A stretch of 64,000 bases of DNA, taken from contig NZ_RBIQ01000007.1 of NCBI RefSeq assembly GCF_003634105.1, positions 62,001 through 126,000 on the forward strand, read 5' to 3'. Below, in pieces: positions 1 through 64,000 of this stretch. The notes beneath the pieces are model-generated. The model was not told the DNA's origin and did not search any database. It worked only from the letters and a program-made list of their open reading frames with translations. The stretch's first letter is position 1. Every line of letters starts with the position of its first letter. Source of the stretch: Maribacter vaceletii. Lineage in GTDB: Bacteria; Bacteroidota; Bacteroidia; Flavobacteriales; Flavobacteriaceae. The translations under genes were made by a program, and so were the position numbers.

Positions 1-2192
1 ATCTTAATGATTTACTTACCGATGAAGACTCCGAAGGTACTTGGTCTGATAATAGTGGTACTAACCAATTAAGTGATCTATCGGATAATATTATAGATAT
101 TCAGCAAATATATAACGACTTTGGTGTTGGCGAATATTCTTTTACTTATTTAGTTTATCCTACGCCTTATCATCCTGTATGTCAAGAATCTTCTACTATA
201 GTTAGCATAACTATACTACCTACTCTCATAGGTACTTTAGATGTAGATAACTATTGTGTTTCTCAAGATACATATCCAGTTTCTTTATCGTATGATGATA
301 CGTATTTATATAATGGAACCTACGATATTACGTATAGATTAAGCGGAGTTACACAAACAGAAACTGTTACTGCAATTTTAACAGATGGCGTTGGCTCTTT
401 TAATATTGAGAAAAGCACAGCTCCAACCAATAGTACCGTAACACTAAACATTACTAGTATTGAAGGCACATCTCCTAGTCAAGTTGTTTGTCCTAGCATA
501 CTAGTTCCTTCTGTAGATTTTCTTATTACAAATCCATCTGCATCAAGTACTAACAAATGTGTTAATACCGATGTAACTGTAGATTTTATCAATATTTTTG
601 ATACTACAGAGGTATTATCCAACCAAAACCACACAATAAACTACAGTATTACGAACCCTAGTGGTATAGTTACAAACCTATCCGAGTCCGCAGTTAATTT
701 TACAAATGGCGCTGCATCTCTTACAATACCAGGAACTAATTTTGTAGAAGGTGGTGATTATGATTTTAATTTTGAGATAGTTGGAGGCTTAGATTTAGGT
801 TGTACTATAAGCTCTAGTAGTTCTATTACCCCTACTCCATCAGAAATACAATTAGATTTAGTTGTAGATAATAATTGTGATGCAACTTTAATTGATGTTC
901 TTATTGATGCCCCAACACTAACAAATGGAACATATTCTATAACTTATGATGTTATAGATCAATTATCAAATAATGTACTAACGCAAAACAGTATAAACTT
1001 TTCTGGAGGTACTGCTAGTTATCAAATAGATGTTGCTGGGTTTGCGCAAGGAAATTATACGGTTAGTGTACGAAGCTCTCAAAATGACACAACTCCGTGT
1101 AGGATTGAGTTTGATTTTGAATTGCAAGAAAATTTTGCAAGAGGTGGCGTACCAGATGCTCCAGTTGTAGATGCCTTACAAACCTTTTGTTTAAATAATT
1201 ACGCTAATTCTGGTCCAACATTAGAAGATATTAGTGTTACAGCTACAGGAACTATTCTTTTTTATAGCACCGCTACAGATACTTCTATACTACCAATAAC
1301 AACAGCTCTTGTAAACGGAGAAGATTATTTTATTTCTAATACCGATTTAAATAATAATTGTGAAGGATCCAACAGAGTACAAGTAGTTACTATGTTAACT
1401 AATCCGGAAGGACCTACCGTTACAGAATCTAACCCAGAATTTTGTGCTGCAGATAATGCTACAGTAAGTAACCTTAGTGTAAATGTTCCTAACGGAGATA
1501 CTACAGTTTGGTATGATGCTTTAACTGGTGGTAACTTACTTGATCAAAACACTATTTTAGAAAACGGAACCAGCTACTTTGCAAGTTCTGAAAACACTAA
1601 TGGTTGTCATAGTACAGACCGTGTAGAAGTTACACCAATAATACATGAACTAGAACCGGCTACTCTAGAGTTTACAACATTAAGTTTATGTGGTTTAGAC
1701 AACCCAACTGTAACTAATTTAGCAGTTTTAGAAAACTCTAATTCTTACGAAACTCGCTGGTTTATTAATGCAGAAAGTACAACACCATTAGATAGTAGCA
1801 CTCCCTTAGTCGCAAATGAAATGTACTATGCAGAAAGTTACAACCCAATAACCGGTTGTATTAATCCGCAAAGAATAGCTGTAACAATACTTCTTAGTAA
1901 TTGTGAACCAGATGCATACAACTTCTTTATTCCAGATGCATTTTCGCCTAACGGAGATGGTAAAAACGACTTATTCTTTATTCCAAACATAGAAATTATA
2001 TTTCCAGATTTTACTCTAGAAATACTTAACAGATATGGTAGTAGCATGTTTAAAGGAGATATAAATAACCCTGCTTGGGATGGCACTAATAACAAAAGTA
2101 GTATTGCGCCAAACGGAGTTTATTTTTACATAATAAACTATAATAAAGAAGGCTATAATCCAATTCAAGGAGACTTATACCTTAATAGATAA
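1..2192 (+). CDS. T9SS-exported surface protein with type B sorting domain, 5' truncated
   Basis: The frame is open from the first bases of the window (first full codon at position 3) to the stop at 2192, so the start lies upstream and only about 729 C-terminal residues are seen. They consist of repeated beta-rich, Ig/SprB-like segments with regularly spaced Cys residues. They end in a domain of about 90 residues beginning FFIPDAFSPNGDGKND and finishing GVYFYIINY..GDLYLNR, the signature of the gliding-motility type (type B) T9SS sorting domain. Known family biology: such proteins are exported through the type IX system and usually need a PorP/SprF-like partner, and one is encoded 36 nt downstream. 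Likely a cell-surface adhesin or secreted repeat protein. An ATG or TTG inside the frame (such as the TTG at 1122) is not the real start. The substrate or ligand is unknown. Confidence 0.9.
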   Translation, partial: LNDLLTDEDSEGTWSDNSGTNQLSDLSDNIIDIQQIYNDFGVGEYSFTYLVYPTPYHPVCQESSTIVSITILPTLIGTLDVDNYCVSQDTYPVSLSYDDTYLYNGTYDITYRLSGVTQTETVTAILTDGVGSFNIEKSTAPTNSTVTLNITSIEGTSPSQVVCPSILVPSVDFLITNPSASSTNKCVNTDVTVDFINIFDTTEVLSNQNHTINYSITNPSGIVTNLSESAVNFTNGAASLTIPGTNFVEGGDYDFNFEIVGGLDLGCTISSSSSITPTPSEIQLDLVVDNNCDATLIDVLIDAPTLTNGTYSITYDVIDQLSNNVLTQNSINFSGGTASYQIDVAGFAQGNYTVSVRSSQNDTTPCRIEFDFELQENFARGGVPDAPVVDALQTFCLNNYANSGPTLEDISVTATGTILFYSTATDTSILPITTALVNGEDYFISNTDLNNNCEGSNRVQVVTMLTNPEGPTVTESNPEFCAADNATVSNLSVNVPNGDTTVWYDALTGGNLLDQNTILENGTSYFASSENTNGCHSTDRVEVTPIIHELEPATLEFTTLSLCGLDNPTVTNLAVLENSNSYETRWFINAESTTPLDSSTPLVANEMYYAESYNPITGCINPQRIAVTILLSNCEPDAYNFFIPDAFSPNGDGKNDLFFIPNIEIIFPDFTLEILNRYGSSMFKGDINNPAWDGTNNKSSIAPNGVYFYIINYNKEGYNPIQGDLYLNR

Positions 2193-2228
2193 ACCATACA
2201 CCAACCAACTATCATTAATAAAATAATA

Positions 2229-3170
2229 ATGAAAAAAACATTTCTATATTTTTTCTTTCTGTTACTTCTACAATCCTCTTTTGTAGTTGCGCAACAAGAC
2301 CCACAATATACCCAGTACATGTATAATATGAGTGTAATAAACCCTGCTTATACAACCAATAATCTTAACGTAGTAAACTTTGGAACTTTATACAGAAGCC
2401 AATGGGCCTCTGCTGTAGGGTCTCCAAAAACACTAACCTTTTTTGCGCATGCTGCAATTACAGAAAAAGTAGAAGCCGGTATCTCTTTTATTAAAGATGA
2501 AATTGGTGATGGTGCTTTAAAAGAAAATAACGTTTTTGCAGATTTTGCTTATAGTCTAAAGTTAGACGATCAAAGTAGATTAGCTTTAGGACTTAAAGCA
2601 GGTATTACAAATTTTAACACCAACTTTAATGGTTTTATGTTACCAGAAACACAAGATGATTCTGCTTTTAGTGAAAACATGAATAGCACATTTCCTAATG
2701 TTGGGTTTGGAGCTTTCTATCATAGAGACAAACTCTATGCTGGTTTATCAATTCCTAATTTTTTAAATTCTAAGCATGTAGACAATCAAAATGGTATTAG
2801 TACTGTAGGTTCCGAAAAAATGCACCTTTTTGCAACTGCTGGTTATGTATATGATTTAAACAACAATATTAAGCTTAAACCATCTTTCTTAGCAAAAATG
2901 GTAAAAGGTGCTCCTATTACTTTTGATGTTTCTTTAAATACTTTAATTCATAATAAATTTGAAGCAGGAATATCTTATAGATTAGAAGATGCTATAAATG
3001 CAATGTTTAATATGAAAATATTACCTGGTTTAAAAGCTGGTTATGCCTATGATTACACCTTATCTAATCTAAGTGATTTTAGTGCTGGTTCTCATGAAAT
3101 TTTCCTTTTGTTTGATTTAGATTTACTAGGTCTACAAAGAGGATATGATAAATCTCCAAGATTTTACTAA
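2229..3170 (+). CDS. PorP/SprF family type IX secretion outer membrane protein
   Basis: A 313-residue protein with a clear signal peptide (hydrophobic stretch FLYFFFLLLLQSSFVVAQ, cleavage near residue 21). It continues with QDPQYTQYMYNMSVINPAY, the conserved N-terminal signature of the PorP/SprF family, followed by alternating beta strands typical of an outer-membrane barrel. In Flavobacterium the family member SprF is needed for surface delivery of the adhesin SprB, and type B sorting-domain proteins generally depend on a cognate PorP/SprF-like protein. It lies 36 nt after the type B substrate gene and 8 nt before the OmpA-family gene, so the three are very probably one operon and this is the dedicated partner of the upstream protein. 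It is probably a paralogue rather than the core PorP, because such gene pairs are usually present in several copies. Confidence 0.92.
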   Translation: MKKTFLYFFFLLLLQSSFVVAQQDPQYTQYMYNMSVINPAYTTNNLNVVNFGTLYRSQWASAVGSPKTLTFFAHAAITEKVEAGISFIKDEIGDGALKENNVFADFAYSLKLDDQSRLALGLKAGITNFNTNFNGFMLPETQDDSAFSENMNSTFPNVGFGAFYHRDKLYAGLSIPNFLNSKHVDNQNGISTVGSEKMHLFATAGYVYDLNNNIKLKPSFLAKMVKGAPITFDVSLNTLIHNKFEAGISYRLEDAINAMFNMKILPGLKAGYAYDYTLSNLSDFSAGSHEIFLLFDLDLLGLQRGYDKSPRFY

Positions 3171-3178
3171 ACTATACT

Positions 3179-5344
3179 ATGAAAAAAATATTCCTATTTA
3201 TACTATTTACAGGCCTTTTACAGACCGTTTCATTTGCTCAAGAAGAATTAAAGCGAGCAAACATGTATTTTGAAAGAGCTTTTTATACCGATGCTATTCC
3301 TTTATATGAAGAAATTGCAAAAACTAATAAAAGTTCTAAAGTTGTAAAAAACTTAGCAGACAGTTATTACAATACCTACCAACTGCCAAGAGCAGCAAAA
3401 TGGTATTCTTATTTAACTTCTGTTTATGGAGAAAATTTAGACGAAAGTTATTTCTTTAAATACAGCCAAACTTTAAAAGCAGTTGGCGAATATGAAGAAG
3501 CATTAGAAGTTCTAATGGATTATTATACAAGTCAAGAAAACAAAGAAAAAGTTGCTTCGTTAAAGGAAGATTTAAGGCATTTAGAAAACGTAGATGCTAT
3601 TGGAGAACGTTTTAAATTAGAAAATTTGCCTCTAAATACTGTGAAATCTGAATTTGGAGCAACTAGAGTAGATAGCAGTATAATATATGCTGCATCTAAG
3701 AAAAAAGCAATCCCAGGATTAAACAAACGGTATAGATGGAATAGTGAAAACTATTTAGATATGTACAAACACCCAATGAGCCAAATTACTCTTGGCGATA
3801 GCGTTAGTACAAGTCTTTCCTCTTCTATTAACACAAAAATGCATGAAGCAACTTTTGCGATAACAAAAGATAGAAAAACCATTTACTTTACACGTAATAA
3901 CTTCCTTAAAGGGAAAAAGAAAACAGATGGCAAAAAAATATCTAGATTAAAAATTTACAAAGCAGAACTAGTAGATGGCTCATGGGAAAATATAGAAGAA
4001 TTACCATTTAACGGAGATGATTTTTCTACAGAACACCCTGCATTAAATGCAAGTGAAACTGTTATGTATTTTGCATCAGATAAATCTGGTGGTTTTGGTT
4101 CTTTAGACTTGTATTCTGTTTCTTTAAATGCAAATGGAGAATTTGGAGAACCTAAAAATTTAGGAGCTACAATAAATACAAATAAGAAAGAACAATTTCC
4201 TTTTATAGACGCCAAAGACAACCTTTATTTTTCATCAAATGGTCATGCAGGTTTTGGATTATTAGATGTCTTTGTTGCAAAAAAAGAAGGTGATACTTTC
4301 CTAAAACCAAATAATGTGGGTAAACCTATTAATGGAGGTTATGATGATTTTTCATTTAATATATATTCAAATAACAATCAGGGCTTCTTTGCTTCCAACA
4401 GACCAGGAGGCGTTGGTGGTGATGACATTTATAAATTAGAAGAAACAAAACCTTTAGATATTAAAGATTGTTCCCAATTTATAGCTGGTATTGTTACAGA
4501 GGTTTCTTCAAAAAAACCAATTGCTTTTGCTGTAGTAGATTTAGTTACAGAAGACGGAACATTAGTAGAGTCTCAAACTGCATCAGAAAAAGCAGAATTT
4601 AAATTTACTGTTACTTGTATGGCACAATATACCGTAAAGGCTAGAAAAACAGGATATAAAGACAATTCTAAAATTATTATAACAGATAAAGAACGTAATA
4701 GCGTTAAAGATGGTTCTTTAGAATTACAATCTATAGCTCAAATAGAGAAAGAAAAGAATGAAAAAATTCAGAAAGCTAAAGAAGAAGAGGAAAGGTTAGA
4801 AAAACTTGCTAAAGAAGAGCGTATAAAGGAAGAAAAACGCAAAAAAGAAGAGGCAGAAAGAATTAAAAAAGAAGAAGAAAAACGTAAAAAAGAGGCCAAA
4901 GTTAAAGCTGAAAAAGAACGTAAGGAACGTATTGAAAAAGCAATAGAAAATGAACCTGCTGTTGTAAGGCAAGGAAAGCGCATTGTTATAAAAGCAGAAC
5001 CAAAAGTTCATTTTGATTATGATTTGTGGTACATACGTTTAGAAGGTAAAGAAACCTTAGATAAAATCATTAAAATCTTAAAAGACAATCCTGGTATACA
5101 ATTAGAAATTGGCACACACACCGATATTAGAGGTAATGATGATTATAACAAAAAACTTTCTCAGAAACGTTCTAATGCTGTAGTAGAATATTTAATAAGA
5201 CAAGGCATTTCTAAAAAACGCTTATCTGCTAAAGGATATGGTGAAAAAATGCCACAAATAAAATGTGAGACCGAAGAATCCTGCACCGAAGAACAACATG
5301 AAATTAACCGTAGATGTGAGTTTGTTATTGTAGACTGGAAATAA
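3179..5344 (+). CDS. PorE-like OmpA family protein (TPR, beta-propeller, carboxypeptidase-regulatory, OmpA)
   Basis: A 721-residue exported protein with a signal peptide ending near TVSFAQ. Visible domain order: TPR-like helices at about 25-130; a WD40/PD40-type propeller at about 215-420 with repeated YFASDKSGGFG..DLY and FFASNRPGGVGGDDIY blades; a carboxypeptidase-regulatory (CNA-B-like) domain at about 440-510; a highly charged K/E coiled coil at about 525-600; and an OmpA C-terminal peptidoglycan-binding domain at about 615-720 (IGTHTDIRG, NAVVEYL, GYGE). The first, second, third and last domains match the reported order in PorE of Porphyromonas, which tethers the T9SS to peptidoglycan. 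Here the gene is coupled to a substrate and a PorP/SprF gene, so it may anchor that specific export module. A terminator hairpin follows. The domain calls are firm; equivalence to PorE itself is inference. Confidence 0.85.
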   Translation: MKKIFLFILFTGLLQTVSFAQEELKRANMYFERAFYTDAIPLYEEIAKTNKSSKVVKNLADSYYNTYQLPRAAKWYSYLTSVYGENLDESYFFKYSQTLKAVGEYEEALEVLMDYYTSQENKEKVASLKEDLRHLENVDAIGERFKLENLPLNTVKSEFGATRVDSSIIYAASKKKAIPGLNKRYRWNSENYLDMYKHPMSQITLGDSVSTSLSSSINTKMHEATFAITKDRKTIYFTRNNFLKGKKKTDGKKISRLKIYKAELVDGSWENIEELPFNGDDFSTEHPALNASETVMYFASDKSGGFGSLDLYSVSLNANGEFGEPKNLGATINTNKKEQFPFIDAKDNLYFSSNGHAGFGLLDVFVAKKEGDTFLKPNNVGKPINGGYDDFSFNIYSNNNQGFFASNRPGGVGGDDIYKLEETKPLDIKDCSQFIAGIVTEVSSKKPIAFAVVDLVTEDGTLVESQTASEKAEFKFTVTCMAQYTVKARKTGYKDNSKIIITDKERNSVKDGSLELQSIAQIEKEKNEKIQKAKEEEERLEKLAKEERIKEEKRKKEEAERIKKEEEKRKKEAKVKAEKERKERIEKAIENEPAVVRQGKRIVIKAEPKVHFDYDLWYIRLEGKETLDKIIKILKDNPGIQLEIGTHTDIRGNDDYNKKLSQKRSNAVVEYLIRQGISKKRLSAKGYGEKMPQIKCETEESCTEEQHEINRRCEFVIVDWK

Positions 5345-5367
5345 CATAACATTTCTCTTTAAAACCT

Positions 5368-5410
5368 AAGCTCCTATAGTAACATAATAGTTTTTATAGG
5401 AGCTTTTTTT
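5368..5410 (+). terminator. Rho-independent terminator of the T9SS substrate operon
   Basis: Arm AAGCTCCTATA at 5368-5378 pairs perfectly with TATAGGAGCTT at 5395-5405, with a 16-nt loop, and is followed by a T run to 5410. It lies 23 nt after the OmpA-family stop codon. Confidence 0.85.
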
Positions 5411-5500
5411 ATTAAAAGTAGGTAGCAAAAACGTTTTTCCTTTACTAAACACCAAAAAGTAACGTTCACTAACTATAAGGGACACTTTACTCATTTAAAC

Positions 5501-5531
5501 TTGTATTAAAAACAATAAGAGTTCATATTTG
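5501..5531 (+). promoter_or_regulatory. Bacteroidetes-type promoter of the alpha-2-macroglobulin gene
   Basis: TTG at 5501-5503, a 20-nt spacer and CATATTTG at 5524-5531 (7 of 8 to TAnnTTTG). This is the expected spacing for the primary sigma factor of Bacteroidetes, and it lies 18 nt before the ATG. Confidence 0.65.
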
Positions 5532-5549
5532 TTACGTAAATTTATATAG

Positions 5550-8500
5550 ATGAAAAATACTATCACAATACTCACTATAATCTTTTTTGCGCAAATGATG
5601 CAGTCACAAAAATCTAGTAATTCTTTTGAAGCCCTATGGCAAAAAGTAGAACAATTAGAAAATGAAGCTCTGACCAAATCTGCATTAGAAGTAGTGCAAA
5701 CTATTTCTAAAAAAGCAAGTAAAGAAAATAATACGGCGCAAAAAATTAAAGCGCTTTTACATGCTTCAAAGTATGCAATGACTTTAGAAGAAGATGCACA
5801 ACTAAAAATAATTTCTGATTTCAATACTGAAATAGAAAATGCGTCATTCCCCACTAAAAACGTACTAGAAAGTTATTTAGCAAATTTATACTGGCAATAT
5901 TTTCAACAAAATAGATACCAATTTTATAATAGAACAAACACAGAAAACAAAGTAAATAGCAAAGATTTTAGAACTTGGGACTTAACTACTCTATTTCATG
6001 AAATAAACCTTCATTTTTCTAATTCTTTATTATACACAAAAGGATTACAAGAAATACCTATTACTCAGTTTTATACAATTCTTCATCATCAAACTAATTC
6101 GGAAACATTTAGACCTACCTTATTCGATGCTTTAGCGCATAACGCATTAGAGTTTTATAAAACCAACGAAACAAGTATTACCAGACCCGCAGATAAGTTT
6201 GAGATTAATAACGATAATTATTTGTGTGACGCTTCTATATTTATAAAAGAAAAAATTGATACAAAAGATAAAACATCATTAGAATTTAGAGCATTAGAAA
6301 TATACCAGCAATTATTATCTTTTCATTTTAATGATACATCTTTAAAGGCCTTTGCAAACATAGATATAGAACGATTAAAGTATGTTTATGGAAATGCTGT
6401 TATTAAGGACAAAGACTTAAAATACCTTCATACATTACAAAATAATGCTGAAAATTATAAGAAAGAAGCTATTTCTGCACTTTATAATTATGAAATAGCT
6501 ACCCTTTATCAGCAATGGGGAGTAACATATAACTCTACCAACACTAATAATAAATGGAAATTAAAAGAAGCTTTAACGCTATGTGAGCAAACTATTTCTA
6601 GCTTTCCAAAAAGTTATGGTGCAGACCAATGTCGTTCTTTAAAAGCTTCTATTTTAGGAAAAAGTATTCAGGTAACTGCAGAAGAATATATACCAACTAA
6701 CAAACCTTCAAAAATACTGGTAACCTATAAAAATCACGAAAACTTAGAACTTTCTGCAATAAAAATAAATAGCTCAGAATTACAAAAACTTAGCAAACTT
6801 TATCCTGAAAAAAAACAATTAGATTTTATTAAAACTCTTAAAGTTCATAAACAATGGAATGCAACCCTTCCTAATGAACAAGATTACCAAACACATAGCG
6901 TAGAAGTGTTAATTCCTGAATTAGAAAGCAGTCATTACTTATTCTTGGTAGAATCTAAAGATGACAATGTTTCTTTTGCATATAAAGCTTTGCAGGTTAC
7001 AAATATGGCCCTTGTAGAAACAAGAACTCCAGATTTTTATAGATATCAAATTATTGATAGAACTAATGGAAAACCAAAACCTAATACCAATTTAAAATTT
7101 ACCTATCGCATTGATTATAATGGAAAAAAACTAACTGAAAATTTAAAAACAGACAAACTTGGTTTTGCACAAATTGCCCTTTCTAAACAAGGGTGGAGCG
7201 ATGTTCATATTGAAGCCAAAAACACAGATGACAAAGCTTTTTTTGGCGAATTCTACATTAATCAAAAATATAATAGAAACTCTCCTTCTGTAACAAATTC
7301 TTGTTTTCTATTTACAGACAGAAGCATTTACAGACCAGGACAACCATTATACTTTAAAGGAATTGCTTTGCAAAAAGGCAAAGAAAAATCTACCTTATTA
7401 GTAAATACAAATGTTACTGTAACGCTTAGAGATGCCAATTATCAAGAAGTAAAAAAAGTAGATTTTAAAACAAACGAATACGGTTCTTTTTCAGGTGATT
7501 TTATACTTCCAAATAACGGGCTTACTGGTAATTTTTCTATCTATGTAAGTTCCTCTAAAAGCAATCTAAATGGAACTACAAATTTCTCTGTAGAAGAATA
7601 TAAAAGGCCAAAATTTGAAACTTCTTTTAATCCAATCACGGAAACCTACAAGGTTAATGATAGTATTAAAGTAACAGGTAAAGCTATCGCATTTTCGGGC
7701 AGTAGTATTACCAATGCAAAAGTTAGCTATAGAGTAAAAAGGGTTGTTTACTTTCCTAGATGGTACTATTGGAGTTATAGACCGTATAGACATATAGAAC
7801 CACAAGAAATTACCCATGGAGAAGTTACATCTAATGATAGTGGTTTGTATGATATTACTTTTAAAGCAATCCCAGATAATTCCTTAGACAAAGCAGATTC
7901 TCCAACTTTTAGCTATGAAGTTACTGCAGATGTTACTGATATTAATGGAGAAACGCATAGTACTTCTACTGTAGTACAAGTAGGCTATCATACCTTAACT
8001 GCAACTGTAAATATTCTTAACTTATTAGATAAAGAAAATAAAAATAACACCATACAGGTATACACTCAAAACCTTAATGGCTCTGCTGTTTCTACAAAAG
8101 GAACTATAAAAATTTATAAGCTAAAAGCTCCTAATTTTGTTCTTAGAACAAGACCTTGGAATGCTCCTGATTACAATGCTTGGAACAAAGAAGAGTTTAA
8201 AAAATTATTCCCTAATGAAAGTTATTCGGATGAGCATAATTCAGATACATGGAAAAAAGGAGAAATGGTTTGGCAAAGTACGTTTAATACAGAAAAATCT
8301 ACCGAACTAAAACTAAATTCAATCAAAGATTGGGAATCTGGAAAATACCGAATAGAATTAGAAACCAAAGACAAATTTGGAAACCTGGTAAAAGATGTAG
8401 CTAGCACTACTTTATATAGTGACAAAGATAAGAAGTTAGCAGATAATCAACTTTTTCATATGAAGACAGACAAACCTTCTTATGCAATTGGCGATAAAGT

Positions 8501-11500
8501 AAAACTAAGCTTATTCTCTAATGTTAAAGATTTAGACGTAACATTATTTATTGAAAAATCTGGAAAATTAGTAAATACGCAAATTATAAATATAAAAGGT
8601 ACAAGCAAAACAATTACAATACCTGTAGAGAAGAATGACTTAGGTGGGTTTTCAATTTCTTATAGTTTTTCTGCTTACAATTCTTTTATAAGTAGTAACA
8701 TAAATATATCAGTTCCTTATCCTAAAAAAGATTTAGAAATAGAAACTTTAACCTTTAGGGATAAACTACAACCAGGAACAGAAGAAACTTGGTCTTTTAA
8801 AATAAAAGGAGCTAAAGGAGAAAAGGTTTCTGCTGAATTGCTTGCAAGTATGTATGATGCTTCTTTAGATTCCTTTAGAGGACATAACTGGTATTTTTCT
8901 CCTAACGCACAACCCTATTATTATTCTCAATGCTCAATAAACGGCTACAATAGTTTTAATACTACTTACTTTAATTCTTATAATCTTTTTAATAACGGAT
9001 ATAGTTATAAACAACAATATTACGATTCTTTCCAATGGTTTGGTCTTCAATTTGGATATGCAAATTATGGTAGAAGTAGACGAATGGTGAAAAGCGGTGC
9101 CCCTATGCCAATAATGGAAAGCAATGTAGAAGTAGCAGAAATGGCTATGGAAGATTCTGAAGGAGAAATGGATGCTGTAGTAGGTTATACCTCAGAGAAA
9201 AAAATATCAAAACCAGAAAGCAAAAGAAAAGATAAAGAAACAATAGAAGATAATTCTAAAAAAGAAGAACCAGTTAAAATTCGTACTAATCTACAAGAAA
9301 CGGCCTTTTTCTTTCCGCATTTACAAACCGATGCAGCAGGAAATGTAACGTTTAGTTTCACCACTCCTGAGGCATTAACCAAATGGAAACTTCAATTATT
9401 AGCACATAACAAAACTGGAGAGAGCGCTATTTCTACCATGCATACAATTACGCAAAAAGAACTTATGGTAGTACCTAATGCTCCACGTTTTTTAAGAGAA
9501 GGAGATGACATTATTATCAGTAGCAAAATTGCCAACCTTACCGACAAAAAACTGTCTGGAATGGCAGAGTTAAAACTAACCGATGTTTTAACTGGGAAAT
9601 CTATATCTGATACACTAATTGGTTCTAAAACAAGACTTCCATTTACAGTGGACTCTCTAAACAATACTCAAGTATCTTGGAAATTAAACATTCCTGAAGG
9701 GTTACAAGGTTTGCAATATACTGTAATTGCAAAAGCTGGTGATTTTAGCGATGGAGAACAAAATGTACTTCCTGTTTTAAGCAATAGAATGTTGGTTACA
9801 GAAACACTACCTATGTGGGTTCGCAGTAATCAATCTAAAACCTTTACTTTAGATAAACTCGTTTCAACTCCGCTCAACGACCCTAGCACAACACTAAAAC
9901 ATCATAAACTTACTTTAGAAATTACCAGCAACCCTGCTTGGTATGCAGTGCAAGCACTACCCTATTTAATGGAGTACCCTTATGAGTGTAATGAACAGAC
10001 TTTCTCTAGATATTACGCAAATGCATTGGCTAGCCATATTGCAAATAGTAATCCTAGAATTCAGGAAGTATTTAAGCAATGGGCTACTTCGACAGGATCA
10101 ACAGATGCTTTGGTCAGTAATTTAGAAAAGAATCAAGAATTAAAATCGCTATTAATTCAAGAAACTCCCTGGCTTAGAGATGCACAATCTGAAACGGAAC
10201 AGAAAAAACGTATTGCACTTTTGTTTAATCTAAACAAAATGCAAAACGAACAAGCCACTGCACTTTTAAAATTACAGCAAAATCAAATGTCTTCTGGCGC
10301 ATGGCCATGGTTTAAAGGCGGTCGTGAGAACCGATTTATTACCCAACATATTGTTTCAGGCTTAGGGCATTTAAAACAGCTACAAGTTACCGAAAACAAT
10401 AAAGAGGTTTCAGCTATGCTAAAAAAGGCTATTTCCTATTTAGACAGAGAATTTGTGAAGGAGTACGAGTACATGAAAAAGCATGCAACTAATATAAAAG
10501 ACAACCATTTAACCAGTACACAGATTCATTACTTATACATGCGTAGCTTTTTCACGGAGTATAAAAAATCTAAAAAAGTTGCAGGAATAACAGATTACTA
10601 TTTAGGTCAAACCAAAAAATACTGGAAAGCGAATAGTTTGTATAGAAAAGGAATGCTTGCATTAATTAGTCATAGAGCAAAAGATGCAACTACAGCTTCT
10701 AAAATCCTAAGGTCATTAAAAGAGAATAGCATTACATCGGATGAATTAGGAATGTATTGGAAAGAAAACACCAATTCTTGGTATTGGTACCAAGCACCAA
10801 TAGAAACACAAGCCTTACTTATTGAAGCTTTTTCTGAGATAGAGAATGATATTACTACTGTTGATAATCTTAAAATTTGGTTACTTAAAAACAAACAAAC
10901 CAATCAATGGAAAACTACCAAAGCAACTACAGAAGCAGTATATGCATTGCTACTGCAAGGAAGTGATTGGCTTTCTGTATCCGAGACTGTAGATGTTTTA
11001 ATCGGTGGAAATAAAATTGCACCTGAAAAATTAAAAGAAGTAAAAACAGAAGCAGGTACAGGGTATTATAAGACTACCTGGAATACCAATGAAATAAATA
11101 ATTCTTTAGGGGAAGTAAACATCTCTAAAAAAGGAAATGGTATTGCTTGGGGAGCCTTGTACTGGCAATATTTTGAAGATTTAGATAAAATTACATCTGC
11201 AAAAACGCCATTACAATTAAAGAAAAAACTGTTTTTGAAGAAAAATACAGACACTGGAGAGCAATTATCAGAAATTACTTCTAAAACAAATATAAAAGTG
11301 GGCGATTTAGTTCGCGTACGTATAGAGCTAAAAGCAGATAGAACCATGCAATATATTCATATGAAAGATATGCGTGCCGCAGGTTTTGAACCTGTAAATG
11401 TATTCTCGCAATACAAATGGCAAGATGGTCTTGGGTACTATGAAAGTACTAAAGATGCTAGCACTAATTTCTTTTTTGATTATTTACCAAAAGGCATTTA

Positions 11501-11627
11501 TGTATTTGAGTATGATGTACTTGTTAATAATGCTGGAGATTTTAGTAATGGCATTACCACTATTCAAAGCATGTACGCTCCAGAATTTAGCAGTCATAGT
11601 GAAGGTATTAGAGTTAAAATTGAATAG
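5550..11627 (+). CDS. Bacterial alpha-2-macroglobulin family protein with thioester
   Basis: A 2025-residue protein with an N-terminal signal peptide (MKNTITILTIIFFAQMMQSQ) but no lipobox Cys, so it is probably periplasmic or surface-exposed but not lipid-anchored like many bacterial homologues. About 560 N-terminal residues are helical and of unclear fold. MG2-type domains follow from about 590 (DRSIYRPGQPLYFKG). A Tyr/Asn-rich then acidic low-complexity segment at about 1113-1240 is in the position of a bait region. The A2M domain starts near 1250 (FFFPHLQTDAAGNVTFSF..PEALTKWKL). The thioester motif is intact as C1480-N-E-Q1483 within YPYECNEQTFSRY, followed by the helical thioester domain. 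Family role: traps or covalently binds attacking proteases. No penicillin-binding protein gene (pbpC), a frequent partner, is adjacent. It has its own promoter. Confidence 0.9.
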   Translation: MKNTITILTIIFFAQMMQSQKSSNSFEALWQKVEQLENEALTKSALEVVQTISKKASKENNTAQKIKALLHASKYAMTLEEDAQLKIISDFNTEIENASFPTKNVLESYLANLYWQYFQQNRYQFYNRTNTENKVNSKDFRTWDLTTLFHEINLHFSNSLLYTKGLQEIPITQFYTILHHQTNSETFRPTLFDALAHNALEFYKTNETSITRPADKFEINNDNYLCDASIFIKEKIDTKDKTSLEFRALEIYQQLLSFHFNDTSLKAFANIDIERLKYVYGNAVIKDKDLKYLHTLQNNAENYKKEAISALYNYEIATLYQQWGVTYNSTNTNNKWKLKEALTLCEQTISSFPKSYGADQCRSLKASILGKSIQVTAEEYIPTNKPSKILVTYKNHENLELSAIKINSSELQKLSKLYPEKKQLDFIKTLKVHKQWNATLPNEQDYQTHSVEVLIPELESSHYLFLVESKDDNVSFAYKALQVTNMALVETRTPDFYRYQIIDRTNGKPKPNTNLKFTYRIDYNGKKLTENLKTDKLGFAQIALSKQGWSDVHIEAKNTDDKAFFGEFYINQKYNRNSPSVTNSCFLFTDRSIYRPGQPLYFKGIALQKGKEKSTLLVNTNVTVTLRDANYQEVKKVDFKTNEYGSFSGDFILPNNGLTGNFSIYVSSSKSNLNGTTNFSVEEYKRPKFETSFNPITETYKVNDSIKVTGKAIAFSGSSITNAKVSYRVKRVVYFPRWYYWSYRPYRHIEPQEITHGEVTSNDSGLYDITFKAIPDNSLDKADSPTFSYEVTADVTDINGETHSTSTVVQVGYHTLTATVNILNLLDKENKNNTIQVYTQNLNGSAVSTKGTIKIYKLKAPNFVLRTRPWNAPDYNAWNKEEFKKLFPNESYSDEHNSDTWKKGEMVWQSTFNTEKSTELKLNSIKDWESGKYRIELETKDKFGNLVKDVASTTLYSDKDKKLADNQLFHMKTDKPSYAIGDKVKLSLFSNVKDLDVTLFIEKSGKLVNTQIINIKGTSKTITIPVEKNDLGGFSISYSFSAYNSFISSNINISVPYPKKDLEIETLTFRDKLQPGTEETWSFKIKGAKGEKVSAELLASMYDASLDSFRGHNWYFSPNAQPYYYSQCSINGYNSFNTTYFNSYNLFNNGYSYKQQYYDSFQWFGLQFGYANYGRSRRMVKSGAPMPIMESNVEVAEMAMEDSEGEMDAVVGYTSEKKISKPESKRKDKETIEDNSKKEEPVKIRTNLQETAFFFPHLQTDAAGNVTFSFTTPEALTKWKLQLLAHNKTGESAISTMHTITQKELMVVPNAPRFLREGDDIIISSKIANLTDKKLSGMAELKLTDVLTGKSISDTLIGSKTRLPFTVDSLNNTQVSWKLNIPEGLQGLQYTVIAKAGDFSDGEQNVLPVLSNRMLVTETLPMWVRSNQSKTFTLDKLVSTPLNDPSTTLKHHKLTLEITSNPAWYAVQALPYLMEYPYECNEQTFSRYYANALASHIANSNPRIQEVFKQWATSTGSTDALVSNLEKNQELKSLLIQETPWLRDAQSETEQKKRIALLFNLNKMQNEQATALLKLQQNQMSSGAWPWFKGGRENRFITQHIVSGLGHLKQLQVTENNKEVSAMLKKAISYLDREFVKEYEYMKKHATNIKDNHLTSTQIHYLYMRSFFTEYKKSKKVAGITDYYLGQTKKYWKANSLYRKGMLALISHRAKDATTASKILRSLKENSITSDELGMYWKENTNSWYWYQAPIETQALLIEAFSEIENDITTVDNLKIWLLKNKQTNQWKTTKATTEAVYALLLQGSDWLSVSETVDVLIGGNKIAPEKLKEVKTEAGTGYYKTTWNTNEINNSLGEVNISKKGNGIAWGALYWQYFEDLDKITSAKTPLQLKKKLFLKKNTDTGEQLSEITSKTNIKVGDLVRVRIELKADRTMQYIHMKDMRAAGFEPVNVFSQYKWQDGLGYYESTKDASTNFFFDYLPKGIYVFEYDVLVNNAGDFSNGITTIQSMYAPEFSSHSEGIRVKIE

Positions 11628-11750
11628 AGATAAATAGTTACCTAAGTGAATAAGTGGTTTTACTTAAAATTGAGGAGGGTTTACTAAATTTTGGTTTCAA
11701 GAATACTATAAAGAACATAGTTTAGAGGTATAATCTAAAACCAAAGTAGT

Positions 11751-12467
11751 ATGAAAAATGATAATAATATTACCATTCAAAAACCGTGTTCAGAAAATTT
11801 TGATACCTTTAGTAAAACTGAATTAGGAGGATACTGTAATTCCTGCGAAAAAGAAGTTATCGATTTTACTTCTATGCGTATGACAGAAATTAACAACTAT
11901 TTTCTAGTTCCTAGAGCAAATACTTGTGGGCGCTTTAAATCATCTCAATTACAAACTAACAAACAGCATTCTATGACTAATTATATATCTAAAGGAATTG
12001 CAACTATGGGCTTCTCTTTACTTGCATTATGTGCCGTTTCTAATGTACAAGCACAAGAAATAGCTAGCACAGATTCAGAAATAAAAACTGGAATTTCTAG
12101 TATCACGGTTGGGAAGGTTTCTAATGCATATTCTTCCTATACTGTAAAAGGAATTGTTCTAGATGAAGAAAATACTCCTTTGCCCGGCGTTAATGTTATA
12201 CTAAAAGGAACAGCAGAAGGTACTGTAACAGATTTAGATGGTAATTTTGAATTCCCTAAAAAACTAGGAAAAAATGACATTCTAGTTTTTAGTTATATAG
12301 GATATGATACTAAGGAATACAAAGTAAAAGAAAGTACTTCAGAGACTATCAATATAACTGTTAATTTCACTAACGCGGACGTTGAACTCATGGGAGAAAT
12401 AGAAATAGGCGGAGTTTACAAAACAAAGCAAAATGTATTTCAGAAGTTCATAGGTCTATTTAAATAA
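11751..12467 (+). CDS. Zinc-ribbon-like / TM / carboxypeptidase-regulatory domain protein
   Basis: 238 residues. The N terminus has Cys at 13, 29, 32 and 59 in a pattern (KPCSENFD..GGYCNSCEKEVIDFT) that suggests a small cytoplasmic metal-binding module. A hydrophobic segment follows at about 79-100 (GIATMGFSLLALCAVSNVQAQ), then a carboxypeptidase-regulatory-like domain at about 130-210 (VKGIVLDEENTPLPGVNVILKG..GTVTDLDGNFEFP) of the kind found at the start of SusC/TonB-dependent receptors, but with no receptor attached. The likely topology is Zn module inside and beta-sandwich in the periplasm. If the hydrophobic segment were instead a cleaved signal, the first 78 residues would be unexplained. 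Its stop overlaps the next gene's ATG by one base, so the two are translationally coupled. Function unknown. Confidence 0.75.
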   Translation: MKNDNNITIQKPCSENFDTFSKTELGGYCNSCEKEVIDFTSMRMTEINNYFLVPRANTCGRFKSSQLQTNKQHSMTNYISKGIATMGFSLLALCAVSNVQAQEIASTDSEIKTGISSITVGKVSNAYSSYTVKGIVLDEENTPLPGVNVILKGTAEGTVTDLDGNFEFPKKLGKNDILVFSYIGYDTKEYKVKESTSETINITVNFTNADVELMGEIEIGGVYKTKQNVFQKFIGLFK

Positions 12468-13477
12468 TGAAAGGCCTTACCATATTTTTTATTTTCACCT
12501 TTATAATTTCTTTTGGCCAACGTAGTGATTTTAAATCTATTAGTTTTAAGAAAGCGGATAGTATTGCCAATAATTATAAAGGTGAAAATTTAAAAAATTT
12601 ACCGCTTTTAACTCAAAAATTAACTTCTAGCCTAGATACTGAGGTTGAAAAATTTAGAGCTATCTATACTTGGGTTTGCACTAATATAGAAAACGACTAC
12701 TCTTCCTATTTAAAGACTAAAAAGAATAGAAAAAAAATTAATAAAGACAGAGAAGCATTCTTGCAATGGAACTCTAGTTTTACACCAAAGGTTTTTAAAA
12801 AACTATTACATCATAAGAAAACTGCATGCACAGGTTATGCCTATTTAATAAGAGAACTTGCTAAGTTGGCAGCTTTAGAATGCAAAATAATAAATGGTTT
12901 TGGTCGTACTGCTAATTTAAAATTAGATAAAAATAGCCTCCCTAATCATTCCTGGAATGTGGTTAAATTAAATGATAAATGGTATTTATCTGATGCCACT
13001 TGGTCCGCTGGAAGAGTAATGATTGAAGAAGGCGAACCAAAATTTATAGCAGATTATTTTGATGGGTATTTTTTAGGAGAACCTTCCTTATTTATTAAAA
13101 ACCATTATCCGTTAGATTTAGATTGGACTTTAATGACCACTACCCCTTCTTTTTCTCAATTCATTAACGGACCTATAGTTTATAAAGAAGCTTTTTCAAA
13201 TGGTATTATTCCAGTTTCTCCAGAAGTCATGCATATAGAAATTCAAAAAAACAAATCGGTTCATTTTGAACTTTTGCAAACTAAACAATTCACAGGTGAA
13301 GAAATAGCTTTGGTTATTGTTAACGGCAGTAAATCTATAACTAGTACCCCAGAAACTATAAAGGTTAAAAATAAATGCACTCTAAAACACACATTTAATA
13401 AAACAGGATATTATGATGTCCACATTAAAGTGGATGGATTAATAATTGCCACCTATACAGTAAAAACGCGCAAGTAG
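12467..13477 (+). CDS. Exported transglutaminase-like (papain-fold) protein
   Basis: 336 residues with a signal peptide (MKGLTIFFIFTFIISFGQ). The transglutaminase-core triad is visible: C121 in KTACTGYAYLIREL, H161 in NHSWNVVKL and D176 in WYLSDATW. Upstream, FRAIYTWVCTNIENDY is the usual helix before the core. After the core, about 130 residues look beta-rich, ending in an Ig-like segment. Bacteroidetes members of this superfamily are mostly uncharacterised exported proteases or amidases, or inactive binding proteins. The start ATG overlaps the stop of the zinc-ribbon/CarboxypepD gene (TAATG), which argues for joint production and possibly a shared envelope function. Confidence 0.8.
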   Translation: MKGLTIFFIFTFIISFGQRSDFKSISFKKADSIANNYKGENLKNLPLLTQKLTSSLDTEVEKFRAIYTWVCTNIENDYSSYLKTKKNRKKINKDREAFLQWNSSFTPKVFKKLLHHKKTACTGYAYLIRELAKLAALECKIINGFGRTANLKLDKNSLPNHSWNVVKLNDKWYLSDATWSAGRVMIEEGEPKFIADYFDGYFLGEPSLFIKNHYPLDLDWTLMTTTPSFSQFINGPIVYKEAFSNGIIPVSPEVMHIEIQKNKSVHFELLQTKQFTGEEIALVIVNGSKSITSTPETIKVKNKCTLKHTFNKTGYYDVHIKVDGLIIATYTVKTRK

Positions 13478-13555
13478 TCGAAAACACAATAATCTTATAA
13501 AACTTAAAGAAAAATATTACGTATTTTTAGAGTTCAACAACTAAAACCAAGTATC

Positions 13556-13930
13556 ATGAATTCAAAAGTATTTCTAGTATTACGCATCCTTTTTGGACTT
13601 TTCCTTTTATTTTTTGGATTAAACAAATTTTTTGATTTTATAATATTTGTACCAGAAACAGAAAATGCTGTAAATTATTTAGAAGCTCTAGAAGTTACAA
13701 AAACAATGCACATAGTTGCTATTATTGAAATTATTGCAGGTTTATCTTTACTTATAAATAAATTTGGGGCTTTACTTATGGTTATTCTAATGAGTATATC
13801 CATAAATGCAGTTTTATACCATGGAACATTAGAACCAACAACAATAGCTGGCTCCATAATTTTAATCGTATTTAATATTATAATGCTTTATGGTTACAAA
13901 GACCATTATACTGATTTACTTAAGGCATAA
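13556..13930 (+). CDS. DoxX-like small membrane protein
   Basis: 124 residues with four predicted hydrophobic segments. The N terminus VFLVLRILFGLFLLFFGLNKFFDF is the conserved DoxX/DUF4870-like first helix and loop (R..G..F...G..K). DoxX-family proteins are inner-membrane proteins of poorly defined, often redox-related, function. The gene stands alone between the transglutaminase gene (78 nt upstream) and a bidirectional terminator. The start at the ATG is supported by the beginning of the first membrane helix. Confidence 0.75.
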   Translation: MNSKVFLVLRILFGLFLLFFGLNKFFDFIIFVPETENAVNYLEALEVTKTMHIVAIIEIIAGLSLLINKFGALLMVILMSISINAVLYHGTLEPTTIAGSIILIVFNIIMLYGYKDHYTDLLKA

Positions 13931-13948
13931 GTATTAAAAAACGCATCT

Positions 13949-13980
13949 AAAAATGGCTTCAATTACTTGAAGCCATTTTT
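13949..13980. terminator. Bidirectional terminator between convergent genes
   Basis: A perfect 14-bp stem (13949-13962 with 13967-13980) and a 4-nt loop. An A run on the left and a T run on the right let it serve both the DoxX gene (+) and the DUF4136 lipoprotein gene (-), whose stop codon it touches. Confidence 0.9.
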
Positions 13981-14509
13981 ATTTTTTCTTATTCTTTGGC
14001 GGATATTTATCTAACACCTTATTTACTAAAGTCTGCAAATGTAATTCTCGTTCTTCTGGTGTATGGTTCTCTTTGTAAGTGTCTATACTTATAGCTTGCC
14101 AAAAAAGTGCATCCTTTTTTATATCTACAAAATCGAAAGTTATTTCTCTTTTCATTTTGGGCTGCCCTACTGGAATACCTACAGATACGCCATCGCCAAT
14201 AGAATTACCACTACCACCTACCCCAACACCTACAGTATTCCCATTTGCGGTCTGGTATATTTTACTCTCAATATTTATATAAAAATCTGGCTCTTCAGAC
14301 AAAAGCATTCCTTTGGTTTGCATGGCTATATCTAAAGCTTTTAGTAATCTTTTAGTATCTAAATCGCTTAAGCCTGTTTCTAAGTCTGAAAAATAATTAT
14401 AGGTAGTGTAGCTTGTAAAATCTGTAGTTTTCTCAAAATCATACTGCACACGAACAGCGTTACAAGAAAATAAAACAAGAACAAAAAGTAAAGAAAATAA
14501 CTTTTTCAT
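13979..14509 (-). CDS. DUF4136 family lipoprotein
   Basis: 176 residues. The signal peptide ends in a lipobox, LFSC with Cys16, so it is an envelope lipoprotein. The body has the DUF4136 pattern: VQYDFEKTTDFTSYTTYNYF near the N terminus, a middle segment with D.KRLLKALDIAMQTKGM, and a C-terminal FDFVDIKKDALFWQA. A Gly/Val-rich stretch at about 95-125 interrupts the domain. Function unknown across the family. It follows obg by 66 nt on the same strand, so it could be the last gene of the hpt-adk/obg transcript or have its own promoter. A bidirectional terminator closes it. Confidence 0.8.
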   Translation of the reverse strand: MKKLFSLLFVLVLFSCNAVRVQYDFEKTTDFTSYTTYNYFSDLETGLSDLDTKRLLKALDIAMQTKGMLLSEEPDFYINIESKIYQTANGNTVGVGVGGSGNSIGDGVSVGIPVGQPKMKREITFDFVDIKKDALFWQAISIDTYKENHTPEERELHLQTLVNKVLDKYPPKNKKK

Positions 14510-14575
14510 AGTACATGCTTTTTATAAATGTACATAAAAAAGAGTGCGAAAATCTACATAAATAGATTTTTTCGA

Positions 14576-15577
14576 TTAAACGTTAAGCATATTCCAAAGT
14601 TTATCTTTTAGCTCTGTAATGCCCAATTGCGCTACTGAAGATATGAACATGTAAGGCACTCCTTCAAGGTCTTTATCTAACTCAACCTTCATTTCTGCAA
14701 TAAGTTCTTCATCTAACATATCACTTTTAGATATTGCAATAAGTCTTTCTTTATCTAGTAATTCTGGATTATATCGGCGTAATTCATCCAAAAGAATTTC
14801 ATACTCTTTACCAATATCCTTACTATCTGCAGGAATCAAAAACAACAAAGTAGAATTACGTTCTATATGTCTTAAAAAATAATGACCTAATCCTTTTCCT
14901 TCTGCAGCACCTTCTATAATTCCAGGAATATCTGCCATTACAAAACTCTGAAAATCGCGATACTGTACTATTCCTAAATTAGGTTTTAATGTAGTAAACT
15001 CATAATCTGCAATTTTAGGTTTTGCAGATGTTATTACAGATAGTAATGTGGATTTTCCTGCATTAGGAAAACCTACCAAACCTACATCTGCTAATACTTT
15101 TAATTCAAATATAAAATCTTTCTCATCCCCTTCCATTCCTGGTTGGGCATAACGTGGCGTTTGGTTTGTAGGCGACTTAAAATGCCAGTTACCACGGCCA
15201 CCTAAACCACCCTTAAGAATAATTATTTCCTCGCCATCTTTAGTAACTTCATAGATTACCTCTTCCGTTTCAGGGTCTTTAACTATAGTACCCAATGGCA
15301 CATCTAAATACACATCTTTTCCATCGGCACCAGTACTTCTGCTTTTAGCACCGTGTTCTCCATGTGTTGCTTTAAAGTGTTTCTTAAACTTATAAGTTAC
15401 TAATGTCCATAAGTTTTTATTACCTCTAAGAATAACATGTCCGCCACGACCACCATCTCCACCATCGGGGCCACCTTTTGTTATGTACTTTTCTCTATGC
15501 AAGTGTACAGAACCTTTACCTCCATTACCAGAAGTTAAAAACACTCTTACATAATCTACAAAATTCCCCTCCGTCAT
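14576..15577 (-). CDS. obg: Obg family GTPase
   Basis: 333 residues. The N-terminal Obg fold at about 1-158 has its glycine-rich loops ([43 protein letters not shown]). The G domain carries the P-loop GFPNAGKST near residue 165, the G3-like DIPGIIEGA, and SKSD as the specificity motif. There is no C-terminal OCT extension, which is common in Bacteroidetes. Obg is an essential ribosome-associated GTPase in large-subunit assembly. The gene starts 30 nt after the hpt-adk stop, so they probably share a transcript. Confidence 0.96.
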
Positions 15578-15607
15578 ACGTACAACTTATTATTCCTGTT
15601 ATCTCTA

Positions 15608-16720
15608 CTATAAATTATCTATAACACCTGCTAAACGCTCTGTAATTTCAGCAATACTTCCAATACCATTTACGCTATAAAACTTACTTTGCCCTTCATA
15701 AAATTCTTTAAGAGGAGCCGTTTTTAAGTTGTATTCATCAAAACGATTACGAATTTTGTTTTCGTCCTGATCATCTGATCGGCCGCTAACTTTTCCTCTT
15801 TCTAATAATCTCTGAATTAGTACCTCATCATTAGCTTCTAAAGCTACTGTAGCGTTTATAGTCATGTCTTTAGATTCTAAAAAAGCATCTAAAGCTTCTG
15901 CCTGTGCAGTAGTTCTAGGAAAACCATCAAAAATAAAACCTGCAACTTCTGGGTTTTTTTCCACCTCAGCCTGTAACATGTTAATAGTAACCTCATCTGG
16001 AACCAATTCTCCTTTATCTATATAAGATTTTGCTAATGTTCCTAATTCGGTACCATTCTTAATATTAAATCTAAAAACATCTCCTGTAGAAATGTGTTTT
16101 AAATTATATTTTTCTTTTAAAAATTCGGCCTGGGTGCCCTTCCCAGCTCCTGGTTTTCCAAATAGGACAAGATTAATCATAGTTGTTTGGTTTAGTTGAT
16201 ATACTTCTTTTAAGTTTCTACCTTGTTCATTATAATCTAAGCCATAGCCTACAATAAATTTATCTGGAATATCTAATCCAAAATAATCTATAGGGTATTC
16301 CCCTCTGTAAACGCTAGATTTATAAAATAAAGTAGCTATTTTAAATTCTTTTACATTTGTTCTACTAAACAAATGAATAAGTTCTTTTAAGGTCCTTCCA
16401 GTATCAATTATATCTTCTAATATAATTACACTTCTACCTTCAATATTTTCTGGCAAGTCTAATAACGTTTCTACTATTCCTGTTGATGTTAAGCCTTGGT
16501 AAGAGCTTAATTTAACAAAAGATACTTCGCATGGAAAATCATAGGCTTTTAAAAAATCGGAAACAAACATAAAAGACCCATTAAGTACACCTACAAAAAT
16601 TGGATTTTGGTCTTTATAATCCGCAGCAATTTTATCTGCAACACTCTTTACAGCAGCAAGAATTTGTTCTTCGCTTAAAAAAGGTTTAAAGGTTTTATCC
16701 TGAAGTTTTATTAGTCCCAT
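15608..16720 (-). CDS. Hypoxanthine phosphoribosyltransferase-adenylate kinase fusion
   Basis: 370 residues in one frame. Residues 1 to about 178 are a type I phosphoribosyltransferase of the HPRT family, with the PRPP-binding motif VIILEDIIDTG at 98-108 and a C-terminal GYGLDYNEQGRNL. Residues 181-370 are a complete short-LID adenylate kinase: MINLVLFGKPGAGKGTQ with its P-loop at 188-196, GEL..DEVT, and FDGFPRT. The linker is only a few residues (YQLNQTT), and Met181 is preceded by a leader-like sequence (CAAACAACT before ATG), so internal initiation giving free Adk is possible. The two activities join purine salvage with AMP/ADP balance. I believe such fused genes occur in related Flavobacteriaceae but could not check. 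It is upstream of obg and divergent from purK. Confidence 0.93.
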   Translation of the reverse strand: MGLIKLQDKTFKPFLSEEQILAAVKSVADKIAADYKDQNPIFVGVLNGSFMFVSDFLKAYDFPCEVSFVKLSSYQGLTSTGIVETLLDLPENIEGRSVIILEDIIDTGRTLKELIHLFSRTNVKEFKIATLFYKSSVYRGEYPIDYFGLDIPDKFIVGYGLDYNEQGRNLKEVYQLNQTTMINLVLFGKPGAGKGTQAEFLKEKYNLKHISTGDVFRFNIKNGTELGTLAKSYIDKGELVPDEVTINMLQAEVEKNPEVAGFIFDGFPRTTAQAEALDAFLESKDMTINATVALEANDEVLIQRLLERGKVSGRSDDQDENKIRNRFDEYNLKTAPLKEFYEGQSKFYSVNGIGSIAEITERLAGVIDNL

Positions 16721-16736
16721 AATTTTACTAAGTTGG

Positions 16737-16744
16737 CAAAGATA
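16737..16744 (-). promoter_or_regulatory. Candidate -7 element of the hpt-adk/obg operon
   Basis: On the minus strand TATCTTTG matches TAnnTTTG exactly, 16 nt upstream of the hpt-adk ATG. No clear TTG is seen at the -33 distance. Confidence 0.5.
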
Positions 16745-16777
16745 ACATTTTGATGGTGGTTTTTAGATTATATAGAA

Positions 16778-16806
16778 TTGGTTTCTAAGATTTAGCTGTA
16801 TTTTTG
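16778..16806 (+). promoter_or_regulatory. Promoter of purK-purE
   Basis: TTG at 16778-16780, an 18-nt spacer and TATTTTTG at 16799-16806, a full match to TAnnTTTG. Its position rules out the upstream TTG at 16804 as start codon and supports the ATG at 16837. Confidence 0.8.
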
Positions 16807-16836
16807 TTATTATTTTTACTAAAGTATAGTATAAAC

Positions 16837-17991
16837 ATGAGTTATTTTTCTTCAGATTTTAAATTAGGTATTCTTGGTGGTGGGCAACTTGGCAAAATGC
16901 TATTGTATGAAACGCGAAAATTTGACATACAAACTAAAGTATTAGAAGCATCGGAAGATGCACCTTCTAAAATTGCTTGCAATGAATTTGTTTTAGGAAA
17001 TTTATTAGATTTTGATGCCGTTTATAATTTTGGAAAAAGTGTAGATGTACTTACTATAGAGATTGAAAATGTAAACACTAAAGCTTTAGAAAAATTAGAA
17101 GACGAAGGAGTAAAAGTATATCCGCCAACAAAGGCTTTACGTATTATTCAAAATAAAGCTACTCAAAAATTATTTTATACGGATAATAACATTCCAACAG
17201 CTGCATTCTCCCGTTTTGCATATACTAGCGAAATAAAAGACAGCATTGAAAATGGCGGGTTACGGTTTCCTTTTGTTTGGAAAGCTGCCCAATTTGGGTA
17301 TGACGGACAAGGGGTAAAAGTAGTTCGTAAGGCAGAAGATTTAAAAGACTTACCAAATGTAGAATGCATTGCAGAAGAAATGGTTTCTTTTAAAAATGAG
17401 TTATCTGTAATTGTTGCCCGTAGTGCATCTGGAGAAGTAGTTACCTATCCTGTGGTAGAGATGGAATTTCATCCAGAAGCTAACCAAGTGGAATATGTTA
17501 TTTGCCCAGCAAGAATTAATGAAGATGTAGCAAAAAAAGCACAAGAAATAGCGTTAAAAGTTTCTAACAAAATAAAACAAGTTGGGTTACTAGCTGTAGA
17601 AATGTTTCAAACTCAGGATGACCAAATTTTGGTAAATGAGGTTGCTCCAAGACCACACAATAGCGGACACCAAACTATAGAGGCCAGTTACACCAATCAA
17701 TTTGAACAACATATAAGAGCTATCTTAGATTTACCTTTAGGAAGTACTGAAAATAAAGTAGCCGGAATTATGGTAAACCTAGTTGGTGCCGAAGGCCATA
17801 CAGGTAATGTTGTTTATGAAAACATGGAGCAAATTCTAAAATTAGAAGGTGTAACCCCTCATATTTATGGTAAAAAACAAACACGCCCTTTTCGTAAAAT
17901 GGGTCATGTAACCATAGTAAATAAAGATTTAAGTAAGGCAAGAGAAATTGCACAACAAGTAAAAGAAACAATAAAAGTTATAAGCAAATAA
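16837..17991 (+). CDS. purK: N5-carboxyaminoimidazole ribonucleotide synthase
   Basis: 384 residues from the ATG at 16837. The frame extends upstream to a TTG at 16804, but that codon lies inside the -7 promoter box. The N terminus LGILGGGQLGKMLLYE is the PurK nucleotide-binding loop. The ATP-grasp core is visible (FVWKAAQFGYDGQGVKVV, ELSVIVARSASGEV, VNEVAPRPHNSGHQTIEA). PurK makes N5-CAIR from AIR, bicarbonate and ATP in purine synthesis. purE follows after only 4 nt, giving the usual two-step module, with the purine salvage hpt-adk gene divergent next door. Confidence 0.97.
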   Translation: MSYFSSDFKLGILGGGQLGKMLLYETRKFDIQTKVLEASEDAPSKIACNEFVLGNLLDFDAVYNFGKSVDVLTIEIENVNTKALEKLEDEGVKVYPPTKALRIIQNKATQKLFYTDNNIPTAAFSRFAYTSEIKDSIENGGLRFPFVWKAAQFGYDGQGVKVVRKAEDLKDLPNVECIAEEMVSFKNELSVIVARSASGEVVTYPVVEMEFHPEANQVEYVICPARINEDVAKKAQEIALKVSNKIKQVGLLAVEMFQTQDDQILVNEVAPRPHNSGHQTIEASYTNQFEQHIRAILDLPLGSTENKVAGIMVNLVGAEGHTGNVVYENMEQILKLEGVTPHIYGKKQTRPFRKMGHVTIVNKDLSKAREIAQQVKETIKVISK

Positions 17992-17995
17992 AGAT

Positions 17996-18484
17996 ATGAG
18001 CAAAGTAGCCGTAGTAATGGGAAGCACAAGCGACCTTCCTGTAATGCAAGATGCAATAGATATTTTAAAAGGTTTTGATATAGAGGTTGATGTAGATATA
18101 GTTTCGGCACACCGAACTCCAGAAAAACTTTTCGATTTTAGTAAAAATGCGCACACTAACGGGTATTCCGTAATAATTGCAGGTGCTGGCGGCGCGGCAC
18201 ATTTACCAGGAATGGTAGCTTCTATGTCTCCCCTACCTGTAATTGGTGTTCCTGTAAAAAGCAGTAACTCAATAGATGGTTGGGATTCTGTTCTTTCTAT
18301 TTTGCAAATGCCTGGTGGTGTTCCTGTTGCAACTGTTGCCTTAGATGGCGCAAAAAATGCAGGTATTCTTGCGGCACAAATAATTGGTAGTGGCGATAAA
18401 TGTGTACTAGATAAAATTATTCTTTACAAGGAAGGACTTAAACAAAAAGTTATTGATGGTGCGAAAGAAGTACGAAGTATTTAG
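17996..18484 (+). CDS. purE: N5-carboxyaminoimidazole ribonucleotide mutase
   Basis: 162 residues, the usual length for class I PurE. Signature motifs: VVMGSTSDLPVM at the N terminus, IVSAHRTPEKL, and IIAGAGGAAHLPGMVAS around the active site, plus PVKSSNSIDGWDSVLSILQMPGGVPVATV. It converts N5-CAIR to CAIR after PurK, whose gene ends 4 nt upstream. It is the second gene of the pur operon. Confidence 0.98.
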   Translation: MSKVAVVMGSTSDLPVMQDAIDILKGFDIEVDVDIVSAHRTPEKLFDFSKNAHTNGYSVIIAGAGGAAHLPGMVASMSPLPVIGVPVKSSNSIDGWDSVLSILQMPGGVPVATVALDGAKNAGILAAQIIGSGDKCVLDKIILYKEGLKQKVIDGAKEVRSI

Positions 18485-18595
18485 TAAAAAGTACAGAATT
18501 AAGCTTTAAAAAATTAATATAAATATTATTGAGAGTTTTAAACTTGAATTCTGCAAAGACAGACAGGTTTGACGCTTAAACTTGAACTTGAATAC

Positions 18596-20611
18596 ATGAA
18601 TCCATTATTATCTCCTTTTGATACTGCTCCTTTCTCTACTATAGAAAACAAACATTTTAAACCTGCTTTTTTACAGGCAATGAAAGATGCTAGAGCAGAG
18701 ATTGATACCATTACAGGAAATTCTGAATCTCCGAGTTTTGAAAACACTATTGAAGCTTTAGAGTTTTCTGGACAACAATTAGACAGAATATCTAGTGTAT
18801 TTTTTAACCTGAATTCTGCAGAAACTAATGAAGAAATTCAGAAAATAGCACAAGAAATCTCTCCTCTTTTATCTGAATTTGGGAATGATATTACGCTTAA
18901 TAAAGATTTATTCCTTAGAGTTAAAGCGGTATATGACCAAAAAGAGACACTAACACTAAGTACAGAACAACAAACTTTATTAGACAAAAGATATAAGGCA
19001 TTTAGTCGTAATGGTGCTAACCTGCCAGAAGACAAAAAAACCAGGCTTAGAGAGATCGATGCAGCTCTTGCAAAACTAAAATTACAATTTGGTGAAAATA
19101 TTTTAGCAGAAACCAATACCTACCAAAAACACCTTACTAACGAAGCCGATTTAGACGGCTTACCAGATGGTGCTAAAGAAGCTGCTGCGCAATTAGCAAA
19201 ATCTAAAGATTTAGATGGTTGGTTAATTACCTTAGACTACCCAAGCTATATTCCTTTTATGAAATATGCTAGTAACCGTGAGCTACGTAAAGAACTTACT
19301 TTAGCTTTTGGGAGCAAAGGTTTTAAAGGCAATGATTTAGACAACCAGGAAAATGTATTGCAAATTGCAAATCTTAGACATGAGCGTGCTAATCTTTTAG
19401 GATACAAAACACATGCACATTTTGTTTTAGAAGAACGTATGGCAGAAACGCCAGAAAAAGTACAAGCTTTTTTAAGCGAAATATTAGAAAAAGCAAAACC
19501 TGCTGCAGAACGAGAGTTTAAGCAACTAGAAGATTTTGCAAAGGAACTAGATGGTATAGACCAATTACAAAAATGGGATGGCTCTTATTATTCTGAAAAA
19601 TTAAAGCAAAAACTTTTTAATTTGGATGATGAAATTCTAAAGCCATACTTTAAACTAGAGAATGTTATTTCTGGCGTTTTTAAAGTATCTGAAAAACTTT
19701 TTGGCTTACAGTTTGAAGAGGTTTTTGATATAGACACCTATCACGAAGAAGTAAAAACATATAAGGTTTATGATTTAGAAAAGAATTTCATCTCACTTTT
19801 CTATGCAGATTTTCATCCTAGAGCAGGAAAACGTGGTGGTGCTTGGATGACCTCTTTCAAATCACAATACAAAAGAGGCGAAGAAAATGTACGCCCACAT
19901 ATATCTAACGTATGTAACTTTACCAAACCCACTGAAAGCAAACCATCTTTACTAACCTTTAACGAGGTTACTACTCTTTTTCATGAATTTGGTCATGGGC
20001 TACACGGAATGCTCGCAAACACAACCTATCCTAGCTTATCTGGAACATCTGTGTATTGGGATTTTGTAGAATTACCAAGTCAGGTTTTAGAAAACTGGTG
20101 TTATGAAAAAGAAGCTTTAGAGCTTTTTGCTACACATTATGAAACAGGAGAATTAATCCCAATGGATTTGGTTCAAAAAATAAAAGAATCGGCCACTTTT
20201 CAAGAAGGCATGGCAACACTACGCCAATTAAGTTTTGGCTTGTTAGATATGTCTTGGCATGGTTCAGATCCAACAAAAATTACAAATGTAAAAGCACATG
20301 AAACAAAAGCGTTTACTGGAACAAACTTATACCCAGAAACAAAAGAAACGTGTATGAGTACTGCTTTTGCACATATTTTTCAAGGAGGGTATTCTTCTGG
20401 ATATTACAGTTACAAATGGGCAGAGGTTTTAGATGCTGATGCTTTTGCATACTTTAAAGAAAAAGGAATATTTAATAAAGAGGTTGCTACAAAGTTTAAA
20501 GACAATGTACTTTCCCAAGGCGGAACCGAAAACCCAATGGTTTTATACAAACGTTTTAGAGGCGCAGAACCTAAGGTCGAAGCTTTATTAGAGCGTGCTG
20601 GTTTGTTATAA
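18596..20611 (+). CDS. M3 family metallopeptidase (peptidyl-dipeptidase Dcp / oligopeptidase type)
   Basis: 671 residues from the ATG at 18596; an in-frame TTG 27 nt upstream is less likely. There is no signal peptide, so it is probably cytoplasmic. The zinc site is H463-E-F-G-H467 (LFHEFGHGLHGM), with the third ligand probably E492 in YWDFVELPSQ. Other M3 features are FHPRAGKRGGAW and FAHIFQGGYSSGYYSYKWAEVL near the C terminus. Length and motifs fit the Dcp/oligopeptidase A group, which degrades short peptides including cleaved signal peptides. It follows purE by 111 nt with no strong promoter seen. A strong terminator follows. Confidence 0.93.
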   Translation: MNPLLSPFDTAPFSTIENKHFKPAFLQAMKDARAEIDTITGNSESPSFENTIEALEFSGQQLDRISSVFFNLNSAETNEEIQKIAQEISPLLSEFGNDITLNKDLFLRVKAVYDQKETLTLSTEQQTLLDKRYKAFSRNGANLPEDKKTRLREIDAALAKLKLQFGENILAETNTYQKHLTNEADLDGLPDGAKEAAAQLAKSKDLDGWLITLDYPSYIPFMKYASNRELRKELTLAFGSKGFKGNDLDNQENVLQIANLRHERANLLGYKTHAHFVLEERMAETPEKVQAFLSEILEKAKPAAEREFKQLEDFAKELDGIDQLQKWDGSYYSEKLKQKLFNLDDEILKPYFKLENVISGVFKVSEKLFGLQFEEVFDIDTYHEEVKTYKVYDLEKNFISLFYADFHPRAGKRGGAWMTSFKSQYKRGEENVRPHISNVCNFTKPTESKPSLLTFNEVTTLFHEFGHGLHGMLANTTYPSLSGTSVYWDFVELPSQVLENWCYEKEALELFATHYETGELIPMDLVQKIKESATFQEGMATLRQLSFGLLDMSWHGSDPTKITNVKAHETKAFTGTNLYPETKETCMSTAFAHIFQGGYSSGYYSYKWAEVLDADAFAYFKEKGIFNKEVATKFKDNVLSQGGTENPMVLYKRFRGAEPKVEALLERAGLL

Positions 20612-20629
20612 CTAGTTCGTACTAAAAAC

Positions 20630-20668
20630 AAAAAAGCTCCACTAGTAGTACTAGTGGAGCTTTTTTTT
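20630..20668. terminator. Bidirectional terminator
   Basis: A perfect 16-bp stem (20630-20645 with 20651-20666) and a 5-nt loop, flanked by A and T runs. It lies between the M3 peptidase gene (+) and the MORN-repeat gene (-), which are convergent. Confidence 0.92.
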
Positions 20669-20679
20669 ATGCTAAGTTC

Positions 20680-23235
20680 TTATAATAAATCGGTATGATA
20701 AATGTACTCCGTTTTAGAATCTAGTTTATATAAATGCTGTAAACGAATTCCTTTTTCCACTTTTTCAAAAGCTTTATATTCTAAACCATCTTCATTATAT
20801 TGTTCAATAGCAAAAGTAGTATCTGTTCTTATTAAAAAAATATAGCTAGAAGGAGTGTTATAAGATTGTCCTTTTATTTTTACTTTCCCAGCTACTAATT
20901 TACCATTCTCAAATTCTGCTGTTCTTTCTACATTACCCTCATCATCATAACCAATAACTTTTCCCTCTAAACTTTCATTATGCAAATTATAAGTTAAGAC
21001 CTTTTTATCATTTAAATTATACTTAACAATCTCTTTATTTGTTTTACTGGTATGTGTTGTTATAATTTTTCCATCCTTTTTAGTATCTATAGATTTTACT
21101 AAACTCCCATCAACATAAGTATCTTCTTGATACGTATCTGAATATGAATTGTAATTAGTTACTTTTCCTTTATAAGGCTTGCCATTTTTATACGTTATTT
21201 TACTTAGTACTTCATCTCCTTTATAATAAATAGCGTCTCCTTCTGGTTTACCATTAACATAATTTACGGATGACTTTTTAGAACCAGAAGCATTGTAGGT
21301 TACAAAGAGCCCCTCTTTTAAATTGTTCTTATAAGCACCTTTTTCTAGCACACTAGAATTATAATCATACTTTTCATAATTACCATTTTTCTTTCCCTCT
21401 TTTATAGTATACAAGACTCTATTTTTTGCATCAAAAGTAGTACCGTTATATAATTCCCCATTTTTAAAAGTAGCTTTAGCAATTAACTTTCCATCTTTAT
21501 CAAAAAATTTAGCATCTTTAGAACTATCTATATCTTTTACTACTACATATTCATAGCCTTTTTTATCATAATTATAAACCCTTTCATAAGTTAAAGCACT
21601 AATTAACTTTCCGTTTTTTATTTCTTCTACTTCTTTTATTTGGTCAGATTCGTAGAAAAACTCATAACGCTTTCCTTCTTTTGTTACAAAATCATAAGTA
21701 CCAATTTTCTCTCCTTTCTCATTAAAATATACCCCTAGAACTGGTTTGTAATTTTTAAAAACTGTATTACTTTGCGCCTTTCCATTACTATAAAATCTTA
21801 TTTCTTTTTCTTTATTATAACCGCTAGAATCATACCCCTCAATTGCTTTATAATAAGCATCATTATTACCTTTTCTTAAAGTAGTTACTTTTATTTTTCT
21901 TCCTGCTTTATATTCTTCTATTCTATCATAAACACCATTATAATAACTATACTTAACACCATCTTCTGGAGATCCGTAAGACCCACTTCTTAATGTTAAG
22001 GTACCCAAAACCTTTCCTTTTTTATCGTAATACGTTTGTAAATCATTTTTTGAAACCATGAATTTAATCTTAGTTTCTGGGTAGTATTTTATCTCTTCAA
22101 TTAAATCTCCGTCTACATAGGTTATTTTAGAATCTCTGTTATATTGTATTCCATTATAAGGTTTGTAATTTTTATAACTTAAACGTGATTTTTCTTTCCC
22201 TTCTTCATCATAAAAAACATCTAACAACTTAACACCATCTTTATAGGTGAAATGGGATTTTATTTTTCCATTCTTATACTTTTCTGTAGACTCTACAATT
22301 TTCCCTTCTTCATAAACAGTGCTATAAGAAAGCCAATCTTCTTCCTTTTTATCTTCTTTTTTGGAGTATGAATAATTAGATTTAAAAGTATATTGTGTCC
22401 CATTATTAGGGCTCAAATAAGAATTTATCATAGTATAGGTTAAAGAACCCAATTCTTCCCCTTTAGTAGTATAATAAACTGTTTTATAGCTTGGTTCCGA
22501 AATAAATTTTTCTCTTATATTTCCGCTTTTATAATATACAGATTTACCTAGCACAGCTCCTCCTTTAGAATAATATTGTATACTAGATATAGAAAATGGA
22601 TTGTAATTATAATACACCTCTATACCTGCTTTATTTCCGTTAGATAAATATTTAGATTCTCCTAAGAGCTCTCCTTTTTTATCATAATACTTCGTGTATT
22701 TTTTTTTGTGTTCCTTATCTAAATACTCTTCGTATCGCAATCCATTTAAATCTCCATTATGATATGTTCTCTTAAAACCATCTTCAATTTCTTTAAAATA
22801 AATATAATAAGAACTGTAGTTTAAATTTGTTTCCCCACTTACATATTTGCCATTCTTATAGGTAGAAATTATCTTTTTATCTTGTATATAACTTATATAT
22901 TCTCCATCTAACTTATTATTTTTATAAGTACCCTCCTGGTAAGCTTTTCCATTTTCTTTATACCAAGTAACCTTACCTTCCCAAAAGTCTTTATCAACAT
23001 ATTTAGATAAAGCATTCATTTGTAAAATACCAGACTTGTAATAATCTTTTACTCTAAAAAAATCTCCTTCTGCTTTTACAGGTGGTCTATAATAACTTGC
23101 ATTTTCTTGTGTAGTTTTCTTCCATTTAGAGTCATACCACAAAGTATCTTGCTGGGCTACTATATTAGTAGTACTATATAATACTACTGCTACAACTATT
23201 ATTAATTGTTTTAAACTCTTTACTACCTTCATCAT
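20680..23235 (-). CDS. Large exported MORN-type (YwqK-like) repeat protein
   Basis: About 851 residues from the first ATG at 23235 (a second ATG follows at 23232; an upstream in-frame TTG at 23253 overlaps the promoter box and is unlikely). The signal peptide is KQLIIVVAVVLYSTTNIVAQ. Nearly all of the mature protein is tandem copies of a repeat of about 20-25 residues such as YYDKKGELLGESKYLSNG or YKNGKIKSHFTYKDG, the MORN_2/YwqK type also annotated as the 'YwqK family antitoxin'. It ends without an obvious sorting domain. Such repeats form extended beta surfaces, probably for protein or lipid contact. No toxin gene adjoins it, so an antitoxin role is not supported. Its promoter carries dyad 1 of the proposed regulon. 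Confidence 0.8.
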   Translation of the reverse strand: MMKVVKSLKQLIIVVAVVLYSTTNIVAQQDTLWYDSKWKKTTQENASYYRPPVKAEGDFFRVKDYYKSGILQMNALSKYVDKDFWEGKVTWYKENGKAYQEGTYKNNKLDGEYISYIQDKKIISTYKNGKYVSGETNLNYSSYYIYFKEIEDGFKRTYHNGDLNGLRYEEYLDKEHKKKYTKYYDKKGELLGESKYLSNGNKAGIEVYYNYNPFSISSIQYYSKGGAVLGKSVYYKSGNIREKFISEPSYKTVYYTTKGEELGSLTYTMINSYLSPNNGTQYTFKSNYSYSKKEDKKEEDWLSYSTVYEEGKIVESTEKYKNGKIKSHFTYKDGVKLLDVFYDEEGKEKSRLSYKNYKPYNGIQYNRDSKITYVDGDLIEEIKYYPETKIKFMVSKNDLQTYYDKKGKVLGTLTLRSGSYGSPEDGVKYSYYNGVYDRIEEYKAGRKIKVTTLRKGNNDAYYKAIEGYDSSGYNKEKEIRFYSNGKAQSNTVFKNYKPVLGVYFNEKGEKIGTYDFVTKEGKRYEFFYESDQIKEVEEIKNGKLISALTYERVYNYDKKGYEYVVVKDIDSSKDAKFFDKDGKLIAKATFKNGELYNGTTFDAKNRVLYTIKEGKKNGNYEKYDYNSSVLEKGAYKNNLKEGLFVTYNASGSKKSSVNYVNGKPEGDAIYYKGDEVLSKITYKNGKPYKGKVTNYNSYSDTYQEDTYVDGSLVKSIDTKKDGKIITTHTSKTNKEIVKYNLNDKKVLTYNLHNESLEGKVIGYDDEGNVERTAEFENGKLVAGKVKIKGQSYNTPSSYIFLIRTDTTFAIEQYNEDGLEYKAFEKVEKGIRLQHLYKLDSKTEYIYHTDLL

Positions 23236-23250
23236 GTAATTTATTTTTAA

Positions 23251-23305
23251 CAAAAGTATTCCTAAAAAATACGTTAAGCATCCCTGTATTTAGGGATTTT
23301 ATAAA
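23251..23305 (-). promoter_or_regulatory. Promoter with dyad operator 1 (MORN-repeat gene)
   Basis: On the minus strand: an A/T-rich box TTTATAAAA (23305-23297), the dyad TCCCT-N6-AGGGA (23296-23281), exactly 22 nt, then TACTTTTG (23258-23251), a full match to the -7 consensus. No TTG is present at -33, as expected for an activator-dependent promoter. The same plan occurs at 23390-23444 and 32402-32456. Confidence 0.7.
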
Positions 23306-23306
23306 A

Positions 23307-23345
23307 GTATAACTATAAAACAGTAGCTCTATTTTATAGTTATAC
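23307..23345. repeat. Perfect 14-bp inverted repeat in divergent promoter region
   Basis: GTATAACTATAAAA at 23307-23320 is the exact reverse complement of 23332-23345, with an 11-nt loop. It is AT-rich with no T tail in either direction, so it is not a standard terminator. It lies between the two divergent dyad promoters and may bind a regulator or form a hairpin. Confidence 0.75.
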
Positions 23346-23389
23346 AATTTTATTACTAAACCTACCGTTTTAAAAAACCTATATAGTTG

Positions 23390-23444
23390 TAATTAAAAAC
23401 CCTATTTACAGGTATCATTAAATTATAAATGCTGAATAAATTTG
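23390..23444 (+). promoter_or_regulatory. Promoter with dyad operator 3 (metzincin gene)
   Basis: A/T-rich TAATTAAAA (23390-23398), the dyad ACCCT-N6-AGGTA (23399-23414), 22 nt, then TAAATTTG (23437-23444), a full -7 match, 17 nt before the ATG. The spacing is identical to the two minus-strand copies; the outer dyad base differs. Confidence 0.6.
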
Positions 23445-23461
23445 AGCCCAAATAAAAAAAT

Positions 23462-24457
23462 ATGAAAAAAATTATTATTCCAATTTTTTCTTTATTAATC
23501 TTTTCATGTAGTAAAGATTCTACTAATGAGTCTAATGATATAGGTAATAACAATCCAGAATTTACAGCTAATCAAAGTTTTAGTATCGAAGAACATTCTG
23601 CTTTTGAAAGCAGTATTGGTACTATTAAAGCTATAGATAAAGATAATGATGCGCTAACCTATACGATACAATCTGAAGCCGATTTAATAATAAATGAAAA
23701 CACCGGAGAAATTACTATAGGCGAGAATACCATATTAGATTTTGAAACTACGCCAAGTATTTCTGCTACCATATCTGTTTTTGATGGTACTACTATTGTA
23801 GATGAAGATATTACTATTACTCTAGAAAATATTGAGGAATATGCTGTTTTAACCGCAGAACAAAAAGAGCTTGTAGATTATTTTAGATATTTAACTTTAT
23901 GGGAAGACTCTAACACCTTAAGCGCTATTCAAAAATGGGGAGCACCAATGAAAATTTTTCTAGACGGTACTATAAGCTCAGACTACCGTGCAACGGTACA
24001 AAGTGTATTAGACCAGTATAACACCTTATTTAATTTAGGAGAATTCTCAATTACTATTGTAGATACCAAAGCAGAGTCTAACGCCCATTTATATTACGGA
24101 GAAGCCCAAGAAATAGAGGCTCTATGGCCAGATATGTATGAGATTATTGAAGGTAAAGCGTATCATGGATATGCTATAAGTTCTGGAACTGGCCTTGCTC
24201 TTAATAATTCTAGAATTTGGATATCTAGTCCAATAGAAACTTTACTAAAACATGAAATAGGACACTCCTTAGGTCTTGGTCACTCAAATAAATGTGATGA
24301 GGAAAAGAGCTTTTTATGCTCTACTATAAGTCCAAATAACGACTTTTTAGATGTAGAAAAAGAAATTATACGTTTTCTTTACCATGAAGATATGGTTCCT
24401 GGAACAACTGCAGAAGAATTAAACAATGCTGTTGGGAATCTAATTTTATTAAGGTAA
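23462..24457 (+). CDS. Lipoprotein with cadherin-like domain and metzincin-type zinc protease motif
   Basis: 331 residues. The lipobox is LLIFSC with Cys16, predicting an envelope lipoprotein. Residues of about 35-125 form a cadherin-like domain (IGTIKAIDKDNDALTYTI, NTGEITIG, ILDFETTPS). The C-terminal half has H264-E-I-G-H268-S-L-G271-L-G-H274, the complete HExxHxxGxxH zinc motif of metzincins such as matrixins. The usual Met-turn is not intact: the corresponding segment reads LCSTISPNNDFLDVEKEI, with Ile where Met is normal. Catalysis is likely but unproven. It is divergent from the MORN-repeat gene and shares its dyad-type promoter. Confidence 0.75.
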   Translation: MKKIIIPIFSLLIFSCSKDSTNESNDIGNNNPEFTANQSFSIEEHSAFESSIGTIKAIDKDNDALTYTIQSEADLIINENTGEITIGENTILDFETTPSISATISVFDGTTIVDEDITITLENIEEYAVLTAEQKELVDYFRYLTLWEDSNTLSAIQKWGAPMKIFLDGTISSDYRATVQSVLDQYNTLFNLGEFSITIVDTKAESNAHLYYGEAQEIEALWPDMYEIIEGKAYHGYAISSGTGLALNNSRIWISSPIETLLKHEIGHSLGLGHSNKCDEEKSFLCSTISPNNDFLDVEKEIIRFLYHEDMVPGTTAEELNNAVGNLILLR

Positions 24458-24774
24458 ATAACCACGTAGCGTATAAATTTTGATTATCAAGTAAGCATTC
24501 TTACAAGAATGTTATTCTTCATAAAATAATAAGTTATAAATAGGCAGATGCGTTACATGTATTTGTCTATTTTATTTTAAATAAATTTAGATTCACTTTT
24601 AAAATAAAAAACTAAGATTCCCAATAAAACAAGGGGGTTTTAAATATTTGTCGTTGCTCTAATTTATTTATCATTTACAATAAAATATAAATTTATTTGA
24701 TATATTGTAGTTTAAAACATACAAGATAATGGGTTTTTTCCCAAAAAATATTCTTTGTAAAAAAACTAACAGTT
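24458..24774. other. Intergenic stretch before the PAS kinase
   Basis: 317 nt, very AT-rich, with no convincing ORF. It holds a weak terminator-like hairpin at 24539-24571. At 24730-24743 there is a small dyad, TGGG-N6-CCCA, about 30 nt before the kinase TTG start. No clean TAnnTTTG promoter was found, so the kinase promoter remains unassigned. Confidence 0.6.
24539..24580 (+). terminator. Possible terminator of the metzincin gene
   Basis: AATAGGCAGAT (24539-24549) pairs with ATTTGTCTATT (24561-24571), including two G-U pairs. The loop is 11 nt, followed by TTATTTTAA. It is 82 nt beyond the stop and weak. Confidence 0.4.
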
Positions 24775-27700
24775 TTGAATAATAGCAAATTTGATATTAA
24801 CCAAACCCTAGAGCTGTTAGAAAACACTAACAAAGTAGCACATATTGGTATATTCCAATTTGATGTTAACACAAAAAAAATTTACTGGAATAATGTATTA
24901 AAATCAATATATGAGGTTTCGGAGGATTTTATCCCAACATTAGACAATATTTTTAATTTTATAAAAGACCCCAAACAAAAAGAGCTTTTCTGCAATATAC
25001 ACGCCAATGCCTTAAAACTTAAAAAGTCATTTGTTTTAGAACATGATATAAGAACTGCAAAAAGAAATAATAAATACTTACAAGTATCTGGCCAACCAGT
25101 ATTTGAAAAAGATAATTGCATAAAAATTCTTGGCACTATAATAGACCTGACAGAATCTAAAAAATCTAAATTAAGCTTAACTAAAACAAACCAGCAACTA
25201 AAAACTGCCGAAATATTAGCAAAATTAGGTTCCTGGAATTGGGACTTAATTACAAATGAATTAAAATGGTCAGATAATTTATATACTATCTTTAACCATA
25301 ACAAAAACACTCCAGTTACTTATGAAGTGTATTTAGATTATATCTATAAAGAAGACAAAGAACATGTAACCAAAAAATTTGAAGACGCAATAGCTCATAA
25401 AAAATATAATAACTCTACCTATCGTATTCAACTAAAAAACGGCGCTATTAAAACCCTTAAATCCGCTGGTAAAGTCATAACAAACAGTAAAGGAGAAATC
25501 CTTAATATTGTTGGTTCTTGCCAAGATATAACGCAAGAACTAGCTGAAAAAAAAGAGCTACTTCAAAAAAATAAACAACTACAACAAACTGAAAATATTA
25601 CAGCAGTAGGTTGTTATAAATTAATTTTAGAAAATGAGGAGTTTAGTTGGACAAATAACATGTACAAAATTTTTGATATTGAACATGGCACCAAAACTAA
25701 CCTAGAACTACTATTTAACCTAATACATCCTGAGGACAGAGATTATATTAAATCTAAGTTAGATGAAATAAAAGAAGAAAAAAAATCTATAACATTTACG
25801 CATCGCATTATAGTAAAGGATGCAACTGTTAAAACAGTGAAAATTGTTTCAGACACAATAACAAACAGTAAAGGAAAGGTTGTAGAAATTTATGGCACTT
25901 GCCAAGATATTACCGATAAACTAAACTCAAAAATAAAGTTACATCAAACCAATAAGCAATTAAATTTAACTGAAAAAGTAGCAAAAGCTGGTTCTTGGCA
26001 ATGGAATATAGAAAAAGATGAATTTAAATGGACCAATAATTTATACAAAATATTAGGCATAAAGGTTGGTACAAAAATTAGTTTTGAATTAATCAATGCA
26101 AATACGCATCCAGAGGATAGGGAACCTGTAAAAAAAGCTATTCAAAAAATATTAGAAACCAATAAGGCCAGTACATTTACGCATCGCATATTACAAAAAA
26201 ACGGGACCTATACAACCCTAGAAGTTATTGCAGAACCTATTACTAATAAAAAAGGGAAAGCTGTAGAACTAATTGGTAGTATTAGAGACATTACAAATAA
26301 TTTAAGTATAGAACAAGAATTACTAGAAGCTAATGAGTTATTGCATTTTGCAGAGCAATTAACTAATATGGGATTTTGGAGATACAAGCCAAACACTAAT
26401 GCTGTTTTTTGGTCAGAGAATCTCTATAAAATGTTTGAGCATCCCAAAGAAGAGAAGTTATCTTTTGAATCTTATTTTAATTGCATTCATCCAGAAGACC
26501 AAGAGTTTGTTAAAGAAAAAATTAACCAATCAATTAATGACAATAAATTTTATGATTTTATGCATAGAATCATAGTAAATTGTGGTGAAATAAGAATTCT
26601 TCAAATTACTGGTAAGATATCAATAAATAAATATGACGGGGTATTAGAATTACTTGGCACATGTTTAGACATTACAGAAAGTGAAACTATAAATATAGAA
26701 TTAACTCAAAAAAACCAACAATTACGTATTGCAGAAAAAATGACTAGAATTGGGAACTGGCAATGGAATCCAAAAACCAATACTGTGATATGGTCCGATA
26801 ATATGTATAACATTTATGAGCATGATAAAAACGAACCTGTAAAATATGAAACCTATATAAGTTACGTTTATGAGGAAGATAAAAGCACTGTAATATCGAA
26901 CCTTAAAGCAGGAATGCAAGATGGAAATTTTAGAAATGCAACGTATAGAATACAATTAAAAAACGGAAAAATAAAAACCCTAAAAACGGTTGGTAAAATC
27001 ATAACCAATAAAGATGGTGATGTTATAGAAATGTTAGGAACTTGCCAAGATGTAACAGAAAGAATACAAAAAGAAATAGAGTTAACGCAAAAAAACCAAC
27101 AGTTTAATTTTGCTGAAAAAATAGCAGACCTAGGTTCTTGGCAATGGGATATAATTAAAAATGAAATTATATGGTCTGATAACCATTATAGAATATTTGG
27201 TATTGAAATTGGCACACCAATAAATCTTGATCTTTTTTATTCCTATATACATCCAGAAGACTTTGATTATGTTAAAAAAAATGAGGCACAAATACTTACA
27301 GAAAAAGAGTTCAGTAAAACTAGATATCGTATTCTACTAGATAATGGCCAAGTAAAAACCTTAGAAGTAATAGGGTATGCAAGCACAAATGGAGAAGGAG
27401 ATATTACAAACCTTATAGGCACTACACAAGATATTACTACAAGGATACAAGCCAAACAAGAGTTATTAGAAAAGAATCAATTACTAGCTGTTGCAGAAAA
27501 TATTTCTGAAATGGGGTCGTGGGAATGGGATCCAATAACTAAAGAATTTACTTGGTCCGATAATTTGTATGAAATTATTGGGTTTGAAAAAGGTTCTAGA
27601 ATAACATTTAAAAAGTATTTATCAAGAATTCCGGAAGAAGAACATGAAATAATATATAAACATGCACAACTTTCCGTTGCCAATAAAAACTTTCAAAAAT

Positions 27701-29322
27701 TTTCGCACACTATAATTTGCCCTGATAATTCTCAAAGAACTTTAGAAATTTCCAGTAAACTAGTAACCAATAATAATGGAGATATAACTAAAATTATTGG
27801 CGCAACTAGAGACGTTACTGAAAAAAGGAATAAAGAAAACGAGCTCATAGAAAAAAACCGACTATTAACTTTTGTAGAACAACTAACACTAATTGGTTAC
27901 TGGCGCTTAAAAGTACCCAGCGCCGAATTTATTTGGTCTGACAATTTATACCGTATTTTTGATATTAAAGTTGGAACCCCAATGAATTTTAATAAATTCC
28001 TAACTCATTTACCTCTAAAGGATAAAAAATATTTAAAAGAACAAAGAGATAAATTTGTTGAAACTAAAGTATTCGAAAAATTTGTTCATCATTTAAAACA
28101 TAAAAATGGTGACATTAAAACTATTGAAGTAGTTGGTACTGTTATTACCAATAAAGATGGAAAAGTAACTGAATTAATAGGTTCAAGTCAAGATATAACG
28201 GAAAATGTAAAAAAAGAAAAAGAGTTAATAAAAAAGAACCAACAGCTTAATAAAGCAGAACATTTAGCAATGATTGGTTCGTTTATCTACAATCCAATCA
28301 TTGATGAGTTTAAATGGTCCAAAAATTCCTATAGGATTTATGATTTTGAAATTGGTATACCCATGAATTTTGATAAATTTCTAACACGTATACACCCTGA
28401 TGATTTTGAGAATTTAGTAAATCATCTTAATGAAATCATGACCAATAAAATATTTAAAAAAATCACATATAAAATAATTCTTAAAAATGGAACCATTAGA
28501 ACTATTGAGGCTATTGGAAATGTAAAAAAGAATAAAAGTGGAAAAGTTATTGAAGTTATAGGAACAAGCAGAGATATAACAGAACAAATGCGAGTTCAAG
28601 AAAAAATAATAGAAACTAATAACAATCTAGAAAAATCCACAGCCGAATTAACTGCAAGGAACAAACAACTTGCAGAATTTAACCATATTACCTCTCATAA
28701 TTTAAGAGCTCCTGTAAGTAATTTAAATGCATTATTAGATCTTTGGAAAGGTGAAGGTAATGAAAACTTAAAAGAGGTTCTTTTTGATAAATTTGAAATT
28801 GTAATTAACCACCTTACTGTTACATTAAACTCTTTAATTGAGTCTTTAAAAGTTACTAACAATATGGATGTGACTATGCAAAAACTTTCCTTTAAAGAAA
28901 CCCTAAATAAAACCGAAGAAATTTTAGCTGCCGAAATTTTAAAAACCAAAACAGTAATTAAAAATAATTTTTCTAACAAGGATACTATTACATATAATCA
29001 AATATACTTAGAAAGTATTTTTCTAAACCTTATAGGTAATGCAATTAAATATAAATCTCCAGACCGTAATCCAGAAATTGAAATTAAGTCTGACACAGTT
29101 AATGGGAAAATAAAATTATCTATTAAAGACAATGGTCTTGGCATAGATTTAAAAAGGCATGGTCATAAATTATTTGGGTTAAATAAGGTTTTTCATAGAC
29201 ATCCAGAAGCTAATGGAATAGGCCTTTTTATGACAAAAACACAAATAGAAGCTATGGGAGGTTCCATTTATGCAGAAAGTGAAGTAAATGTTGGAACTAC
29301 TTTTTTTATAACTTTTAATTAA
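24775..29322 (+). CDS. Soluble sensor histidine kinase with ten PAS/PAC modules
   Basis: 1515 residues. Ten successive PAS-PAC modules of about 125 residues run from about 15 to 1275. Each opens with a G-x-W-like strand (GSWNWD, GNWQW, GYWRLK), then W(S/T)(D/E)N.Y, and ends in G(T/S)..D(I/V)T. A short coiled linker leads to a HisKA-like H-box with H1308 (FNHITSHNLRAPVSNL) and a HATPase with N-box near 1420 (NLIGNAIKY) and G-box near 1452 (DNGLGID). No membrane segments are seen, so sensing is cytoplasmic. The start must be TTG at 24775: the frame closes with a stop at 24727, no ATG lies between, and the next in-frame Met is deep inside module 3. The gene is followed by its response regulator after 5 nt. 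Confidence 0.93.
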   Translation: MNNSKFDINQTLELLENTNKVAHIGIFQFDVNTKKIYWNNVLKSIYEVSEDFIPTLDNIFNFIKDPKQKELFCNIHANALKLKKSFVLEHDIRTAKRNNKYLQVSGQPVFEKDNCIKILGTIIDLTESKKSKLSLTKTNQQLKTAEILAKLGSWNWDLITNELKWSDNLYTIFNHNKNTPVTYEVYLDYIYKEDKEHVTKKFEDAIAHKKYNNSTYRIQLKNGAIKTLKSAGKVITNSKGEILNIVGSCQDITQELAEKKELLQKNKQLQQTENITAVGCYKLILENEEFSWTNNMYKIFDIEHGTKTNLELLFNLIHPEDRDYIKSKLDEIKEEKKSITFTHRIIVKDATVKTVKIVSDTITNSKGKVVEIYGTCQDITDKLNSKIKLHQTNKQLNLTEKVAKAGSWQWNIEKDEFKWTNNLYKILGIKVGTKISFELINANTHPEDREPVKKAIQKILETNKASTFTHRILQKNGTYTTLEVIAEPITNKKGKAVELIGSIRDITNNLSIEQELLEANELLHFAEQLTNMGFWRYKPNTNAVFWSENLYKMFEHPKEEKLSFESYFNCIHPEDQEFVKEKINQSINDNKFYDFMHRIIVNCGEIRILQITGKISINKYDGVLELLGTCLDITESETINIELTQKNQQLRIAEKMTRIGNWQWNPKTNTVIWSDNMYNIYEHDKNEPVKYETYISYVYEEDKSTVISNLKAGMQDGNFRNATYRIQLKNGKIKTLKTVGKIITNKDGDVIEMLGTCQDVTERIQKEIELTQKNQQFNFAEKIADLGSWQWDIIKNEIIWSDNHYRIFGIEIGTPINLDLFYSYIHPEDFDYVKKNEAQILTEKEFSKTRYRILLDNGQVKTLEVIGYASTNGEGDITNLIGTTQDITTRIQAKQELLEKNQLLAVAENISEMGSWEWDPITKEFTWSDNLYEIIGFEKGSRITFKKYLSRIPEEEHEIIYKHAQLSVANKNFQKFSHTIICPDNSQRTLEISSKLVTNNNGDITKIIGATRDVTEKRNKENELIEKNRLLTFVEQLTLIGYWRLKVPSAEFIWSDNLYRIFDIKVGTPMNFNKFLTHLPLKDKKYLKEQRDKFVETKVFEKFVHHLKHKNGDIKTIEVVGTVITNKDGKVTELIGSSQDITENVKKEKELIKKNQQLNKAEHLAMIGSFIYNPIIDEFKWSKNSYRIYDFEIGIPMNFDKFLTRIHPDDFENLVNHLNEIMTNKIFKKITYKIILKNGTIRTIEAIGNVKKNKSGKVIEVIGTSRDITEQMRVQEKIIETNNNLEKSTAELTARNKQLAEFNHITSHNLRAPVSNLNALLDLWKGEGNENLKEVLFDKFEIVINHLTVTLNSLIESLKVTNNMDVTMQKLSFKETLNKTEEILAAEILKTKTVIKNNFSNKDTITYNQIYLESIFLNLIGNAIKYKSPDRNPEIEIKSDTVNGKIKLSIKDNGLGIDLKRHGHKLFGLNKVFHRHPEANGIGLFMTKTQIEAMGGSIYAESEVNVGTTFFITFN

Positions 29323-29327
29323 AAAAA

Positions 29328-29729
29328 ATGAAAAATAAATTGAATGTTTGTATTGTAGATGATGATGAAATTTACCAATACACCATGTCTCTAAATCTAA
29401 AATCTTTAGATTCCGTTGGCGAAATTAAAGTTTTTAATGATGGTTTAGAAGCAACTAATTTTATGCTAGATAAACTCCATAACCAAGAGGAATTACCAGA
29501 CATAATTTTTCTAGACATAAACATGCCAGTAATGGATGGTTTTCAATTTATGGAAGAATATGAAAAAATTAAATCTAAACTTACTAAAAATATAATCATA
29601 TATATGATATCATCCTCCGTAGACCCCGTAGATATTGAAAAAGCAACACAAATAGAAGATATCTCAGATTATTTAACAAAACCAATAAGGCAACAACAAT
29701 TAATGGATATTTTAGAGAAATTGGATTAA
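29328..29729 (+). CDS. Single-domain response regulator (CheY/Rcp1-like)
   Basis: 133 residues, receiver domain only. The acidic pocket is D11-D12-D13 (CIVDDDEIY), the phospho-acceptor D63 (FLDINMPVMDG) and the conserved Lys 118 (YLTKPIRQ). There is no DNA-binding output domain. It lies 5 nt after the multi-PAS kinase, so it is the cognate phospho-acceptor and probably passes the signal on by protein contact. In bacteriophytochrome-type systems the same pairing (PAS kinase plus Rcp1-like regulator) is common. Its transcription factor partner, if any, is not in the window. Confidence 0.95.
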   Translation: MKNKLNVCIVDDDEIYQYTMSLNLKSLDSVGEIKVFNDGLEATNFMLDKLHNQEELPDIIFLDINMPVMDGFQFMEEYEKIKSKLTKNIIIYMISSSVDPVDIEKATQIEDISDYLTKPIRQQQLMDILEKLD

Positions 29730-29806
29730 AAAAAAAGTGAGAAATAGTTAATTATCGTGTGTACTTAACCTAATTATGTTAATTATAACTGCCTAGCATT
29801 TATAAT

Positions 29807-32377
29807 TTAACTACTCTCCATTGTTATAAATACATTACTAAAATTACATTTTTCTAAATCACTCTTATGAATAACAAAAAATAAGTCACCAGCATCTCCC
29901 CATTGCATATCGCCTGCAGAGGTTACTGTTAATAAAGTTATCCAATCTTCTGGGTTTCCTTTTTTATTTAAAGAGGCTTGTAATTCTGGGGCTTCATGCT
30001 GCGTAAATGCATGAGCATTTACAGCATAATTATACTTATTTTTACCTTGCAAAGGTTCTTCAAAAAGGTCATATAAATCTTCCAAAAAATGTTCGTCTTC
30101 CTGTAATTTTTTTGCATCCTCTCCTTTAAACAAATGTGTATTTACATAACTTGCATAAAAAGATGGAGCACTATTAATTTTTTTTACATTTACCTTATAT
30201 CCTTGGTAACTATCCTCTACCATTTCATAATAATCTTCTTCAGAAAACTTAAATCTTTTCCCAGATTTTAAAGTGCTTTCATCTTCTATATAAATTATTT
30301 TTCCTGGGCTACTATCTCCGCCATAGATAGTATGCAAAGTTTCTAAAAAGAAAAAAAGTATGCCTTTTCTAGGCAAATAGTCTTGCAAATGTGTTATTTG
30401 CGAACAATTTATTTGTCCTATAAATTCATAGATATAATTGGTTTTGTTTTCTCTCCAATTATCTCCAAATCTTGGATAGGGAACTTCTTCTGGCAAATCT
30501 GGCATTCCACCAAAACGATGGTTACCCAAATTGGCATAATCTTCTTCTACCTCATGCGTAAAGGAAACACTTTTTTTAACAACACTAAGTAGTGCCTTTT
30601 TATGTTTCTCCAATTTATTTTCTACTATGACCTTTTCAATTTCAGAGACTAATTCTTTATCATTTTTTGCATAAAAAATTGTATTATCCCAAGAAACTAA
30701 ACCTTTCCCATCTGCTCCTTTATAATCATAATCTAACAAGCGTTTTTTGTCTTCTATAGAAAGCTCTATAACTTTTATAGTATTATATACCGATGGCAAA
30801 CTTTCTAATGGGTTTTTATTTAAGTTTATCTTGCCTAATTTAGATTGTTTAGCTAAAGATTTTGGCAACGTTTTTAATAAGTTCCCATCTAAAGAAATAT
30901 TTTGAAGCTCTGGCATCTTAATTTCATTAGGAATATTTGTAATTTTATTATTAGAAACCCAGAAATTTTTTAATTTTGGTAACTGCCATACACCGTTTGG
31001 CAAAGCAAACAAAAGGTTATTTCCTAAAGATAATTGCTCTAAATTTGTAAGCTTCCCTATAGCTTTAGGAAGTTCTTGTATAGAAGTACCACTAAAATGC
31101 AATGTTTTTAACTTTGTTAGTTTAGAAATTTCCTTTGGAACTTCTTTTAATGGTAATTTTTGGTTTTGCCAATTATTAGAACGCTGCGAAATACTTAAGC
31201 TTTCTAAGTTTTTAAAGGCCAATATATTTTTTGGAAAGGAAACAAAATTTGGATTTTCTAAATTTAAAAAACAAACATCATTTGGCGATGCGGTTTCCGT
31301 TTCCTTTAAAGATATAAATTGATAATTAGACCAATTAAGACTTTCAACCTCCATTTTTTTTGCCAATTGTATTGGGAAAGATTTATTATGATAACTTTTA
31401 GTCATTTCACCAGCCATTAACAGCCAACCTTTTTTAAATATAACAGTACCATTAAAATCTAACCTATAATTAAAACCCTTTAATCTAGAGTGCAAAAACA
31501 AAGGGGCATTTGTCTTGCCCTCATTAAACAGTAATTGCCCATCTGGCAATCCGTTTTTATGAATACCTTTTGCTGGTATAACTATTTCTATTCGTCCGTC
31601 TCCTGGGTAATCATCCAATACTTCGTCAGCAATAGCTTTTTTAAACTCTTTAGTTTTTGCACTAATTGTAACCACCAACTCTTTAGACATTTTAGCAATA
31701 ATAGCCTTACAATCTTCTTTAATAAACTGAAATTTAAAGTTACCTACAGTTATATATTCTTTACCATCTGCTGGGATAGTAATATCATATATCTTTTGTT
31801 CTGGCTTTATGCTTGTAGCAGTTACAACTTTTAGTTTTTCTTGGTATTCCTCTTCTTCTTTTTTTATCTCTAAAAGATGTTCTTCCCAAATTTTCTGGCG
31901 GTGTGCTTTATCTCCAAGAATTTTTAAAGATTCAAAAGTTTGCATTACCCATTCTTGTAACTGCCCGTCTTCATTTTTTTCATGAACCACTTTAAATTCT
32001 ATATAATAATCATCATCTAATAAAATCCCAGCAAAAAAATAATTAATATTAAAATGAGTTTCACGAAAAACTGCATCTGTATGTGCTTTTATTAAAAAAG
32101 CATCTAAATCATTTATTTTCTTGTTTTTACCACATATTTTTTCAGATTTAAAATGTACAGACAAACAAGAATCCTGAAACTTTTCTTGCCATGTACTCCC
32201 CAAATAATTGGAACTAAAAAGGTCTGAAAGTTTTAAAACCGCAACACTAATGATTGGCCACTGATTCTTATATTTTATCGTTTTATTATTGGCCCATATT
32301 CCTACTTTAGAAGAATCAAAAATTTCAAAAGCATTTGGTAGGTCTATTTTAAATAAATCAGTTACATGACTTCTCAT
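29807..32377 (-). CDS. LRR-DUF1963 (YwqG-like) protein
   Basis: 856 residues without a signal peptide or membrane segment, so probably cytoplasmic. About 380 N-terminal residues match nothing I know, with a charged helix at about 160-180. Residues of about 389-530 hold leucine-rich repeats of the bacterial/ROCO-like type (L.TLHFSGTSIQELPKAIGKL, L.QLSLGNNLLFALPNGVWQL). From about 615 to the end lies a DUF1963/YwqG domain (GGMPDLPEEVPYP, FIGQINCSQI, LPRKGILFFF, MQWGDAGDLFFVI). DUF1963 proteins are often found near toxin/immunity or T6-like loci, but no such partner is adjacent. Its promoter carries dyad 2, the same plan as the MORN and metzincin genes. Function unknown. Confidence 0.8.
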   Translation of the reverse strand: MRSHVTDLFKIDLPNAFEIFDSSKVGIWANNKTIKYKNQWPIISVAVLKLSDLFSSNYLGSTWQEKFQDSCLSVHFKSEKICGKNKKINDLDAFLIKAHTDAVFRETHFNINYFFAGILLDDDYYIEFKVVHEKNEDGQLQEWVMQTFESLKILGDKAHRQKIWEEHLLEIKKEEEEYQEKLKVVTATSIKPEQKIYDITIPADGKEYITVGNFKFQFIKEDCKAIIAKMSKELVVTISAKTKEFKKAIADEVLDDYPGDGRIEIVIPAKGIHKNGLPDGQLLFNEGKTNAPLFLHSRLKGFNYRLDFNGTVIFKKGWLLMAGEMTKSYHNKSFPIQLAKKMEVESLNWSNYQFISLKETETASPNDVCFLNLENPNFVSFPKNILAFKNLESLSISQRSNNWQNQKLPLKEVPKEISKLTKLKTLHFSGTSIQELPKAIGKLTNLEQLSLGNNLLFALPNGVWQLPKLKNFWVSNNKITNIPNEIKMPELQNISLDGNLLKTLPKSLAKQSKLGKINLNKNPLESLPSVYNTIKVIELSIEDKKRLLDYDYKGADGKGLVSWDNTIFYAKNDKELVSEIEKVIVENKLEKHKKALLSVVKKSVSFTHEVEEDYANLGNHRFGGMPDLPEEVPYPRFGDNWRENKTNYIYEFIGQINCSQITHLQDYLPRKGILFFFLETLHTIYGGDSSPGKIIYIEDESTLKSGKRFKFSEEDYYEMVEDSYQGYKVNVKKINSAPSFYASYVNTHLFKGEDAKKLQEDEHFLEDLYDLFEEPLQGKNKYNYAVNAHAFTQHEAPELQASLNKKGNPEDWITLLTVTSAGDMQWGDAGDLFFVIHKSDLEKCNFSNVFITMESS

Positions 32378-32401
32378 ACATGGTGTATTGAAATTTTATT
32401 G

Positions 32402-32456
32402 CAAAATTGCAGTATTAACATAAGTAACACCTCCCTTATTTCAGGGATTTTACAAA
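32402..32456 (-). promoter_or_regulatory. Promoter with dyad operator 2 (LRR-DUF1963 gene)
   Basis: On the minus strand: TTTGTAAAA (32456-32448), the dyad TCCCT-N6-AGGGA (32447-32432), 22 nt, then CAATTTTG (32409-32402), 7 of 8 to the -7 consensus. Compared with dyad 1, 20 of 25 bases of the box plus dyad agree, and the spacing is identical. It abuts the stop codon of the rhodanese gene. Confidence 0.65.
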
Positions 32457-32819
32457 TTAATCTTGCTGCAAACTAAAAAGGTAAGCATCATAACCACCTT
32501 GCAAATTAATTACATTTTTAAATCCCAAGGAATCTAACAAAGAAGCAGCTTTTGCACTTCTTCCACCTTTTTTACAATAAACATAAATAGTTTCTTCTTT
32601 ATCTAGAGATTTAATTTGCTCTTCAAAATTCTTATCAAACCAGTTAATATTTTTAGCATTTTCTAAATGGCCTTCTGCAAATTCCACAGGGGTCCTAACA
32701 TCTATAAGTATTGCATTATTAGTATCTTTTTGTGAAAATTCTGTGATATGTATTGCTTTATTTTGTGAACAAGAAAAAAATAAGAACAACAATGTAAAAG
32801 ACAAGAAAAATAATTTCAT
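32457..32819 (-). CDS. Rhodanese-like domain lipoprotein
   Basis: 120 residues. The lipobox FFSC with Cys17 predicts a lipoprotein. A single rhodanese domain fills the rest: AILIDVRTPVEFAEGHLENAKNI, then the active-site loop YCKKGGRSAKAA with C82, and GFKNVINLQGGYDAY at the end. The active Cys and the Asp/Arg of the CH2A-like motif are present, so sulfur transfer or persulfide carriage in the periplasm is plausible. It is upstream of the LRR-DUF1963 gene on the same strand, but that gene has its own promoter. It is divergent from the ECF sigma gene. Confidence 0.88.
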   Translation of the reverse strand: MKLFFLSFTLLFLFFSCSQNKAIHITEFSQKDTNNAILIDVRTPVEFAEGHLENAKNINWFDKNFEEQIKSLDKEETIYVYCKKGGRSAKAASLLDSLGFKNVINLQGGYDAYLFSLQQD

Positions 32820-32874
32820 AAAATTTATTTTGTTGGATAATAACTCAAAATTAACATATTAAATAAAAATCTTT

Positions 32875-32882
32875 TACTTTTG
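32875..32882 (+). promoter_or_regulatory. -7 element upstream of the ECF sigma gene
   Basis: TACTTTTG is a full match to TAnnTTTG, 18 nt before the ATG at 32901. At the -33 distance only a TTA is seen (32851-32853, spacer 21). Confidence 0.55.
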
Positions 32883-32900
32883 ATACTAATAAATAACAGA

Positions 32901-33455
32901 ATGGCATCTCATCAACTAAATCCAAATATCTGGGTAGATCAATACGCAGATTATCTTTTTAATTATGCTGTTACAAGAGTTAGTGACGCTGAGATTGCAA
33001 AAGATTTAGTACAAGAAACTTTTTTTGCAGGATTAAAATCTGCTAAAAATTATAAAGGAGATGCTGCAGAGCGTACTTGGTTAATAGCAATTCTTAAAAG
33101 AAAAGTAATAGACCATTACCGAAAAATAAATTCTAAGAAAGGCAAGGCAGAAGTTCGTATGAACTATAGTGCTAATAGTGATTCTGAAGGAGATTGGCTA
33201 GAAGAACAAGTGGCAGACCCTTTTAGCACTATGAATAATAATCTATTAGAAAATGAGGAATTGGGTGAAGCTATACAACTATGTATTTCTAAATTACCTA
33301 AAAAACAATCTAAAGTTTTTGTAATGAAAACAGTTCAGGGTATAGATACAGAAGATATTTGTAATGAACTAGGAATTAATCCGTCTAATTTGTGGGTTAT
33401 GATTCACAGAGCCAGAACTGCCCTTATGGATTGTTTAAATAAAAATTGGTTTTAA
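32901..33455 (+). CDS. ECF-type RNA polymerase sigma factor
   Basis: 184 residues from the ATG at 32901 (the frame extends to a TTG at 32880, which lies in the -7 box). Region 2 is ADYLFNYAVTRVSDAEIAKDLVQETFFAGLKSAKNYKGDAAERTWLIAILKRKVIDHYRK in the expected order. Region 4 is AIQLCISKLPKKQSKVFVMK followed by the helix-turn-helix TEDICNELGINPSNLWVMIHRARTAL. A gene for a small zinc-binding protein starts 3 nt downstream and is likely its anti-sigma factor. The signal and regulon are unknown. Confidence 0.93.
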   Translation: MASHQLNPNIWVDQYADYLFNYAVTRVSDAEIAKDLVQETFFAGLKSAKNYKGDAAERTWLIAILKRKVIDHYRKINSKKGKAEVRMNYSANSDSEGDWLEEQVADPFSTMNNNLLENEELGEAIQLCISKLPKKQSKVFVMKTVQGIDTEDICNELGINPSNLWVMIHRARTALMDCLNKNWF

Positions 33456-33458
33456 AGT

Positions 33459-33686
33459 ATGATTTCTTGTGAAAAAGCAGCAGTAATTTGTAACAAAGCT
33501 CAGTATAAAGAGGCTTCTTTAATGGAGAAAATAAAATTAAAATTCCATCTTTTTATGTGTAAGGCTTGTTCTAAACACAGTAAAAAAAATGCGGAATTAA
33601 CATCGCTTTGTAATAAAGCTAACCTTCATATTTTGTCTGATAATGACAAGTTAGCTATGAAAAGTAAATTAGAAGGAAAAAAATAA
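33459..33686 (+). CDS. Small zinc-binding anti-sigma factor candidate
   Basis: 75 residues with no membrane segment. H30-x3-C34-x2-C37 (FHLFMCKACSKH) plus C11 forms the metal-binding pattern of zinc anti-sigma (ZAS) domains, and the protein is very basic. It begins 3 nt after the ECF sigma gene, which fits a cognate, possibly redox-sensing, soluble anti-sigma factor. Its last 18 nt overlap the convergent UbiA-like gene. The role is inferred from motif and context only. Confidence 0.7.
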   Translation: MISCEKAAVICNKAQYKEASLMEKIKLKFHLFMCKACSKHSKKNAELTSLCNKANLHILSDNDKLAMKSKLEGKK

Positions 33687-34487
33687 AAGTAAAATATACC
33701 AAAATACAGGAATACTTTCTACCCATAAAGAAGCAAAATATTTATTCTGATTTCTTTTGGTTACATACATTAAAATTCCCAACGTTAAAAACAAAATACC
33801 TTTTGCTAAAATATCTATTGTCGTAATAGTGTCTTTTAAATAAATTAATAAAAAGAAAATTAGCACCCCAAAAGCACCTATTATTTTACTTTTTGTAACT
33901 CCGTATCGTTGCGGTAATGTTTTAAGTTCTAGAGAATCGTATTTTAAATCTCGTATTTCAAAAGGAATAAGAAGAATTAAAACTAAAATAAAACGTTGTA
34001 ATGTTTCTACCCAAACATCCCAGGTTAATGGTAAATCTAAATCTAAAAAAGGGATAACAACTGTTAATCCTGCCCAAACCAGGGCTACAGATATAATTTT
34101 AAATCCACCAAAATCTCTAAACTTTTTTATATGTGGTAAAACAGGAATAGCATATAAACCTGTTAAAACAATTAACACTAACAAGCCTAAAATGGTTTTG
34201 ATATGCAAATAAAAGATATTATATATGCAAATAGCTAAAGCTATGAAACTAAAAAACTGAATGTTTTTGTGGTATTTATTTGCAACTAAAATGTATTTCT
34301 TAGCCTCTACCCCATATTTTATAAAATTGTATCCACAAATAGTACTAAAAAAAACAAAAGACAGTAAATGGTTATCAATTTTTATAGAAAACAATAAGCC
34401 TGTTACTAAAAGTAAAGAAACTACCGCTAAAGCAACATGAATACTGGCATCTAAGTAAAAATTAAATAGAGTTTTTAATACCTTCAT
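33669..34487 (-). CDS. UbiA-like membrane protein
   Basis: 272 residues from the ATG at 34487, which begins MKVLKTLFNFYLDASIHVALAV, the usual first helix of the group. An in-frame extension to 34595 has no ATG. About eight hydrophobic segments are visible. The second polar loop has the UbiA-type motif IRDLKYDSLELKTLPQRYG. The first motif, normally NDxxDxxxD, reads NFIKYGVE, so both catalytic Asp residues are missing. It may therefore be a divergent or non-prenyltransferase member. It is convergent with, and overlaps by 18 nt, the anti-sigma gene, and is divergent from gcvP. A -7-like TATTTTTG on the minus strand (34499-34492) lies only 4 nt before the ATG. Confidence 0.65.
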   Translation of the reverse strand: MKVLKTLFNFYLDASIHVALAVVSLLLVTGLLFSIKIDNHLLSFVFFSTICGYNFIKYGVEAKKYILVANKYHKNIQFFSFIALAICIYNIFYLHIKTILGLLVLIVLTGLYAIPVLPHIKKFRDFGGFKIISVALVWAGLTVVIPFLDLDLPLTWDVWVETLQRFILVLILLIPFEIRDLKYDSLELKTLPQRYGVTKSKIIGAFGVLIFFLLIYLKDTITTIDILAKGILFLTLGILMYVTKRNQNKYFASLWVESIPVFWYILLLFFSF

Positions 34488-34627
34488 ATAACAAAAATAA
34501 CTAAACTGTTTATAACCTAAGTTTTTGGTTAAAAACTTTAGTATTCTTCCTTTACTGAGTCCTAAAATACCATAAATAATTTCCTTATTTTGCAAAACTA
34601 TTTAAAGTAAAAAAACTAATTCAGAAT

Positions 34628-37477
34628 ATGCGAACAGACTTATTTGCATCTCGCCATATTGGCATAAAAAAAGAAGATTACAAACACATGCTACAAAGCA
34701 TAGGTGTTGCTAATTTAGAACAACTTATTTACGAAACAATACCAGATGATATTCGCCTTAAGCAAGACTTACAATTGTCTCCTGCAATGAGTGAACATGA
34801 GTTTCTTAATCATTTAGAAGCGCTATCAAATAAAAATAAGGTATTTAAATCTTACATTGGCTTAGGGTATCATGAATCTCTTATCCCCTCTGTAATTAAA
34901 CGTAATATTTTAGAAAACCCAGGATGGTATACTGCGTATACCCCATACCAAGCAGAAATAGCACAAGGAAGACTAGAAGCTCTACTAAACTTCCAAACTG
35001 TAGTTTGCGATTTAACTGCAATGGAAATTGCAAATGCCTCCCTTTTAGATGAAAGTACAGCAGCAGCAGAAGCTATGACTATGCTTTTTGATGTTCGTAG
35101 TAGAGCTCAAAAAAAGGCTAATATCTTAAAGTTTTTTGTTTCAGAAGAAGTACTACCGCAAACGTTATCGTTATTACAAACGCGTTCTACACCACTAGGA
35201 ATAGAATTAGTTATTGGTAATCATGAAGAATTTACCTTTACTAATGATTTCTTTGGAGTGTTATTACAGTATCCTGGAAAATATGGTCAAGTACATAACT
35301 TTGATTCTTTTGTTTCTAAGGCTAATGAGAATGATATAAAAGTTGCCGTTGCTGCAGATATTTTAAGCTTAACCTTGTTAAAACCACCAGGGGAATTTGG
35401 TGTAGATGTTGTTGTTGGCACAACACAACGTTTTGGTATTCCTTTAGGTTATGGTGGCCCACATGCTGCTTTTTTTGCTACAAAAGAGGCTTATAAACGT
35501 AATATCCCTGGAAGAATAATTGGTATTACTAAAGATACTGATGGCAAACAAGCGCTTAGAATGGCATTACAAACCAGAGAACAACATATTAAAAGAGATA
35601 AAGCTACCTCTAACATATGTACAGCTCAGGTATTATTAGCAGTAATGGCAGGTATGTATGCTGTATATCATGGCCCAGAAGGCCTAAAATATATTGCGAA
35701 CAAAATACATGCAGCTGCAGTTACCCTTGCTACAAATTTAGAGCAGTTAGGCTATAAACAACTAAATACCAGCTTCTTTGATACTATTACTATTAAAGCT
35801 GAGTCTGCTGTAATAAAGCCATTAGCAGAGCAAAAAGAAATTAATTTTTATTATATAGATGCCAATACAATTTCTATTTCTTTAAACGAAAGTGTATCCG
35901 TTGCTGATGTAGAAACTATTGCAACAATTTTTTCGGAAGCAAAAGAAAATAAAACTATTCAAATAACTTCTTTTACAGATAAGAAAGAAATTGATCAAGA
36001 ACTACAACGATCTTCTACTTTTTTAGAGAATCCTGTTTTTAACTCTTACCATTCCGAAACAGAGTTAATGCGTTACATTAAAAAACTAGAGCGTAAAGAT
36101 TTAGCTTTAAACCACTCTATGATTTCTCTTGGTTCTTGTACTATGAAGCTAAATGCTGCAACACAAATGTTACCATTAAGCTCTAACCAATGGGGAAACG
36201 TTCATCCATTTGCTCCAGTAGAACAAGCAGAAGGTTACCAAATTGTATTAAAAGAGTTAGAAAATGATCTTTCTACAATAACCGGTTTTGCAGCTACATC
36301 TTTACAACCAAACTCTGGTGCGCAAGGAGAATATGCAGGTCTTATGGCTATTAGAGCTTATCATGAATCTAATGGGGATACAAATAGAAATATATGTATT
36401 ATTCCAGCTTCAGCACACGGTACTAATCCAGCTTCAGCTGTAATGGCAGGCATGAAAGTAATTGTTTCTAAAACAGATGAAAGAGGAAATATTGATGTTG
36501 CAGATTTAGAAGAAAAAGTGAAATTACATTCCGAAAATCTATCGGCATTAATGGTTACTTACCCATCTACACATGGCGTTTTTGAATCTTCCATAAAACA
36601 AATTACAAAACTTATCCATGATCACGGAGGACAAGTTTATATGGATGGAGCAAATATGAATGCGCAAGTTGGTTTAACTAACCCAGCAACAATTGGTGCA
36701 GACGTATGCCATTTAAACTTACATAAAACTTTTGCAATTCCGCATGGCGGCGGCGGTCCTGGTGTAGGGCCAATATGTGTTGCAAAACAATTAGTTCCTT
36801 TTTTACCATCAAACCCAGTAATTAAAACTGGAGGTTCTAAAGCAATTACTGCTATTTCTGGTGCTCCATGGGGTAGCTCTTTAGTATGTTTAATATCCTA
36901 TAGTTATATTAAAATGCTTGGCGAAAAAGGATTAAAACAATCCACAATAACTGCCATACTTAATGCTAACTACATAAAAAGTAGATTAAGTAGTGGTTTT
37001 GATGTTTTATATACTGGAGAAAAAGGAAGAGCTGCTCATGAAATGATTATAGACTGTAGACCATTTAAACAAAATGGCATTGAAGTAACCGATATTGCTA
37101 AAAGATTAATGGATTACGGTTTTCATGCCCCTACGGTTTCTTTTCCTGTAGCAGGAACATTAATGATAGAACCTACAGAAAGTGAAAGCTTACCAGAATT
37201 AGACCGCTTCTGTGATGCAATGCTATCTATAAGACAAGAAATAGAAGAAGCATATTCTGAGAATAAGGATAACGTTCTAAAAAATGCACCGCATACTTTA
37301 GAAATGGTAACTAACGATAATTGGAATTTTGAATATAGTAGACAAAAAGCTGCCTTTCCTTTAGACTTTGTAAAGGAAAATAAATTTTGGCCATCGGTTA
37401 GAAGAGTCGATGATGCTTATGGCGATCGTAATTTAATATGTAGCTGTATCCCTATTGAAGCATACGCAGAGGCATAA
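34628..37477 (+). CDS. gcvP: Glycine dehydrogenase (decarboxylating), P protein
   Basis: 949 residues, the full length of the single-chain form. The N-terminal half carries FASRHIGIKKEDYKHML and YTPYQAEIAQGRLEALLNFQ. The C-terminal half carries the PLP site LNLHKTFAIPHGGGGPG with Lys700 as the Schiff-base residue, followed by GAPWGSS. It decarboxylates glycine and passes the aminomethyl group to the H protein lipoyl arm. gcvT and gcvH are not in the window, so the cleavage system is dispersed, as is common in Bacteroidetes. A clear terminator follows. Confidence 0.98.
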   Translation: MRTDLFASRHIGIKKEDYKHMLQSIGVANLEQLIYETIPDDIRLKQDLQLSPAMSEHEFLNHLEALSNKNKVFKSYIGLGYHESLIPSVIKRNILENPGWYTAYTPYQAEIAQGRLEALLNFQTVVCDLTAMEIANASLLDESTAAAEAMTMLFDVRSRAQKKANILKFFVSEEVLPQTLSLLQTRSTPLGIELVIGNHEEFTFTNDFFGVLLQYPGKYGQVHNFDSFVSKANENDIKVAVAADILSLTLLKPPGEFGVDVVVGTTQRFGIPLGYGGPHAAFFATKEAYKRNIPGRIIGITKDTDGKQALRMALQTREQHIKRDKATSNICTAQVLLAVMAGMYAVYHGPEGLKYIANKIHAAAVTLATNLEQLGYKQLNTSFFDTITIKAESAVIKPLAEQKEINFYYIDANTISISLNESVSVADVETIATIFSEAKENKTIQITSFTDKKEIDQELQRSSTFLENPVFNSYHSETELMRYIKKLERKDLALNHSMISLGSCTMKLNAATQMLPLSSNQWGNVHPFAPVEQAEGYQIVLKELENDLSTITGFAATSLQPNSGAQGEYAGLMAIRAYHESNGDTNRNICIIPASAHGTNPASAVMAGMKVIVSKTDERGNIDVADLEEKVKLHSENLSALMVTYPSTHGVFESSIKQITKLIHDHGGQVYMDGANMNAQVGLTNPATIGADVCHLNLHKTFAIPHGGGGPGVGPICVAKQLVPFLPSNPVIKTGGSKAITAISGAPWGSSLVCLISYSYIKMLGEKGLKQSTITAILNANYIKSRLSSGFDVLYTGEKGRAAHEMIIDCRPFKQNGIEVTDIAKRLMDYGFHAPTVSFPVAGTLMIEPTESESLPELDRFCDAMLSIRQEIEEAYSENKDNVLKNAPHTLEMVTNDNWNFEYSRQKAAFPLDFVKENKFWPSVRRVDDAYGDRNLICSCIPIEAYAEA

Positions 37478-37502
37478 AAAACTATTGAGAGCCCTATAAA
37501 AC

Positions 37503-37540
37503 AAGCCCTTTTATCAATTCAAAAGGGCTTTTTATTTTTC
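37503..37540 (+). terminator. Terminator of gcvP
   Basis: AAGCCCTTTT (37503-37512) pairs perfectly with 37521-37530 over an 8-nt loop, then a T-rich tail. Confidence 0.88.
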
Positions 37541-37569
37541 TAAGAATTTAAAATATGGGTACTGGCTAT

Positions 37570-37605
37570 CGTATTTTTTGTTATGCATGCATAACAAAAA
37601 ATACG
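37570..37605. repeat. Perfect 36-bp palindrome without a loop
   Basis: The 36 bases are identical to their own reverse complement, with centre ATGCATGCAT and outer arms CGTATTTTTTG / CAAAAAATACG. It begins 30 nt after the gcvP terminator and ends 41 nt before the KASIII ATG, so it lies in the promoter or 5' leader of the KASIII gene. It is AT-rich and separate from the gcvP terminator; the most likely role is an operator or leader hairpin. Confidence 0.85.
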
Positions 37606-37646
37606 CTTTTAACTACCTTGTTACTTATACCACAAAAGTTATAATT

Positions 37647-38708
37647 ATGCCTATAGGAATTACTGGAACAGGAAGTTATTTACCCTCAGAAATAACTAAA
37701 AATGAAGATTTTGAATCTCATGAATTCCTAAATTCTGACGGAACCATAATAAATGCTCCCAATCCAGTAATAATAAAAAAATTTAAAGCAATTACTGGAA
37801 TTAGTGAAAGAAGGTATGCTAAAAAAGAACACAACACATCCGATTTAGCATTTTTTGCCTCGGAAAAAGCTATCAAAGATGCTGGTATTGATAAAGAAAC
37901 TTTAGATTATATTATTGTTGCACACAACTTTGGAGACGTAACTTATGGAAAACCTCAAGGGGACACTTTACCTAGCTTAGCAACACGTGTTAAACATAAG
38001 TTAGGAATAAAAAATCCAAGATGTGTTGCCTATGATATTCTTTTTGGATGCCCAGGATGGGTACAAGCAATGATACAAGCACAAGCTTTTATTAAGAGCG
38101 GTATGGCAAAAAAATGTCTTGTAATTGGTGCCGAAACCCTATCTAGAATTGTAGATAAATATGATCGTGATTCTATGATTTATTCTGATGGAGCTGGTGC
38201 GGCAATTGTAGAAGATAACACCAATGCAGGAGAAATACTTTTTCATGACTCTGCTACATATGCAAATGGCGAAGCAAATTATCTTTTCTTTGGAAAAACC
38301 TATAACAAAGAAATAGAAGACGATAATCTTTATATTAAAATGTTTGGTAGAAAAATATATGAATTTGCATTAACTAATGTTCCCGTAGCTATGAAACATT
38401 GTTTAGATAGTGCTAACATTCCTATTAAAAATTTAAAGAAAATATTTATCCATCAGGCCAATGAAAAAATGGATGAAGCAATAGTAGAACGTTTTTTTAA
38501 ACTCTATGATATTAATGAAGTACCAAAAGGAATAATGCCAATGATTATTGAAGAATTTGGTAATAGTTCTGTTGCAACCATACCTACTTTATATGATTTG
38601 GTAAATAAAAATCAAATTGATAATCAACATATAAACAAAGGAGATGTAGTTATTTTTGCTAGTGTTGGTGCAGGAATGAATATAAATGCTATTGTTTATA
38701 GAGTTTAA
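37647..38708 (+). CDS. 3-oxoacyl-ACP synthase III (KASIII/FabH-like) family protein
   Basis: 353 residues from the ATG at 37647 (MPIGITGTGSYLP). The frame is open back to 37578, but that part overlaps the palindrome. The thiolase-fold catalytic triad is present: C135 (LFGCPGWVQA), H269 (FIHQANEKMDE) and N306 (EFGNSSVATIPTL). It is a decarboxylating Claisen-type condensing enzyme. Sequence features such as the long N-terminal insert (EFLNSDGTIINAPNP) separate it from housekeeping FabH, so it may act in a special lipid or polyene/alkylresorcinol-type pathway. No fab or aryl-polyene genes adjoin it; a methyltransferase-like and a glycosyltransferase gene follow in the same direction. Confidence 0.85.
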   Translation: MPIGITGTGSYLPSEITKNEDFESHEFLNSDGTIINAPNPVIIKKFKAITGISERRYAKKEHNTSDLAFFASEKAIKDAGIDKETLDYIIVAHNFGDVTYGKPQGDTLPSLATRVKHKLGIKNPRCVAYDILFGCPGWVQAMIQAQAFIKSGMAKKCLVIGAETLSRIVDKYDRDSMIYSDGAGAAIVEDNTNAGEILFHDSATYANGEANYLFFGKTYNKEIEDDNLYIKMFGRKIYEFALTNVPVAMKHCLDSANIPIKNLKKIFIHQANEKMDEAIVERFFKLYDINEVPKGIMPMIIEEFGNSSVATIPTLYDLVNKNQIDNQHINKGDVVIFASVGAGMNINAIVYRV

Positions 38709-38772
38709 TAACATATACAAAACTATACACTTATTTTTTTACCTTCGTAACCATATTATAAATGGATAGTAG

Positions 38773-39303
38773 ATGTACGAAAAGACTTTTCCAAGTAAAA
38801 GATTTAAACACACCTTAACATTCTTAGAAAAACATATTTCCACTAACCAGTCTATTTTAGATTTAGGAGTTCCTAATCCTTTTTCTAAAATTATGGAAGA
38901 AAATGGTTATGCTGTAGAAAATACTAATGGAGAAGATATTGATGTTGATTTCTCTAACATTACAACCTCCAATGCAGAAGTAGTTACTGCTTTCGAAATT
39001 TTTGAACATTTATTAAATCCACTTACCATCTTAAAAGAAATAAAAGCAAACAAATTAGTTGCTAGTATACCTCTACGCTTGTGGTTCTCACCTGCATATC
39101 AAAGTAAAACAGACCCATGGGATAGACATTATCATGAATTTGAAGATTGGCAATTTGATTGGCTCTTAGAAAAAGCTGGCTGGCAAATAAAAGACCGTGC
39201 TAAATGGACAAACCCTGTTAAAAAAATAGGTATTAGACCCCTTTTACGCTCGTTTACTCCTAGATACTACATTGTTTATGCAGAAAAAACAAAACAAGCT
39301 TAA
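38773..39303 (+). CDS. Short SAM-methyltransferase-like protein
   Basis: 176 residues. The N-terminal half resembles a class I methyltransferase Rossmann fold: SILDLGVPNPFSKIM stands where the glycine-rich motif I is expected, but with only one Gly after Asp, and AEVVTAFEIFEHLLNPLTILKEIK matches the post-II region (FE..EH). The C-terminal half has PWDRHYHEFEDWQFDWLLEKAGW, typical of bacterial 'methyltransferase domain' proteins. Several helices are missing or short, so the cofactor pocket may be incomplete. It lies 64 nt after the KASIII gene and 11 nt before the GT2 gene, which suggests a joint task in building or decorating a lipid or glycan. Confidence 0.65.
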   Translation: MYEKTFPSKRFKHTLTFLEKHISTNQSILDLGVPNPFSKIMEENGYAVENTNGEDIDVDFSNITTSNAEVVTAFEIFEHLLNPLTILKEIKANKLVASIPLRLWFSPAYQSKTDPWDRHYHEFEDWQFDWLLEKAGWQIKDRAKWTNPVKKIGIRPLLRSFTPRYYIVYAEKTKQA

Positions 39304-39314
39304 AGGCCTGCATT

Positions 39315-40166
39315 ATGGATTATTATATAGTTATACCGGCTCATAACGAAGAACAGTATATTTCTTATACGTTAGATTCTATTTTAAAACAATCCTTACT
39401 TCCAAAAAAAGTAATTATCGTAAATGATAATTCTAGCGATGATACAGAAAAAATCATAAATTCTTATTGTTTAAAATCTGAGTTCTTTACAAAACTTAAC
39501 ACTACTTCTACTAAAGAACATATGCCCGGCAGTAAAGTAATAAATGCTTTTTATAAAGGACTAGAGTTACTAGATAACTCTTATGATTTTATTGTTAAGT
39601 TAGATGCTGATATTATTCTCCCAGAAAATTATTTTGAAACTATAGCCTATATATTTAAAACCAATCCTAAAGTTGGTATTGCAGGAGGGTTTGCATATGA
39701 AGAAACTAAAGATGGCAAATGGCTTTTAAATCACCCCATGAATAAAGACCATGTACGTGGCGCTTTTAAAGCATACTCTAAAACTTGTTTTAAAGCCATT
39801 AACGGACTTAAAAATGCCATGGGATGGGATACGGTAGATGAGTTATTAGCGCAATACCACGGCTTTGAAATATACACTAAAGACCAACTACAAGTTAAAC
39901 ATTTAAGACCTACTGGTGGTGCTTACAACAAAAAAGCAAAGTTACTGCAAGGAAAAGCCATGCGCACATTACGCTATGGTTTTTGGATCACTATAATTGC
40001 TTCATTGAAAATGGCCTTAAAACAGAAAAAAAGTGCTACTTTTTTTCATAATCTTGAGGGGTATAGAAATGCTAAAAAAGAAAAAGTTCCTTTTTTAGTT
40101 TCTAAAGAAGAAGGAGACTTCATAAGAAAACTTAGATGGAAAAATATTAAACAAAAATTATTCTAA
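39315..40166 (+). CDS. Family 2 glycosyltransferase
   Basis: 283 residues with a GT-A fold start YYIVIPAHNEEQYISYTLDSILKQ, VIIVNDNSSDDTEKII for UDP-sugar binding, and KLDADIILPENYFE as the metal-binding DxD-like motif. Later, KNAMGWDTVDELLAQYHGF corresponds to the catalytic-base region. There are no strong membrane helices (a weak one near 220). It is coupled to the methyltransferase-like gene (11 nt gap) and followed by a terminator, closing the KASIII-MT-GT2 group. The acceptor is unknown. Confidence 0.88.
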   Translation: MDYYIVIPAHNEEQYISYTLDSILKQSLLPKKVIIVNDNSSDDTEKIINSYCLKSEFFTKLNTTSTKEHMPGSKVINAFYKGLELLDNSYDFIVKLDADIILPENYFETIAYIFKTNPKVGIAGGFAYEETKDGKWLLNHPMNKDHVRGAFKAYSKTCFKAINGLKNAMGWDTVDELLAQYHGFEIYTKDQLQVKHLRPTGGAYNKKAKLLQGKAMRTLRYGFWITIIASLKMALKQKKSATFFHNLEGYRNAKKEKVPFLVSKEEGDFIRKLRWKNIKQKLF

Positions 40167-40176
40167 ATTGAAGCAT

Positions 40177-40212
40177 AAAAAAACCATCCTAAATTAGGAT
40201 GGTTTTTTTTTT
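40177..40212. terminator. Bidirectional terminator
   Basis: A 14-bp perfect stem (40177-40190 with 40196-40209), loop AAATT, A run left and T run right. It separates the GT2 gene (+) and the ompH gene (-). Confidence 0.92.
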
Positions 40213-40230
40213 AAATTATAGAGTAATGTT

Positions 40231-40740
40231 TTAGAAACCTAATTCCTTTTTAACATCTACTAAAAGGTCTTTCCCTTTAGAAACGATTAAACCACCACCA
40301 GCTTGTGCATCTATTACATAGTCGTAACCTTGTGCAGCAGCAACTTTTTCTATTGCAGCCTTAGCTTTTTCAGAAATTGGAGCAAATAACTCTGCTTGTT
40401 TTTTCTGGAATTCTTGTTGTGCAGCTTGTTGTGCTTCACCAATACTTTTCTCGTATCCTTGTAACTCTACAGCTCTTTTATCATTCTCTTCTTTAGACTT
40501 AGACGCTGCTTCATTTTGGTATTGTGTAAATTTGTTACGCAACTCTGTCATAGAAGCTTGTATATCTGCATTATACGTTTCTTGTAGCTTTTTAAGCTCT
40601 GCCTCAGCAGTTTTCATTTCTGGCATTTGAGATAACAATTGTGTTACATCTATATGTGCTACTTTACTTTGTGCGTTTACAAAACTTGTTGCTGCTATAA
40701 ATAATACTAATGCTACAGCTATTTTCTTTACTTGTTTCAT
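40231..40740 (-). CDS. OmpH/Skp family periplasmic chaperone (distal copy)
   Basis: 169 residues from the ATG at 40740 (an in-frame TTG 9 nt upstream is less likely). The signal peptide is KKIAVALVLFIAATSFVNAQ. The mature part begins SKVAHIDVTQLLSQMPEMK, typical of OmpH, followed by a long Q/E/K-rich coiled coil (the tentacles) and a C-terminal VAAAQGYDYVIDAQAGGGLI strand. Family role: trimeric holdase carrying outer-membrane proteins across the periplasm to BamA. It is the last gene of the porG-uppS-bamA-ompH-ompH series, 56 nt after the other copy. Confidence 0.93.
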   Translation of the reverse strand: MKQVKKIAVALVLFIAATSFVNAQSKVAHIDVTQLLSQMPEMKTAEAELKKLQETYNADIQASMTELRNKFTQYQNEAASKSKEENDKRAVELQGYEKSIGEAQQAAQQEFQKKQAELFAPISEKAKAAIEKVAAAQGYDYVIDAQAGGGLIVSKGKDLLVDVKKELGF

Positions 40741-40796
40741 GATTTTCAATTTCTATTTGAGTGTTAATTAATGGTACTAAATTTTTGTTATTAAAA

Positions 40797-41609
40797 TTAA
40801 TTTTCTTCTGTATTTCGTTCTTCTTGTTTTGCTTTTTTCTTAGCTTCTCTTTCTTCTAACAATTTTTTTCTTCTTTCCTCATATGCTTTCTTACGTTCTT
40901 CACGCAGTTTAAGCTGCTCTGCTCTTTTCTCATCAGCAGACTTTGATCTGGCTTTACTTGCTTGCTCTGCCTTTGCTTGTCTTTCCTTTAGCTCATCGCT
41001 AATTTCCTTTTCTAACTCTTCTTTATCATCAAAATCGTCTATTAATCTTTTAGCTGCTTTTTTCTTAGGCTTGCTAATTTTTCTTGTTCTAGCAATACCT
41101 CTTAAAACCAAATCGCTAATATCGTGTCTTTTTTGCGAATACAACATTACAACATCCGCAGATTTATCAAAAATAAAATCGTACTTTTTATTTGTTCCTA
41201 TAGTCTGTACCTCATTAAAAACTTGATCTTGTATTGGCTGAATCAATTGTCTTTTTTGTAAAACTAAATCTCCTTGAGGACCAAAACGATCTTGTTGGTA
41301 CTCTATCATTTCTTTTTCTAGTATTTGTATTTCTTCTTCTCTTTCTGCAATAAGCTCCTCTGTAAGCAATACCTTTTCTGCCATAAGGTCTTTTTTCATT
41401 TGCTCTACAACACTACGCTTTTGTTCTATTTGTACTTTCCATTTTTGTACTTTAGTTTCTAATTGCGATGTAGCGTCTCTATACTCTTCTACATTTTCTA
41501 GAATGTACTCCATATCTACATAAGCAATTCTAACACCTCTTTGCGCTGTAACACAAACAGAAAACAAACCTGTAACTAATACGAAAAGAACTTTAATTTT
41601 TAATTTCAT
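40797..41609 (-). CDS. OmpH/Skp family chaperone with charged C-terminal extension
   Basis: 270 residues. The signal peptide ends FSVCVTAQ, then RGVRIAYVDMEYILENVEEYRDA opens the Skp core, which runs to about residue 180 (KKYDFIFDKSADVVMLYS). The last 90 residues are an unusual Lys/Glu/Arg-rich low-complexity tail not present in the distal copy, possibly a flexible periplasmic arm or nucleic-acid/polyanion-like binder. It follows bamA by 92 nt and precedes the second ompH. A minus-strand TATTTTTG (41653-41646) may give it an extra promoter. Confidence 0.92.
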   Translation of the reverse strand: MKLKIKVLFVLVTGLFSVCVTAQRGVRIAYVDMEYILENVEEYRDATSQLETKVQKWKVQIEQKRSVVEQMKKDLMAEKVLLTEELIAEREEEIQILEKEMIEYQQDRFGPQGDLVLQKRQLIQPIQDQVFNEVQTIGTNKKYDFIFDKSADVVMLYSQKRHDISDLVLRGIARTRKISKPKKKAAKRLIDDFDDKEELEKEISDELKERQAKAEQASKARSKSADEKRAEQLKLREERKKAYEERRKKLLEEREAKKKAKQEERNTEEN

Positions 41610-41645
41610 TATTGATATCGTTTTACCTTATTGAAAATATCGTGC

Positions 41646-41653
41646 CAAAAATA
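41646..41653 (-). promoter_or_regulatory. Candidate -7 element before the ompH pair
   Basis: TATTTTTG on the minus strand matches TAnnTTTG and lies 36 nt before the ATG at 41609. No TTG is seen at -33. Confidence 0.35.
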
Positions 41654-41701
41654 CTAAAACCATAGAAATGAACGATTTAGAATTTAGCATTATGTTTAAA
41701 A

Positions 41702-44332
41702 TTAAAACTGTTGACCAATTATGAAGTGTGTTTCCCATCCGTGAGCACCGGTTCCTGGAGATGCTGCATCCGAATCAAATCCGTATCCAAAATCTATACC
41801 CAATAAACCAAATGCCGGCATAAAAATACGCAAGCCTGCACCAGCCGATCGTTTTAACTCAAACGGATTAAAGTCTTGAAAATTGTTGAAGGCATTACCA
41901 GCTTCTAAAAATACTAAACCATATATAGATGCTGAAGGTTTTAAGGTTAATGGATATCTAAGTTCCATAGAGAATTTATTGTACACTAATGCTCCTTCTT
42001 GTGTTAAACTACCACCTCTAAGAAGATCTGTAGTGTATGGTGTTAAAGATTGATTTTCATAACCACGTAATTGCACTACATCTCTACCGTCTAATGTAAA
42101 ATTACCTAAACCATCTCCACCAACATAAAAACGCTCAAAAGGCACATCACCTACACTACTATTATAATTTCCTAAAAAACCAAATTCTACATTGGTACGT
42201 AAAACTAAAGAATGATCCGCACTACCTAATAATGTAGTGTACCAATCGCCTTTAAATTTAACCTTATAATACTCTAACCATTTAAAACGCTCTTGGTCGT
42301 CTTGCTCTAATTGGTTATTTTCTGCAGCAGTTACAGTTGTTCCTCCATCAGAAGAAGCATCCGTCACTTTTTCAGCTGTTAATAAAGAATCATAATCTTT
42401 TCCATTTAGTAAAGAAAATGGTGGTGTAAATTTTGCAGTTATTTCAAAATTAGAACCTCCTCTAGGGAAAATTCTACCTCCAGAGGTTGCGTTTCTAGAA
42501 ATACCTAAAGTATATGCTATTGAGTTAGATCTTCCGTTACCAAAATTAAATAGCCCTATATTATAATTTTTAAAATCATATAATTGGTAACTTAAAGAAT
42601 GGGAAATTGTAAAGAAATCATCTGGCCATTGTACTCTTTTTGCCAAACCTGCTGTAATTCCCGTTATTGAAAATTGTTGATCTTTATCTACCTCTACCCT
42701 TCCATTACTACCATATGAGGCCCTAAATTGTTGAGTTCTAGACAAAGACATATTAAAACGTACTGGTTTTTTACCTCCTAACCAAGGTTCCGCAAAATTT
42801 AAACTGTATACTCTAAAAGTCCTACTGGCTTGTACACGTAAAGCAAATGTTTGCCCATCTCCCATTGGCACTGGTTTATATTCTTTTGCTTTAAATAAGT
42901 TCTTAATAGAAAAATTACTAAAAGAAAGTCCTAATGTACCAATGAAGCCACCACCACCATAACCACCTTGTAGTTCTATTTGGCTTGAGCCAGATTCTAC
43001 CAAACTATAAGCGATATCTACCGTACCAGCATTGGGGTCTGGATTTATAATGTCTGGCTTTACTTGTTCTGCATCAAAATAACCTAATTGTCCTAATTCT
43101 CTTATTGTTCTAATAATGTCAGACTTATTGTAACGTTGCCCAGGTCTTGTTCTTAGCTCTCTAAATATAACATGGTCATTAGTTTTATCATTACCATTAA
43201 CCGTGATATGATCCAAAAAAGTTTCTTTACCTTCTATAATACGTATCTCAAAATTAATTGTATCATTTTCTGCAGAAACCTCTACTGGGTTTATACTAGA
43301 AAATAAATATCCGTTATTTTGATAAAGGCTTGTTACGTCTTGAGCATCTGGCTTAGAGTCATCTGCTATACGCTCTCTTAAAAGTACTCCATTGTAGGTT
43401 GCGCCTTTTTTAATTCCTAAAACTCTGTTTAATTGTCTATCTGTATAAACACTATTACCAACAAAATCTATATCTCCAAAGTAATACTTATTACCTTCTT
43501 CTACATTTAATTTTATTATAATATTATTCTCGTCTACTTTCTGAATAGAGTCTGAGATTATACGCGCATCTCTATATCCGTTTTCAGCAAATTTATCAAC
43601 TAATAAAGATAAATCGTTTTTATAATCTTCTTGTATAAATTTAGATTTCTTCCAAAAACGACCAAGTTGTTTCTTTTTAGTTTTCTTAAGTGCTCTTCTT
43701 AATCTTTTTGAAGACATTTCTTTATTACCTTCAAAAACAATGTCTTTTATCTTTACTTTATCGCCTTTCTTTACATTCACCACCATACTTTGCGCATTGG
43801 TTTCTGATGTATCTTTTGCTGTAGCAATGGTTACATTTGCATTTAAATACCCTTTTTTCTTGTATTTATTTTGTAAGTAATTTTTAGAATTTGCTATTAA
43901 ACTTTGTGTTATTTTTTTTCCTTTTTTAAGGTCTGTATCTTTAAGAATTTCGTCGGTCTTTCTTTTCTTAACTCCGTAAACTGTTATTTTAGATAAGGTA
44001 GGTCTTTCTATAATGTTTAGGGTTAAATACACTTTATCTTCCTCTATATTTGTGATATAAAAGTCTATCTCACTAAATAGCTCTAGTCCCCATAATTTAT
44101 TAATTATAGCACTTATTTGCTCTCCAGGAAGTGTTATAGGTTGCCCTTCTCTTAAACCTGTATACGTTTTAACTGTTTGCTCGTTATAGCTTTGTAAGCC
44201 AGTTACTTTTAAACCTCCTAATATATACTTTTTACCATCTTCATAAGAAGTGGTTTCTTGAGCAAAGCCCAAGCTTGTAATTATAATAAATAGGATGGTA
44301 AAAAAGGGTTTTAGGAATATGCCCTTATACAT
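41702..44332 (-). CDS. bamA: Outer membrane protein assembly factor BamA (Omp85)
   Basis: 876 residues from the ATG at 44332 (MYKGIFLKPFFTILFIIITSLGFAQ, a signal peptide), 4 nt after the uppS stop. Several POTRA domains occupy about 45-470 (ILGGLKVTGLQSYNEQTV, KIKDIVFEGNKEMSSKRLRRALK, YYFGDIDFVGNSVYTDRQLNRVLG, FLDHITVNGNDKTNDHVI). The C-terminal barrel follows, with RGYENQ, the lid-loop VRGF-like position, and a terminal strand ending in a Phe (HFIIGQQF). It is the essential insertase for outer-membrane proteins, including T9SS barrels. The POTRA4-5 linker includes a lysine-rich insertion near 210-235 (KKTKKKQLGRFWKKSK). Confidence 0.96.
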   Translation of the reverse strand: MYKGIFLKPFFTILFIIITSLGFAQETTSYEDGKKYILGGLKVTGLQSYNEQTVKTYTGLREGQPITLPGEQISAIINKLWGLELFSEIDFYITNIEEDKVYLTLNIIERPTLSKITVYGVKKRKTDEILKDTDLKKGKKITQSLIANSKNYLQNKYKKKGYLNANVTIATAKDTSETNAQSMVVNVKKGDKVKIKDIVFEGNKEMSSKRLRRALKKTKKKQLGRFWKKSKFIQEDYKNDLSLLVDKFAENGYRDARIISDSIQKVDENNIIIKLNVEEGNKYYFGDIDFVGNSVYTDRQLNRVLGIKKGATYNGVLLRERIADDSKPDAQDVTSLYQNNGYLFSSINPVEVSAENDTINFEIRIIEGKETFLDHITVNGNDKTNDHVIFRELRTRPGQRYNKSDIIRTIRELGQLGYFDAEQVKPDIINPDPNAGTVDIAYSLVESGSSQIELQGGYGGGGFIGTLGLSFSNFSIKNLFKAKEYKPVPMGDGQTFALRVQASRTFRVYSLNFAEPWLGGKKPVRFNMSLSRTQQFRASYGSNGRVEVDKDQQFSITGITAGLAKRVQWPDDFFTISHSLSYQLYDFKNYNIGLFNFGNGRSNSIAYTLGISRNATSGGRIFPRGGSNFEITAKFTPPFSLLNGKDYDSLLTAEKVTDASSDGGTTVTAAENNQLEQDDQERFKWLEYYKVKFKGDWYTTLLGSADHSLVLRTNVEFGFLGNYNSSVGDVPFERFYVGGDGLGNFTLDGRDVVQLRGYENQSLTPYTTDLLRGGSLTQEGALVYNKFSMELRYPLTLKPSASIYGLVFLEAGNAFNNFQDFNPFELKRSAGAGLRIFMPAFGLLGIDFGYGFDSDAASPGTGAHGWETHFIIGQQF

Positions 44333-44336
44333 ATTG

Positions 44337-45077
44337 CTAGTTAAGTTGTTCGCTAGTTTTTCCAAATCTTCGTTCTCTGTTCTGATAATTTTTAAGTGCC
44401 TCTACTAAATGTTCTTCAGTAAAATCTGGCCAAAATACATCAATAAAATATAATTCTGCGTATGCAATTTGCCAAAGTAAAAAATTACTTATACGTTGTT
44501 CCCCACTAGTTCTTATAAGAAGGTCTACGTCTGGTAAATTTTGCGTGTAAAGATGAGTATTTATAATGGTTTCATCAATATTTTCTGGAGAAATTATATT
44601 ATTTTTAACTTTGACAGCTATTTGTTGCACTGCATTTTTTATCTCTTCACGAGAACCATAGCTTAAAGCAAGAGTCAATGTCATTCCTGTATTACCCTCT
44701 GTTTTTGCCATTACTTCTTGGAGCTCTTTACGCACTTTTACTGGCAAAGCGTTAACATCTCCAATTGTATTTAACTTAACATTATTTTGTAAAAAAGTCT
44801 TTAATTCTTTCTTTAAGGAACTTACTAATAAGCGCATTAGCATCTCCACCTCTAACTTAGGTCTATTCCAATTTTCTGTAGAGAAAGTATATAAAGTTAA
44901 ATACTCTATGCCTATTTTCACACAACTCTCTACTGTTCTTCTTACCGTTTTAATGCCATTTTCATGACCAAAAACACGTAATTTTCCTTTTTGCTTTGCC
45001 CATCTACCATTACCATCCATTATTATTGCTAAATGAGATGGTAATTCTTGGCCTTTTATTTCTTCTATAGTGTTCAT
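44337..45077 (-). CDS. uppS: Isoprenyl transferase (undecaprenyl diphosphate synthase)
   Basis: 246 residues from the ATG at 45077. The cis-prenyltransferase signature is LPSHLAIIMDGNGRWAKQKG with the catalytic Asp, followed by GHENGIKTVRRTVE, YLTLYTFSTENWNRP, and the C-terminal PDVDLLIRTSGEQRISNFLLWQIAYAELYF with FTEEHL. It makes the C55 lipid carrier for peptidoglycan and O-antigen. It lies between porG (57 nt) and bamA (4 nt), the conserved Bacteroidetes order. Confidence 0.97.
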   Translation of the reverse strand: MNTIEEIKGQELPSHLAIIMDGNGRWAKQKGKLRVFGHENGIKTVRRTVESCVKIGIEYLTLYTFSTENWNRPKLEVEMLMRLLVSSLKKELKTFLQNNVKLNTIGDVNALPVKVRKELQEVMAKTEGNTGMTLTLALSYGSREEIKNAVQQIAVKVKNNIISPENIDETIINTHLYTQNLPDVDLLIRTSGEQRISNFLLWQIAYAELYFIDVFWPDFTEEHLVEALKNYQNRERRFGKTSEQLN

Positions 45078-45134
45078 GTATAGTTTTACTCGATAATCGA
45101 AATTTAAATACTCCAAGGATTACCCCGAGCATAT

Positions 45135-45821
45135 TTACTCAAAACAATCGCCACATGGTTTTCTACCAAAAGTATAGGTTAATGTAACCCCAGAAAACAC
45201 GTACCAATCATCACTAAAAATATTTCCAAATCTAAATGGTTCAAAATTTGAACCTTCTGGATTACTGGCATCTAAATTATCTGTAAAGGTGTATCTAGCT
45301 CCAATTTCCGCCCCAAAAATAAGCATTTGACTAATGCGATACTTAAAACCTACTGTCATTGGTATAGCTAATGCCCCATCTTTTTGATTAATTTCTTGCA
45401 AAACACCGCCATTAAAATAATTATAATCGTATCTAAAATAAGTGAATCCAGTATATAAATACGGTGTAAAAGCAGGACCTAATTGATGTAAATTATAATC
45501 CACAAAATTAAACTCTAACCCTACCGAAGCTTCTAAAACAGAATTATCTACTACATACCCTCTTTGTTGTCTTGACAACATATTAGATTTAGAATCGTCT
45601 GCTGTAAAACTACCACGAATAATGCTTGCTCTCCAAGCATATCTTTTACTTATATTCCATTTAAAAAGTCCGCCATAAGCCAAGCCAGAAGGCACTAAAT
45701 AACTTGTTCTACCTACATCTCCAATTGTATTGGCGCCACCAGCAAATACACCAACCTCATAGGTTTGCGCATTTAATCCTAAACAAGTAATAGCGAAGAT
45801 TACAAAAATAATTCTCTTCAT
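45135..45821 (-). CDS. PorG-like outer membrane protein (DUF6089)
   Basis: 228 residues. The signal peptide MKRIIFVIFAITCLGLNAQ is followed by YEVGVFAGGANTIGDVG, the DUF6089 N-terminal signature, and an eight-strand-like beta barrel rich in aromatic residues (FTPYLYTGFTYFRYDY, MLIFGAEIGARYTFTDNLD). The C terminus CGDCFE is conserved in the family. PorG of Porphyromonas belongs to this type and sits next to uppS, bamA and ompH genes in the same order, so this is likely the T9SS barrel that partners the PorK/N ring. The identity is inferred from family and synteny. Confidence 0.8.
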   Translation of the reverse strand: MKRIIFVIFAITCLGLNAQTYEVGVFAGGANTIGDVGRTSYLVPSGLAYGGLFKWNISKRYAWRASIIRGSFTADDSKSNMLSRQQRGYVVDNSVLEASVGLEFNFVDYNLHQLGPAFTPYLYTGFTYFRYDYNYFNGGVLQEINQKDGALAIPMTVGFKYRISQMLIFGAEIGARYTFTDNLDASNPEGSNFEPFRFGNIFSDDWYVFSGVTLTYTFGRKPCGDCFE

Positions 45822-45837
45822 AAAATTTAAAAGTTTG

Positions 45838-45845
45838 CAAATATA
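45838..45845 (-). promoter_or_regulatory. Candidate -7 element of porG
   Basis: TATATTTG on the minus strand is a full match to TAnnTTTG and lies 16 nt before the porG ATG. No TTG stands at the expected -33 spacing. Confidence 0.45.
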
Positions 45846-45902
45846 ACAACTTCAATAGCTTAGACCATAAAATTGTTCTTGTTCTGTTCTCTCAAGATAA
45901 AC

Positions 45903-45934
45903 AGCTTTTAAAAGCATTTATTGTTTTAAAAGCT
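45903..45934 (-). terminator. Hairpin 3' of nadK, possible weak terminator
   Basis: AGCTTTTAAAA (45903-45913) pairs perfectly with 45924-45934 over a 10-nt loop, 2 nt after the nadK stop. There is no T run downstream on the minus strand, so termination is uncertain. Confidence 0.4.
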
Positions 45935-45936
45935 TC

Positions 45937-46818
45937 TCAATTTCTTTTATCTTCTCCCCACAATAGTTTATTACGAAGTGTTTTTAGAAAACTTTCGGAA
46001 GTATACTCTATCATTTTTATTGTAAAATTGGCCTTTCTAATTTCAACTTCAGTTTCATTCTCAACAGAGGCAATTCTAGAATCTAAAGACACTAAATGAT
46101 TTTCTTCTCTACCAGAAACCTTTAACCTTATTACAGTGTTATCTGAAATTACCAAGGGTCTTGCATTTAAATTATGTGGCGCAATTGGGGTTAACACTAA
46201 TGATTTTGCTGTAGGCACAATAACAGGACCTCCACAACTTAAAGAATAGCCTGTAGAACCTGTAGGCGTAGAGACTATTAAACCATCTGCCCAATAAGAA
46301 GTTAAATATTCATTGTTTAAATATGTCTCTACCGTAATCATAGATGTGGTATCTTTTCTACTTACCGTAATCTCATTTAATGCAAAGTTTAAATCCTGAA
46401 ATTCTTTTTCGTAACCTTCGGCTTTTATTTCTAACAAACTTCTTTCTACGATAGTATATGCTCCTTGAACAAACTCTTTTACAACCTTCCTAACATCTTC
46501 TTTTTTAAATGTAGATAAGAAACCCAACCTACCAGTATTTACACCAACTATAGGAATTCCTAAATCACGAACATAGGTTGTTGCTCTTAAAATTGTACCA
46601 TCTCCTCCAAAACTTACAAACATTTGGAAAGTAGCATCCAAACCAGTGGTTGCTGTAAAAGTTTTATAAGGTTTAGAAGCTGTTTTTTCTAGTAATAAAG
46701 AATGAAACTCTTCTTCAAAATAAATTTCGGCAGATTGCTTATGAAGCTCCTCTAGCAATTCCAACACATACTCTATGGCATTATCTTGGTATGTTTGACC
46801 ATAAATGGCAACTTTCAT
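45937..46818 (-). CDS. nadK: NAD kinase
   Basis: 293 residues. The family motifs are FVSFGGDGTILRATTYV (GGDGT), IPIVGVNTGRLGFLSTF, ALNEITVSRKDTTSMI with its NE/D motif, and YWADGLIVSTPTGSTGYSLSCGGPVIVP. It phosphorylates NAD to NADP. It follows the CBS-domain gene after 3 nt, so they are one transcript upstream of porG. Confidence 0.97.
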   Translation of the reverse strand: MKVAIYGQTYQDNAIEYVLELLEELHKQSAEIYFEEEFHSLLLEKTASKPYKTFTATTGLDATFQMFVSFGGDGTILRATTYVRDLGIPIVGVNTGRLGFLSTFKKEDVRKVVKEFVQGAYTIVERSLLEIKAEGYEKEFQDLNFALNEITVSRKDTTSMITVETYLNNEYLTSYWADGLIVSTPTGSTGYSLSCGGPVIVPTAKSLVLTPIAPHNLNARPLVISDNTVIRLKVSGREENHLVSLDSRIASVENETEVEIRKANFTIKMIEYTSESFLKTLRNKLLWGEDKRN

Positions 46819-46821
46819 TTC

Positions 46822-47478
46822 TTAAACATTTAAGTATTTATCCAAATAATCGGAACGCTCTTTTAAATCTTCCAAAAATTTATCATCACTATTCCCAAAA
46901 ACTATATTATAATTATACCTTCTAAAAGTTTGCACTACATCACTAAAGTTTTCAGTACTTATTTTTATGGTTATTTGCACTACATCATTTAACATCTCTG
47001 TAATAAAACCACCTATATACTTTGCATTATTACTTTCCACTATTTGTGCAACTTCACTAAAAGAATAATCCTTAGTCCCCTTAGCTACTACTAAAATATT
47101 TCCTGGTTCTGTAAAAAAAGGCGTATCTATGAAAACCCCAACTACATCTGTTAAATCATAATAACCGAGAACCTCTTCATTTTCTCCTAGAACAGGTAAT
47201 ATATTTGCTTCGTTACGAGCAAAACCCTCTAAAACATCTAACCAATTAGCATCTTTACGTGTAAAAAAATTATCCAGACTATATCTATAGCCTTCTATTT
47301 TTTCATCCACTTTTAAATTTTCTAAATCGTCTTCACTTAAGACACCCAAAAACCGTCCTTTTTCTATAACTGCTACGTGAGAAAAAGTTGTATTCTTAAA
47401 AAATTTAACCACTGCTTTTAAAGAATCTTCTACTTTAAAAACAGGAATGTTTGTTAATATGTGGGTTTGAATCTGCAT
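46822..47478 (-). CDS. CBS domain pair protein (AcuB-like)
   Basis: 218 residues with two CBS motifs: TNIPVFKVEDSLKAVVKFFKNTTFSHVAVIEKGRFLGVLSEDDL at the start and FARNEANILPVLGENEEVLGYYDLTDVV at about 90-125. The last 90 residues form an ACT-like alpha/beta segment (GNILVVAKGTKDYSFSEVAQIVE, DVVQTFRRYNYNIVF). CBS pairs bind adenine nucleotides, which would fit its tight linkage (3 nt) to NAD kinase, but no catalytic domain is attached. It probably has a regulatory role. Confidence 0.85.
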   Translation of the reverse strand: MQIQTHILTNIPVFKVEDSLKAVVKFFKNTTFSHVAVIEKGRFLGVLSEDDLENLKVDEKIEGYRYSLDNFFTRKDANWLDVLEGFARNEANILPVLGENEEVLGYYDLTDVVGVFIDTPFFTEPGNILVVAKGTKDYSFSEVAQIVESNNAKYIGGFITEMLNDVVQITIKISTENFSDVVQTFRRYNYNIVFGNSDDKFLEDLKERSDYLDKYLNV

Positions 47479-47536
47479 ATCTTTAAAATATAACGCAAAA
47501 TACTAATTTAAAATATCAAAAGGCATGCCTAATTTG

Positions 47537-47544
47537 TATTTTTG
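47537..47544 (+). promoter_or_regulatory. -7 element of pdxJ
   Basis: TATTTTTG, full match to TAnnTTTG, 26 nt before the pdxJ ATG. The -33 box is not clear. Confidence 0.5.
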
Positions 47545-47570
47545 CTCTGCTTTAAATTAAAATAATATCT

Positions 47571-48284
47571 ATGACTAAGTTAAGTGTTAACATAAATAAA
47601 ATAGCAACTCTAAGAAATTCTCGCGGAGGAAATGTTCCTAATTTATTAAAAGTAGCTAAGGATATTGAGAATTTTGGCGCAGAAGGTATTACCATACACC
47701 CTAGACCAGACGAAAGACATATTCGCTACCAAGATGCTATAGATTTAAAAGAAATTGTAACCACAGAATATAATATTGAAGGTAATCCAATACAAAAATT
47801 TATAGATTTAGTACTTAAAACCAACCCAACACAGGTTACTCTTGTACCTGACGCCGTAGACGCCTTAACCTCAAATGCTGGTTGGGACACCATTAAAAAT
47901 GAATCTTTTTTAAAAGAAGTTATTTCTACATTTAAAAATAACGGCATCAGAACTTCTATTTTTGTAGACCCTGTTCCTAGTATGGTTGAGGGAGCTGCAA
48001 AAGTTGGCGCAGACCGAATAGAACTATACACAGAAAGTTACGCTGAAGATTTTGCTAAAAACAATCTAAAAGGCATAAAACCCTTTACAGATGCAGCTAT
48101 ATTAGCTAACAAATTAGAGCTAGGCATTAACGCAGGACACGATTTAAGCTTAGACAATATAAAATATTTTAAAGAAAATATTCCTAACTTATTAGAAGTA
48201 TCTATTGGGCACGCCTTAATAAGCGAATCACTTTATTTAGGATTAGAAAATGTTGTAAACATGTATTTAAACAAATTAAAATGA
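47571..48284 (+). CDS. pdxJ: Pyridoxine 5'-phosphate synthase
   Basis: 237 residues. Motifs: LSVNINKIATLRNSRGGNVPNLLKVA at the N terminus, GITIHPRPDERHIRYQD with the phosphate and active-site residues, QVTLVPDA, VSIFVDP-like TSIFVDP, and the C-terminal GINAGHDLSLDN and EVSIGHALISESL. It condenses 1-deoxyxylulose-5-phosphate with 3-amino-2-oxopropyl phosphate in the DXP-dependent vitamin B6 route. The stop overlaps the next start (ATGA). Confidence 0.97.
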   Translation: MTKLSVNINKIATLRNSRGGNVPNLLKVAKDIENFGAEGITIHPRPDERHIRYQDAIDLKEIVTTEYNIEGNPIQKFIDLVLKTNPTQVTLVPDAVDALTSNAGWDTIKNESFLKEVISTFKNNGIRTSIFVDPVPSMVEGAAKVGADRIELYTESYAEDFAKNNLKGIKPFTDAAILANKLELGINAGHDLSLDNIKYFKENIPNLLEVSIGHALISESLYLGLENVVNMYLNKLK

Positions 48285-49057
48285 GCCAAATATTACATTC
48301 TAAAATAATAGGAGAAGGACAGCCTTTATGCATTTTACATGGTTTTTTAGGCATGTCTGATAATTGGAAAACATTAGGGAGTAGCTATGCAGAAGAAGGT
48401 TTTCAGGTTCATTTAATAGACCAACGAAACCATGGAAAAAGCTTTCATTCTGAGGAATTTAATTATGACATCTTAGCTACAGATTTAAAAAAATATCTTG
48501 ACCATTATAATATACAGTCCACATGTATTATAGGCCATTCTATGGGTGGTAAAACCGCTATGCAATTTGCGTGCTCTTATCCAGAAATGGTAAAAAAATT
48601 AATAATTGCAGATATAGCCCCTAAATTTTATCCGCCACATCATGAAAATATTATAGGAGGCTTAAATGCAATTTCCATAGAAAAAATAGCCTCTAGAAAA
48701 GAAGCAGATATAGCTCTTGAAAAACACATACCAGATTTTGGAACACGTCAATTTTTACTTAAAAACCTTTATTGGGTAGAAAAAGGAAAATTAGGCTTTA
48801 GGTTTAACCTAAAAGTTTTAAGCACCAAAATGGAAGAAATAGGAGAAAACGTAAGTAGTTTAGATGTTTTTGACGGAGAAACTTTATTCCTAAGAGGAGA
48901 TAAATCAGAATATATAATGCCAAATGATTCGCCTCAAATTAAGCTGCATTTCCCAAAAGCAACTATAGAAACCATAGATAATGCTGGTCATTGGCTTCAT
49001 GCTGAAAATCCTAAACAGTTTTTTTCAAAATCCAATCTTTTTTTAAATCAAAAATAA
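48281..49057 (+). CDS. Alpha/beta fold hydrolase (YbfF-like esterase)
   Basis: 258 residues. HGFLGMSDNWKTLGSSYAEEGFQVHLIDQRNHGKS is the oxyanion and first-strand region, IIGHSMGGKTAMQFA carries the nucleophile Ser, LRGDKSEYI the acid region and IDNAGHWLHAENP the catalytic His. The sequence is close to the YbfF group of esterases. Its ATG overlaps the pdxJ stop by 4 nt, so it is translationally coupled. Substrate unknown. Confidence 0.9.
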   Translation: MSQILHSKIIGEGQPLCILHGFLGMSDNWKTLGSSYAEEGFQVHLIDQRNHGKSFHSEEFNYDILATDLKKYLDHYNIQSTCIIGHSMGGKTAMQFACSYPEMVKKLIIADIAPKFYPPHHENIIGGLNAISIEKIASRKEADIALEKHIPDFGTRQFLLKNLYWVEKGKLGFRFNLKVLSTKMEEIGENVSSLDVFDGETLFLRGDKSEYIMPNDSPQIKLHFPKATIETIDNAGHWLHAENPKQFFSKSNLFLNQK

Positions 49058-49108
49058 AATCATTAATAATCCTTATATTTATTAGTAAATTCATCTTTAC
49101 AAAAAACT

Positions 49109-49453
49109 ATGAAATTAATATTAAGAACACTTTTAAGTGCATTAGCCGTAATAGTTTTAGCTAACCTTTTACCAAATGTACAGATAGATCATTATAGTAC
49201 CGCTATTATTGTAGCTATTGTTCTTAGCATACTTAACTTTATAGTAAAACCGATATTAGTACTATTCACATTGCCAGTTACCATACTAACTTTAGGGTTA
49301 TTTTTACTTGTAATTAACGCTATTATCATCCTTTTAGCAGACAATTTAATTGATGGTTTTCAGGTAACTAGCTTCTGGTCTGCCATACTATTTAGCATAC
49401 TTTTATCTTTTTTACAATCCATACTTTTTTCTTTACTCAAAGAAAGTAAATAA
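49109..49453 (+). CDS. Phage holin family IV-like (PF04020-type) membrane protein
   Basis: 114 residues with four hydrophobic segments: LRTLLSALAVIVLANLLP, AIIVAIVLSILNFIVKPILVL, LPVTILTLGLFLLVINAIIILLADN, and a C-terminal SAILFSILLSFLQSIL. The NFIVKPILVLFTLPVTILTLGLFLLVINA core is the family signature. Despite the name these are chromosomal membrane proteins of unknown function, and no phage genes adjoin it. It lies 51 nt after the hydrolase gene. Confidence 0.85.
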   Translation: MKLILRTLLSALAVIVLANLLPNVQIDHYSTAIIVAIVLSILNFIVKPILVLFTLPVTILTLGLFLLVINAIIILLADNLIDGFQVTSFWSAILFSILLSFLQSILFSLLKESK

Positions 49454-49492
49454 AGCCCAACTTTAAGGTTTGAAATTCAGTGATTTAAAAAG

Positions 49493-49523
49493 TTGTGAGG
49501 CTTTATAAATTATAGTACTTTTG
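49493..49523 (+). promoter_or_regulatory. Promoter of tig
   Basis: TTG (49493-49495), a 20-nt spacer and TACTTTTG (49516-49523), a full match to TAnnTTTG with ideal spacing, 35 nt before the ATG. Confidence 0.88.
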
Positions 49524-49558
49524 CACACCATTTTATTTATGCAAAAATAGATTCAAGA

Positions 49559-50881
49559 ATGAACATCACAAAAGAGCAGATAGACGATTTAAATGCTGTT
49601 GTAAAAGTTGCCATAACTAAGGACGACTACCAAGACAAAGTAGAGAGTATTTTAAAAGATTACAGAAAACAGGCAAATATTCCTGGTTTTAGAAAAGGGC
49701 AAGTACCTATGGGGCTTATTAAAAAGCAATATGGTAAAGCTGTTTTAGTAGACGAAGTAAATAAACTTATTCAAGAAAACCTTAACAAATATCTTACCGA
49801 AGAGAAGTTAGACGTTCTTGGAAACCCACTACCAAAACAACAAGAAAGTTTTGATTGGGACAAAGACGATTTTAATTTTGAGTTTGAATTAGGATTAGCA
49901 CCTAGTTTTGATGTTGCTTTAAAAACAAAAAAAGCAATTACTAGCTACAAAATTGTTGCCGACGACAAAATGGTTAACGAACAAATAGAACGTATTGCTA
50001 AACAGTACGGAAAATTAGTTAGCAAAGAAGAAGCAGGCAAAAAAGATGAAATAACTGGTACTTTCTCTAATGAAGAAGAAGCTATAGAGAACAAAAGCAC
50101 TCTAGAACTAGATAAATTAAAAGCTAAAAAAGCTATTGATAGTTTAGTTGGTAAAAAAGTTGGCGATGTTGTTACCTTAAAAACAAAAGGTCTTTTAAAA
50201 GAAGAGCATTTATTAGCTAGTACTTTAGGTATAGATGCAGAAAAAGCTAAAGATTTAAACACAGAAGTTACTTTCACTATTGAAGAAATAAATGAAAGAG
50301 AGCCTGCTAAATTAGATCAAGAATTATTTGATAAACTTTTTGGAAAAGACACTGTTAGTTCTGAAAAAGAATTAAAAGAAAAAATTAAAGAAGATTCTGA
50401 AAAACAGTTTGAGCAACAAGCAGACCAAAAATTGCTTAACGATGTTACTGAATACTTTATTGAAAATACAAAATTTGAACTTCCAACAAATTTTTTAACG
50501 AAGTGGATACAATCTACAGGAGAAAATCCGTTATCAGATGAACAAGCCGCAGAAGAGTTTGAAAAATCTGAAAAAGGATTACGTTACCAACTTATTGAAG
50601 GAAAGATTATCAAAGACAATGATATTCAAATTCAGTTTGATGAGTTAAAAGAATTTGCCAAAGGTTTTATTAAAAGTCAAATGGCACAATTTGGTCAACT
50701 AGATCCAAAAGAAGAAGAGCTAGATAATATTGCTACTAGAGTTTTAGATAACCAAGACGAAGTAAAAAGATTATCAGAACAGTTAATGAGTCAAAAACTA
50801 CTTTCTCTATATAAAGAAAAAGTAAACTTAAAGACAAAAGAAGTAACATACGAAAACTTTGTGAAAGAAGTTTACGGATAG
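49559..50881 (+). CDS. tig: Trigger factor chaperone
   Basis: 440 residues. The N-terminal ribosome-binding domain carries KQANIPGFRKGQVPMGLIKKQYG, the expected GFRKG(x)P signature. The middle PPIase-like domain (about 150-240) is shortened and lacks the FKBP active-site residues, common in Bacteroidetes. The C-terminal helical arms run from about 250 to the end. It binds nascent chains at the ribosome exit. It lies upstream of clpP and clpX, a conserved protein quality-control order, but a hairpin between tig and clpP may separate the transcripts. Confidence 0.96.
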   Translation: MNITKEQIDDLNAVVKVAITKDDYQDKVESILKDYRKQANIPGFRKGQVPMGLIKKQYGKAVLVDEVNKLIQENLNKYLTEEKLDVLGNPLPKQQESFDWDKDDFNFEFELGLAPSFDVALKTKKAITSYKIVADDKMVNEQIERIAKQYGKLVSKEEAGKKDEITGTFSNEEEAIENKSTLELDKLKAKKAIDSLVGKKVGDVVTLKTKGLLKEEHLLASTLGIDAEKAKDLNTEVTFTIEEINEREPAKLDQELFDKLFGKDTVSSEKELKEKIKEDSEKQFEQQADQKLLNDVTEYFIENTKFELPTNFLTKWIQSTGENPLSDEQAAEEFEKSEKGLRYQLIEGKIIKDNDIQIQFDELKEFAKGFIKSQMAQFGQLDPKEEELDNIATRVLDNQDEVKRLSEQLMSQKLLSLYKEKVNLKTKEVTYENFVKEVYG

Positions 50882-50910
50882 TTTTGCATAAAATAAATAA
50901 GTATCTTTAC

Positions 50911-50943
50911 GGTGCCGGAAATTTATTTTCGGCACCTTTTTTT
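50911..50943 (+). terminator. Terminator between tig and clpP
   Basis: GGTGCCG (50911-50917) pairs with CGGCACC (50930-50936), with possible extension of the stem inward, followed by seven T. A TATCTTTA (50902-50909) just before it resembles a -7 box, so the hairpin may alternatively lie in a clpP leader. Confidence 0.8.
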
Positions 50944-50970
50944 AGTTATATAATTGAATAAATACCTAAT

Positions 50971-51651
50971 ATGGATTACGGAAAAGAATTTAAGAATTAC
51001 GCCATAAATCACCAAGGAATCAATAGCATGTACTATGACAAAATCATGAGCAGCATGTACCCAACAAATATGACTCCTAACATTATAGAAGAAAGACAAC
51101 TTAATGCAATTGCTATGGATGTTTTTTCTAGGTTAATGATGGATCGTATTATATTCTTAGGAACAGGTATAAACGATCAGGTTGCAAACATTGTACAAGC
51201 ACAATTATTATTTTTAGAAAGTGCAGACGCCTCTAAAGACATACAAATATATATTAACTCTCCAGGAGGTAGTGTATATGCTGGCTTAGGAATTTATGAT
51301 ACAATGCAATTTATAAAGCCAGATGTTGCAACTATTTGTACTGGTATGGCTGCATCTATGGGAGCTGTTCTTTTATGTGCTGGCGAAAAAGGAAAACGTA
51401 GTGGTTTAACACACTCTCGTGTAATGATTCACCAACCAATGGGTGGTGCACAAGGACAAGCAAGTGATATTGAAATTACTGCTCGTGAAATTCTAAAATT
51501 AAAAGAGGAATTATACCAAATAATAGCACAACACTCAGGGCAAACTATAGACAAGGTTCATGAGGATAGTGATCGCGATTACTGGATGAAAGCTGATGAA
51601 GCTAAAAAATACGGTATGATTGATGAAATTTTGGTTAGGGACAAGCAATAA
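50971..51651 (+). CDS. clpP: ATP-dependent Clp protease proteolytic subunit
   Basis: 226 residues. The Ser-His-Asp protease shows S129 ([13 protein letters not shown]) and H154 ([11 protein letters not shown]), with [23 protein letters not shown] forming the handle and substrate groove. The extra N-terminal segment of about 30 residues fits the propeptide common in Bacteroidetes. It forms the tetradecameric chamber with ClpX, whose gene is 88 nt downstream. Confidence 0.98.
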
Positions 51652-51739
51652 TTCCGACTATTTAAATACTCTTCCTTTAAAAAAGGACAAACCAAAAAAG
51701 AAAATCTTTCGTTAACTATACAGAAAGATATTAATTGAT

Positions 51740-52975
51740 ATGGCAAAAGAAAACTTAGAATGTTCATTTTGTGGCAGAAAAAAGCCAGAAACCAACTTAT
51801 TAATAGCTGGTTTAGATGCGCACATATGCGATCGGTGCATAGAACAAGCCCATGGCATTGTAGCAGAAGAATCTAAACAAACCAAAACCAATGACCTCTC
51901 TAGTGAGCTTGTCTTAAAAAAACCTATTGAGATTAAAGAGTTTTTAGACACTTTTATCATTGGGCAAGAACGCACTAAAAAAGTAATGTCTGTTGCTGTA
52001 TACAATCACTACAAAAGATTATTACAACCATCTTCTACGGAAGATGATATAGAAATACAAAAGAGTAATATTGTAATGGTTGGCCAAACTGGTACAGGAA
52101 AAACCTTAATGGCAAAGACTATTGCAAAAATGCTTAACGTGCCTTTAGCAATTGTAGACGCCACTGTACTTACTGAAGCTGGTTATGTAGGAGAAGATGT
52201 AGAAAGCATTCTAACACGCCTTTTACAAGCCGCAGATTACAACTTAGAAAAAGCAGAAAGAGGTATTGTTTTTATTGATGAGATTGATAAAATTGCTCGT
52301 AAAAGTGACAACCCATCTATTACTAGAGATGTTTCTGGAGAAGGAGTACAACAAGGGCTTCTTAAATTATTAGAAGGAACCGTTGTTAATGTACCACCAA
52401 AAGGAGGAAGAAAACATCCTGATCAAAAGTTTATTGAAGTTAATACCGAAAATATTCTTTTCATAGCCGGTGGAGCTTTTGATGGCATTGAACGTGCAAT
52501 AACTAAACGTTTAAACATGCAAGCTGTAGGCTATAGTGCATCTAAGGCTGATGAACAATTAGATGAAACAAATATTTTACAATATATAATCCCTAAAGAT
52601 TTAAAAGAGTTTGGTTTAATACCAGAAATTATAGGTAGGCTTCCTGTGTTAACACACATGAACCCATTAGATGCAAAAACATTAAGAGCAATATTAACAG
52701 AACCAAAAAATGCTATCATAAAACAATATGAAAAACTTTTTGGCATGGACAATATTACTTTTTCTATAACAGAACAAGCTTTAGATTATATTGTTGAAAA
52801 AGCTATAGAATATAAATTAGGAGCAAGAGGTCTACGTTCTCTTTGTGAAGCTATTTTTACAGATGCCATGTTTGAGTTACCTAGTAGTGATAAAAAAGAA
52901 TTTAAGGTTACAAAGCCATACGCCGAGAAAAAAATATCTCATGAAACTATTAAGAAACTAAAAGCAGTTTCTTAA
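51740..52975 (+). CDS. clpX: ATP-dependent Clp protease ATP-binding subunit ClpX
   Basis: 411 residues. The N-terminal C4 zinc-binding domain has Cys 8, 11, 30 and 33 ([18 protein letters not shown]). The AAA+ core follows: Walker A GQTGTGKT from residue 115, [14 protein letters not shown], Walker [14 protein letters not shown], the pore-loop and RKHP region ([18 protein letters not shown]), and sensor 2 GARGLRS. It unfolds substrates for ClpP. Last gene of the tig-clpP-clpX set; a terminator follows. Confidence 0.98.
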
Positions 52976-52990
52976 ACAAAGTAATTATAA

Positions 52991-53025
52991 AAAAAGCGAA
53001 GAATATAGTATTCTTCGCTTTTTGC
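52991..53025. terminator. Bidirectional terminator
   Basis: A perfect 15-bp stem (52991-53005 with 53009-53023), 3-nt loop, A run left, T run right. It separates clpX (+) and the hydrolase gene (-). Confidence 0.92.
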
Positions 53026-53042
53026 TTTTATATAGGATTAAT

Positions 53043-53600
53043 TTATACTACTTTTTTTTCTTTACTTGGCAACTTAGTAACTTGATCTAATAAATCTTTA
53101 CACACTTTTTTTATCATCTTTTCATCGGTATATAAAGTATGTCCAAAATTAGAAATAGACTCTATATCTATATTTAATTTTTTCTCCCATTCTTCTGAAG
53201 GCCTAAAAGTATCATTAGCGCCAAAAATTAATTTAGTTGGCACTTCCGGTTTTTCTTTTTCGTATCGAATTCTAGTTGCAGATACAGTATATAAAGATTT
53301 CATAGGCAAGCCCAAATTTGCAGCTTTCCAAGCAATAGTACCACCAGTACTAAATGCTAAATAATGACTTGGTTCTTTTTCCTTTTTTAGTAAATGAGCA
53401 ACAGCCACATCTATACCTCCTTCTACAAAAGCTTTATGTATATTTTCACCAGAGTTTACTTTTAAATCTAAATTTGATAATTGCTGAATATCATAAAAAA
53501 CAATATCAAAATATTGCTGTAAATACCCTAAATAAGATGTAATCCACAGTCCTTTTTTTGCCCCCCACATATCCGAAATAATTACTAGTCTTTCTGCCAT
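53043..53600 (-). CDS. Small alpha/beta hydrolase-like protein
   Basis: 185 residues, cytoplasmic. The nucleophile elbow is AFSTGGTIAW, a variant of G-x-S-x-G; the acid is in FGANDTFRP and the His in SNFGHTLYTDE. This is shorter than most family members, with little or no lid. The N-terminal RLVIISDMWGAKKGLWITSYLGYL places a Trp-Gly turn where an oxyanion loop would be. It is alone between terminators and 73 nt downstream of the GH3-like gene on the same strand. Substrate unknown. Confidence 0.75.
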   Translation of the reverse strand: MAERLVIISDMWGAKKGLWITSYLGYLQQYFDIVFYDIQQLSNLDLKVNSGENIHKAFVEGGIDVAVAHLLKKEKEPSHYLAFSTGGTIAWKAANLGLPMKSLYTVSATRIRYEKEKPEVPTKLIFGANDTFRPSEEWEKKLNIDIESISNFGHTLYTDEKMIKKVCKDLLDQVTKLPSKEKKVV

Positions 53601-53673
53601 TTTTAAATTGAATTAAGAGTTTTTTATAAGATTGAGAACTCTAATATGGAGATTAAACGACAGAAACCCACAT

Positions 53674-55188
53674 TTAATTGTTCATCTGAAGCAATTCTTC
53701 GATGTAGTCTCTTTTATTAGACAATCTCGGTATCTTATGCTGCCCCCCTAATTTGTCTTTAGATTTTAACCAATCATTAAATAAATTTTCTCTAGCAATG
53801 TGTACTACAGGCATTTTAAGGGTTATATTATTATATCTTTTTGCCTCATAATCTGAATTTAAAGATTTTAAAGCATTATCTAAGAATTCTGTAAAATAAT
53901 CTAATTGCTCAGGAGGTTTTCTAAACTCTATAATCCACTCATGCGTACCTTTTTCTTTTCCAGACATAAATATAGGTGCTGCAGTATAATCCTTAATCTT
54001 AGCCCCTGTCTTTATACAAACACTTTTTAAGGCTTCTTCAGCATTTTCTATAATTAACTCTTCTCCAAACACATTAATATGATGTTTTGTACGCCCAGTA
54101 ACTTTTATCCTATAAGGTTTTAAAGAAGTAAAACGAATTGTATCTCCTATCCTATATCGCCATAAGCCAGAATTTGTAGTTATTACAATAGCATAATTTT
54201 TATTTAATTTAACTTCCCATAAAGGAATTGCATATTGCTGTATTGTTCCATAAACCTCCATCGGGATAAATTCATAGAAAATACCATAATCTAACATTAA
54301 CAATAAATCTTTCTCGTAGTTAGTATCTTGAATAGCAAAAAAGCCTTCCGAGGCATTATAAATTTCATAATACTTAAAACTCTTTCTAGGAAATAAGTTT
54401 TTATACTGATCCATGTATGGACTAAAACTTACTCCCCCATGAAAATAAACCTCTAAGTTTTCCCAAACTTCAAAAAGATGATTTTTACCTGTTTCTTCTA
54501 TTACGTTATTAAGAAGCACCAACATCCAAGAAGGCACTCCCGCTAAACTAGTAACATTCTCTTGCGTGGTTTCTTTTATTATTGCCTTTAATTTATCTTC
54601 CCACTCACTCATTAAAGACACCTTATTACTAGGTGTACTACTAAACTCTGCCCATAAAGGCATATTATCTATTAAAATAGCAGATAAGTCTCCAAAAAAA
54701 GAGCCATTATCCTCATAAATTTCTTTACTACCACCTAGCCTTAAGCTCTTACCTGTAAATAACTGTGAATTTTCATTGTTATTTAAATACAAACACAACA
54801 AATCTTTACCAGATTTATAATGGCAATCTTCCAAAGCTTCTGAACTAACAGGAATAAACTTACTCTTAGCATTCGTGGTACCGCTACTCTTTGCAAACCA
54901 ATTAATAGATGTTGGCCAAAAAAGGTTTTGCTCCCCTTTCCTTGTACGTTCTATTATTGGTTGCACTTCTTCATATGAAACTATAGGAACCCTTTCCCTA
55001 AATGTTTGATAGTTTTTAACAGATATAAAATCATACCTTCTTCCAATTTCTGTATCCTCAGCATACTCAATTAACTGACTTAAAACCTCAGCCTGTACCT
55101 CCTCCGGGTATTTTATAAAAAGTTCTATTTGATGAAATCTCTTTTTTAAGAGCCAAGAAGCTATAGAATTAAATAATGGTATTGGCAT
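53674..55188 (-). CDS. GH3-family adenylating enzyme
   Basis: 504 residues with the GH3 plan. An N-terminal helix bundle precedes FAKSSGTTNAKSKFIPVS, the ATP-binding motif I. YYEIYNASEGFFAIQD follows (motif II region), then WRYRIGDTIRFTSLKPYRIKVTGRTKHHINVFGEEL (motif III and hinge), and a small C-terminal domain. Plant GH3 enzymes conjugate amino acids to acyl hormones through an acyl-adenylate. Bacterial members in Bacteroidetes have no established substrate. It is upstream of the small hydrolase gene and divergent from the DUF2797 gene. Confidence 0.88.
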   Translation of the reverse strand: MPIPLFNSIASWLLKKRFHQIELFIKYPEEVQAEVLSQLIEYAEDTEIGRRYDFISVKNYQTFRERVPIVSYEEVQPIIERTRKGEQNLFWPTSINWFAKSSGTTNAKSKFIPVSSEALEDCHYKSGKDLLCLYLNNNENSQLFTGKSLRLGGSKEIYEDNGSFFGDLSAILIDNMPLWAEFSSTPSNKVSLMSEWEDKLKAIIKETTQENVTSLAGVPSWMLVLLNNVIEETGKNHLFEVWENLEVYFHGGVSFSPYMDQYKNLFPRKSFKYYEIYNASEGFFAIQDTNYEKDLLLMLDYGIFYEFIPMEVYGTIQQYAIPLWEVKLNKNYAIVITTNSGLWRYRIGDTIRFTSLKPYRIKVTGRTKHHINVFGEELIIENAEEALKSVCIKTGAKIKDYTAAPIFMSGKEKGTHEWIIEFRKPPEQLDYFTEFLDNALKSLNSDYEAKRYNNITLKMPVVHIARENLFNDWLKSKDKLGGQHKIPRLSNKRDYIEELLQMNN

Positions 55189-55301
55189 TTTTAGGTATCT
55201 TTATCCTGTTTTTCTATTTCTTTATAAACTAGGAAACAGACACTAAATTTAGTTCTAAAAGTTATCATTTTCAAATAGATTTTTTAATTCAATTATTTAT
55301 C

Positions 55302-56096
55302 ATGCAATACCAAGGTGTTTTAAAAAAAATGCAAACAGAAATAGGAGACCCTATTCAATACTATTTAATTTTTGAAAATGATTTTTTAAATGTAAACCAA
55401 GTTTTAAATAAAGAACTGTCTATAGATTTTATTAAATATGAGTGCCTTAATTGCCATTTAGACAAACCTATTTATAGACAAGGATTTTGCAAATCTTGCT
55501 TTTTTGAAACGCCTTCTGCTGGAGATTGGATAATGAGACCAGAATTAAGTACTGCCCATTTAGGAAAAGAGGACCGCGATTTAGAATTTGAAAAAAAAGC
55601 ACAATTACAACCGCATATAGTTTATTTAGCAAATTCTAGCAACGTAAAAGTTGGCGTAACAAGAAAAGGACAGGTTCCTACAAGATGGATAGACCAAGGT
55701 GCACATGAAGCCATAGAAATTGTAGAAGTACCAAATAGATATCTAGCTGGTATTACAGAGGTTGCTTTAAAAGAACATGTTGCAGACAAAACCAATTGGC
55801 GTAAAATGCTTACCAATACTATTGATGATGAAAATTTAGTAGAATGGAGAAATAAGCTAAAACAATATATTCCGGCAGAAACTCAAGAATATTTTATAGA
55901 TTCTAATTTAGAAACTCATTTACATTTTCCTGTACTATCGTATCCCGAAAAAGTTAAAAGTCTAAACCTTTCCAAAACTCCAAATTACAAAGGAAAACTT
56001 ACCGGTATTAAAGGGCAATATCTACTTTTTGAAGACAATACTGTTTTTAATATTAGAGCAAATGAAGGGTTGTATGTTGGACTAACTATTAACTAG
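55302..56096 (+). CDS. DUF2797 zinc-binding protein
   Basis: 264 residues. A four-Cys cluster near 45-65 (YECLNCHLDKPIYRQGFCKSCFF) likely binds zinc. It is followed by HIVYLANSSNVKVGVTRKGQVPTRWIDQGAHEAIEI, the DUF2797 core, which resembles a GIY-YIG-like strand pair, and a C-terminal beta-rich part (LTGIKGQYLLFEDNTVFNIRANEGLYVGL). Function unknown. Its stop is one base from the stop of the convergent AsmA-like gene, with no terminator between them. Confidence 0.82.
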   Translation: MQYQGVLKKMQTEIGDPIQYYLIFENDFLNVNQVLNKELSIDFIKYECLNCHLDKPIYRQGFCKSCFFETPSAGDWIMRPELSTAHLGKEDRDLEFEKKAQLQPHIVYLANSSNVKVGVTRKGQVPTRWIDQGAHEAIEIVEVPNRYLAGITEVALKEHVADKTNWRKMLTNTIDDENLVEWRNKLKQYIPAETQEYFIDSNLETHLHFPVLSYPEKVKSLNLSKTPNYKGKLTGIKGQYLLFEDNTVFNIRANEGLYVGLTIN

Positions 56097-56097
56097 T

Positions 56098-58836
56098 TTA
56101 TTCCTCTTTCTTTTTACCTCCCAATAGTCCGCCTAAAATATTTTTAGCCTTTTCTTTAATTACATCCTCATCCTTTTTAGGAGCAACAGTAGAATCCTCT
56201 TTTGTTTCAGAAGAACCTTCCGAAGATTCTTTTTGCTTACTACCACCTAAAATACCCCCTAGAACCTCTTTTACCCCTTCTTTGGTTTTATCTTTAGTTT
56301 GTGTTGTATCATTTTCAGAGGTACTACCCCCTAAAACATCTGACAATAAATCTTTTGCCTTATCTTTTCCTTTATTAATTAATTTCTGTTTTTGAATATC
56401 AATTAATTTAGTAGTCAAACTTTTAATACCACTAGTCATATCTGTAGATACTTTTGGACTATTATACAACCCTCCAATATTAGCGGTAACAGGAATAGTT
56501 AAATTCTCTAAACTACTATCATCTATTTTAGATATTAAGCTCGTTACTTCGCTTCCTAAATATTTAGCAGGCACATCTAAAGTAGCTTTATAATCCAAAC
56601 TACTATCAAAATTATGACCACCAGATACATTTACTTTTATATCTTGATAGTTAATAGAAAACGGTTTTACTTTTACTTTTCCGTCTTCAAAAGTTAGAGC
56701 AGTTTTTAATCCTTTTAAATCAATTTCATCTAACTTTATAAAATTAAGATTATTTGTTAGCGAGGATAGTAATTTGGCTTTATTGGGGTCTATATCATTA
56801 GAAAGTAATTCTGCCAAAACGTTACCAGAAATAGAACCTAAATCTGGCGTAAAGTCATTGGTTAAATTTCCAGATATTTCTATATTAGAATCTAACTTAC
56901 CTTGTAATGCACTTGCAATTGGTGCTAATACTTTAAAAAGTTCTAAAGATTTAAAAGTTTCTGCAATTCCTAGTTTATCTAAATCTAATTGCATTGCAAA
57001 TGTTGGTATATCTTGTTTGGTAGATACTTCGCCACCAAAACCAACCTTACCCCCCAACATAGAAGACGTCATATTATTTAAAGTTGCCTTTTCGTCTTTA
57101 ATCTTAAGACTACCTTTAACATTCGTAAGCGTTAAATTATCATACAATACTGTTTTAGCATCGGCATTTATGGTGCAATCTAAAAATGATGGAATTTTAA
57201 TTTTCTCTTCACCAGAACCAGGTTCTGGTGTTTTATTTTCTGAAGTTACAGATTCCACTTCTTCTTCACCAACCATAAAATCATTTAACGCAAAAGTATT
57301 TGAGTTTAAGTTAAAATTCCCTTCTACCTTTTCATCATTAAACATAAAACCTAATAAATTATCTATGGTACCATTTGCCTTAAAATCAGTCTTTCCAGTT
57401 TTTCCTTCTAAAGTATTTAGCGTAACTGTTTTAGGTGTAAATGTAACTGATGTAGAATTTAACTCTACAGGGTTTGGCACTTCACTACTTTTATACACAA
57501 AGTCTTTAAGCTGCAAAGTCCCTTGCGTTTTTGTATTCTCATACTTTTCTTGTTCTACAGAAGCCATATCAAAAGCAGTGTTTATATCTGCATTTAAAAG
57601 ACCTTTCAAATTTAAATCGGATGGAACAGGATATGCTTTAGAAATATTAGCCAAATTCATTATTCCTTTTAATTGGGCATTTACTTTCGTATTCCCCATT
57701 AACTCTTTAACATTTGCTACTATAGAGAACGTATCCTCATCTATTCTAAAGGTTCCTTTTTTAATATCTACATAAGTATCTTCTGCAATACCTGAGGTAT
57801 TATTTATAGCTACATCTATATTTATGTCTTGTACAGTTTTTGGTAAATCTGGATATTTAAAGGAAGCGTTATGAGAAGCTATTGTTATATTAAATTTTGG
57901 TATATGCGTATCATCCACTACTCCATTAAAAGCTCCTTCTACCGTAAAATCTCCAGAAGTTTTTACATTGCCAATATCTTTGGAATATACTTCTGGAATT
58001 AATGCCAAAAAGTTTTTAAAATCTGATGACGGCGTTTTAAAAGTAATATCTAACTCTTGGTTATTTTCGTTAACTTGAATAAATCCATTAAACACAAGAG
58101 GTAATTGGTTTATAACTGCTTTATTCTTTAAAAAGGTGTATTTACTTTTTTCTAAATCTACCCCTACAATTGCATCTAATTTTATCTTGTTATTATCTAG
58201 ATAGTTGGTAGAGTCCATTGCAAAAGATACTATAGCATCTGTATGTGTATCTAGCTCCGAAGTTGCTAAAGACAAATCTCCTGAACCAGAATGATTTATA
58301 TCTTTAAGTAGTAAACTTATTCCTGTAGATTTATCTATATAATTTATATCTGTACTTGTAATTGCATAGGAATCCATAGAAAAGCTAAACCCTGAACTTT
58401 CTTCTGTGGTTGTAGTACTTTCTTCCTCTTCCCCTTTAGAAATATCATAATTAGCTTCCTCTTTCTCATTTACAAGAATATTAAGAAGTGCTTTATCTAA
58501 TGTTAAACTCTTTATAGCTATTGGTTCATTAGCATCTTTAAAAAGTTCTTTTATAGACATTTCTAGTTCTATGCTATTAGAAGAAAAAAGAGTATCTCCT
58601 TCAAAGGGAGATTTATTTACTAATGAAATGTTTTCTAAACTTACTTTTGCATTAGGAAAGCTAGAGAACAAACTAAGACTAGCATCACTAAAATCAAAGG
58701 TAGCATCTACACTATGGTTAACCTTGTTTTTAATTATATCTGCTATTTTCCCTTTTAGAAAAAAAGGTGCTGCAATTAGTGTTACTATTACAACTAAAAA
58801 TACTATTCCAAAAATTTTAAAAATTTTCTTTTTCAT
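56098..58836 (-). CDS. AsmA-like protein
   Basis: 912 residues from the ATG at 58836 (MKKKIFKIFGIVFLVVIVTLIAAPFF), a single N-terminal membrane anchor. The upstream in-frame extension to 58872 lacks an ATG. The AsmA N-terminal domain is visible (SLFSSFPNAKVSLENISLVNKSPFEGD) and the C-terminal AsmA_2-like region at about 600-790 (LDKLGIAETFKSLELFKVLAPIASALQGKLDSNIEISGNL). The last 120 residues are a Lys/Ser/Glu-rich tail with repeated LGGLLGGKK-like Gly clusters. AsmA-like proteins are thought to bridge inner and outer membranes and carry phospholipid. It is 44 nt after the yhhQ-like gene on the same strand. Confidence 0.88.
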   Translation of the reverse strand: MKKKIFKIFGIVFLVVIVTLIAAPFFLKGKIADIIKNKVNHSVDATFDFSDASLSLFSSFPNAKVSLENISLVNKSPFEGDTLFSSNSIELEMSIKELFKDANEPIAIKSLTLDKALLNILVNEKEEANYDISKGEEEESTTTTEESSGFSFSMDSYAITSTDINYIDKSTGISLLLKDINHSGSGDLSLATSELDTHTDAIVSFAMDSTNYLDNNKIKLDAIVGVDLEKSKYTFLKNKAVINQLPLVFNGFIQVNENNQELDITFKTPSSDFKNFLALIPEVYSKDIGNVKTSGDFTVEGAFNGVVDDTHIPKFNITIASHNASFKYPDLPKTVQDINIDVAINNTSGIAEDTYVDIKKGTFRIDEDTFSIVANVKELMGNTKVNAQLKGIMNLANISKAYPVPSDLNLKGLLNADINTAFDMASVEQEKYENTKTQGTLQLKDFVYKSSEVPNPVELNSTSVTFTPKTVTLNTLEGKTGKTDFKANGTIDNLLGFMFNDEKVEGNFNLNSNTFALNDFMVGEEEVESVTSENKTPEPGSGEEKIKIPSFLDCTINADAKTVLYDNLTLTNVKGSLKIKDEKATLNNMTSSMLGGKVGFGGEVSTKQDIPTFAMQLDLDKLGIAETFKSLELFKVLAPIASALQGKLDSNIEISGNLTNDFTPDLGSISGNVLAELLSNDIDPNKAKLLSSLTNNLNFIKLDEIDLKGLKTALTFEDGKVKVKPFSINYQDIKVNVSGGHNFDSSLDYKATLDVPAKYLGSEVTSLISKIDDSSLENLTIPVTANIGGLYNSPKVSTDMTSGIKSLTTKLIDIQKQKLINKGKDKAKDLLSDVLGGSTSENDTTQTKDKTKEGVKEVLGGILGGSKQKESSEGSSETKEDSTVAPKKDEDVIKEKAKNILGGLLGGKKKEE

Positions 58837-58880
58837 ATAGGGTAAGAATATGTCATTACAACTTAAAAGCAATGAAAAAA

Positions 58881-59594
58881 TTATGCCTCTAAGTCTATTT
58901 CCTGATTTATTGTTAGATTAAATCTTTTTCTTATAGTATATACGAAGAAATATAGAAAAGGGGTGTCTACAAATGCTATAATTATCTTAAAAATAAATCC
59001 GCTTACAACTAATCCAAAAAACAAATCCCACGGAAGCACTTTAAACACACATAATAAACCAACAACTGTAAACGTATCTATAAACTGAGAAAAAAAAGTA
59101 GAAAAATTATTTCTAAGCCATAAATGCTTGCCTTTGGTTACTTTTTTCCAAAAATGATAAATTTGTATATCTACAAATTGTGCAAATAAATAGGCTAACA
59201 TAGAAGCAAGAACAGCTAATGGCGATAACGAAAAAACACTATTAAAAGTAGCATCATTAACAGGGGAAGCATTAATTGCTGGAACATAATTAGCTAACAA
59301 TACAATTCCCATAGAAAAGAAAGAAGCAAAAATACCTGCTATAACAATTTGGTTTGCTTTTTTCTTCCCATAAATTTCAGAGATTAAATCTGTTATTAAA
59401 AAAGTAATTGGATAAGGTAATATCCCAACCGAAATCTCAAACAATGGTGCTCCAAAAATAGTAATATCTCCAAAAGGTTTCCAATAAAAGAATTTTTGAA
59501 AAATTAAATTAGAAACAACTAAGGAAGTTATAAACAAAGCTCCTAAATACAGGTATATCTTATAAGCAAGTCTCTTATCTTCTAATTTTAGCAT
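58881..59594 (-). CDS. Queuosine precursor transporter (YhhQ/VUT family)
   Basis: 237 residues from the ATG at 59594, with six hydrophobic segments. Family motifs are YLGALFITSLVVSNLIFQKFF, then PITFLITDLISEIYGKKKA, LAQ-like YLFAQFVDIQIYHFWKKVTKGKHLWLRNNFSTFFSQFIDTFTV, and a final FKIIIAFVDTPFLYFFVY. YhhQ takes up preQ0/preQ1 for tRNA queuosine synthesis. No que genes are in the window, and no PreQ1 riboswitch was recognised upstream. Confidence 0.9.
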   Translation of the reverse strand: MLKLEDKRLAYKIYLYLGALFITSLVVSNLIFQKFFYWKPFGDITIFGAPLFEISVGILPYPITFLITDLISEIYGKKKANQIVIAGIFASFFSMGIVLLANYVPAINASPVNDATFNSVFSLSPLAVLASMLAYLFAQFVDIQIYHFWKKVTKGKHLWLRNNFSTFFSQFIDTFTVVGLLCVFKVLPWDLFFGLVVSGFIFKIIIAFVDTPFLYFFVYTIRKRFNLTINQEIDLEA

Positions 59595-59695
59595 ATTCAA
59601 AAATAGGCAAACAAAATAAAAAACTATGCTTTAAGAATTAATTACATTTTACTATATAATAACACATAGTATATGATTAAAAATTAAGGCTTATG

Positions 59696-59703
59696 TATAT
59701 TTG
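59696..59703 (+). promoter_or_regulatory. -7 element upstream of the DUF5723-OmpA gene
   Basis: TATATTTG, full match to TAnnTTTG, 41 nt before the ATG. No clear TTG at -33. Confidence 0.5.
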
Positions 59704-59744
59704 CATTTAATAAACCTATCAACCAACCTTTTATCATAAACAAC

Positions 59745-61931
59745 ATGAAAAAACTTTTTTTCTTATTATGTATCATTTTGAGTGCACATTTTACCAACGC
59801 GCAAAGCTATATAGGCTTCTTAACAGATAACTATAGTGGTGTGCATGGCGTAATTTCTAACCCTGCAAATATTACAGACTCTAGATTTAAAACCGACGTA
59901 AACCTTGTTGGTGCTAGCGTCCTTTTTGCTAATGATTATTATGGCATAAAATTATCTGACGTTACAAGTGGCGATTTTGATTTTGAAGAAGATGCCACGA
60001 AAAACCCTTCAAACAGTAACAATATTTTTGGAAATGTAGATGTTTTAGGACCCGCTTTTATGTTTAATTTGGATAAAAAAAGTTCTATCGCTGTTTTTAG
60101 TAGAATGCGAGTTAATTATAACATTAATGAAATTAATGGCGAGACTTACGAGAGTATTTCTAATGATTTTGATGAAACTGAAGATTTTAATGTTAATGAA
60201 GAAGATTATTATTTAACCGGTAATGCTTGGGCCGAAATTGGTATAACCTATGCAAGAACAATCTACAACAAAGAACAACATTTTCTAAAAGGTGGTGTTT
60301 CTTTAAAATATTTACAAGGACTTGGAAATGCGTACACCAGTGGTAAAGACGTTACAATAGATTATGATGCAGATGGAAGTAACCTAGGTGGCGGTGTTAC
60401 CACTGGCAGCATAACTACCACTGGAGAAGTAAATTACGGTCATAGTGATAATATTGATGGCAATTTTGAAGACTTTGACCTTGAGATAATTGATGGAGCC
60501 AAAGGATTTGGGTTAGATCTTGGTTTTGTTTACGAATACAGACCAGACTTTGCTTCTTATAACTCTACAGACTCAGACGGAAATATTTATGGGCGCAAGG
60601 ATAAAAACAAGTATAAATTTAAATTTGGCTTATCTATTACAGATATTGGAAGTATAAAATACAAAAATGGTACAGCTAATACTTATGATATTAACGGTAC
60701 TATAAATGAAGATGATTTTGAAAACGAAGAAAATTTTGAAGATGTTCTAAATAACCTTTATCGTGAAATTAATTCTGGACTTTCTACAAAAGCAATGTTA
60801 CCAACAGCTTTACATTTAAATGCAGACTGGAATATGCTTAAAAAATTCTATTTAAATTTAAATACAGACCTATCTTTAAGTTCTAACTCTAAAGAAAACA
60901 CTAACAGAATTGCAAATATAGTCTCCTTAACACCTCGTTTTGAAAGTAAAGGATTTAGTTTCTACATGCCTCTTAGCCTTATACAAGGTAGTGGATTCCA
61001 ATGGGGAGCTGGTTTTAGAGCTGGGCCATTATATATAGGTTCTGGATCTATACTTTCTTTATTAACTAGTAATGACTCTAAAGCTGCAGATGTATATTTA
61101 GGACTTAAAATTCCTATCACCCAAAAAAGTCCAAAAGATAAAGATGGTGACGGTGTAACCAACAAGCAAGATAAATGCCCTAAAGTTGCTGGACCAATTG
61201 AAAATAGTGGTTGTCCTTGGGAAGATACCGATAGAGATACTGTTTTAGATAAAGATGACCAATGCCCTGAAGAAGCAGGCCCAGTAGAAAATAGTGGTTG
61301 CCCTTGGAAAGATACCGATGGAGATACTGTTTTGGATAAAGATGACCAATGTCCTGAAGAAGCAGGATTACCAGAAAATAGTGGTTGTCTTTATAAAGAT
61401 ACCGATGGAGATACTATTTATGATGAAGAAGATAAATGCCCAGAAGAAGCAGGACCAACAGAAAACAATGGTTGTCCATGGAAAGATACAGACGGAGATA
61501 CTATTTTAGACAAAGACGACCAGTGTCCTAATACTGCAGGTACTGCTGCAAATAACGGTTGCCCAGAAGTTACAGAAACGGTTCAAAAAACATTAAATAA
61601 CTATGCTAAAACCATATTATTTAATACTGGAAAAACCTCTATAAAAGTAGAATCTACAACTGCTTTAATTGAAATTATTCAAATTCTAAAAGAATATCCT
61701 AATGCTAAATTTTCTGTAGAAGGACATACAGATAGTATTGGTAGCGCTGTAAACAACCAAAAATTATCTGAAAACAGAGCTAATTCTGTTAAAGACTTTT
61801 TAATTGAAAAAGGTATTGATTCCTCTAGGTTAAGTGCAGTTGGTTATGGAGAAACAAAACCCATAGCTACCAATATGTATAAAGATGGCAGGGAACAAAA
61901 CAGAAGAGTAGAAATAAACTTAGTTAAATAA
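59745..61931 (+). CDS. DUF5723-type barrel with thrombospondin type 3 repeats and OmpA domain
   Basis: 728 residues. The signal peptide [18 protein letters not shown] leads to [33 protein letters not shown], the DUF5723 start, and a beta barrel to about residue 460. Five 29-residue thrombospondin type 3-like Ca-binding repeats follow (61137-61571; units such as [19 protein letters not shown]). The OmpA C-terminal domain has [24 protein letters not shown] and GYGETKP, ending in RRVEINLVK. It probably links the outer membrane to peptidoglycan, with a Ca-binding rod in between. It stands as a single gene with its own promoter and terminator. Confidence 0.92.
61137..61571 (+). repeat. Five in-frame 87-bp tandem repeats (TSP type 3)
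   Basis: Five units of 29 codons inside the DUF5723-OmpA gene, each with D-x-D-x-D Ca-binding spacing and one CP..AG turn. Units 2 and 3 are most alike at the DNA level, so the array could change length by slippage or recombination. Confidence 0.85.
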
Positions 61932-61950
61932 AAAAAAACTTCAGCAAAAT

Positions 61951-61986
61951 AAAGGCCGGTAACTATTTAAATAGTTACCGGCCTTT
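61951..61986. terminator. Bidirectional terminator (36-bp palindrome)
   Basis: Bases 61951-61986 equal their own reverse complement, with a GGCCGGTAACTA-rich arm, A run left, T run right. It separates the OmpA gene (+) and sppA (-). Confidence 0.92.
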
Positions 61987-62003
61987 TTAGTATAAATATA
62001 TTT

Positions 62004-63764
62004 CTACTTAATATCCAGTGTATAAGGCATTCTTACTTGAACTCCCTTTTGGTTTATTGCTTTTTTTATTTCTTTTAGTATAGCATATCCTTCTGTACCA
62101 ATTTCTTTAGCAATAATTTCTTCTTTATTAAAAACACTAGCTCCTCCTATATCTTCCATTATTTTTTCTATCCCTGTCTTATACTTAGGAAATTTTTTAA
62201 TGCCAAATTTGTCTATTCCGGCTAAATTAGCAGCTGCATTAATAGCATCTTCTAGAGTTCCTAGTTCATCTACCAAGCCAACACGTTTTGCATCTACACC
62301 ACTCCAAACTCTACCTTGAGCAATACTATCTGCTTGTGCCATAGAAATTCCTCTTCCGCTAGATACTTTCTCCAAGAAAGTTGTGTATGTAGTTTCTATA
62401 CTTTCTTGTATTTCTCCTCTAAAACTATCAGACATTGGCTCAAAAACAGAGTACCCTACAGAATTTTTATTAGTTCCTACCTGTTCGGCATTAATTCCAA
62501 TATCTGCCGCTAATTCATTTACATTAGGTATAGTCCCAAAAACACCAATAGAACCTGTAATGGTAGTAGGTTCTGCATAAATTTTATCTGCTCCGGCTGC
62601 AATATAATACCCTCCAGAAGCAGCAACATTACCCATAGAAACTACTACTGGTTTCACTTCTTTTGCTAAGACCACTTCTCTCCAAATAATATCAGAAGTT
62701 AAAGCGCTACCACCAGGAGAATTTACACGAAGAACAATCGCTTTTACTTTTTCATCGTCTCTTGCCTTTATTATAGCTTTATTAATAAGTCCTTGCCCAA
62801 TTACTTCATTACTTCCTTCACCATATAATATTTCTCCTTGCGCATAAATTACAGCTATCTTTTTTTCTCCTTTATGTAATTTTATAGTGTTTGCTTTAGT
62901 ACTATAATCTTGAATACTTAAAAGGTTAATTTCTTTACCTTCTTCAATTTTAGCAGCATTTCTTAGCTTTTCTTCATATTCATCATAATACGTTATAGCA
63001 TCAATTAATTTAGAAGCTTTTGCATGTTTTGGCATTCTACCTCCTAAAGTATCTGCAATAGCATTCATATTTTCTACAGTCATATTTCTACTTACTGCAA
63101 TATCATCGATAACGGAATTCCAAACAGAGCCTATTAATTCTTTTATTTGTGTTCTATTTGCATCACTCATGTTATCATTTAAATACGGCTCTACAGCACT
63201 TTTGTATTTACCATGGCGTATAACCTCCATCTTAACTCCTGTTTTTTCCTGTAACTCTTTATAAAACAAAACTTCTGTAGACAACCCTTTAAAATCAAGC
63301 ACTCCAACAGGGTTTAAAAAAACTGAATCAGAAACACTAGCTAAATAATAATCTTTTTGCATATAAAAATCGCCATAAGAATAAATAAACTTACCACTAG
63401 TTTTAAAATCCTCTAATGCTTTTCTTATAGATTGTGTTTGCGCCCAACCCGACATTAAAAAATTATTATTTATACTTATACCCACAAGGTCTTTATCATT
63501 CTTTGCAACTTTTATAGCATGAATAATTCTATCTAAATCTTCCGATTTTTGAAACAAAGCCCTAAAAGGGTTTTCCTCATCTCCTCCTACATAATCGCTT
63601 ATTGGTTGCTGTAATTGTAGTTCTAAAATAGATTTTGGTTTTACTTCTACAGTTTCCGAATTACGGCTAGATAAAGCAATAAAAATCACAAACATTATAA
63701 ATACAATCCCAAAAGCTATGATACATCCTAAAATAGCTGCAAGTAGATTTCTTAAAAAATTCAT
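62004..63764 (-). CDS. sppA: Signal peptide peptidase SppA, 67K type
   Basis: 586 residues with one N-terminal membrane helix (LLAAILGCIIAFGIVFIMFVIFIAL). The two-domain 67K form is present: the N-terminal half has the catalytic Lys188 (RHGKYKSAVEPYL), and the C-terminal half has the nucleophile Ser383 (GNVAASGGYYIAAGADKIYA). Further family motifs are VLRVNSPGGSALTSD and GSIGVFG. It degrades released signal peptides in the inner membrane. It is divergent from folK. Confidence 0.96.
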   Translation of the reverse strand: MNFLRNLLAAILGCIIAFGIVFIMFVIFIALSSRNSETVEVKPKSILELQLQQPISDYVGGDEENPFRALFQKSEDLDRIIHAIKVAKNDKDLVGISINNNFLMSGWAQTQSIRKALEDFKTSGKFIYSYGDFYMQKDYYLASVSDSVFLNPVGVLDFKGLSTEVLFYKELQEKTGVKMEVIRHGKYKSAVEPYLNDNMSDANRTQIKELIGSVWNSVIDDIAVSRNMTVENMNAIADTLGGRMPKHAKASKLIDAITYYDEYEEKLRNAAKIEEGKEINLLSIQDYSTKANTIKLHKGEKKIAVIYAQGEILYGEGSNEVIGQGLINKAIIKARDDEKVKAIVLRVNSPGGSALTSDIIWREVVLAKEVKPVVVSMGNVAASGGYYIAAGADKIYAEPTTITGSIGVFGTIPNVNELAADIGINAEQVGTNKNSVGYSVFEPMSDSFRGEIQESIETTYTTFLEKVSSGRGISMAQADSIAQGRVWSGVDAKRVGLVDELGTLEDAINAAANLAGIDKFGIKKFPKYKTGIEKIMEDIGGASVFNKEEIIAKEIGTEGYAILKEIKKAINQKGVQVRMPYTLDIK

Positions 63765-63835
63765 TAAATAAGCTGTTAATATTAGCTAACAAAGATAACC
63801 AATTGAATTTGTTTTGTTTATTTTGCCCCAAGATT

Positions 63836-64000
63836 ATGAACAACACAACAGACACATATATTTCTATTGGCAGTAACTTAGGCAATAGACTAGAAACCAT
63901 ACAAGAAGCAATATTTTTAATTGCTAAAAATATTGGTATTGTAAAAAAATGCTCTAAAGTGTACGAATGTCCTGCATGGGGATTTTCTGGAGAAAACTTT
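63836..64000 (+). CDS. folK: 2-amino-4-hydroxy-6-hydroxymethyldihydropteridine diphosphokinase, 3' truncated
   Basis: The window ends after 55 codons. The visible N terminus TYISIGSNLGNRLETIQEAIFLIAK is the HPPK signature of the first strand, glycine turn and first helix, followed by KKCSKVYECPAWGF, the usual S.vYet.P.G region. FolK pyrophosphorylates hydroxymethyldihydropterin in folate synthesis. It is divergent from sppA, with 71 nt between the two starts. Confidence 0.93.
   Translation, partial: MNNTTDTYISIGSNLGNRLETIQEAIFLIAKNIGIVKKCSKVYECPAWGFSGENF

Follow-up and report, generated by a model that had tools for sequence, protein, structure and literature searches.

Two exact promoter registers of a palindromic dyad in Flavobacteriaceae, predicted operators of a NarL/FixJ-family two-component system

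Three dyad promoters within the window

In the window, by which we mean the whole 64,000-nucleotide stretch of Maribacter vaceletii DNA that was analyzed, CCCTN6AGG occurs at three places only (five strand-wise matches), corresponding to dyads 1, 2, and 3. Each is followed by a promoter box and a presumed target gene, listed here with "class 1" denoting the dyad-to-box spacing that the three have in common.

20680..23253, minus strand: MORN_2 (YwqK-like) protein, ~850 aa, presumed target of dyad 1; likely ATG near 23235/23232
23251..23258, minus strand: -7 box TACTTTTG of the MORN promoter, its position (-12 to -5) taken from portions of PMC9723704
23282..23295, minus strand: dyad 1, CCCTAAATACAGGG, 14-bp core; predicted class-1 operator of the MORN/YwqK gene, deduced center -42.5
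23400..23413, plus strand: dyad 3, CCCTATTTACAGGT, 14-bp core with one core mismatch; predicted class-1 operator
23437..23444, plus strand: -7 box TAAATTTG of the dyad 3 promoter
23462..24457, plus strand: lipoprotein-like protein carrying cadherin and DUF2927 domains and weakly matching matrixin, presumed target of dyad 3
29807..32377, minus strand: LRR-DUF1963 protein, 856 aa, presumed target of dyad 2
32402..32409, minus strand: -7 box CAATTTTG of the dyad 2 promoter
32433..32446, minus strand: dyad 2, CCCTGAAATAAGGG, 14-bp core; predicted class-1 operator

An earlier note on this DNA had claimed that exactly 22 nt separate each dyad from a TAnnTTTG-type box and that none of the promoters has a TTG at -33. 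On rereading, dyads and boxes are as described and the spacing is exact for all three (22 nt counted from the 16-mer equals the 23 nt counted from the 14-bp core that we use below), and inspection by sight found no -33 TTG. With the box at -12 to -5 the dyads center at -42.5, the geometry of a class-II activator promoter. Dyads 1 and 3 occupy the gap between divergently oriented genes, and each precedes its target's start codon. The mechanical open reading frame start of the MORN gene, a TTG at 23253, overlaps the promoter; the ATGs near 23235/23232 are the likelier starts. The product of 23462..24457 is the protein previously called a metzincin lipoprotein. Dyads 1 and 2 have in common an A/T flank, TTTRTAAAA, in this genome and loosely in other genomes.

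Fixed spacing and dyad frequency

The dyad alone occurs at chance frequency, whereas the arrangement of dyad plus box is in excess. The five CCCTN6AGG matches in the window compare with 2.76 expected, and 16 of 100 shuffles reach five; with one mismatch allowed, the dyad is found at 43 places in the M. vaceletii genome versus 41 in a reversed control. The case therefore cannot rest on the dyad alone. For CCCTN6AGG-N{9,39}-YANNTTTG the same genome has 11 places and its reversed control 4; among the 11, three agree in spacing (31 spacings were possible), namely dyads 1 to 3 of the window. Across 349 Flavobacteriaceae genomes, the 23-nt spacing was the highest bin among the matches listed, with 22 of 150 where ~7 were expected for each of 21 spacings (binomial 3e-6). 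The family thus has its spacing peak at the predicted distance, and not the genome-wide chance frequency that the earlier note had named as speaking against its idea.

A looser dyad, CCCTNWWWWNAGGG, had matches in 305/349 genomes, often with similar numbers in the reversed controls. Its plain count was dropped as a marker of genomes carrying the regulator described below because the separation was poor (11 versus 15 reversed in the carrier G411). Twenty sites for an intergenic check were chosen by eye from 45-nt matches, and 19 were intergenic; as some coding-looking sites had been left out in choosing, this is a biased figure and no estimate of the intergenic rate.

Conservation at orthologous promoters

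The spacing is also conserved at orthologous promoters. For dyad 1, the exact 23 nt are present at the MORN promoter in 8/8 genomes of the genus, with 0 to 2 core mismatches. Elsewhere in the genus a full-length LRR-DUF1963 orthologue was found in G004 alone (8 genus genomes), and there a 14-mer identical to dyad 2 stands at the 23-nt spacing before the operon holding that orthologue. A search of genome contigs for relatives of this protein gave one locus, L003, on a contig equal in length to C1 of G004 (1491790), and it is not counted as a further case. Dyad 3 is exact in G007, and G002 keeps the dyad with a degenerate box. Between genera, no class-1 target family is constant.

A second register with tandem dyads

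The complete listing for CCCTGN4CAGGG-N{33,61}-NANNTTTG holds 77 matches, and the exact distance of 47 nt accounts for 36 of them (binomial 6.5e-32); sequences were retrieved for 15 of the 36, chiefly sites not adjoining the regulator. The best core is CCCTG-W4-CAGGG. Given the published box position, the deduced dyad centers are -42.5 for class 1, including the three in the window, and -66.5 for this second register (class 2), 24 bp farther upstream. Class-2 promoters also contain, 24 bp downstream of the first dyad and thus at -42.5, another that is weaker. Over 41 class-2 sites, one of them (L037) a probable chance site, this second dyad has a mean of 4.54/8 core matches versus 1.68 ± 0.17 in 2000 shuffles, the highest of which reached 2.22.

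Scanning 37 of the 43 loose dyads of the M. vaceletii genome gave seven intergenic dyads in exact register. Those at 23 nt are the three in the window; those at 47 nt lie before a kinase-regulator operon, the gene after it, a gene for a 141-aa membrane protein (mem141), and a 113-aa open reading frame.

A candidate regulator and its kinase

The operon, which lies outside the window on another contig, encodes a histidine kinase and a response regulator in overlapping genes.

L136 10027-8060, contig C5 of the same genome: TPR-HisKA_3 histidine kinase gene, overlapping the regulator gene
L136 8070-7426, contig C5 of the same genome: NarL/FixJ-family response regulator gene (REC-GerE, 214 aa)

The regulator matches Pfam Response_reg (7e-19) and GerE (2e-17), and all 40 aligned regulators retain D9, D10, D58, and K108 at the phosphoacceptor and catalytic positions. 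It is present in 8/8 genus genomes, and the overlap with a TPR-HisKA_3-HATPase_c kinase gene is seen both here and in G017. Receiver and GerE domains, phosphorylation residues, and an adjacent HisKA_3 kinase are what a NarL/FixJ response regulator should have, and, judging from sequence, this regulator with its kinase very probably works the dyad switch.

Regulator orthologues were called in 35/349 genomes, with eight candidates scored per genome and misses possible. Among the matches listed, 17/22 at 23 nt were in these carriers, versus 21/128 at other spacings (Fisher 3e-8). For the 47-nt register, 33/36 matches were in carriers, and 23 of the 26 genomes with such a match are carriers (Fisher 3.5e-24). 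The sites also adjoin the regulator: 29/38 loci have an operon-strand dyad with at most one core mismatch at 23, 47, or 48 nt, and 21/38 have an in-register operon-strand dyad with none, against a mean of 0.43 loci and at most 2 for 30 decoy spacing sets and 4 on the opposite strand. Only 6/40 loci have a mismatch-free dyad no farther than 350 nt from a called kinase start (eight loci have no kinase start called), and 14/40 have a dyad within 400 nt 3' of the regulator gene. One later locus scan over a narrower range dropped an extra dyad of L174 (+289).

Non-carriers hold 5/22 of the listed 23-nt matches (G277, G036, G329, G339, and G061); an open reading frame test of two of these, the G036 site and the G329 site preceding a cytochrome gene, placed both in intergenic DNA. 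The non-carrier 47-nt matches are three, in G292, G323, and G084. In G292 the class-2 site precedes a mem141 orthologue, and no regulator orthologue was found among the eight candidates scored. In four of the 35 carriers (G209, G356, G204, and G391) no site was found in either register.

Alternative explanations

A different NarL-family regulator could bind the sites, the kinase-regulator operon being one more target. A first look gave 13 to 83 candidates per genome, some 23-nt matches fall in non-carriers, the G292 site would find its explanation here, and another regulator co-inherited with the NarL-type one may also produce the co-occurrence. However, a tenth of the genomes (35/349) holds 33/36 of the 47-nt matches, and eight within-genus carrier/non-carrier pairs (G017/G307, G303/G010, G229/G405, G166/G366, G385/G197, G410/G236, G399/G218, and G028/G315) agree in the listed matches, making this alternative quite unlikely. 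CRP sites have a 5-6-5 geometry and a class-II position near -42.5. A CRP/FNR-type dimer, to which TCCCT-N6-AGGGA and the -42.5 position would both suit, was our first guess; it was dropped once the regulator operon appeared, since the sites co-occur with and adjoin a NarL-type operon, and we now consider it very improbable.

We give almost no credence to the dyads being RNA hairpins, even though CCCTG-AAAA-CAGGG can fold, many copies follow the regulator stop codon, and the wide occurrence of the looser dyad without a box fits terminators elsewhere: termination does not depend on an exact distance to a promoter box farther downstream, whereas 36/77 matches share a single such distance (47 nt), and dyads 1 and 3 precede their targets in the gap between divergent genes. 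A chance coincidence of three dyads with one spacing within 12 kb, for which the unremarkable frequency of the dyad itself would speak, is just as hard to credit, since a spacing that had been set in advance turned out to be the commonest one in other genomes and recurs at orthologous promoters.

Proposed mechanism

We therefore prefer, with a probability of roughly 87%, the reading in which the dyads of the window are class-1 operators of one NarL/FixJ-family regulator, working with its kinase in a scheme of two promoter classes. The architecture, the exact registers, their conservation, and the co-occurrence and linkage with the regulator are the observations behind it. We infer that the kinase, on a signal, presumably phosphorylates the regulator, a dimer of which would bind CCCTG-W4-CAGGG. 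At class-1 promoters a single dyad at -42.5 would place the dimer beside RNA polymerase on a TAnnTTTG box without a -33 TTG; activation, beyond mere binding, is suggested by this position and by the missing TTG. At class-2 promoters, a dimer on the near-perfect dyad at -66.5 would cooperatively help a second dimer onto the weak dyad (CACT-N6-RGTG) at -42.5, 24 bp away. The genes placed in class 2 are those of the conserved mem141 and of a LipL32-like protein, the kinase-regulator operon, and the gene that follows this operon. The earlier proposal of an activator contacting RNA polymerase from a dyad near -42 is thus supported, and neither a spacing lost at orthologous promoters nor a pattern at chance frequency, the two outcomes named against it, was seen.

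A broader reading, which we hold tentatively and at somewhat less than even odds, is a promoter code common to the Flavobacteriaceae. One orphan-looking two-component system would define two classes by exact helical register. In one, a single dyad of medium quality would stand at -42.5; in the other, a near-perfect one at -66.5 would recruit a further dimer to CACT-N6-RGTG at -42.5, a dyad kept weak on purpose. Core genes (mem141, LipL32-like, and the system itself) and variable, lineage-specific envelope and surface genes (MORN, LRR, ankyrin, macroglobulin, TraB, and others) might then switch at different phosphorylation thresholds.

Comparison with known systems

The LuxR lux box is a 20-bp element at -42.5 bound by an autoinducer-dependent regulator, with no two-component system. 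The likeness lies in a helix-turn-helix of the LuxR/GerE type that sits on a palindrome next to RNA polymerase; the difference is that a two-component system takes the place of the autoinducer-dependent regulator and its 20-bp box.

Among solved structures, VraR of Staphylococcus aureus VraSR, also a NarL-family regulator, is nearest to ours in sequence (E 7e-27). Two sites are described for the promoter of the vraSR operon, R1, which is conserved, and R2, which is less so and needs phosphorylation-induced dimerization (portions of PMC6612188), resembling the strong and weak dyads of class 2. Here, however, the motif and targets are different, the promoter is of the Bacteroidota TAnnTTTG type, and a TPR sensor replaces the short membrane sensor. 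LiaFSR of Bacillus subtilis likewise pairs a HisKA_3 kinase with a NarL-type regulator, and LiaS is the best NCBIfam neighbor of our kinase (E 4e-30). Both proteins score below the LiaSR/VraSR family cut-offs (LiaS 105 versus 450 bits; best regulator model 139 versus 242). In portions of PMC7191749, LiaR has the motif T(X)4C(X)4G(X)4A, with its primary site spanning -76 to -52 and the secondary one adjoining this upstream, whereas here the weak site is downstream, and CCCTGW4CAGGG, by eye, is without that motif spacing.

The start-site map of Flavobacterium psychrophilum places the sigma-A TAnnTTTG box, the same as here, at -12 to -5, and the main text portions of that paper, supplements aside, do not name a CCCT/AGGG operator (PMC9723704). 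The literature searched, again outside supplements, gave no description of the dyad arrangement and no instance of the consensus CCCTGAAAACAGGG.

Significance and mem141

The unusual box read by the primary sigma factor of Bacteroidota has left activator-dependent promoters in this phylum poorly mapped (portions of PMC9723704). In this case sequence lets us propose a regulator together with its operator, two exact positions for that operator, and a list of targets, giving a functional handle on role-less proteins (mem141, the LipL32-like surface protein, MORN, and LRR-DUF1963). mem141 has no Pfam or NCBIfam match, and its predicted structure, a confident all-helical model (pLDDT 86.8), has no PDB fold match at E <= 0.001. 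Its gene adjoins the regulator in several genera; in M. vaceletii it lies at 108 kb of C5 and has kept its class-2 site.

Dyad-box spacing in the window and in the genus

The three dyads of the window, their boxes and the 22-nt distances between them were all recovered exactly as the earlier note had given them; measured from the 14-bp core of the dyad instead of the 16-mer, the distance is 23 nt (class 1). The dyad alone is ordinary: chance would give 2.76 strand-wise matches in the window and there are 5, and one-mismatch dyads occur at 43 places in the whole genome against 41 with the reversed pattern. The unusual feature is the dyad-box distance: a dyad and a box lie 9 to 39 nt apart at 11 places in the genome, and the 3 of these at one common distance are dyads 1, 2, and 3. 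A register scan that took in 37 of the 43 loose dyads gave 7 intergenic dyads in register, at 23 nt or at 47 nt (class 2); an eighth, with a spacing of 22, is intragenic.

In-register dyads of the Maribacter vaceletii genome
Dyad 1, window, before the MORN/YwqK gene: 23 nt
Dyad 2, window, before the LRR-DUF1963 gene: 23 nt
Dyad 3, window, before the lipoprotein-like (cadherin/DUF2927) gene: 23 nt
Before the kinase-regulator operon: 47 nt
Before the gene for a 127-aa protein after the kinase-regulator operon: 47 nt
Contig C5 at 108 kb, before the gene for a 141-aa membrane protein (mem141): 47 nt
Contig C1, before a 113-aa ORF: 47 nt

The spacing is conserved before orthologous genes. Dyad 1 lies exactly 23 nt from its box ahead of the MORN gene in all eight Maribacter genomes, even where the identity of the MORN protein drops to 49%, and the regulator described below was found in all eight. 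Dyad 3 is exact in G007, while G002 retains the dyad with TAAATTAG as its box. G004 is the sole other genome of the genus with a full-length LRR-DUF1963 orthologue; the gene there sits within an operon whose first gene is preceded by the identical 14-mer, CCCTGAAATAAGGG, 23 nt from a box.

The gene behind dyad 3 and the LRR-DUF1963 gene are separated by a region (24775-29729 of the window) that encodes a multi-PAS histidine kinase of 1515 aa, with 9 PAS_3 stretches, and a single-domain receiver protein; no dyad was seen before these genes. Behind dyad 2, an ECF sigma factor gene (32880-33455; Sigma70_r2, r4_2) adjoins a rhodanese gene.

Two registers and a kinase-regulator pair

We searched 349 Flavobacteriaceae genomes for CCCTN6AGGG followed after 13 to 33 nt by TANNTTTG and obtained at least 150 matches. 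Among the 150 matches listed, the distance predicted by the earlier note is the family-wide maximum (23 nt, n=22; next bins 11 each; binomial 3e-6). Twenty sites at this distance were picked by eye and fetched, and 19 of this selection lie outside ORFs with a gene ahead on the same strand. By Pfam, many of the genes behind the fetched sites could be named; they encode MORN_2, M48 peptidase, ankyrin, TraB, DUF3829, DUF4153, bacterial macroglobulin, secreted Ig-like/HYR, receptor-L, and multihaem cytochrome proteins and, at two sites, a TPR-HisKA_3 histidine kinase, which pointed to a locus on contig C5 of M. vaceletii. There, a TPR-HisKA_3 kinase gene overlaps a NarL/FixJ-type response regulator gene (receiver and GerE domains), with dyads upstream of the kinase and also in the gap that separates the regulator from the gene after it.

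Dyads around the regulator are near-perfect (CCCTGAAAACAGGG), and over 21 sites their distance to the box is 47 nt at 15 sites, 48 nt at two, and 23 nt at one, with three sites in neither register; in G017, a class-1 arrangement precedes the orthologous pair. When the 349 genomes were searched blind for distances of 33 to 61 nt, 77 matches emerged: 36 have a distance of exactly 47 nt and 3 one of 48 nt, and each of the other distances accounts for at most 4.

We defined carriers as genomes with a regulator match of at least 51% identity (35/349; the next matches fall to 48% and below). Among the matches listed, carriers hold 17/22 of those at 23 nt against 21/128 at other distances (Fisher 3e-8), and carriers make up 14 of 19 genomes that have a match at 23 nt, the other five being G277, G036, G329, G339, and G061. 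At 47 nt, carriers hold 33/36 matches and make up 23 of 26 genomes; the non-carriers are G292, whose site precedes a mem141 orthologue, G323, and G084. Altogether, 29/35 carriers have a listed match in either register; two further carriers, G008 and G359, contain a class-2 site that departs from the core at one position. As a local control, 38 regulator loci from the 35 genomes (three with two loci) were scanned at 23, 47, and 48 nt for dyads, a single core mismatch being tolerated. The operon strand carries such a dyad at 29 loci (21 without any mismatch) and the opposite strand at 4. When the three distances were replaced by other ones drawn at random, 30 such sets averaged 0.43 loci, with a maximum of 2.

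In the alignment, the helix-turn-helix is near-invariant among carriers (SKHT[IV]ES[YR] region). At three loci of G204 and G391, genomes that showed no sites, a tyrosine replaces its histidine, a coincidence that is suggestive only. In G329, in which no regulator orthologue was detected, a 45-nt arrangement (locus L131) precedes a multihaem cytochrome c gene and would reflect chance or another regulator. In G410, a further TPR-HisKA_3 kinase gene (L132:5904-8003, minus strand) carries a class-1 site; no regulator gene was called beside it, and the regulator operon of this genome is located apart.

Promoter geometry and proposed mechanism

At class-2 promoters, a core-like 14-mer stands 24 bp further downstream than the dyad, matching a mean of 4.54/8 core positions over 41 sites (shuffles 1.68 +/- 0.17, highest of 2000: 2.22; next best offset 3.12). 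Its consensus is CACT-N6-RGTG, and it occupies exactly the class-1 dyad position. No upstream partner dyad was seen when looked for at class-1 sites. Because the sigma-A box of Flavobacterium psychrophilum is placed at -12 to -5 (PMC9723704), the dyad centres would fall at -42.5 (class 1 and the weak class-2 dyad) and -66.5 (the strong class-2 dyad).

Most likely, judging from these sequence patterns, the kinase senses a signal and phosphorylates the regulator, a dimer of which would bind the dyad. At class-1 promoters, the bound dimer would contact polymerase directly; in class 2, occupancy of the strong distal dyad may aid filling of the weak proximal one. The pairing of a strong with a weak class-2 dyad has counterparts in the vraSR promoter, where one VraR site is conserved and another less so (PMC6612188), and in LiaR, which has a primary and a secondary site (PMC7191749). 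VraR is also the nearest solved protein to the regulator, and LiaS is the nearest named model for the kinase, although its score is far below the LiaS cut-off. The system thus appears to resemble VraSR/LiaSR in operator logic, but it is not a member of that family. The literature searched yielded no description of the operator or of the kinase-regulator pair.

Recurrent candidate class-2 targets

Two proteins recur behind the 15 fetched class-2 sites, mem141 at 8 and a LipL32-like protein at 2.

L137:7588-8013, minus strand: mem141; aligned orthologues in L275, L280, L186, and others
L122:11909-12589, plus strand: LipL32-like protein, near the regulator operon in flavobacteria; also behind class-2 sites in L270 and L277

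The LipL32-like protein matches Pfam Lipl32 at 6e-83 and NCBIfam LipL32 at 118 bits, below the cut-off of 300; its gene lies behind a class-2 site in G313 and G410. In several genera, mem141 adjoins the regulator, before or after it, and 24 aligned orthologues across genera have a mean column identity of 79%. It had no match in Pfam or NCBIfam, and its predicted structure, a helical model, found no fold match in a structure search. The protein contains two similar segments, ELLAKVEPYQGWIG and ELRAKIAPKQGKLG.
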